Shown: positions 1-26,021 of the stretch, in pieces
Layout of the letters: each line of letters begins with the position of its first letter
Position numbering within the stretch: position 1 is the first letter of the stretch
IMG/VR virus record: IMGVR_UViG_3300010883_000380
Location: 1-26,021 of that record
Reading direction: 5' to 3' (one strand)
Source: a virus
DNA: 26,021 nucleotides
Program-made: the position numbers and the translations under genes
The notes under the pieces: model-generated
The model's database searches: none
The model's input: only the letters and a program-made list of their open reading frames with translations
What the model was told of the DNA's origin: nothing

Positions 1-69
1 ATCACATTTGACTAATATGATTACATCACCTTCGCGTAAAACGGCATAGCACGTTTTTTCTTTCCCCAT
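1..69 (-). CDS. Possible divergent gene, 5' end only
   Basis: Read on the minus strand, an open frame runs from ATG at 69-67 to the window edge without a stop. It encodes 23 residues starting MGKEKTCYAVLREGDVII. In-frame GTG codons at 84-82 and 78-76 are alternative starts, and a stop lies at 90-88. The residue mix looks protein-like, but 23 codons are too few to prove a gene and no strong Shine-Dalgarno precedes it. If real, it is the only minus-strand gene here and marks a divergent junction with the helicase gene. No function can be given. Confidence 0.3.
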   Translation of the reverse strand, partial: MGKEKTCYAVLREGDVIILVKCD

Positions 70-106
70 ACATTTCACAAACACTTTTCAGGTATTACCC
101 TGATTT

Positions 107-141
107 GGGGCTTACTACTTTTTGCCATTGTAGTAAGTCCC
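107..141. other. 12-bp stem-loop
   Basis: GGGGCTTACTAC (107-118) pairs with GTAGTAAGTCCC (130-141) over twelve positions, with one G-T wobble and an 11-base T-rich loop. It is one of the longest near-perfect hairpins in the window and lies in a gene gap. It could be an RNA structure in the helicase leader, a protein-binding site or a terminator for something upstream. The sequence does not decide between these. Confidence 0.55.
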
Positions 142-156
142 TTCACACTCAACACG

Positions 157-175
157 TTCTCTAGAACTTAGAGAA
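157..175. other. 7-bp stem-loop
   Basis: TTCTCTA (157-163) and TAGAGAA (169-175) form a perfect 7-bp inverted repeat around the 5-base loop GAACT. It sits 15 bases after the larger hairpin at 107-141, so the two could act together as a structured leader or as a tandem operator. Its role is unknown. Confidence 0.45.
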
Positions 176-296
176 TATACTGAGTTAGGTTTTGAATAAG
201 TAATAAATTGCATTATGCACATTGCCCAAGCGGTATTGTTCTTAATCCTGTGGTGGGATAAGCAGTTTTCCTAACATTCAATAATAATAATAATAA

Positions 297-308
297 GAGG
301 AAATAAAA
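297..308 (+). promoter_or_regulatory. Shine-Dalgarno leader, type example
   Basis: GAGG followed by AAATAAAA and then ATG is the ribosome-binding leader of the helicase gene. Nearly the same leader (GAGGAA, A/T-rich spacer, total spacing 7-8 bases, ATG) precedes the genes at 2632, 4509, 16617, 17859, 19163 and 21264, with close variants at 2886, 4221 and 8399. It matches the archaeal anti-Shine-Dalgarno. I used it to choose starts where several in-frame ATG codons compete. Confidence 0.7.
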
Positions 309-1745
309 ATGATAATAGGAACAAAAGAACAAGAAGAAATATGGAAAGAAATGACGTATGGTGATTCACATATGATGGTATATGCTGGTGCTGGCACTGG
401 TAAAACATTTACAATTGTTGAAGGTGCTGAACATGTTGTTGGTAGCAAATGCTTCTTAGCATTTAACAAAGCAATTGCAACTGAATTGGCAAAGAAATTA
501 CCTGATGATTGTGAAGCAAAAACATTTCATAGTTTAGGTCTATCATCTATTAAGATGGTTAAAAGAAATTGTAAGATTGATAATAAGAAAACCTACAACA
601 TAGTAAGCAACCTAATGGGTAGGAAGTTCAAATCTACATCACAATTAATTAAATTAGTTAGTTTGATTAAATCAACTATGATTGAATGGGATGATAGAGA
701 AGCAATTCAAGAAATTATGGATGAATATAACATCGAGTTCGATGGCGTATTAGAAATGAATAACGCATTGAAGTATCTCCCTACAATAAAGAACAATTGT
801 ATGGATTTATCAATCGTTGATTTTGATGATATGATTTGGCTTCCAATTGTTATGGATTTAAGCGTTAAACATTATGATGTAATATTTGTTGATGAAGCAC
901 AAGACTTCAATGAAGTTCAAAGGCAATTAATTTTGAAAACCTGTAATGGTGGTAGGATGATTGTAGTGGGCGACCCAAAGCAAGCCATCTATGGATTTCG
1001 TGGTGCAGACAGTGCTTCAATGAAATTATTTCAAGATAGGTTATATCAATCTTCTAAGGATGTGAAAGAGTTTACTCTTAGCATTACATGGAGATGTCCT
1101 AAGTCAGTAGTTAAAGAAGCGAATCGTTTCTTTTCAGATTATACATGTCGAGAAGATGCTGAAGAAGGAGTAGTTAAAACTAATGCAGATTTTGAGCCAA
1201 AAGTTGGCGACTTAGTTTTATGTAGAACTAATGCACCTTTGATTCAAAGTTGTTTCTCATTAATTTCACAAGGTATTCCTGCTTATGTATTAGGTAGGGA
1301 TATTGGTTATAGTTTGAATCTTCTAGTAAAGAAGGTAACAAAGAATATGGATATGTCTATTGCAGAATTTCTACCTTTATTAGAAAAACATGTTTCATAT
1401 CAAGTAGATGTTTTGAAGAAAGCAGATAAGGAACGAATGGTTCAATCTGTTGAAGATAAACATCAATGTATAATTTATCTCACTAAAAATGCAAGTAGTG
1501 TTCAAGGTATTCTTGATAACATTAAGGCTATATTTGGTGATGGTAAAAAGAGAGGCGTTGTATTCTCTACTATTCACAAAGCCAAAGGTCTTGAAAGAGA
1601 TAACATTTGGATATTAAAACCTGAACTTATGCCTCATCCTATGGCAAAGTCAGCAGCAGATAAGCAACAAGAAAAGAATCTTTGTTATGTGGCAATCACA
1701 AGAGCAAAGAAAACTTTGAATTATGTAGGTGAGAGAATTGGTTAA
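309..1745 (+). CDS. UvrD/Rep-type superfamily 1 DNA helicase
   Basis: An ATP-driven 3'-to-5' helicase of the UvrD/PcrA family, 478 residues, shorter than bacterial UvrD (about 720). Motifs appear in the usual order. Walker A is GAGTGKT (27-33) and Walker B is VDEAQD (194-199). Motif III-like GDPKQAIYGFRGAD lies at 221-234 and WRCP follows. STIHKAKGLE near 425-435 and YVAITRAKK near 459-467 give motifs V and VI. The start has a strong GAGG leader eight bases upstream. It opens the plus-strand array and overlaps the next small gene by eight bases. The likely role is unwinding or clearing DNA during viral replication or recombination. The family call is secure; the exact task is inferred. Confidence 0.93.
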   Translation: MIIGTKEQEEIWKEMTYGDSHMMVYAGAGTGKTFTIVEGAEHVVGSKCFLAFNKAIATELAKKLPDDCEAKTFHSLGLSSIKMVKRNCKIDNKKTYNIVSNLMGRKFKSTSQLIKLVSLIKSTMIEWDDREAIQEIMDEYNIEFDGVLEMNNALKYLPTIKNNCMDLSIVDFDDMIWLPIVMDLSVKHYDVIFVDEAQDFNEVQRQLILKTCNGGRMIVVGDPKQAIYGFRGADSASMKLFQDRLYQSSKDVKEFTLSITWRCPKSVVKEANRFFSDYTCREDAEEGVVKTNADFEPKVGDLVLCRTNAPLIQSCFSLISQGIPAYVLGRDIGYSLNLLVKKVTKNMDMSIAEFLPLLEKHVSYQVDVLKKADKERMVQSVEDKHQCIIYLTKNASSVQGILDNIKAIFGDGKKRGVVFSTIHKAKGLERDNIWILKPELMPHPMAKSAADKQQEKNLCYVAITRAKKTLNYVGERIG

Positions 1746-1893
1746 ATGTAAAGAATGTAAAGATACAGGTTTAGTAGCAGTGCAACTTCCTGAAGGTGGT
1801 TTAGTAATTGAACCATGTATGCCATGTTCTATGGAAGATTATATTAAGTATATTGATACATTAGATTTCTATGATAAACATGGAATTAATTAA
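1738..1893 (+). CDS. Small zinc-ribbon protein, TTG start
   Basis: A 51-residue protein beginning (M)VKCKECKDTG, with C4, C7, C27 and C30 as two CxxC pairs able to bind one zinc ion. The TTG start overlaps the end of the helicase gene and is preceded by GGTGAGAGAATT. The same string precedes the ATG at 22931, which supports its use as a ribosome-binding site. The C-terminal half (MEDYIKYIDTLDFYDKHG) is probably helical. The function is unknown. DnaJ-type zinc knuckles look similar, but no J domain is present. Confidence 0.6.
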   Translation: MVKCKECKDTGLVAVQLPEGGLVIEPCMPCSMEDYIKYIDTLDFYDKHGIN

Positions 1894-1927
1894 TACTTTA
1901 AGGATAATTAAGAATTAGTATTATTAC

Positions 1928-2039
1928 ATGCGAAATGGTTCTGGTGATAACTACTGGTGATAACAATGTGGCTATTGGTTATTATGCCGGATGCAAAAAG
2001 TGTGTTTTTAGACTAAAAACAGTGTTTTTTATGTCGTAA
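1928..2039 (+). pseudogene. Tail-fibre/adhesin-like repeat fragment, apparently frameshifted
   Basis: In the frame 1950-1991 the DNA encodes TTGDNNVAIGYYAG. This resembles the short glycine- and asparagine-rich repeats of phage tail fibres and YadA-type adhesin heads. Two 11-base copies of CTGGTGATAAC lie 13 bases apart (1941-1951 and 1954-1964), so the extra copy shifts the frame. Removing 13 bases would join ATG at 1928 to the repeat, giving MRNGSGDNNVAIGYYAG and continuing to the stop at 2037-2039. A 34-codon frame from ATG 1935 also covers it. No ribosome-binding site is seen. It is probably a relic or transferred scrap in a non-structural region. Confidence 0.35.
1995..2030 (+). terminator. 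Weak stem-loop followed by a T run
   Basis: GTTTTTA (2004-2010) and TAAAAAC (2014-2020) pair around the loop GAC. An outer A5/T5 stem can add to this, and TTTTTT follows at 2025-2030. The arrangement resembles a U-tract terminator, but the stem is almost entirely A/T and hence weak. It lies in the largest gap between plus-strand genes, where ending one transcript and starting another would make sense. Confidence 0.3.
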
Positions 2040-2044
2040 AATTT

Positions 2045-2140
2045 ATGCGAAATAAAAAAAGTAGATATTGTGGTAGGGATAGACGGTTTCATAAAGGTAT
2101 AAAATGTTTTGATGTATTGCCTTCTCGGTGTGATTGTTAA
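2045..2140 (+). CDS. Possible tiny cysteine-rich protein
   Basis: A 31-codon frame beginning MRNKKSRYCGRDRRFHKG. It is strongly basic, with C9, C21, C29 and C31 as possible zinc ligands. It ends just before the next gene's ATG (2143). No convincing Shine-Dalgarno precedes the ATG, so it could be chance. The cysteine spacing and the many small zinc proteins elsewhere in the window keep it worth listing. No function is known. Confidence 0.35.
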   Translation: MRNKKSRYCGRDRRFHKGIKCFDVLPSRCDC

Positions 2141-2142
2141 TC

Positions 2143-2433
2143 ATGCCAATAGAAGATTTTAGTCGAAAACATTATGCAAGATTTACTAATGGTGTTGTCT
2201 GTATAGATGATGTTCAAGCATTCACATGGAGTAAATTAAAACCTAATGATGAGTTAACTAGGTTTATCTATCCTTCAACAAGAAAGGGGGATGTGTATAA
2301 AATAGTTTTATTCTTAAAAGGTGGACAGAATTTTATCACTGCAACTAGTAGAAAAAACCTTAAAAAAATAATAACTAGATTTAAGGCTCAAAAAACCCTT
2401 TTAGGAGAGGATGAGTTATGGGAAGAGGAATAG
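2143..2433 (+). CDS. Hypothetical protein, 96 aa
   Basis: Not recognised. I place the start at ATG 2143 (MPIEDFSRKHY) rather than the upstream in-frame TTG at 2134, because GGTGTGAT about ten bases upstream is a usable ribosome-binding site. The protein looks mainly beta-strand (TNGVVCIDDVQAFTW, GDVYKIVLFLKGG) with a helical basic stretch (TSRKNLKKIITRFKAQ) and an acidic end. The pattern is compatible with a small PH-like or beta-sandwich domain, but this is only an impression. It overlaps the following gene by 16 bases. Confidence 0.65.
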   Translation: MPIEDFSRKHYARFTNGVVCIDDVQAFTWSKLKPNDELTRFIYPSTRKGDVYKIVLFLKGGQNFITATSRKNLKKIITRFKAQKTLLGEDELWEEE

Positions 2434-2621
2434 TAACTGAAGATATAATAAATAACATACAAGCAATGCAACATCATTACAATAAAATGATTGAAGCATA
2501 TGAAAAATTACCTACTCTAACGCCAATGAGAAAGGTAATAATAGACGATGCATTAATAGTTATAGGAGCAACTATGGATGGAGTTTATAATGAATTAAAA
2601 GATTATGGCGAACAAATATGA
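2418..2621 (+). CDS. Hypothetical small helical protein, 67 aa
   Basis: Not recognised. The start follows a strong site (AGGAGAGGATGAGTT) inside the end of the preceding gene. The sequence is almost wholly helical, with two probable amphipathic helices around IINNIQAMQHHYNKMIEAYE and PMRKVIIDDALIVIGATMDG. It has no cysteines in metal-binding spacing and no signal or membrane segment. Such small helical proteins are common in the early regions of viruses. No role can be assigned. Confidence 0.65.
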   Translation: MGRGIVTEDIINNIQAMQHHYNKMIEAYEKLPTLTPMRKVIIDDALIVIGATMDGVYNELKDYGEQI

Positions 2622-2631
2622 GGAAATAAAA

Positions 2632-2883
2632 ATGAATAATAAAGAAAGAAAAAAATTGAATGATGAATTAAGAATGAGTGCTGCTATACCCGAAGGTATG
2701 GATGATGTGAAGGGAACTACTTGGAAAAATAAACATAATAGTTCTATAATTACAATTGTAAAAAGCACAGTTACAGATATAGGTAATGTTTTTTGGTATT
2801 CAAATACTAATGAAATATACAGTAGTGAAGATTTGAATAAACATTGGCATCCTGTTTTTGATACTACTGAAGAAGAGGAATGA
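2632..2883 (+). CDS. Hypothetical protein, 83 aa
   Basis: Not recognised. The start is taken as ATG 2632 (MNNKERKKLNDE), because GAGGAAATAAAA stands directly before it; the in-frame ATG at 2605 lacks such a site and lies inside the previous gene. The N-terminus is a charged helix. The central and C-terminal part (GTTWKNKHNSSIITIVKS, GNVFWYSNTNEIYS, WHPVF) looks like a small beta-barrel with several tryptophans. It ends in a run of glutamates. Small SH3-like or Tudor-like folds look like this, but no family match can be claimed. Confidence 0.65.
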   Translation: MNNKERKKLNDELRMSAAIPEGMDDVKGTTWKNKHNSSIITIVKSTVTDIGNVFWYSNTNEIYSSEDLNKHWHPVFDTTEEEE

Positions 2884-2885
2884 AT

Positions 2886-3128
2886 ATGAATAAAGAAAGC
2901 AATGTAGAATTTAGAATGGTATCTGATGATGAGATGCCACCAATAGTGATAACTATGAATGAAGATGATAAAGTTAAAGTTGTTTTAAATCAAAATAATT
3001 TAATATGGTTATCTCTACATAGAAAAACAATTGGTGGATTACCTGAAGCACTATATTCAAAACTAGATATGCTTCTTGATGGTTTCCTACGAGAACAAAG
3101 ACATAATGAAAGGATGGATTTAGAATGA
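2886..3128 (+). CDS. Hypothetical acidic protein, 80 aa
   Basis: Not recognised. ATG 2886 is preferred over ATG 2880 because it lies seven bases after GAGG (2875-2878), the spacing used by its neighbours. The first half is acidic and probably beta-rich (EFRMVSDDEMPPIVITMNED, KVKVVLNQNN). The second half is helical (LPEALYSKLDMLLDGFLREQ). It overlaps the next gene by four bases at ATGA, so the two are translationally coupled. Confidence 0.65.
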   Translation: MNKESNVEFRMVSDDEMPPIVITMNEDDKVKVVLNQNNLIWLSLHRKTIGGLPEALYSKLDMLLDGFLREQRHNERMDLE

Positions 3129-4210
3129 GTGTAGATATATTTGAAGAACAACTTAAAATAAAAAGTAATAATTATCCTAGATTGACTGGTAAATTATTAG
3201 AATTATCTAATGCTGATAAATATGATGATGCTAAACAGGAATGGAGAATAACAGGTAAAACTTGGGACACTAATAGACATTATAATAATCATCCTGATGT
3301 TTTATTGGAAATTAATAATCATCCTAGTAACCATAAACATCATTGTTTATGTGGTCATAATATTAGATACCATTTTGAAATAGAAAATACTATCACTAAT
3401 GTATTAGAAATAGTAGGTTCTAGTTGTATTAACAATTGGATGGTATTAAGACATATTAATGAGGTATTGAAAGTAGATAAGAGAACCATTACCGAAGAAA
3501 TGATTGCTGAATGGAAACAAACAGCAGTTCAATCCTTGGTGAAGGATTCATGGTGGGAATTAGATGGTGAAGAGTTTACTAATAATTTTAATAATATAAA
3601 GGATTTAGATTTAAGAATAAATGTGAAAAAGACAGGAAAGAAATATTGGGATGAAACGTTAAAGGACTACAGACCTCAAACATATATTCGCAAATCAAGT
3701 AATGGTATATATGGACACCCTGATTATCAAATGGCTTCTATTGTTTGGAGATGGAATCATCCTGATAATAAACGAAGTCAAATAAATAGTAAGAGGGGAT
3801 TTCCTAATGAAAGACTAATTAATGATATTGCTCATTTTCTTATTAATATGAATAGAATTCTTACTATAATTCAAATTGAAGATAAAAAGGATTCAGAAAG
3901 GTATCAAGAATTAGCATTAATTGATAATGTTATTCGTAATGAAATAATTAAAACTAATGAAAATGATTTAGACCAACATCATTTTTTGAAGGGATGTGAT
4001 TATTTTGGTATCAGACCATTCACAACAGGTGAAGCAAGAAATGCTTGGGAACGACGATTTCTAAGAGATATGAGAAGGGTAGTGGTCAATATTCAACAGC
4101 CTACAGAAAAACAGGCCGATAAACTTATTAATATATTACATAGAAGAATTATTACAGAAGAAGGGGCGGTAGTTTCCAACGACGAATTTTTAAACCCCGA
4201 TGAAGAATGA
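3125..4210 (+). CDS. Phage-type protein with a CxCG zinc-binding domain, 361 aa
   Basis: Residues 70-106 hold HKHHCLCGHNIRYHFEIEN followed by VGSSCINNWM. The CxCG...I...N...GSxCI pattern (C74, C76, C101) recurs in uncharacterised phage proteins and probably forms a zinc-ribbon fold. The middle is hydrophilic, with aromatic patches at about 195-225. The C-terminal section includes NAWERRFLRDMRR and QPTEKQADKLINILHRR, both likely helices; the latter resembles a short segment seen after this domain in other phage proteins. Binding of nucleic acid is plausible but unproven. Its function is not known. It is linked by ATGA overlap to the gene before it. Confidence 0.6.
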   Translation: MSVDIFEEQLKIKSNNYPRLTGKLLELSNADKYDDAKQEWRITGKTWDTNRHYNNHPDVLLEINNHPSNHKHHCLCGHNIRYHFEIENTITNVLEIVGSSCINNWMVLRHINEVLKVDKRTITEEMIAEWKQTAVQSLVKDSWWELDGEEFTNNFNNIKDLDLRINVKKTGKKYWDETLKDYRPQTYIRKSSNGIYGHPDYQMASIVWRWNHPDNKRSQINSKRGFPNERLINDIAHFLINMNRILTIIQIEDKKDSERYQELALIDNVIRNEIIKTNENDLDQHHFLKGCDYFGIRPFTTGEARNAWERRFLRDMRRVVVNIQQPTEKQADKLINILHRRIITEEGAVVSNDEFLNPDEE

Positions 4211-4220
4211 GGATGTAAAT

Positions 4221-4484
4221 ATGGCAAAGAAAAATAAGAAAACAGAAGAAGAAGTAACGGAAGAAGTATCAGAAGATGTGGCTATGCAAACGCCATTAAA
4301 TACATTGCAAGAAGATTTCAATCGTCTTTTAGAATATGCTAAGGGTTTAGAAGGAACTCTTCAGTCATTCAGACAGAAGGTTGATGTTTACGAAGCAATG
4401 CAAATGCAACTACTTGGTGATAAGCGCGAGTTAAAATCGTATATTACACAATTAGAAACAGCACAAAGACAAAGTGAGTCTTAA
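4221..4484 (+). CDS. Small coiled-coil protein, 87 aa
   Basis: Not recognised. ATG 4221 (MAKKNKKTEEEV) follows GAGG at eight bases; the ATG at 4200 lies within the previous gene and lacks a site. A charged, probably disordered N-terminus leads into a long helix (LNTLQEDFNRLLEYAKGLEG through ELKSYITQLETAQRQSES) with heptad-like spacing, so the protein probably forms a coiled coil or oligomer. It lies just upstream of the ubiquitin-like gene. It may be a scaffold or subunit, but no function can be assigned. Confidence 0.65.
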   Translation: MAKKNKKTEEEVTEEVSEDVAMQTPLNTLQEDFNRLLEYAKGLEGTLQSFRQKVDVYEAMQMQLLGDKRELKSYITQLETAQRQSES

Positions 4485-4508
4485 ACACACAAACATAGAG
4501 GAATAAAA

Positions 4509-4724
4509 ATGGTTAAAGAAATGAAATTAAGAATAATGAATGAAACAGGCGACACAAATTTAGTTGTTAATACAGTTGAAATGTGTGAGCAAATAGCAGA
4601 ACACCCAACACATTGGGTTTATGTTGACGGAGATATGATTTCTAGGGAATCTGTAGTCAATGTAGATTGGAATGATGTTGAGTCTGTTAACTTAGTACCA
4701 GCACTTGTTGGCGGAAGTCAGTAA
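4509..4724 (+). CDS. ThiS/MoaD-like ubiquitin-fold protein ending in GG
   Basis: A 71-residue protein that fits the beta-grasp fold of ThiS, MoaD and archaeal SAMPs. An N-terminal strand (MKLRIMNETG) and a helix (TVEMCEQIAEHP) are followed by WVYVDGDMISRE, resembling the ThiS strand VAVNGEIVPR. The segment DWNDVESVNLVPALVGG resembles the ThiS end LxDGDxVEIVxAVGGG. The diglycine is residues 68-69 and is followed by SQ, so a peptidase would have to trim two residues before activation. An E1-like enzyme (9446) and a JAMM peptidase (11263) are encoded downstream. It has the standard GAGGAATAAAA leader. A sulfur-carrier role is the main alternative; the fold call is from pattern, not structure. 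Confidence 0.6.
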   Translation: MVKEMKLRIMNETGDTNLVVNTVEMCEQIAEHPTHWVYVDGDMISRESVVNVDWNDVESVNLVPALVGGSQ

Positions 4725-4875
4725 ATCTGTAAATATTAAGTATATCTTACTATAGACTATAATGTCTATCGGTAATTACTATAGGTCTAGTCTGACTGTT
4801 TAGTAATCCCAATAACGGGAGTTGTTATCTAATGGGTGGGATGCCCGTTAAATCTTATTTAAAGGAGAAAAAAAC
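4725..4875 (+). promoter_or_regulatory. Structured leader of the ribonucleotide reductase gene
   Basis: A 151-base gap before the reductase gene. ATAGAC (4752-4757) pairs with GTCTAT (4764-4769). TAACGGG (4813-4819) pairs with CCCGTTA (4844-4850). The alternative ATAAC (4812-4816) with GTTAT (4824-4828) would exclude the second pairing. TTACTATAG occurs twice (about 4748-4756 and 4776-4784). GGAG lies seven to ten bases before the ATG. The B12 box of cobalamin riboswitches was not found, although the enzyme needs B12. Regulation through RNA structure is possible but unproven. Confidence 0.45.
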
Positions 4876-6798
4876 ATGTATAAAGAAACTCAATTTGCAT
4901 CAGACATAACGCATTTTACTAAATATGCTAAACACAAACCCGAACTAAATAGAAGAGAAACTTGGGAAGAAACTTGTGTAAGAAATCTAATAATGCATCA
5001 AAATAAAATAACAAACGACTATAAAAATATTAATACTCAAAATTTACTTTTACATAAACTATATGACGTTTATGATAATTATGTAATTCCAAAACTAATA
5101 CTACCATCAATGCGCTCTATGCAATTCGCAGGGCGAGCAATAGAACGCTCACCAAATAGAATATACAATTGTGCTTACTTACCAATAGATAATGTTTTAT
5201 CATTTTCAGAAACTATGTATCTTTTGTTGGGCGGAACAGGAGTAGGTTATTCTGTTCAGAAACAACACATAGAACAATTACCGCCAATTAAAAAAGCAAC
5301 ATATTCTATGAAGTATATTATTCAAGATACAATTATCGGTTATGCCGATGCAGTGAAAGTATTGATTCAATCTAATATAGGAGAAATAGATTATATCCCT
5401 GTATTTGATTTAAGTGAGATTAGACCCGAAGGAACTTTGTTAAAAACTACTGGTGGTAAATCTCCTGACCCAATGATTCTAAAAAGATGTTTAGAGAACA
5501 TTTCTAATGTTTTTAATAGTAAACAGAATGGAGAAAAATTAACTCCATTAGAATCACATGATATTCTTTGTTATATTGCAGATGCAGTATTAGCAGGTGG
5601 TATTAGACGTTCAGCAATGATTGCTTTATTTAGTTATGATGATAATGAAATGATTGACTGTAAAAGTGGTGAATGGTGGACTTTTAATGAACAAAGAGGT
5701 ATGGCGAATAATTCTGCTGTATTAGATAGGAATGAAGTTACCCAAAGTGATTTTAAGGTTCTATGGAATAAAGTTCAAAATAATGGTAGTGGAGAACCTG
5801 CATTCTATTTCACCAACGATACAGAGTGGGGAACAAATCCCTGTGTAGAAATAAGTTTAAAACCATATAGTTTCTGTAATCTTTGTGAAGTAAATGTTGC
5901 TAATGTTAAAGACCAATTAGATTTAGAAAAAAGAATAGAGGCTGCTACATTTTTAGGAACATTACAAGCAACATATACAGATTTTCATTATTTACGACCT
6001 ATATGGAAACAAACAACTGAAGAAGATGCATTAATTGGAATATCTATGACGGGTATTGCTAATAATAAAATTAAAGGATTAAATTTAATTAATGCTAGTG
6101 ATTTAGTTAAAGAAAAAAATCAGTATTACTCACAATTAATGAAAATTAATCAATCGGCAAGAACAACTTGCGTTAAACCTGCTGGAACAACTAGCCTAAT
6201 ATTAGGAACAAGTAGTGGTATTCATGCATGGCATTCTAAATACTATATTAGAAGAATGAGAATAGGTAAAAAAGAACCTATTTATAATTATTTATTAGAG
6301 AATATTCCTAAATTAATAGAGTGTGAGATTAAACACAATAAAACTACGGGAGAATCTTATTCTTCAGAACATTCTGCTGTGTTATCATTACCTCAAAAAG
6401 CACCCTATAAAAATAGCATTGTAAGAGATGATGAATCAGCGTTAGATTTACTTAACCGTATTAAATATATTTCAACTAATTGGGTAAAGAATGGACATAA
6501 CAATGGTATTAACACAAATAATGTATCTGCTACTGTTAGTGTGAAACCTAATGAATGGAAAGAAGTTGGTGAATGGATGTGGGATAACAGAATTTCATAC
6601 AATGGTATAGCATTATTACCGTATGATGGTGGTAATTATACACAAGCACCATTTGAAACTATTGATAAGAATAAATTTGAGGAAATGGTTAATATTATAG
6701 AAGATTCTAATTTTAATCTACAAGATATTGTAGAAATAGATGATAATACTAATCTACAATCTGAAATTGCTTGTGCTGGTGGAACTTGTGAAATTTAA
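4876..6798 (+). CDS. nrdJ: Class II (adenosylcobalamin-dependent) ribonucleoside-triphosphate reductase
   Basis: Reduces ribonucleotides to deoxyribonucleotides with a B12-derived thiyl radical, independent of oxygen. It is of the monomeric type, like the Lactobacillus leichmannii enzyme (739 aa), but shorter at 640 residues. C99 (RIYNCAYLP) and C334 (YSFCNL) fit the redox pair. N321-P-C323-V-E325 is the NPCxE radical site. CVKPAGTTSLILGTSSGIHAWH is the usual phosphate-binding and signature region. The C-terminus CAGGTC (633-638) is the swinging dithiol that is reduced by thioredoxin. A viral copy would raise the dNTP supply during genome replication. The host must provide cobalamin. It has a structured leader and a GGAG site. 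Confidence 0.93.
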   Translation: MYKETQFASDITHFTKYAKHKPELNRRETWEETCVRNLIMHQNKITNDYKNINTQNLLLHKLYDVYDNYVIPKLILPSMRSMQFAGRAIERSPNRIYNCAYLPIDNVLSFSETMYLLLGGTGVGYSVQKQHIEQLPPIKKATYSMKYIIQDTIIGYADAVKVLIQSNIGEIDYIPVFDLSEIRPEGTLLKTTGGKSPDPMILKRCLENISNVFNSKQNGEKLTPLESHDILCYIADAVLAGGIRRSAMIALFSYDDNEMIDCKSGEWWTFNEQRGMANNSAVLDRNEVTQSDFKVLWNKVQNNGSGEPAFYFTNDTEWGTNPCVEISLKPYSFCNLCEVNVANVKDQLDLEKRIEAATFLGTLQATYTDFHYLRPIWKQTTEEDALIGISMTGIANNKIKGLNLINASDLVKEKNQYYSQLMKINQSARTTCVKPAGTTSLILGTSSGIHAWHSKYYIRRMRIGKKEPIYNYLLENIPKLIECEIKHNKTTGESYSSEHSAVLSLPQKAPYKNSIVRDDESALDLLNRIKYISTNWVKNGHNNGINTNNVSATVSVKPNEWKEVGEWMWDNRISYNGIALLPYDGGNYTQAPFETIDKNKFEEMVNIIEDSNFNLQDIVEIDDNTNLQSEIACAGGTCEI

Positions 6799-7114
6799 TT
6801 TAAAAAATTACCCTACTTTAGTAGAAGAAAATAACTTTTTACTTATTGAAGAAGATATAATAGATATTGTAGAAAATACAGAGGGTAAATATATTATTAG
6901 AAGTAATTTCAATGCAAGAAAAAAGGGTGAATTATCCCATACTAAATTAATTAAAAATATTGTATATTATGTAATGCATGGATATGCAATAATAAACACT
7001 ATAGATGAATTAGAGAATTATATCTACTATTCAATAGATGTTAAAATAAATAATAAAAAAAATAAATGGAGAAATAAATATGAAAATAAAATTATCAATA
7101 CCAACTGTCGGTGA
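6788..7114 (+). CDS. Hypothetical protein, GTG start, 108 aa
   Basis: Not recognised. The likely start is GTG 6788, seven bases after GGTGG and overlapping the end of the reductase gene. The frame is open further upstream but only inside the reductase. The product begins (M)KFNLKNYPTLVEENNF and looks like an alpha/beta domain with a helical middle (TKLIKNIVYYVMHG) and a strongly basic tail (NNKKNKWRNKYENK). Its 3' end overlaps the next gene by 35 bases, which is more than usual here. The very end of the frame could therefore be chance read-through. Confidence 0.55.
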   Translation: MKFNLKNYPTLVEENNFLLIEEDIIDIVENTEGKYIIRSNFNARKKGELSHTKLIKNIVYYVMHGYAIINTIDELENYIYYSIDVKINNKKNKWRNKYENKIINTNCR

Positions 7115-8402
7115 TGGCGGAAACACAATAAATTCTAGTTTTTTGTTTAGAGCAGAAGAAAAGGACAAAATTCTGTTTAGTAAGTTATACTCAAAAGAAT
7201 TTGTTAAACCCAAAGGCACAGGTTTTATTTATAAAAGCCGTGGTTTAAATAATCGTGGTGAGAAAGTTATTAATTGTGGTAGAGTAACTATAGGAAATAA
7301 TAAAGATGACCCTGTTTTACACACTATATCTACAACTATTAATGATTCGTTATTCCCAACAAAGGTTAGAGATAATAAAAAGACTAATTTTATGAACACA
7401 ATTACATTTAAATATATTAATGGTTCTATGATGTTATTTTATGGTAGAACTAATAAAAGATATTATATTAATGGTATTTTGATAAATAAAGCAGACCTTA
7501 TTAAAGCAATAAGTAAAATCATATTAAGGGCTTCATTAACTAGATGTAGACAACAATTATTTCAGTATATGAGAAAAGTAACACTATTTCCTCATAATGT
7601 TCTTTATGCTTTAGAAAATAGAACGCCTTACCATTTTCAACATGAAATGAGAAAAACAGAAGTAGTAATTAATACTAAATTAATTAATGAAGAAGAATGT
7701 GTATTAGAAATATCTGATGGTATTTGGGGAGCATTAAAAACAAAAGAATTAAGCACTTTTATTGATTATTTTAAATATAATAAGAAGAGAAGTAAAACAT
7801 GGAAAGTAGGAATTACTAATGAGTTCTTATGGGAACAATTAATGGGTGAACCACCTTCAAGAACAGAACTATCTAAAATGACGCAGTGGTTATTACAACA
7901 TAGAACATCTGATTTAATAGAAGATAGAGCAACTAAATTGTTATTTGATATTGCCGCAGAAAACCCTGCTATTGATTTTGTTCAGTTTCGTAACCCACAA
8001 AATAAAGCATTATTTGTACATGGGAAATATTCTGATTGGGTTATAGTGTATATTGGTAAAGGTATGAAGCGAGGAACACAAGATGTAGTAACCTACCAAA
8101 TTAAAACCCCTTCTAAAGAGAAAGGTAATTGGCATGGAATGCATCTTTCAGGTAGTATTTGTATTGATAATGTGTCTAGAGGGTCTAGTATTGGCGACCA
8201 ATTAGTTGCTAGAGCATTAGCGTTGGTTGATGAAAGAATAGCCGCACATCATCTCTATACAATTAAACCCCTTATAACTACGAAATTAATTAATGGGGAT
8301 GTAATTATGCCGAGATTAGATAGAAAGAAATTAAATAGTTGGAATCAATCAAAGGCAAATGAATATGCTTTAAAGCAAGAACAAAAGAGGAATGTAAAAT
8401 GA
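7080..8402 (+). CDS. Candidate E2-like (UBC-fold) protein, 440 aa
   Basis: The C-terminal third has a run of strands (KALFVHGKYSD, WVIVYIGKG, DVVTYQIKTP) leading into WHGMHLSGSICIDN, with C361. This mirrors the E2 active site HPN...NGSICLD, including the histidine nine residues before the cysteine, and a helix follows (DQLVARALALVDERI). The N-terminal 300 residues are unknown. GILINKADLIKAISKI and VTLFPHNVLYAL are loosely reminiscent of the E2-like PRTRC system protein B. The gene has a GGAG leader and couples to TFB through ATGA. Its company (Ubl at 4509, E1 at 9446, JAMM at 11263) gives the idea weight. It could instead be an unrelated viral protein with a chance motif. Confidence 0.42.
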   Translation: MKIKLSIPTVGDGGNTINSSFLFRAEEKDKILFSKLYSKEFVKPKGTGFIYKSRGLNNRGEKVINCGRVTIGNNKDDPVLHTISTTINDSLFPTKVRDNKKTNFMNTITFKYINGSMMLFYGRTNKRYYINGILINKADLIKAISKIILRASLTRCRQQLFQYMRKVTLFPHNVLYALENRTPYHFQHEMRKTEVVINTKLINEEECVLEISDGIWGALKTKELSTFIDYFKYNKKRSKTWKVGITNEFLWEQLMGEPPSRTELSKMTQWLLQHRTSDLIEDRATKLLFDIAAENPAIDFVQFRNPQNKALFVHGKYSDWVIVYIGKGMKRGTQDVVTYQIKTPSKEKGNWHGMHLSGSICIDNVSRGSSIGDQLVARALALVDERIAAHHLYTIKPLITTKLINGDVIMPRLDRKKLNSWNQSKANEYALKQEQKRNVK

Positions 8403-9295
8403 AATGTTCAGAATGTAATTGTATTACAACTTCCTTTGATGAAAGATTAGGTGAAACTATTTGTAATGATTGCGGTCTGATTTTATCAGTAGATATTTTT
8501 GAAGAAACAAGTTCTCCTATGAAGAATAAAAAATTCTTTAGAGAAAAGACAAAGCAACTAAGTTTAGGTTCTATTATTTCATTATCAGATGTTAAATCGT
8601 CAGATAATCATATATTATATAATCAACATATATGGACAACTTATAATAAAACAGAAAGACAATTTAAGTTTTCATCAAGTATATTTTTATCTTATTATAG
8701 TGGTAAACCATTTCTTTCTGAGGTTTATTTAAAATATAAAATTCTTAAAGAAGAACACCTAATAAGAGGACTACCTATTGATGATGTAGCCGCAGGTATA
8801 GTATATTATGTGCTTAAAGAAAAAGGTATTCCTATTTCATTGAAGGGTTTTTCAAAGAAAAGTAAAATACCCACTAAAAATATAATGAGAACTGCTAAAA
8901 AACTAACTAAAAGGTTTGGTAAAGCACATATTTTTAGCGATTTAAATGTTGAAGATATTATTAGTCAAATTATATTAAATTTAAATTCTATAAAAGGGAC
9001 ACCTGATATTAATAATGATGTTAGATTTGATTGTTATAATTTTGTGAGTTATATACAAAGATGTTATGATGATTTTAATTTAACCTTCACAAGAACCCAC
9101 ATAATAACGGCAATATGGATGGTAGGTAGAACACATGTTTCATTAAATATTACTCAATCTGCCCTTAAAGATACTTGTAATATATCGGTACAAACCATTA
9201 AAGACACATCAAGAAAGATTTGTATTAATCTTAATTTAGATAAAACTAAATTAGGACAATATACTATTAAAAATATAATAAGTGGGGTGAGATAA
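8399..9295 (+). CDS. tfb: Transcription factor B (TFIIB homologue)
   Basis: An archaeal-type TFB, 298 residues, which bridges TBP-bound promoters to RNA polymerase. The N-terminal zinc ribbon has C3, C6, C22 and C25 (MKCSECN, TICNDCGLI). A B-reader/linker region follows to about residue 60. The first cyclin repeat includes RGLPIDDVAAGIVYYVLKEK and the helix-turn-helix-like SKIPTKNIMRTAKKLTK. A weaker second repeat carries RTHIITAIWMVGRTHVS and CNISVQTIKDTSRK. The length is normal for TFB. A viral copy could direct host polymerase to viral promoters. GAGG lies eight bases before the ATG, which overlaps the previous stop. Confidence 0.88.
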   Translation: MKCSECNCITTSFDERLGETICNDCGLILSVDIFEETSSPMKNKKFFREKTKQLSLGSIISLSDVKSSDNHILYNQHIWTTYNKTERQFKFSSSIFLSYYSGKPFLSEVYLKYKILKEEHLIRGLPIDDVAAGIVYYVLKEKGIPISLKGFSKKSKIPTKNIMRTAKKLTKRFGKAHIFSDLNVEDIISQIILNLNSIKGTPDINNDVRFDCYNFVSYIQRCYDDFNLTFTRTHIITAIWMVGRTHVSLNITQSALKDTCNISVQTIKDTSRKICINLNLDKTKLGQYTIKNIISGVR

Positions 9296-9296
9296 T

Positions 9297-9443
9297 ATGA
9301 GTATAATGAGTGAAATAGAAATAATGATAACAAATGGAGAAAGTCCTGAAGAAATAGCAAAAGTTATTCTCAGTTCAGGAAATTTTGATGGTAATAGTGA
9401 TGAAGCATTAAGATGTGCAATAGAAATAATAAAGGAGCAATAA
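9297..9443 (+). CDS. Small acidic helical protein, 48 aa
   Basis: A complete small frame between TFB and the E1-like gene, MSIMSEIEIMITNGESPEEI and onward, ending EALRCAIEIIKEQ. It has a ribosome-binding site (GGGGTGAGATAAT) and ends two bases before the next ATG, so it fits the packing of the array. The sequence suggests two or three short helices. No family is recognised. By position it might partner TFB or the E1-like enzyme, but nothing in the sequence shows this. Confidence 0.6.
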   Translation: MSIMSEIEIMITNGESPEEIAKVILSSGNFDGNSDEALRCAIEIIKEQ

Positions 9444-9445
9444 AA

Positions 9446-10087
9446 ATGAAAATAAAAAAATTAAAACAAAGAAAAATATTGATAATAGGAGCAGGTGGGA
9501 TAGGAAGTTATCTTGTATCTTTCCTAGAAAGAATTAGTGAGAGAAGACAACCACTTTATCACATTACTATTTATGATGACGATAAAGTAGAAGAAAAGAA
9601 TTTATCTTATCAGAATTTTAATGTAAGTGATGTTGGTAAAACAAAAGTAAGCGTTGTTGGTAATTCAGTAGGGATAAAACCTGCTATAATTAATCGAGAA
9701 GAATTTCAAGTATTAGTATCTAAACAAATGCATGGATATAAAGGTAAACATCCTTATGACCTTGTAATTTGTTGTGTTGATAATCTTGCGGCTAGAAGAT
9801 TAATGTATAAAGAAGGACATGGAGAAGATTGTCCTGTAAAATGGTTAGACCTTAGAGCGCAAGGTAGAAATGCAGTATTGATTTCTTACAAAGTTAATCC
9901 TATATTAATACCGGATTTACTTGCCGGTGCAGATGGTTCATTTAGTTGCCAAAATGGAGATTGGGATGGTTCTGCTAAAGATGTTAATTCAATGCATATT
10001 GCAATAGCAGGTATTGGAACTCAATGGATTCAACGATGGTTTAATGATAATAATGATGTTGCAGATAAAATGGTGGTGCATGTATGA
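9446..10087 (+). CDS. E1/ThiF-family adenylating enzyme
   Basis: Adenylates the C-terminus of a ubiquitin-like protein. The Rossmann nucleotide loop GAGGIGS is at 15-21. IYDDDKVEEKNL carries D44-46 and N52, followed by DVGKTK (62-67), and VICCVDNLAARR carries D112. C168 (SFSCQNGDW) is a candidate catalytic cysteine before IAIAGIGTQWIQRW, an arrangement also seen in PRTRC-type ThiF proteins. The usual arginine of NLxRQ is tyrosine here (NLSYQ). The two CxxC pairs of MoeB/ThiF are absent. At 213 residues it is a minimal version. I place the start at ATG 9446, eight bases after AAAGGAG, not at the upstream in-frame ATG. The natural substrate would be the GG-ending protein at 4509. Confidence 0.85.
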   Translation: MKIKKLKQRKILIIGAGGIGSYLVSFLERISERRQPLYHITIYDDDKVEEKNLSYQNFNVSDVGKTKVSVVGNSVGIKPAIINREEFQVLVSKQMHGYKGKHPYDLVICCVDNLAARRLMYKEGHGEDCPVKWLDLRAQGRNAVLISYKVNPILIPDLLAGADGSFSCQNGDWDGSAKDVNSMHIAIAGIGTQWIQRWFNDNNDVADKMVVHV

Positions 10088-10320
10088 GGGCATCATCAAA
10101 GGCTCATGTTGAGTATGAAGTGTTAAGATATATTATTAATAAAATAGACTTTACTGAATTAGAAGATAGAATGTGTCCTAAAGATGATAAGAAGTTAGAG
10201 TTGTTAACTAAGCGATTTAATAGTGGTGCAAACTCTATATGTGAACAGATTCAGAATAAAATTAAAAGTAGGAAACATAAACTTCCTAAGAAACATCCTG
10301 CATATGAGGCGAAAGAATGA
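10084..10320 (+). CDS. Hypothetical basic helical protein, 78 aa
   Basis: Not recognised. It overlaps the E1-like gene and the next gene by four bases each, so it is translationally coupled on both sides. The sequence is helical and positively charged towards the end (QIQNKIKSRKHKLPKKHP), suggesting contact with nucleic acid or an acidic partner. It contains two cysteines not arranged as a metal site. Position between the E1-like gene and a run of small zinc proteins is the only functional hint. Confidence 0.6.
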   Translation: MRASSKAHVEYEVLRYIINKIDFTELEDRMCPKDDKKLELLTKRFNSGANSICEQIQNKIKSRKHKLPKKHPAYEAKE

Positions 10321-10574
10321 AGTATATTCATTTCAATATATTAGATAGGGTTCTATGTGGTGCAGAAGCAGAACCCGTTCCAGAAAAATTGGCAAACACT
10401 AGAAGATTGTGTAATGATTGTATTCAAGTTATATGGAAGGAACAGTATAGCAGAAGTTTGCCAACAGAAAGGATTACCATAGCAGAAATAGAATCGAAAA
10501 TAATTGAAGCCAATACACAAACGGAGTTATTACCACCTAAAAAAATAAAACCATTAGCGTGGTGGAAAACATGA
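10317..10574 (+). CDS. Small phage-type zinc protein, 85 aa
   Basis: The N-terminal half has H5, C14 (VLCGAE), C32 and C35 (RLCNDC). This matches a widespread phage zinc-binding layout in which a histidine and a Cys-Gly precede a CxxC pair. The second half is helical and ends in KPLAWWKT. The exact function of this class is unknown, although DNA or protein binding is usually supposed. It is coupled by ATGA overlap to both neighbours. Confidence 0.6.
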   Translation: MKYIHFNILDRVLCGAEAEPVPEKLANTRRLCNDCIQVIWKEQYSRSLPTERITIAEIESKIIEANTQTELLPPKKIKPLAWWKT

Positions 10575-10729
10575 GCAATGACTCAACAAATAATTGCCCT
10601 ACTTGTAAAGAACCAATGAAATTAATGAAGGGAATATCCCATAAATCCCGTTATGATGACGGAACAGCATTGGGATATTATTGTGTTCACTGTAGTGAAG
10701 TAAAAGATATATTAAAGGAGAATGAATAA
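10571..10729 (+). CDS. Small zinc-ribbon protein, 52 aa
   Basis: A complete small frame starting MSNDSTNNCPTCKEPM and ending YYCVHCSEVKDILKENE. C9, C12, C38 and C41 form two CxxC knuckles spaced as in a classic zinc ribbon. The ATG overlaps the previous stop and is preceded by GGTGG. It resembles the ribbons of small phage transcription or replication accessory proteins. No specific role can be given. Confidence 0.65.
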   Translation: MSNDSTNNCPTCKEPMKLMKGISHKSRYDDGTALGYYCVHCSEVKDILKENE

Positions 10730-10730
10730 A

Positions 10731-10970
10731 ATGGTAGAAGATACAGATATAGATGATATAATAGAAGAAGATGTAGGGAATATAATGAATGTAATAGCAA
10801 CTGATGGTTATTATCTTCAAGCACAAGTAGTAAAGGTATCATGTCCTGCTTGTGGTGAGGAATTTTTAGGAACTAAAAGACATGCTGGTGGATTCATAGC
10901 AGGTCATAGAGCCTTTCATGAATTTGAAAATAAGAGAGATGTTATTGTAGAACAGATGGGTGGAATATAA
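10731..10970 (+). CDS. C2H2-like zinc-finger protein, 79 aa
   Basis: After an acidic N-terminus (MVEDTDIDDIIEEDVG) comes a finger with C38 and C41 (SCPACGEEFLG) and H51, H59 and H63 (KRHAGGFIAGHRAFHEF). This is compatible with a C2H2-type fold with a long hairpin, as seen in some archaeal and viral DNA-binding proteins. I prefer ATG 10731, ten bases after GGAG, over ATG 10722, which is only one base from it. The protein ends QMGGI. The near-terminal GG is noted, but the fold is not ubiquitin-like. Confidence 0.65.
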   Translation: MVEDTDIDDIIEEDVGNIMNVIATDGYYLQAQVVKVSCPACGEEFLGTKRHAGGFIAGHRAFHEFENKRDVIVEQMGGI

Positions 10971-11266
10971 TGAGTCCGAGTCCAATTAAGCAGAAATATC
11001 AATGCCAAGCATTAGTCAAACAACCAAGATGGATGCCCACTAGATGTAAAAATGGCGCACAAGAAGGAAAGAACTGGTGTGGTGTGCATATCAAGACGCA
11101 AGGAACAGTTGACCCACAGACTCAATTTAAGGGTGATGAAGACTTCCACCCTAATCCTAAGAAGGCAGATGTATATTACGAGTTGCTACATTATCTTTAT
11201 CACAATATGAACGATGAACAATTAGATAAAATAGATGAGCAGTTAAGAAGTGAGATGAAAATATGA
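10970..11266 (+). CDS. Small zinc protein with CxnCxnCxxH motif, 98 aa
   Basis: The N-terminal 45 residues carry C12 (YQCQAL), C26 (TRCKNG), C37 and H40 (NWCGVH). This spacing is typical of a very common small zinc motif in phage and bacterial proteins (CxAxxxxGxxCxNxxxxxxxYCxxH). A helical C-terminal part (KADVYYELLHYLYHNMNDEQ) follows. The gene at 23245 has the same cysteine/histidine pattern, so the window encodes at least two members. It overlaps its neighbours at TAATG and ATGA. Its function is unknown; it lies directly before the JAMM peptidase. Confidence 0.65.
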   Translation: MSPSPIKQKYQCQALVKQPRWMPTRCKNGAQEGKNWCGVHIKTQGTVDPQTQFKGDEDFHPNPKKADVYYELLHYLYHNMNDEQLDKIDEQLRSEMKI

Positions 11267-11832
11267 ATGAAGAAAAAATAGAAAAAGAAGAAGAAGAAGA
11301 AAATAAAGCAATGAAAGACTTTGATTGGAAGAACCACATCAGAGATGTATATAAGGATATGAATAATACCGAAGGTGGTGTTAATTTTATTAGTCCTTGC
11401 CAAGATAGTGAGGTGTTTTTAACATCAATTTGGAATATGTCTATGGATGTATTAGATGGTATGGAAGTGCAAGTAGTTATTGACGACAAAGATGATTTGT
11501 ATATCAGTAGTGGTTCAGCATCATATGTATCTTTTGAAAATCATGAAGATGAATTAGTAAATGGTGCGCCAATGAGAATACCAATTAAATCATGGATTCA
11601 TACCCATCCATTTGGTGAGGCTTACCTTAGTGGAACAGATTGGAAAACAGTAAAGACATGGCAACCTATTATGAAAAGTGCTATTGTGTTAGGTGATAAT
11701 CAATACCTTGCAGTGAACATGGATAATGCTAGATATGAAAAGGGAACTTTTTCAGCAAAGAAAGTTTATTATGGATTATTAGAACAAACTAATTTTGGTG
11801 ATGTAGAACCTATGATGGAAGGTGAAGAATAA
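11263..11832 (+). CDS. JAMM/MPN+ metalloprotease (deubiquitinase-like)
   Basis: A zinc isopeptidase of the JAB1/MPN+ family, 189 residues. The motif HTHPFGEAYLSGTDW gives H113, H115, S123 and D126 with the exact JAMM spacing (HxH-x7-S-x2-D). E68 in GMEVQVVID is a plausible catalytic glutamate. The surrounding strands (VQVVIDDKDDLYISSG, KSWIHTHP, KSAIVLGDNQYLAVN) fit the MPN fold. The N-terminal 20 residues are highly acidic. Family members cleave ubiquitin-like proteins from targets or trim their precursors; the GG-SQ terminus of the protein at 4509 would be a natural substrate. RadC and phage tail-assembly K proteins share the fold, but RadC motifs and an NlpC domain are absent. Confidence 0.87.
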   Translation: MNEEKIEKEEEEENKAMKDFDWKNHIRDVYKDMNNTEGGVNFISPCQDSEVFLTSIWNMSMDVLDGMEVQVVIDDKDDLYISSGSASYVSFENHEDELVNGAPMRIPIKSWIHTHPFGEAYLSGTDWKTVKTWQPIMKSAIVLGDNQYLAVNMDNARYEKGTFSAKKVYYGLLEQTNFGDVEPMMEGEE

Positions 11833-12116
11833 TGGATAAACAAGAATTATTAGAAAACCATGCTAATATTGGTAAGGGGATTAAATCTTTATTCAAGGAT
11901 AATAAAGAACTAATAGGTTTAGTATGTTATATGAGAAAGTTATTAGATGAGTGTTTACGCGAATCAGATGAGGGCGACTTAGTTCCTTTAACTAACGACG
12001 ATAAAAAATTAAATAGAGCATTTGAAATTATGATGTTAGTTCAACATGAAAAGGATTTAAAGAAAGAAGAAAAACAAAATGTAAAATTACAACAAAAACA
12101 ATTAGGAGAATTTTAA
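11832..12116 (+). CDS. Hypothetical helical protein with a C-terminal clamp-binding-like motif
   Basis: Not recognised as a family. The 94 residues are mainly helical, with acidic and lysine-rich stretches. The last eight residues, QQKQLGEF, resemble a truncated PCNA-interacting peptide (QxxLxxF at the C-terminus), although the second aromatic residue is missing. The next gene has a fuller version of the motif, and a PCNA-like clamp is encoded at 20241. It overlaps the JAMM gene by one base (TAATG). Confidence 0.55.
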   Translation: MDKQELLENHANIGKGIKSLFKDNKELIGLVCYMRKLLDECLRESDEGDLVPLTNDDKKLNRAFEIMMLVQHEKDLKKEEKQNVKLQQKQLGEF

Positions 12117-12206
12117 ATGAATACATTAACTGAAGAGAATAGCAGACAAACAACATTAGAAGAATTTGGATTATTTTTATACTTAAAGTTTGGAGATGAA
12201 GAATAA
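12117..12206 (+). CDS. 29-residue peptide with a PIP-box-like motif
   Basis: A complete micro-gene: MNTLTEENSRQTTLEEFGLF followed by LYLKFGDEE. The string QTTLEEFGLF resembles the PCNA-interacting motif QxxLxxF-aromatic, with glycine between the aromatic positions. AGGAG stands eight bases before the ATG, and the stop overlaps the next ATG, so it is packed like its neighbours. A free peptide of this kind could bind the viral or host clamp and compete with other partners. This role is inferred from the motif alone. Confidence 0.5.
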   Translation: MNTLTEENSRQTTLEEFGLFLYLKFGDEE

Positions 12207-12649
12207 TGAAGAAATTTATTGCGATATTATTTGTATCAATTCTATTAGCAGGATGTTCTATTCCTAACCCTGAAGAAGTATTTGCTGAAGAAACGGAAAC
12301 CCCTAAAGAATGGATTAATATTAATGGGTCATTTACTTATTTAATTAATGATGTTAATAATTCTACACAAGAAACTATTTGGATAAATGTTAATAGTTCT
12401 CATGGTTTAATTGAGTTAGATAGTTTCCAATATAATATTACACATCTAAGTTTTGAAGTAGTAAATAATACTGTTTACTTTCATAATTATACATATGTTA
12501 TCGAAGGCCATCTTGAACAAAACAATTTTACATGGAATGCTGGCTATGCTCCCCAATTTGGTAATGCAAGTTTAATATTTCCAACCTTTCCATTCGATGT
12601 AACAGTATATTATAATGTTAATTATCGTATATGGAATGGTCAAGAATGA
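12206..12649 (+). CDS. Secreted lipoprotein with many N-glycosylation sequons
   Basis: Residues 1-17 form a lipoprotein signal peptide with the lipobox LLAGC (C17). The mature part (130 residues) looks beta-rich and carries nine N-X-S/T sequons (N40, 51, 52, 63, 77, 87, 94, 107, 120), a high density that suits N-glycosylation outside the cell. No enzyme motif is seen. An exported lipoprotein within a replication module is out of place functionally. Roles such as superinfection exclusion or cell-surface remodelling are possible but untested. It overlaps neighbours by one and four bases. Confidence 0.7.
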   Translation: MKKFIAILFVSILLAGCSIPNPEEVFAEETETPKEWININGSFTYLINDVNNSTQETIWINVNSSHGLIELDSFQYNITHLSFEVVNNTVYFHNYTYVIEGHLEQNNFTWNAGYAPQFGNASLIFPTFPFDVTVYYNVNYRIWNGQE

Positions 12650-13047
12650 ATAATAAAGCATTGACTGTTCATTTCCCTGCACCATTACCAGCAGAAATAC
12701 CTTGCCCTATTTGTGAAGGCAATAAATGTAAGGTTTGTGATAAAACAGGTAAGATGAAATTAGTAGTAGATGCTAAAGTCCCAATACAAAGAAACCTTAT
12801 AGTCAAATATGTTTCTAATAATTTAGAACATATAGCATTAGAACTATCTAGACAATATGGTTTAGTTCCTGAAGTTAACACGGAAGAAATATTTGAATGT
12901 AAAGAAGGAACAACATATGAAATTGCAAAGATAAGTAGTTTAGGTGGAGTAATATGGATAGCAAGCAGATTAGACAAATTAGAATCTCCTAGATATTTTA
13001 ATAGTGTTAAAGAATTAACTCGATTTAAAGAAGGGTGGTTTACATGA
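12646..13047 (+). CDS. Zinc-knuckle protein, 133 aa
   Basis: Not assigned to a family. C20, C23, C28 and C31 (IPCPICEGNKCKVCDKTGKM) form a compact CxxC-x4-CxxC knuckle similar to one repeat of the DnaJ cysteine-rich region. The remaining 90 residues are alpha/beta, including NLEHIALELSRQYG and GGVIWIASRLDKLE. I place the start at ATG 12646, overlapping the lipoprotein stop; the in-frame ATG at 12631 lies deeper in that gene. It overlaps the PC4-like gene by four bases. Confidence 0.6.
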   Translation: MNNKALTVHFPAPLPAEIPCPICEGNKCKVCDKTGKMKLVVDAKVPIQRNLIVKYVSNNLEHIALELSRQYGLVPEVNTEEIFECKEGTTYEIAKISSLGGVIWIASRLDKLESPRYFNSVKELTRFKEGWFT

Positions 13048-13274
13048 GTGATGATATGGATATAATAGCAAGAGTTCCTAGAAATGCTACAACAGAACTA
13101 TTAATCAAAACAGGAACTTTTTGGAAAATTGAAGTGGTAGATATTAGATGGTATTCTGATGGTAAACCAACAAGAAAAGGAGTAAGAATAAATATGGATG
13201 AATTGCCTACTTTAATTAAGGCACTTCAAAAAATTAATAATAAAAATGAGGCAAACAAGGATGAGTCTGAGTAG
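13044..13274 (+). CDS. PC4-like ssDNA-binding transcription coactivator, 76 aa
   Basis: The segment TFWKIEVVDIRWYSDGKPTR followed by KGVRINMDELPTLIKALQKI matches the PC4 pattern: strands, a VDIRxxxxDGxxxxTxKGI core, then a helix. PC4 proteins dimerise and bind single-stranded or melted DNA; in archaea and viruses they aid transcription or replication. The short acidic N-terminus and charged tail flank a single domain of normal size. ATG 13044 follows GGGTGG at five bases and overlaps the previous stop; an in-frame GTG at 13035 is less likely. It overlaps the ligase gene by 14 bases. It could work with the viral TFB. Confidence 0.72.
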   Translation: MSDDMDIIARVPRNATTELLIKTGTFWKIEVVDIRWYSDGKPTRKGVRINMDELPTLIKALQKINNKNEANKDESE

Positions 13275-14790
13275 ATTATCAAAAATGTGTGAAGCAATAG
13301 AAATAACTAATAGTATCAAGGATAAAATTAAAATTATAGATGAATCTTTGAGTTCGTTTTCTAATCCTAAATTAGTGTTAGATATTCTAACTCTAAATTT
13401 AGAAACTAATTCTATTGGTAATAAACGAGCAGTAACTTGGGTTGCTAATGCTTTAGAGTTGTTTGAAGAAGAAGTTAAGAGTCAAGAAGAAATGTGGGGA
13501 GATATAGGAGAAGGACTGTATCAGTATTTACCTAGTAAAGAAGATAGTAAACTTTCAATTAAAGAAGTTTATTCCTTATTATTATTAGATTGTTCTAGTA
13601 TTAACAGTAATTCATATGTTATTTTTGCTAGTGCAATAAAAGATATGTCTGATTTAGAGATTAAATGGTTTATTAGATATTGGTTAAGGAATCCTAGAAA
13701 TAGAGTTTCATATTCAATTGTTGTTAAGGCAATAAATAAAAGATTTCCTAATAATAATGTAATTAAATTATCTAATATACAACATGTTTCAATAGTATTT
13801 TCTTATTTAGAATCAGGTAGAACACCACCTACTACTATACAAACAGGAATGTTTCTAAAACCATCATTGGCTAAAACCTATAATTCTAATTTACCTTCAG
13901 AATATATTTTAGACATAAAGTATGATGGTAATAGGTATCAAATACATAAAGATAATAAAAATGTTATGATTTTTAATAGAAAAGGTAAACTTGTAACTCA
14001 TCAGTTTCCTGATGTAGCAGAACAGGTTTCACACTTCAATGCCAATAGTTGTATTTTAGATACTGAAATATATCCCATAATTAAAAATGGTAGTATAGAC
14101 CCTGCACCACACAAGAAAATGGCGGCAAGGGTACATTCCAAAGATAAACAAGAAGCCTTGCTTAAATGCCCAGTTAAAATGGTAATTTTTGATATTATAC
14201 AATACATGGGTGAGTTATTAATTGACGAACCATATAAAATAAGGTTATCACATCTATTGGATTTTCCAATAGAAAATAGAGTATGGAGTTTTGATATAGA
14301 TACTTCGATTGAATCAGCATATAACATTGCTATTAATAGAGGATTTGAGGGTATTATGATTAAAGATTTAAATGCCCCATACAAAAGCGGTAGGAGTAAT
14401 AATATATTGAAACATAAACCTTCTAGAATAGAATTAGATGTAGTTATTACTTCTGCTGAATATGGTAAAGGTAGAAGGACAGGTGTGTTTAGTTCATTTG
14501 GAATTTCAGTAAAAACTGAAAATGGATATGAAAGTATAGGTAAAGTAGGCACTGGATTATCAGATAGTGATTTGCTACATCTAACAACAGAACTTAAGAA
14601 GATAATAGATAACTATTCTTCGGATGTGTATTATGTATTGCCTAGAATAGTTTTAGAAGTTAGATGTGATTTAATATCACAAGATTCTAATGGTAATTAT
14701 GGATTAAGGTTTCCTAGAGTAGAGAGAATTAGAAATGATAAACACCCATATGATTGCAATACTTTAGAAGATGTTAAAAACAATAGGTAA
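13261..14790 (+). CDS. lig: ATP-dependent DNA ligase
   Basis: Seals nicks in DNA using ATP. It has 509 residues from ATG 13261, close to archaeal ligase length (about 560). The N-terminal helical DNA-binding domain spans residues 1-190. The nucleotidyltransferase domain has motif I KYDGNR with the adenylated lysine K220, motif III LDTEIY, motif IV EGIMIK and motif V near LKHKPSR. The OB domain follows (SIGKVGTGLSDSDLL, VLEVRCD). ATG 13261 is nine bases from GAGG; ATG 13246, in frame upstream, has no site. It overlaps the PC4-like gene. The viral role would be joining Okazaki fragments and repair. Confidence 0.93.
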   Translation: MSLSRLSKMCEAIEITNSIKDKIKIIDESLSSFSNPKLVLDILTLNLETNSIGNKRAVTWVANALELFEEEVKSQEEMWGDIGEGLYQYLPSKEDSKLSIKEVYSLLLLDCSSINSNSYVIFASAIKDMSDLEIKWFIRYWLRNPRNRVSYSIVVKAINKRFPNNNVIKLSNIQHVSIVFSYLESGRTPPTTIQTGMFLKPSLAKTYNSNLPSEYILDIKYDGNRYQIHKDNKNVMIFNRKGKLVTHQFPDVAEQVSHFNANSCILDTEIYPIIKNGSIDPAPHKKMAARVHSKDKQEALLKCPVKMVIFDIIQYMGELLIDEPYKIRLSHLLDFPIENRVWSFDIDTSIESAYNIAINRGFEGIMIKDLNAPYKSGRSNNILKHKPSRIELDVVITSAEYGKGRRTGVFSSFGISVKTENGYESIGKVGTGLSDSDLLHLTTELKKIIDNYSSDVYYVLPRIVLEVRCDLISQDSNGNYGLRFPRVERIRNDKHPYDCNTLEDVKNNR

Positions 14791-14822
14791 AATATTAATT
14801 ACCTACAGCCAAAGGCAAGTAT

Positions 14823-15224
14823 ATGTTAGACCGGAATGTGGTTCTTGGTATTTGTTCAATAATAGCAAAACCCACAGTATCAATTATTAAAGCCGAAAGA
14901 TATAGTATGGGATATAGAGTTAAATTATCAATAGTATTTAGAAGCAATGCTGAAAGGTTGTTGGCACTTCAGCGTTGTTTCCTTCAAAACAATATAGAAA
15001 GTAAATATAAAATATCTGAATCAAAAAGTAGACAAAGACCTATTCTGATTATATCTAAGTTAAATGATATATCTAAATTTGTAGAAACATATGATATTGT
15101 TTCAGTATCTTTTAGTGATAATTGGGATATATTTATTAATGTTAAAAAGTTAATAGGAGAAAACTCACATAAAACTATGAAGGGTCTTGATGAAATAATA
15201 GAATTAAAGGGGTATTTAATATGA
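14823..15224 (+). CDS. Possible degenerate LAGLIDADG-fold protein, 133 aa
   Basis: The layout resembles one LAGLIDADG homing-endonuclease half. A first helix (VVLGICSIIAKPTVSII) occupies the place of LAGLIDADGS but lacks the catalytic acid. Then come strands (GYRVKLSIVFRS), a helix (AERLLALQRCFLQNN), RPILIISKLNDISKFVETY, and a final helix (TMKGLDEIIELKGYL). Without the acidic residue, DNA cleavage is unlikely; it may have become a DNA-binding protein. The call rests on pattern alone. A weak AGG site precedes the ATG, and a 32-base gap separates it from the ligase. It couples to the next gene by ATGA. Confidence 0.4.
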   Translation: MLDRNVVLGICSIIAKPTVSIIKAERYSMGYRVKLSIVFRSNAERLLALQRCFLQNNIESKYKISESKSRQRPILIISKLNDISKFVETYDIVSVSFSDNWDIFINVKKLIGENSHKTMKGLDEIIELKGYLI

Positions 15225-15550
15225 AGTGTGTTAGATGTAATCTAAGAAATACTTCATCAAATAAAGACATGTGTAACATGTGTTATCTAAATATATTAGA
15301 TAATAAACCTAAAAATAAAGTTGATGATGTAGAGATATTAGAATATCATATTCACAAGGCTCTTTGGGATGGTTGCAATGATTGTGGTTGTAATGATTTT
15401 TATTGTGATGCAGGTATAAAAGAAGAAAAAGAAGTTAAATGGTACATATTAAAAGTTCGGTGTCCCAATTGTAATAGTAATTATGAACAAATAATGGAAG
15501 TAAGAATAAATGAGTTTAATAAAAATAAGCAAGGAACACATGAGCAGTAA
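15221..15550 (+). CDS. Multi-zinc protein, 109 aa
   Basis: Three cysteine clusters are visible: C3, C6, C18 and C21 (MKCVRCN, MCNMCY); C52, C55, C57 and C62 (GCNDCGCNDFYC); and C81 and C84 (VRCPNCNSNY). They could form two or three zinc sites, the last resembling a transcription-factor-type ribbon. Sequence between them is helical and charged. No catalytic motif is seen. It precedes the clamp-loader pair with an 11-base overlap, so a replication or transcription accessory role is plausible but not shown. Confidence 0.65.
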   Translation: MKCVRCNLRNTSSNKDMCNMCYLNILDNKPKNKVDDVEILEYHIHKALWDGCNDCGCNDFYCDAGIKEEKEVKWYILKVRCPNCNSNYEQIMEVRINEFNKNKQGTHEQ

Positions 15551-16361
15551 GCCACTAATAGTTTTAGGCAATACTGCTATGGATAAAATGAAAAGAGCAA
15601 GAAGTTTTGTTTCTGATAGTCCAATAGTAATGTATGCCAATGAGTTTAATATTGTAGATAATTATAGTATTCCTAAAGATAGAGGAATTATAATAGATGA
15701 GATGCACTTTAAACCAAATAATGATTTAATTAAAAAAACTATATTAGAATATGCAGGACAAGTAGTATTAATTTCTGATAGTAAAAAAGCAGTGTTGCCT
15801 ACAATATATAATTTATGTGATATGAAAAGACCAACGGAAAAAATAGATGTGAAAAACATTTCACCAAGAGCAGATGAACCTATTAATTATGAAGTAGATA
15901 TGTTCACTTTAGCAAGAGAATATTTAACTAATAGAGATAGAGATGAAGTTGCATTAAAACTTAAGATAAATACACCAGCAGATAATCAATTATTATCTTG
16001 GATTGTTCCTAATATAAACCCTAACAAAATAGCGTTTATAGATAACAATGTTAAAAGACGCTGGAACAATTCATATTTTTATGAGTTATTAGCATATTCT
16101 CATAATGGTAAACTAAGTGCTAAGATGGTTATGCCTACCAGAAGGAAATATTCTAAGTTAGGTAGTATCGCTAGTAGATTAGGATTAAGAAGACATGAAA
16201 CTTATTTGATTCAAGACCTTCTTAAAAATGAAGAATTTAAAAAATATGCTATGACTAAGTTGAATAATTCAGAATGTAGATTATTAAAACTTGGTGAAAA
16301 GAAAGTTAGAAAAATAGATAATATTGTTTTACCTACTCCAACATTAGACAAGTGGTTATAG
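15540..16361 (+). CDS. Reduced RFC large-subunit-like clamp-loader protein
   Basis: A 273-residue protein that looks like a clamp-loader subunit without a working ATP site. LIVLGNTAMDKMKRA takes the place of a P-loop, and GIIIDEMHF and QVVLISDSKKAVL resemble Walker B and sensor 1 strands. The C-terminal region (MPTRRKYSKLGSIASRLGLR, then RHETYLIQDLL) recalls the archaeal RFC-L collar. The protein ends PTPTLDKWL, a PIP-like clamp-binding tail. T4 gp62 is a functional parallel: an inactive partner of an ATPase. It is encoded two genes before RfcS. The start at ATG 15540 follows AAGGA; the in-frame ATG at 15510 has no site. Confidence 0.55.
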   Translation: MSSKPLIVLGNTAMDKMKRARSFVSDSPIVMYANEFNIVDNYSIPKDRGIIIDEMHFKPNNDLIKKTILEYAGQVVLISDSKKAVLPTIYNLCDMKRPTEKIDVKNISPRADEPINYEVDMFTLAREYLTNRDRDEVALKLKINTPADNQLLSWIVPNINPNKIAFIDNNVKRRWNNSYFYELLAYSHNGKLSAKMVMPTRRKYSKLGSIASRLGLRRHETYLIQDLLKNEEFKKYAMTKLNNSECRLLKLGEKKVRKIDNIVLPTPTLDKWL

Positions 16362-16624
16362 TGGCAAGTCATAAAAAACACCAAGATAGAAAAAAGGCTC
16401 TAATAGAGTATGGTGAAAAATACATCAATCAGATATTAGATTTTAATGAGATAATGTTATTTATTAATACTTATAAAAATAATAGAGGCAGATTACATAG
16501 AAAAGTCAATACTAATAAACAAGTGATACATAATCTATTAGTAGGAATGACTGAATTTAAAAAAATAAAAAAAGGGTATTGGAAATATATACCTATTAAA
16601 AAAATGAGGAATAAAAATGAGTGA
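16361..16624 (+). CDS. Hypothetical basic protein, possibly winged helix, GTG start
   Basis: Not recognised with confidence. GTG 16361 overlaps the previous stop (TAGTG) and is preceded by GTGGT; GTG 16352 is an alternative three codons upstream. The 87 residues are strongly basic. NTNKQVIHNLLVGMTEFKK followed by KGYWKYIP suggests a recognition helix and wing, as in winged-helix DNA-binding domains. Placement between the two clamp-loader genes is the only functional context. It overlaps the RFC gene by eight bases. Confidence 0.5.
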   Translation: MASHKKHQDRKKALIEYGEKYINQILDFNEIMLFINTYKNNRGRLHRKVNTNKQVIHNLLVGMTEFKKIKKGYWKYIPIKKMRNKNE

Positions 16625-17537
16625 ATTATGGACAGAAAAATATAGACCAACAAAACTTAGTGGGATTATAGGTCAAACTAATTTTGTGTTGGATGCAGAA
16701 CATTGGGTTTTGAATAAAGAAATGCCTAATGTTTTATTGTATGGTGTTGCAGGGATTGGTAAAACAGCCGCCGCAATATCATTAGCAAATGGGATATTAG
16801 AAAACAATATAACAAATAACTTCTTTGAGATTAATGCTTCTGATGATAGAAAGTTAGAAACAGTAAGAAATAAAATTAAAGAGATTGCTTCTACTAAAAG
16901 AATTGGTGATGTTCCATTCAAAATAATACTATTAGATGAAATGGATGGTATGACTAAAGATGCACAAAATGCATTGAAGAGAATCATGGAAAGATATTCT
17001 GATAATTGTAGATTTATTATTACTTGTAATGATAGATATAAAATTATTAATCCTCTAATGTCGAGGTGTGCTAATTATAATTTCAAGCGTCTTAATACTA
17101 AAGATATGAAATACATATTGACTGATATTCTGTTAAAAGAAGATGTTAAAACTCATTCTGATGACCAATTAGATAAGTTTATTACCTATTTGCAGGGTGA
17201 TTTAAGACGAGGAATCAACGAATTGCAAGCATCATCAGCAAGCAAGCGAACTCTCCAATATCAAATAGACATGAATATGAAACCATACTCTGAAATTATA
17301 AAAATGATAAATGAAAATAAATATGAAAATGCTTTAGAGAAGGTTCACACTATGATTTACGATTCTACTGATATGAAAACTATATGTATTAATTTACATA
17401 CAACAGTGTTAGACACTGAAAGTGATTCTAATTATAAATTTAAGATGCTTCGCATTATTGGTGAAGCAGAATGGAGAAGTGGAAACATGAATCCAAAGGT
17501 TTTAGCATCTTGGATGATAGGACAAATGATAAAATGA
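16617..17537 (+). CDS. rfcS: Replication factor C small subunit (clamp loader ATPase)
   Basis: An AAA+ ATPase, 306 residues, that opens and loads the sliding clamp. It starts LWTEKYRPTKLSGIIGQ, the classic RFC box. Walker A is GVAGIGKT (43-50), where GPPGTGKT is usual. Walker B is LLDEMD (105-110), the arginine finger motif SRC is at 149-151, and sensor 2 is probably in GDLRRGINEL. The C-terminal collar helices follow. The length is slightly below archaeal RfcS (about 320). The start has a standard GAGGAATAAAA leader. Its likely partner is the protein at 15540 and its substrate the clamp at 20241. Confidence 0.94.
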   Translation: MSELWTEKYRPTKLSGIIGQTNFVLDAEHWVLNKEMPNVLLYGVAGIGKTAAAISLANGILENNITNNFFEINASDDRKLETVRNKIKEIASTKRIGDVPFKIILLDEMDGMTKDAQNALKRIMERYSDNCRFIITCNDRYKIINPLMSRCANYNFKRLNTKDMKYILTDILLKEDVKTHSDDQLDKFITYLQGDLRRGINELQASSASKRTLQYQIDMNMKPYSEIIKMINENKYENALEKVHTMIYDSTDMKTICINLHTTVLDTESDSNYKFKMLRIIGEAEWRSGNMNPKVLASWMIGQMIK

Positions 17538-17623
17538 TAGAGATATTATTCGCGTTTATAGGACTTAGAGTATTAATTAAAATGCTACATAATAGTAACA
17601 GGAGTGGGAGAAGAAAATGGTAA
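17534..17623 (+). CDS. Possible 29-residue membrane peptide
   Basis: MIEILFAFIGLRVLIKMLHN followed by SNRSGRRKW. A single hydrophobic helix of about 17 residues with a basic tail suggests a small membrane peptide. The ATG overlaps the RFC stop (ATGA), and the frame ends seven bases into the next gene, matching the packing of the array. No strong ribosome-binding site is seen. Together with the adjacent two-helix membrane protein it could be part of a lysis or membrane function. Confidence 0.4.
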   Translation: MIEILFAFIGLRVLIKMLHNSNRSGRRKW

Positions 17624-17856
17624 AGAGATTTTTAGATTTTAATAAAGATGGAGTTGTTGATAAAGAGGATTTTAATCATCTTATATTGAGGTATGAGATA
17701 ATTGTGGTAGGTGGTATATTACTAATGGTATTACCTATACTAAACACATTAGGCTACATTAGTGTTGATTCAAACTTTTTCTGGGTGTTGTGCGGATTAG
17801 TAATGGCAGCAGAAGGATTAGTTGAAATAAAGTATGAAAGAAAAAAGAGGAAATAA
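17617..17856 (+). CDS. Two-helix membrane protein with an EF-hand loop, 79 aa
   Basis: Residues 7-18, DFNKDGVVDKED, are a perfect 12-residue EF-hand calcium loop (D1, N3, D5, G6, D9, acid at 12). Two hydrophobic segments follow, YEIIVVGGILLMVLPILNTL and FFWVLCGLVMAAEGLVEI, and then a basic tail (KYERKKRK). The size and topology are holin-like, and a calcium site in front of them is unusual. It could alternatively be a dockerin-type single repeat. GGGAGAAG stands before the ATG. Its genome position between clamp loader and SSB gives no functional hint. Confidence 0.65.
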   Translation: MVKRFLDFNKDGVVDKEDFNHLILRYEIIVVGGILLMVLPILNTLGYISVDSNFFWVLCGLVMAAEGLVEIKYERKKRK

Positions 17857-17858
17857 AA

Positions 17859-19085
17859 ATGAATGAAGATATGAAAAATGAAATAATGAAAGCAGCAGAA
17901 ATACTCGGTTTAACCGAGGAAGATGCAATGAGTAAGTTTGAGGACATTTGTGCCAAGAACAATCTTGATGTATCTAAAGAACCCTTGTTAGCAAGAGGTC
18001 TTTGGCGACAGTATTTTAGTAGTGCGAGAAACATACTAACCCGCGAAAGACAACCAACTAACACAAACAATTCTTTCTACAAGAAAGCGTTTGGGTTCTT
18101 TGTATCGTTAGATGAAGCAGTTGATATAATGGCTTTAGATAGAGATAGAGTAGTTAAAGAATACAATAGAGATAGTGATTTAACTTACTCTCTTGGTAAA
18201 GTAGCAATTTTTGCTCCAACAGATGATGGAAAATACGAAGGAAGAATGATGAGGGATAGTGAAGAAAGAAGTAAAATTATGGATGAACTACCTGAAAATA
18301 ATGTAGTATTAGATAATGGACTATTTTTAGTGCCATTGAATACTAATGATGCAGAATGGAATAAAAAGAACTATGGTAAACCTACTAAGGCTTCAGAGTG
18401 GAGAAGGACAGGAATATTTGTAGGAGAAGTTGATGGAAGAATGGGAGCATTCGCCTTTAGTTACAAAGGTGAGTCTTGTTTAACATTTACACCAACAACG
18501 TTTGAGTGGGTTCATTTTGATTCATTCTTTATGAACGAAGATTATACAAGTATCTTTGGTGGTAAATCTAGAACTATGGAATCATTAATTCTTAACGATG
18601 ATTTAGCAGAAGAAGATGATAATAAGAGGCAACCCTTTGGTGTTGTTCAAGATATAATTATGGAATACTGTACTGAAAATTACAGTCCATTGGTTGATTT
18701 AGAACAGGCACATAGTAATGCAGCAGCAAGACCTTACAAACAAAAATATATTGTTACTGATGGCACAGTTACTAGTATTAATATGACCCCAACTGGAAAT
18801 GGTAATAGGATAATTAACATTGATGATTTAACAACAGAATTTAATTTTGATAATGATGGCTTTACTGCCACTACTTGTTGGACACCTTCATCATTAGTAA
18901 TTGATTTTGGTATTGGTTCTGAAGTTATAATTGTAGGGCGCACTAGTCAGGGAACTGATGATGAAGGCGCATTAAGACCAGTAACCATTAATGTTAGTGG
19001 AATATATGTTATCAATGCTAGAGGCGGAAGCCCAGAGTTAATTGAGCATGTTGAATCAGAAGAAACCGATTGGTTCTTTGATTGA
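17859..19085 (+). CDS. Probable RPA-like single-stranded DNA-binding protein
   Basis: A 408-residue protein. Its C-terminal part looks like an OB fold: YIVTDGTVTSINMTPTGNGN, then INIDDL, GSEVIIVGRTSQGT and PVTINVSGIYVI. It ends HVESEETDWFFD, an acidic tail with aromatics like those by which SSB proteins and T4 gp32 recruit partners. The N-terminal 250 residues may hold another OB fold (GRRTGIFVGEVDGRM-like strands near 180-200) but are not recognised. Its neighbours are Sak4-like recombinase, clamp and polymerase. The start has GAGGAAATAAAA. The name rests on fold pattern and context. Confidence 0.5.
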   Translation: MNEDMKNEIMKAAEILGLTEEDAMSKFEDICAKNNLDVSKEPLLARGLWRQYFSSARNILTRERQPTNTNNSFYKKAFGFFVSLDEAVDIMALDRDRVVKEYNRDSDLTYSLGKVAIFAPTDDGKYEGRMMRDSEERSKIMDELPENNVVLDNGLFLVPLNTNDAEWNKKNYGKPTKASEWRRTGIFVGEVDGRMGAFAFSYKGESCLTFTPTTFEWVHFDSFFMNEDYTSIFGGKSRTMESLILNDDLAEEDDNKRQPFGVVQDIIMEYCTENYSPLVDLEQAHSNAAARPYKQKYIVTDGTVTSINMTPTGNGNRIINIDDLTTEFNFDNDGFTATTCWTPSSLVIDFGIGSEVIIVGRTSQGTDDEGALRPVTINVSGIYVINARGGSPELIEHVESEETDWFFD

Positions 19086-19124
19086 TTTCGTAAAAGTGTA
19101 GTCATGCACGAATTGTTGGCTATT

Positions 19125-19141
19125 AGGGGTGCAACTCCCCT
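19125..19141 (+). other. GC stem-loop in a short intergenic gap
   Basis: AGGGG (19125-19129) and CCCCT (19137-19141) pair around a 7-base loop, with T/A pairs able to extend the stem. The hairpin sits in the 77-base gap between the SSB-like gene and the gene at 19163, just ahead of that gene's GAGG leader. It may act as a terminator, processing site or stability element. No T run follows closely. Confidence 0.45.
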
Positions 19142-19162
19142 TAATTTAAAAGAGGAATAAAT

Positions 19163-19402
19163 ATGAAAGAATATGAAATAATAGATAATGTAATAATTAA
19201 AGGTGGTAGTTATTGGTTCAATGTAGCCAAAGTTGACTTTACTACAAGAAGAATGAATGATGAAACGGGGGAATATTGGGTTAAGTTCCATTTCCCTTCA
19301 GGAAAAGAAATAAGAATAATAGTAGATGGAGTAGATTTAGATGAAATATTAAATCTCTTTAATTTTAATAATAATGGTGATGATAATGTTAGACACTTAT
19401 GA
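19163..19402 (+). CDS. Hypothetical beta-rich protein, 79 aa
   Basis: Not recognised. It has the standard GAGGAATAAAT leader and a run of predicted strands (YEIIDNVIIKGG, YWFNVAKVDFTTRR, EYWVKFHFPSGKEIRIIVDG) followed by a short helix (LDEILNLFNF). A small beta-barrel or PH-like fold is possible. It overlaps the start of the Sak4-like gene by 17 bases and follows the SSB-like gene, so a recombination accessory role is conceivable. Confidence 0.6.
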   Translation: MKEYEIIDNVIIKGGSYWFNVAKVDFTTRRMNDETGEYWVKFHFPSGKEIRIIVDGVDLDEILNLFNFNNNGDDNVRHL

Positions 19403-20225
19403 AGAAAGAAAGAAGAAAATAATACAACAGATAGCAGAAAGAAAAAGTGCTGAAAAAGAATTCCTATTAATAGGAATTACTGGCAAACCTAAAGTTGGTA
19501 AGTCAGGTTTAGCAATGGATTGTAGAACGGAAGAAGAAATTAAGAATGGTATGAAAGTTAAGATACTTGACTTAGATGATGGTTCTACCGCTACTTGGGA
19601 TTCTGCTTGGGATAGAGATGATAACATAGAAATTTATGTTCCTAATGTTTGGAATAATGATGGCTCTATGGATTGGGATGAAACTTTTCATAACTGTTCT
19701 ACTTGGATTAAAATGGCTGAAGAAGATATTAAAGATGGTAATATCAAAGCAGTTATTCTAGATGGTGTAGATAAAATCTACGAAGGTTCTAGTGATGTAT
19801 TAAGGAAATCATTAGTTAAGAATGCAGCAAGAAGTGGTTCTGTTATACAAGATTCAGATACAGTTAGAGTTAGTCCATTAGATTGGAAAGTAAGGAATAA
19901 TATTTATGATAGGATAGTAAATCCTTTCGTAGCACTGAGAGCAAATAGATTTCTTATTACACATATGAAACCAGTATATGAAGGAATTGGTGCGCCAATA
20001 GCAGTAGGAGAAATCCCTGATTGGTATAAGACAACACCACATAAATTATTGCAGATAATAAATATAACCGAGCAGAAGTTAGGGACTAAAACAACATACA
20101 AAGGAAAATTAGTTGCAAGTAAAACTAATTCCAATATGGTGGGTAAGGATTGGTCTATCTTCGTATTAGAAGAATTAGGTAATGCATGGTATGGAATACC
20201 TGAGTTAAAAACAGGGGAATTATAA
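19386..20225 (+). CDS. RecA-fold ATPase, Sak4-like recombinase
   Basis: A 279-residue P-loop ATPase of the RecA/RadA fold, close in layout to phage Sak4 single-strand annealing proteins. Walker A GKPKVGKS lies at about 33-40, the segment KVKILDLDDGSTATW follows it, and Walker B KAVILDGVD lies near 121-129. RFLITHMKPVYEG fits the later strand with a sensor-like histidine. The helix-hairpin-helix domain of full RadA is absent. It probably pairs DNA during recombination-dependent replication, with the SSB-like protein as partner. Three ATG codons compete; 19386 lies four bases after GGTGAT and is my choice, but 19380 is possible. Confidence 0.75.
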   Translation: MLDTYEERKKKIIQQIAERKSAEKEFLLIGITGKPKVGKSGLAMDCRTEEEIKNGMKVKILDLDDGSTATWDSAWDRDDNIEIYVPNVWNNDGSMDWDETFHNCSTWIKMAEEDIKDGNIKAVILDGVDKIYEGSSDVLRKSLVKNAARSGSVIQDSDTVRVSPLDWKVRNNIYDRIVNPFVALRANRFLITHMKPVYEGIGAPIAVGEIPDWYKTTPHKLLQIINITEQKLGTKTTYKGKLVASKTNSNMVGKDWSIFVLEELGNAWYGIPELKTGEL

Positions 20226-20240
20226 TGGAGTTAAATAACA

Positions 20241-21005
20241 ATGAAAATAATAATAGAGGCAAAGAGAATAAGTGAATTAATAGAAAGTGTAGCATTGAAA
20301 GGAAGATACTTTAATGGTGCTGAATCTAAAAATGGGATGTTATCTGAATATGCATATTTAACATTAACAGGTGGAAATTTAGATTTATGGAATGCAGATA
20401 ACACAACTGTTTGTGGAATTAGAGAAGCATTAGAAATTACTCCTGATTTTGAAAATGGAGAAGCGGTTTTAGATATATTAAAAACAGTAAAATATCTTAA
20501 AGGATTTACTGGTGATGTTTTATTTGATGCGAGTGATTTCTTATGTATTTCTAATGAAGCATCTACTGCTACCTTACCATTAGTAACAGAACATAGTCAT
20601 AAGAATATGATTGATATGTTAATTGTTTTTAATGAAACTGTTAGAGATGTGAATGTAGTTTTCCCCACTTTTAGAAAAACTACGTTTGAAACTAAAATAC
20701 ATCTTTTAGCATCAGACTTATCCTTATCAACAAAAGGATGTGATGTGATTAATACCGCTAGATATAAATTTGATTATAATAATAGAGTGTTTACTATGTC
20801 TAGTATTAAAACTGATATTGATAAATATGAAACTATTGTTACTATGCTTACACAAGATGGTGATGAGTCCACTGTAGAATTTACAGGTTTCTTTCATGGT
20901 TTCTTTAAAACCGTAGTGAATATATATCTTAAAGATGATTCACCTGTTTTGTTTGTATCGCCTAATAGATTATTATTGAAAGCACCCTACATGGATAGGA
21001 GTTGA
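20241..21005 (+). CDS. pcn: PCNA-like sliding DNA clamp
   Basis: A ring-forming processivity factor, 254 residues, the usual length for archaeal PCNA (about 245-250). The sequence is divergent. The N-terminus (MKIIIEAKRISELIESVALK) fits the first strand and helix. The C-terminus SPVLFVSPNRLLLKAPYM corresponds to the PCNA end in which a proline-rich strand leads to YxLAPRI. The middle has the alternating strand/helix pattern of the two PCNA folds. It lies between the recombinase and the polymerase, with the clamp loader 3 kb upstream. It probably binds the PIP-like tails of the proteins at 15540 and 23624. It has a GGAG site at ten bases. Confidence 0.75.
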   Translation: MKIIIEAKRISELIESVALKGRYFNGAESKNGMLSEYAYLTLTGGNLDLWNADNTTVCGIREALEITPDFENGEAVLDILKTVKYLKGFTGDVLFDASDFLCISNEASTATLPLVTEHSHKNMIDMLIVFNETVRDVNVVFPTFRKTTFETKIHLLASDLSLSTKGCDVINTARYKFDYNNRVFTMSSIKTDIDKYETIVTMLTQDGDESTVEFTGFFHGFFKTVVNIYLKDDSPVLFVSPNRLLLKAPYMDRS

Positions 21006-21009
21006 TTAA

Positions 21010-21261
21010 ATGAGTGCAAAGCAAGAATACACAGGATTTTACGAAACCGATTACATTTACTGTTGTGTAAATTACTCTTCCTGTGATGGGAGATACGAGA
21101 CAGAAGAACAAGCAGATGAGTGTTGTTCCGTGTGTAGTGAGTGCGGCGATGCGTGGGATGAGTGCGTGGGACAATGCGAATGGTGTGACGAGTGCTATAC
21201 CCCCGAATGTAAGAACAGCCCCGACGGTGATGAACCCTGCCCCGAAAAGGAAGAGGAATAA
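21010..21261 (+). CDS. Very cysteine-rich zinc protein, 83 aa
   Basis: Thirteen cysteines occur in 83 residues, many as CxxC (ADECCSVCSECGDAWDEC, GQCEWCDECYTPEC), so two or more zinc sites are likely, as in a double zinc ribbon. The tail is acidic. The base composition differs from the rest of the window: the second half is distinctly richer in G and C, with codons such as CCC, GCG and TGC that are rare elsewhere. This may reflect recent acquisition or strong selection on the cysteine codons. GGAG precedes the ATG. The function is unknown. Confidence 0.65.
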   Translation: MSAKQEYTGFYETDYIYCCVNYSSCDGRYETEEQADECCSVCSECGDAWDECVGQCEWCDECYTPECKNSPDGDEPCPEKEEE

Positions 21262-21263
21262 AA

Positions 21264-22934
21264 ATGATAATCAATGAAATAAAAAATGGAATAGGGTTAA
21301 GGTGGAGAGAGAACGGTGAAGTTAAAGAAAAAATTGTTACTCTCAAAGAATTTCCACACTACTTTTTTATTAAGGCTACATCTACTAGACATACTGACTT
21401 GTTAGTTAAAGATAACAATACTAGAGGGAAGTTTAAGATTGAGTTAAATTATGAAATGGGTGAATGGAAATCTCTTAATGGTGATTTATTAGTTAAAGTA
21501 ACATGGGGAACTAAATCTCCCAGTCTTAAATATCAAATTAGAGAACAATTAGAAGAATTAGGTGTTGATACTTATGAAGCAGACATCCCACATCATTATC
21601 GTTATACTGTTGATTGTATTGATAAGATACCAGAATATAAAATGCGTAAGTGTTTTTGGGATATGGAATGGCAAATAGGTGGTGAACATGATGGTAAGAT
21701 TACATGTATAGTTGCGTATGATAACTACGATAGTAAGTACAATACTTTTGTTTGGTTTCCTAGTGGAACGGTGTTAGCAGATATTAAGAATGTTAATATA
21801 TTTACATCAGAAGAAGATATGTTAAATGCATTCTTAGAATATATTGTTAATAAAAGACCCGACATGTTAATCTCTTGGTTCGGATGGAAGTTCGACTTAC
21901 CTAAATTAATAGAAAGGAATACTGTTTATAATATTGATTCTAGATTACTGTCGCCATATAATGAAGTTAGAGGTGTTTCTTGGAATGAAGATAAAGTTAA
22001 AATCTATCCTAAACATATACATGATTCTTCACCTGTGTCGCAACCAATAAAAGGTTTAATTACAGTAGCATTAGATTTAGTATTTGAAAGACAATGGAAC
22101 GATGCACAACGAGGAACATTACCTTCTATGGCTTTGGATTATATTTCTGAAACTGTTTTAGGAGATAATAAATTAGTTAGTGAAAAGTTTCCTGATAAAA
22201 ATGACTTCTTTAGAAGGGCATGGTTAGAAGACACTAAAACATATTTAGAATATGCTTTAAAAGATGTAGAACTTATTAAAAGAATTGATGAAGAAAACCA
22301 TTGTATTGATTCAGTATTAGCACTACAAAAATTACTAATCGCACCCTTTGATGCTTGCTTCTATGCAAGTAATATGGGTGGAATATATTTCATGCGTAAT
22401 GCTTCTTGGAAAGCACCGACAGGTAAGAAAGGAGAACGGGTTAATTATGAAGGGGCTATGATATACAATCCTTTGACTGAAGGCACAAATGGACTTCATC
22501 ATAATGTAGCGGCATTTGATTTTGCTTCTCTTTATCCATCAATGATAATTTCACGGAATATTTCTTGGGAATCTAAATCTGCAACTCCTACTGAGTTCGC
22601 AGTTAACTTAGCAATACCTAGAGATTTTAGTGAAGTTAAAGAAGAGAATATGCTTTACTACAAGACCGATGAATTAGGTTTGTTACCTAAATCTTTAATT
22701 GGACTGAAAGAATTAAGAAACCAATACAAAACAAATATGAAAGAAGCATCAACCAAAGATGATAAGATTAAATGGAATAATAATCAGATGGCGGTCAAAA
22801 GGCTCATGGCGAGTTTTTACGGCATCACGGCGTATCAAGGATTTGGTTGGGCAGACATTGATTTAGCCGCTAGTATTACTGCTAGTGCTAGAGAAGCAAT
22901 TAGAGCAGCAGCATTTAAGGTGAGAGAATTATGA
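21264..22934 (+). CDS. polB: Family B DNA polymerase, N-terminal part (exonuclease, palm A/B, fingers)
   Basis: A 556-residue piece of PolB. The 3'-5' exonuclease motifs are Exo I DME (133-135), Exo II WFGWKFD (205-211, lacking the usual asparagine) and Exo III YALKD (330-334), so proofreading looks intact apart from that change. Motif A is FDFASLYPS (D419). Motif B is KRLMASFYG (512-520), with alanine where asparagine is common. The protein ends AAAFKVREL, just where motif C should begin; motif C is encoded separately at 23624. The two products must associate for activity, as in the split PolB of Methanothermobacter. Standard GAGGAATAAAA leader. Confidence 0.93.
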   Translation: MIINEIKNGIGLRWRENGEVKEKIVTLKEFPHYFFIKATSTRHTDLLVKDNNTRGKFKIELNYEMGEWKSLNGDLLVKVTWGTKSPSLKYQIREQLEELGVDTYEADIPHHYRYTVDCIDKIPEYKMRKCFWDMEWQIGGEHDGKITCIVAYDNYDSKYNTFVWFPSGTVLADIKNVNIFTSEEDMLNAFLEYIVNKRPDMLISWFGWKFDLPKLIERNTVYNIDSRLLSPYNEVRGVSWNEDKVKIYPKHIHDSSPVSQPIKGLITVALDLVFERQWNDAQRGTLPSMALDYISETVLGDNKLVSEKFPDKNDFFRRAWLEDTKTYLEYALKDVELIKRIDEENHCIDSVLALQKLLIAPFDACFYASNMGGIYFMRNASWKAPTGKKGERVNYEGAMIYNPLTEGTNGLHHNVAAFDFASLYPSMIISRNISWESKSATPTEFAVNLAIPRDFSEVKEENMLYYKTDELGLLPKSLIGLKELRNQYKTNMKEASTKDDKIKWNNNQMAVKRLMASFYGITAYQGFGWADIDLAASITASAREAIRAAAFKVREL

Positions 22935-23245
22935 ATAATGAAAAACCAATAACACTATCAGAGGCTATTACACAAATGGTGAAACTACATAACTTAACAG
23001 AAAAAGAATATAATGGCTTAATAGAAATGGAAGAATTCAAATTAAGAGTTAATAGAAATTCAACAACAATGGAACAAGCCCAACAAACATTCTCAATAGA
23101 AGCAGTATCGGGAATGACGGCTACTTTCCATATTTGGGTATTAGGTAGAATGATGGCTAAATGGGCAGGAGATGATTGGAGTTTAGATAAAGCCCCACAG
23201 ACTTTATCCATTACAGCCAAAATAGATTGGAGCAATGATTTATAA
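22931..23245 (+). CDS. Hypothetical protein inside the split polymerase locus, 104 aa
   Basis: Not recognised. The ATG overlaps the PolB-N stop (ATGA) and follows GGTGAGAGAATT, the same site used at 1738. The N-terminal half is helical (LSEAITQMVKLHNLTEKEYN). The second half is strand-rich with tryptophans (TFHIWVLGRMMAKWAGDDW, LSITAKIDW). There are no homing-endonuclease, intein or intron-maturase motifs, so it does not explain the split. It overlaps the next small gene by one base. Confidence 0.6.
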   Translation: MNNEKPITLSEAITQMVKLHNLTEKEYNGLIEMEEFKLRVNRNSTTMEQAQQTFSIEAVSGMTATFHIWVLGRMMAKWAGDDWSLDKAPQTLSITAKIDWSNDL

Positions 23246-23340
23246 TGAGCAAAAAATGTAGAAAAAATAAATGTAATAATTTAATATTACCAAACCATAA
23301 GTTATGTTTTTATCATATTTTTTGGGGGGATGAAGAATGA
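23245..23340 (+). CDS. 31-residue zinc-motif peptide
   Basis: MSKKCRKNKCNNLILPNHKL followed by CFYHIFWGDEE. C5, C10, C21 and H24 reproduce the CxnCxnCxxH pattern of the longer protein at 10970, so this is a minimal single-knuckle relative. It starts at a TAATG overlap and ends at ATGA with the next gene. A T6G6 tract (23318-23329) inside it also supplies purines for the next ribosome-binding site. The function is unknown. Confidence 0.55.
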   Translation: MSKKCRKNKCNNLILPNHKLCFYHIFWGDEE

Positions 23341-23627
23341 GTAAGATAGAAGATGAAGTATGTGAGAAAATTCAGAATAGAGCAGAGCAAGCAAGGGTGG
23401 AAAAACCCTGTCCTAAGTGTGGTCATGCTGATTTAAAATATAACAATAAGACTATGGAACGAAATGACTTAACTAATGAAGAGTGGTTAATTCACGCTCA
23501 AGAAGAGGCTATGGATTTAGCGGTGTATTTACAGAAACTAATCACTACACAAATACCTTCTAACTCAACACAAGAACTTAAATCAATAAGAAAAGAATAT
23601 ATTAAATCAAAGAGGGATTTTAAATGA
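23337..23627 (+). CDS. Zinc-knuckle protein with a MazG-like helix, 96 aa
   Basis: A CPKCGH knuckle (C25, C28, with C9 a possible further ligand) is followed by NEEWLIHAQEEAMDLAVYLQ. The EExxD pattern (E56, E57, D60) recalls one metal-binding helix of MazG-type nucleotide pyrophosphohydrolases, and this exact style of helix is common in small phage proteins. A full MazG needs a second acidic helix, which I do not see. Nucleotide hydrolysis is therefore only a suggestion. It sits between the two polymerase pieces with ATGA overlaps. Confidence 0.5.
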   Translation: MSKIEDEVCEKIQNRAEQARVEKPCPKCGHADLKYNNKTMERNDLTNEEWLIHAQEEAMDLAVYLQKLITTQIPSNSTQELKSIRKEYIKSKRDFK

Positions 23628-24550
23628 AAGTAGTTTACGGACACACTGATTCTATTTATGTTAAATGTGATGATATAGAAAAAGCAAAAGAAGTTTGTAA
23701 TGAGGTTAACGATTATGTAAGAACTTTCTTTCCTAATATATTAGGATTAGAAGAACATCCTGTAACCTTAGAGTTTGAAAAGTATTACAAATCGTTAGGA
23801 GTAGGTGCTACCAAAAATAGAAATGCTGGATTAATAACTTGGAAAGACGGAGAATATCTTGAAGAAGATGAATTTGTCCTTACTGGTTTTTCTGCTAAGA
23901 GAGTTGCACAAACTAAATTAGCAAAGGAAACACAAACGAAAGTATTACGAATGTGGGTTGATGGAGTTGAAGAAGAAGAGATTTCTACTTACTTACATGG
24001 ATTATTTAATAAAGTTATTTCCGGCGATATAGAACTATCAATGCTTACTAATCGAACTAGATACCGTGAAGAGAGATTCAAGGTGAAATGTATGGGTGAA
24101 TGTAAAAAAATGAAATGGGGAAAGGTTTTCTCACTATCAGAAGTCATTGAGAATATCGAAATACACCGCAATACTTTTTCTAGTGATAATTGGAAATGTT
24201 GTAATAATCCTAACCTACGAACAATTCAAGATAAGAAACCAGTAATTGGTTCAGGTATTGAAGGAGTTTTGTATTACAATTCCTTTAACGAAGTCCCTAT
24301 TGATGATTCATATTTATACATGAAAATTAAGAATATTAGTAATACTTATATTCATCCATTAACTCAAAAAGACACAGTGCCATCTTGGATTGCAGGTAAA
24401 CAAGAAAATGAATTACTTAGTTTTACTCCTGATTATTTGCACTATGCTTATCAGATTGTTAATAAAGCAGAACCAATTTACAAAGCAATGGAATGGGATG
24501 TAAATAATATTATAAGAAGTAGGCATCAAGATTTGGAGGATTGGTTTTGA
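23624..24550 (+). CDS. polB: Family B DNA polymerase, C-terminal part (motif C and thumb)
   Basis: The 308-residue remainder of PolB. It opens at motif C, VVYGHTDSIYV (4-13), where YGDTDS is standard: the catalytic second aspartate (D9) is kept but the first is histidine. The palm end and thumb follow (LEFEKYYKSLGVGATKN, LTGFSAKRVAQTKLAKE). The end reads HQDLEDWF, a PIP-like tail for the clamp. Joined to the piece at 21264 the total would be about 860 residues, a normal PolB size, with little missing. GAGGGATTTTAA precedes the ATG, which overlaps the previous stop, so it is translated on its own. Confidence 0.92.
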   Translation: MKVVYGHTDSIYVKCDDIEKAKEVCNEVNDYVRTFFPNILGLEEHPVTLEFEKYYKSLGVGATKNRNAGLITWKDGEYLEEDEFVLTGFSAKRVAQTKLAKETQTKVLRMWVDGVEEEEISTYLHGLFNKVISGDIELSMLTNRTRYREERFKVKCMGECKKMKWGKVFSLSEVIENIEIHRNTFSSDNWKCCNNPNLRTIQDKKPVIGSGIEGVLYYNSFNEVPIDDSYLYMKIKNISNTYIHPLTQKDTVPSWIAGKQENELLSFTPDYLHYAYQIVNKAEPIYKAMEWDVNNIIRSRHQDLEDWF

Positions 24551-24894
24551 AACTATCTTGGTCTATGCAAAAAAGAGTAGATAGATGGAAGATTAAATAT
24601 GATAAATTAATTAAATTAGTTATTAAAATTAAAAAGAAAATAAATAAAAAAGGAGTTAATAAAATGAATAAAAATAAAAAGGTATTACAATCAGATAAAA
24701 CAATATTATTTGAAGAATATTCTAATGAGTATATAGGATTAACAATAGAAAACAACACAATTAGTTTGATTAATAGTCCACCACTTACTTTACCTGTATC
24801 TAAACATCATAAAAAATGTGAATGTGATATATGTATAGAAGTGTTAATAGGAAATTTAGCATATCAATTTGATAAGGAGAATGATGAGGAATGA
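24547..24894 (+). CDS. Hypothetical protein with two possible starts
   Basis: The longest form starts at TTG 24547, seven bases after a perfect GGAGG (24535-24539) and overlapping the PolB-C stop. Its first 39 residues are very basic (DRWKIKYDKLIKLVIKIKKK). A second start, ATG 24664, has its own site (AAAGGAG) and would give a 76-residue protein with a KCECDIC cysteine cluster and an acidic tail. Either both products are made or one site is a relic. No family is recognised; the basic extension could bind DNA. Confidence 0.55.
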   Translation: MKLSWSMQKRVDRWKIKYDKLIKLVIKIKKKINKKGVNKMNKNKKVLQSDKTILFEEYSNEYIGLTIENNTISLINSPPLTLPVSKHHKKCECDICIEVLIGNLAYQFDKENDEE

Positions 24895-25787
24895 AAATAC
24901 AGAAAAAAGATAGATTTGAAAGAGAATTTACATACCAATGGAATGCTGAATGGAAAGAAGATGATATTAGTAAACCTATTTTAAAGATAACTAAATCTTC
25001 TTTGGGTTCTATGGATTGGTGTCCTAAGAAATATCAATTTAATTACATTGAAAGAAAACCACAAGATACTTCTGAAGCGATGCACAATGGAACTTTGGTT
25101 CACAATGCCTTAGAAGAGTTTTATAATATTTTTGATATTAAAAAGGCAGAAACAATGGATGTTGCTGAAGTAACTGAATATTGTTTTAGTTTATTTCCAA
25201 TAGATAATATGTCTGAAATGTATGAAACTTTATCTATTAATGAAGCACAACGTTTTATGGTTGCTAAAGAATATAAGACATTAGAAATGTTTTTGCCTGT
25301 GATTAATGAAGTTTGTTTAGATGCACAAATAGTTATTAATCGAGCGGATTTTCCTAAGTTCCCCTTAAAAAGAGATTACACTGTGCATTTACAAGGGATT
25401 ATTGATAGAATGTTTGTAGATAAAACAGGATATATCCCTATGGAGTTAAAGACAGGAGCATGGAAAGAATATAAAAAAACAGGTATGAGAAAAGAAATGG
25501 CTTATTATAAATTGTTATTCGATAATTGTCCGATAGAACAATTAGAAGCAATAGGAATTAATAGAGATTTACCAATAACTCATTGGGGTTGGAGATACCC
25601 TGCTTCAAATCATATATATGTAGAAGAACAAAAGAAAAGTAGCCATACAGCAGTTATGAGAAGCATAGCAAAATTAATAAAAGCATATGAAGATGATTTA
25701 TTTCCAACCAAATATAATGCTAGAACATGTTCGTTTTGTAGTTACTTAGATATTTGTGATGGTGGAGCAGATGAGGGGTGGTTATGA
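24891..25787 (+). CDS. Cas4-like PD-(D/E)XK nuclease with iron-sulfur cysteines
   Basis: A 298-residue nuclease of the Cas4/AddB-type PD-(D/E)XK group. H71 in VHNALEEFY, D172 in GIIDRMF and E185-x-K187 in MELKTG form the active site. KEMAYYKLLF fits the following conserved helix. C44 (DWCPKKYQF) with C280, C283 and C289 (CSFCSYLDIC) is the four-cysteine 4Fe-4S site. No CRISPR array or other cas gene is present, so a role in processing DNA ends during replication or recombination is more likely than adaptation. It is coupled to the previous gene, with GGAG eleven bases upstream. Confidence 0.85.
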   Translation: MKIQKKDRFEREFTYQWNAEWKEDDISKPILKITKSSLGSMDWCPKKYQFNYIERKPQDTSEAMHNGTLVHNALEEFYNIFDIKKAETMDVAEVTEYCFSLFPIDNMSEMYETLSINEAQRFMVAKEYKTLEMFLPVINEVCLDAQIVINRADFPKFPLKRDYTVHLQGIIDRMFVDKTGYIPMELKTGAWKEYKKTGMRKEMAYYKLLFDNCPIEQLEAIGINRDLPITHWGWRYPASNHIYVEEQKKSSHTAVMRSIAKLIKAYEDDLFPTKYNARTCSFCSYLDICDGGADEGWL

Positions 25788-26021
25788 TGAAAGATAAAGT
25801 AGAAAAAATATTAAGTTCTAGAGAATGGACTTTTGCAGATTTGACTAACATGAGTGAATTAGTAAAGCAGTTCTCAGAAGAAATATATAATGAGTTAAAT
25901 GCTAAGGAAAAATTAGAATTAGTTTGGAATCTTGATGTCGCAGATGATGAACACCATTTTATGAAGTTTGGAAACTATTTCAATATCCTAGTATTAGAAC
26001 AAATACAAATACAAGTAGCAA
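25784..26021 (+). CDS. Hypothetical protein, cut by the window end
   Basis: The frame opens at ATG 25784 (or 25787), overlaps the nuclease stop, follows GGGGTGG, and is open to the last base. The 79 visible residues (MMKDKVEKILSSREWTFADL and onward) are acidic and helical, with EHHFMKFGNYFNILVLEQI at the end. No family is recognised from this part. Confidence 0.6.
   Translation, partial: MMKDKVEKILSSREWTFADLTNMSELVKQFSEEIYNELNAKEKLELVWNLDVADDEHHFMKFGNYFNILVLEQIQIQVA

Follow-up and report, generated by a model that had tools for sequence, protein, structure and literature searches.

Four genes in the replication region of a magrovirus (Magrovirales) probably constitute a virus-encoded, reversible ubiquitin-like conjugation module, which comprises a ubiquitin-like protein (Ubl), an E2-like candidate, a stand-alone E1 and a JAMM peptidase (Table 1). 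Among the viruses that infect marine archaea, magroviruses rank with the most abundant. A first-pass annotation of the stretch of DNA analysed here (26,021 nucleotides, referred to as the window) had proposed such a four-part pathway. Its Ubl, E1 and JAMM parts are each supported by independent evidence, whereas the E2 role of the 7080 protein is proposed without a significant match. A conjugation module is supported by the family assignments and motifs of Ubl, E1 and JAMM and by the constant co-occurrence and order of the genes; from these we infer its biochemistry, the E2 role of the 7080 protein and the targets. The best reading is that this module works like the PRTRC system (Iyer type 6d) without being a member of it.

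Table 1. Positions of the module genes, of the genes between them and of selected codons in the window
Feature	Positions	Strand	Evidence
Ubiquitin-like protein, 71 aa, C-terminal VGG-SQ	4509..4724	+	beta-grasp model, ThiS matches, conserved GG
Diglycine codons of Ubl	4710-4715		
E2-like candidate, 440 aa, GSICID at residues 358-363	7080..8402	+	invariant Cys361, AF2 topology
GSICID of E2-like candidate	8151-8168		
Cys361 codon of E2-like candidate	8160-8162		
Viral TFB	8399..9295	+	TFIIB family 8.2e-9; Zn_Ribbon_TF 2.4e-5; synteny
Stand-alone E1/ThiF adenylyltransferase, 213 aa	9446..10087	+	PF00899, PRTRC_ThiF TIGR03736, hhalign
Longer alternative start of E1	9413		
Candidate catalytic Cys168 of E1	9947-9949		
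Small C2H2-type zinc-finger protein, ends QMGGI	10722..10970	+	between E1 and JAMM
JAMM/Prok-JAB metallopeptidase, 189 aa	11263..11832	+	motif, PF14464, hhalign to PRTRC A
E68 of JAMM	11464-11466		
JAMM motif H113-T-H115-x7-S123-x2-D126	11599-11640		

Results

Conservation of the gene order among magroviruses

The open reading frames of all four genes are found in the window where they were first placed, and the archaeal-virus replication setting assigned to them is correct and can be specified as that of Magrovirales, with the module adjoining viral DNA-copying genes. The order Ubl, E2-like candidate, TFB, E1 and JAMM is kept in 100 of 102 non-redundant magrovirus loci and is identical at all 81 loci of a smaller non-redundant set, with the identity of the E2 candidates falling as low as 22% across loci with conserved order. 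When loci are chosen independently via the neighbouring ligase, JAMM, E1, TFB and the E2 candidate are present in 36/36. Co-occurrence across related viral contigs, which the first-pass annotation had named as a check on its proposal, is thus strongly upheld, and no relative that has E1 or JAMM alone is shown among the examined loci. All of the loci are from one viral order, so that shared ancestry accounts for part of this co-occurrence; the GenBank magroviruses OR863078 and ON649702 lie outside the collections used. The module spans 3.7-10.4 kb per locus, with unrelated genes interspersed, which argues against a module. In the window, the JAMM gene is located 1.2 kb downstream of the E1 gene. 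Exactly one E1 is encoded by each of 12 near-complete magrovirus genomes.

The TFB gene is located between the E2 candidate and E1 throughout, with one exception. The small zinc-finger protein has a GG located eight or fewer residues from the C-terminus in 75 of its 90 distinct homologs, and is possibly a cofactor, a target or a second modifier of the module.

Ubl, E1 and JAMM peptidase

The product of the gene at 4509, which had been described as a ThiS/MoaD-like protein ending in GG-SQ, is, as judged from its model, a ubiquitin-like protein with a beta-grasp fold and a C-terminal GG. The AF2 model (pLDDT 89.8) has the topology strand-strand-helix-strand-strand-strand, and nearly all of the top 50 PDB matches obtained with it by Foldseek are ubiquitin folds. 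The TM against these folds is only about 0.4-0.5, with E of about 6e-3, which is a point against the module. Pfam ThiS is matched by 8 of 42 Ubl homologs (best 8.4e-4). The GG is present in 105/105 distinct Ubl open reading frames and is usually followed by a tail of 0-2 residues.

The product of the gene at 9446 is, according to its profile matches, a stand-alone ThiF/E1 that is closest to plasmid PRTRC ThiF. The E1/ThiF identity given to it earlier is retained, on the basis of matches to PF00899 (7.4e-19) and to PRTRC_ThiF TIGR03736 (1.5e-16, the best family) and of conserved motifs. TIGR03736 matches 29 of 29 E1 homologs. When the E1 is compared with plasmid PRTRC ThiF by hhalign (99.7%), Cys168 is located opposite the PRTRC 'SC' motif. 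The nucleotide motif GAGGIG (G15xGGxG20), D44, K67, D112 and Cys168 are conserved in the E1 homologs. The Arg of the N-x-x-R-Q motif is replaced in magroviruses, mostly by Tyr, which argues against the module.

The product of the gene at 11263 is a Prok-JAB/JAMM peptidase as assigned from its sequence, and the motif, which had been called perfect, is intact in 141 of 142 homologs, the lone exception being truncated at a contig end. E68, H113, H115, S123 and D126 are invariant among the homologs, and PF14464 Prok-JAB is matched by 17 of 19 divergent ones (best 2e-4). The hhalign comparison with PRTRC A gives an E of about 1e-4, with 28% identity over about 77 columns around the motif. When all proteins of the window are shuffled, the JAMM motif arises in only 1.2% of the shuffles.

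E2-like candidate

The gene at 7080 is the weak link of the module, because its product is a candidate E2 by motif and topology only. The proposal that it is E2-like with a GSICID motif therefore stands for the active-site motif and the topology, but not for a UBC match, which is not significant in Pfam, Foldseek or hhalign. All 51 aligned E2 candidates, and all 57 of a separate set, retain Cys361, which is their sole invariant cysteine and is located within an E2-like G-x-I-C-I-D motif. In the AF2 model, a helix and strands are followed by the Cys and then by a helix. The N-terminal part of about 260 residues has no known relatives. The motif alone is not significant, because G-x-[ILVFP]-C-[LIV]-[DN] occurs in 7% of shuffles of window proteins and because a second copy, GVVCID, presumably accidental, is found in the gene at 2134. 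Cys361, as well as the GG and the JAMM motif, is a real feature, because it is conserved across homologs.

Three observations on this protein argue against the module. Pfam E2 families match none of the 51 E2 candidates; UBC folds are only among the weak Foldseek matches of the 7080 model (best UBC probability 0.44); and the HPN motif that precedes the Cys in classical E2s is not conserved in the E2 candidate alignment A2. The hhalign comparison of the C-terminal domain with yeast-type UBC sequences gives only 15 columns around the Cys, which is not significant, and the E2 candidate profile has no match among PDB sequences. A search of GTDB genomes with the E2 candidate alignment yields no cellular relative. 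Two contigs in bacterial MAGs were considered as cellular relatives and rejected, because they are apparently misbinned magrovirus DNA.

Discussion

Comparison with known systems

The PRTRC operon of bacterial plasmids (Iyer 2006, type 6d) has a separate Ubl, an E2-like protein, a JAB and a rhodanese-free E1, together with ParB and helical protein F (PMC1779556). The magrovirus module resembles it in having these four separate parts on a mobile element, in the nearest E1 profile, in a JAMM that aligns around the motif, and in a small beta-grasp Ubl with a conserved C-terminal Gly. It differs in that it is carried by archaeal viruses and in that TFB, RNR and zinc-finger genes lie between its own genes. 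In addition, the PRTRC E2-like protein has an absolutely conserved His downstream of its conserved Cys (PMC1779556), whereas the aligned E2 candidates have no invariant His downstream of Cys361. The PRTRC JAB has an N-terminal JAB-N domain with a conserved Arg and Trp (PMC1779556); in the JAMM homologs, for which this domain was compared by sequence only, Trp57 is invariant and no Arg N-terminal to the motif is invariant. Helical protein F is found in 0/12 near-complete magroviruses in a search with a silent control.

In crAss001, Flavobacterium phage FpV4 and two marine phage loci (L016 and L017), a Ubl, a Cys-containing E2 candidate, JAMM (motif HSHNNM..FFSGTD) and E1 are adjacent in the replication region. 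The phage and magrovirus E1 profiles are related (hhalign 99.25%, E 5.6e-20, with a magrovirus alignment free of L016 and L017). However, the hosts of crAss001 and FpV4 are bacterial, the phage order is contiguous Ubl, E2 candidate, JAMM and E1, the phage Ubl contains K-x-K-S-G and in most cases carries a long extension, and the phage and magrovirus E2 candidates do not align. These sets of unrelated phages are counted as analogues that support a conjugation module.

The archaeal SAMP1/2-UbaA-HvJAMM1 system shares with the magrovirus a beta-grasp modifier with C-terminal GG, an E1, a JAMM and the archaeal setting, but the magrovirus E1 is not of the UbaA type (37 bits with the UbaA profile, against a cut-off of 450), an E2-like protein is linked to it, and the system is virus-encoded. 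Type II CBASS Cap2/Cap3 and 6A-MBL are similar in E1/JAMM chemistry and in their mobile or defence context. Unlike Cap2, however, the magrovirus E1 is a single 213-aa domain encoded by a separate gene without E2-E1 fusion, and no nucleotidyltransferase effector is located beside it. The Caldiarchaeum Ub-E1-E2-Rpn11 operon contains all four roles and JAMM-type processing of the Ub precursor, whereas the magrovirus module is viral, lacks clear UBC homology and has no RING E3 seen.

Alternative explanations

Ubl, E1 and JAMM may instead constitute a tagging system of three parts that resembles SAMP/UbaA and lacks an E2, in which the 7080 protein is another protein, for example a DNA-associated viral one, and its Cys motif is coincidental or serves other chemistry. 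This explanation is unlikely, though by no means negligible. In its favour, the 7080 protein shows no E2 homology in Pfam, PDB sequence or profile searches, its fold matches are weak, a chance GVVCID is present elsewhere in the window, and SAMP conjugation in archaea is not known to use an E2. However, the 7080 gene is linked to E1 and JAMM as strictly as Ubl is, and its only invariant cysteine is located at the E2 position, with a beta sheet before it and a helix after it.

Ubl may also be a sulfur carrier of the ThiS/MoaD/Urm1 type that serves host enzymes in tRNA thiolation or cofactor synthesis, and is only matured or recycled by JAMM. ThiS is the only Pfam match that recurs among Ubl homologs, ThiF profiles score almost as high as PRTRC_ThiF on the E1, and several Ubl homologs terminate directly at GG; but rhodanese and the ATP_bind_3 tRNA thiolase are each absent from 12/12 near-complete magrovirus genomes, and a linked Cys361 protein and JAMM suit conjugation better, so that a sulfur carrier is improbable. 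That the virus captured a true PRTRC cassette and uses it for replicon maintenance as on plasmids is hardly credible. The nearest E1 family, the like set of roles and the replication setting agree with such a capture, but the E1 scores 60.5 bits with PRTRC_ThiF, far below the cut-off of 144.75, the Ubl profile gives no signal with the PRTRC C profile, the E2 candidate does not align with PRTRC B in profile comparison, ParB is found in 0/12 near-complete genomes, and the module genes are not contiguous.

Proposed mechanism and implications

According to the favoured conjugation module, JAMM would trim the 0-2 (rarely more) residues beyond the GG of Ubl. E1, probably as a homodimer, is predicted to adenylate this GG end, and Ubl would then be held as a thioester on Cys168. 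The 7080 protein would take Ubl on Cys361 and hand it to lysines of target proteins, from which JAMM would later strip it. The favoured targets are factors of transcription or replication, from the host or the virus, which may be degraded via the host proteasome, because the viral TFB is located inside the module and because a TATA-binding protein of Haloferax is tagged and then degraded by the host proteasome (PMC4895103). The host proteasome is proposed because the virus encodes none, and proteasome genes are found in 0/12 near-complete magrovirus genomes.

A wider proposal is more tentative. Essentially all magroviruses might encode a complete E1-E2-Ubl-JAMM pathway of their own, with the E2 representing a sequence family of its own that is new; in crAss-like and in Flavobacterium phages, a scheme of this kind might have emerged or spread independently, and the GG-ending zinc-finger protein is perhaps a second modifier.

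To our knowledge, there is no earlier account of a pathway in which a virus encodes an activator, a tag, a probable transfer enzyme and a remover, with one gene order maintained throughout an entire order of archaeal viruses. No earlier description of a magrovirus tagging module was found in the literature searched. The sequences suggest that, while infecting its host, the virus may tag proteins with a modifier that it encodes itself. If so, prokaryotic viruses would use ubiquitin-like tagging themselves, beyond meeting it as host defence (CBASS, Bil). The module supplies defined proteins that are open to expression and testing, and is relevant to the question of how E2 enzymes originated. Conserved genes in abundant viruses of the ocean would also gain a function, as would crAss-like phage genes that are now labelled 'thiamine biosynthesis' or 'hypothetical'.

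The viral window and its relatives

The genes of the window are listed in the table. Nearly all coding in this 26-kb viral sequence lies on one strand, and the GC content is ~31%. This gene set matches the ICTV account of Aoguangviridae/Magrovirales, which describes genomes of 90-110 kb and 31.5% GC with PolB-NTD/CTD, TFB, RFC-S, PCNA and SF1, and Poseidoniales as hosts. The closest relatives of the window are IMG/VR contigs of up to ~100 kb. Two magrovirus-like contigs (L113 and L114) lie in the Altibacter and Maricaulis MAGs of the GTDB collection, where they are apparently misbinned. The protein that adjoins RFC is among the most conserved magrovirus proteins without an assigned function. 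The ribonucleotide reductase has no match at the equivalent place in relatives with ~80% identical E1 (e.g. L002, L003, L007).

Genes of the window
Feature	Position	Remarks
Ubl	4509-4724	Ubiquitin-like, 71 aa; C-terminal VGG-SQ
B12-dependent ribonucleotide reductase	4876-6798	Between Ubl and E2 candidate
E2 candidate	7080-8402	440 aa; Cys361 in GSICID
TFB	8399-9295	Viral transcription factor
E1	9446-10087	213 aa; ThiF type
Zinc-finger protein	10722-10970	C2H2 type; C-terminal QMGGI; conserved, between E1 and JAMM
JAMM	11263-11832	189 aa; Prok-JAB peptidase
Protein without Pfam or NCBIfam match	17859-19085	Adjoins RFC; ~90% identity among near relatives
Split PolB	21264-24550	N- and C-terminal ORFs, two small ORFs in between; reported likewise for Aoguangviridae
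SF1 helicase, Cas4-like nuclease		
ATP-dependent ligase, RFC small subunit, PCNA-like protein		Names read from sequence

Linkage of the module genes

The first-pass annotation suggested that Ubl, E2 candidate, E1 and JAMM may form one pathway, and their co-occurrence across related viral contigs fits this. Loci were compared if they extend 6 kb or more upstream of the E2 gene and 5.5 kb or more downstream; after dereplication at 95% identity of E2, the order Ubl-E2-TFB-E1-JAMM is kept in 81 of 81. In every non-redundant locus but one, TFB separates the E2 candidate from E1. In a larger set, with pairwise E2 identity as low as 22%, all five genes occur in order in 100 of 102 loci; one exception lacks only TFB, and the other (L268) has no visible Ubl in its 6.1 kb upstream, which is no proven loss because Ubl precedes E2 by 0.5-6.7 kb in other loci. 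When the ligase is used as an anchor, so that loci are picked independently of the module, JAMM, E1, TFB and E2 are present in all 36 non-redundant loci and Ubl in 24; in the remaining 12, the available sequence reaches no more than 5.3 kb beyond E2 on the upstream side. Each of 12 near-complete genomes has one E1, a second match in one of them being apparently the same gene split by contig ends; rhodanese, ATP_bind_3 thiolase, proteasome and ParB are not found in these genomes. Because all compared viruses belong to one order, this result shows that selection has maintained a core set; it does not show that the set was assembled independently several times.

Identity of Ubl, E1 and JAMM

AlphaFold2 models Ubl with confidence as a small fold (pLDDT 89.8, pTM 0.77), in which two strands are followed by a helix, two more strands, a short helix and a last strand. 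Nearly all of its top 50 Foldseek matches in the PDB have a ubiquitin fold (SUMO, ISG15, ubiquitin, Dsk2, Mth1743), with probabilities of ~0.7-0.99, TM scores of ~0.4-0.5 and no E-value below 0.001. Independently of this model, Pfam ThiS is matched by 8 of 42 homologs (best 8.4e-4), and any other family by at most four. All 105 distinct Ubl ORFs contain GG, followed by no residue in 12, by 1-2 residues in most and by 4-9 in a few. These results suggest that Ubl is a ThiS/MoaD-like beta-grasp protein, as first annotated.

The E1/ThiF and JAMM assignments are likewise upheld. E1 matches PF00899 at 7.4e-19; among NCBIfam models it scores best against PRTRC_ThiF (60.5 bits, far below the cut-off of 144.75), with ThiF a close second, and PRTRC_ThiF is matched by all 29 aligned homologs. 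The E1 profile aligns with 14 plasmid PRTRC ThiF proteins at 99.7% over 170 columns, pairing Cys168 with the PRTRC 'SC' motif. G15xGGxG20, D44, K67, D112 and Cys168 are conserved. The arginine of the usual ThiF/E1 N-x-x-R-Q motif (residues 52-56) is substituted in magrovirus E1s, mostly by tyrosine, which is a warning on this reading; the E1s of two marine phage contigs (L016, L017) carry NIGGQ at this site. The JAMM protein of the window itself has no Pfam match; Prok-JAB is matched by 17 of 19 divergent relatives, and the JAMM motif and E68 are invariant among complete homologs. Relatives are encoded in at least 289 IMG/VR stretches.

GG lies within the last eight residues, usually with one residue after it, in 75 of 90 distinct homologs of the zinc-finger protein; a second clade lacks the terminal GG. 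This protein is possibly a second modifier, a target or a cofactor.

The E2 candidate

Cys361, the sole invariant cysteine, lies in most homologs within G-x-[IF]-C-[IV]-D-[ND], which resembles the E2 signature (...NGNICLDIL in yeast Ubc4). In the predicted model, helix 276-294, strands 298-344, extended segment 354-360, Cys361 and helix 371-383 follow the order of E2 enzymes. Against this, a scan of 51 members gives no Pfam match to an E2 family, UBC folds are weak among the Foldseek matches (0.44, 0.16, 0.16), and both HPN and the downstream histidine of PRTRC-type E2s are absent; taken by itself, the cysteine motif would turn up in 7% of windows after shuffling. The protein probably acts as an E2. 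The four-gene set is real, conserved and functionally coherent, with E2 as the candidate step.

Comparison with phages and PRTRC

Iyer et al. 2006 (PMC1779556) predicted operons in bacteria that combine genes for Ubl, E1, an E2-like protein and JAB; in gene content, their type 6d corresponds to PRTRC. The magrovirus module would resemble PRTRC-type conjugation in its working, yet lacks several features of PRTRC membership. E1 searches also reach bacterial phages. In crAss001, Ubl-like gp79, Cys-containing gp78, JAMM gp77 (HSHNNM..FFSGTD) and E1 gp76 adjoin primase and helicase; matching sets occur in cr106_1, Flavobacterium FpV4 and the two marine contigs. These phage genes are contiguous in replication regions and are followed by a further gene (crAss001 gp75). 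Phage JAMMs align with PRTRC A, the cassette's JAB, at 96%, and phage E1s align with PRTRC ThiF and magrovirus E1. The phage candidates for Ubl and E2 show no alignment with their counterparts in PRTRC or in magroviruses, so that only position and motif point to these two roles.

Proposed mechanism

Ubiquitin, ThiF and JAB are not mentioned in the magrovirus papers examined, and no paper combining 'magrovirus' and 'ubiquitin' was found within the literature searched; an earlier gene label may exist in other magrovirus papers. The parts and their linkage, which are shown, best fit a reversible Ubl conjugation cycle, with its chemistry inferred. JAMM would trim Ubl, E1 would adenylate it and then hold it as a thioester, Cys361 would pass it on, and JAMM would take it off again. 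Replication proteins may be guessed as a second choice of target. As a first guess, the targets would be transcription factors, because TFB lies inside the module and because Haloferax TBP2 is reported to be tagged and degraded (PMC4895103).
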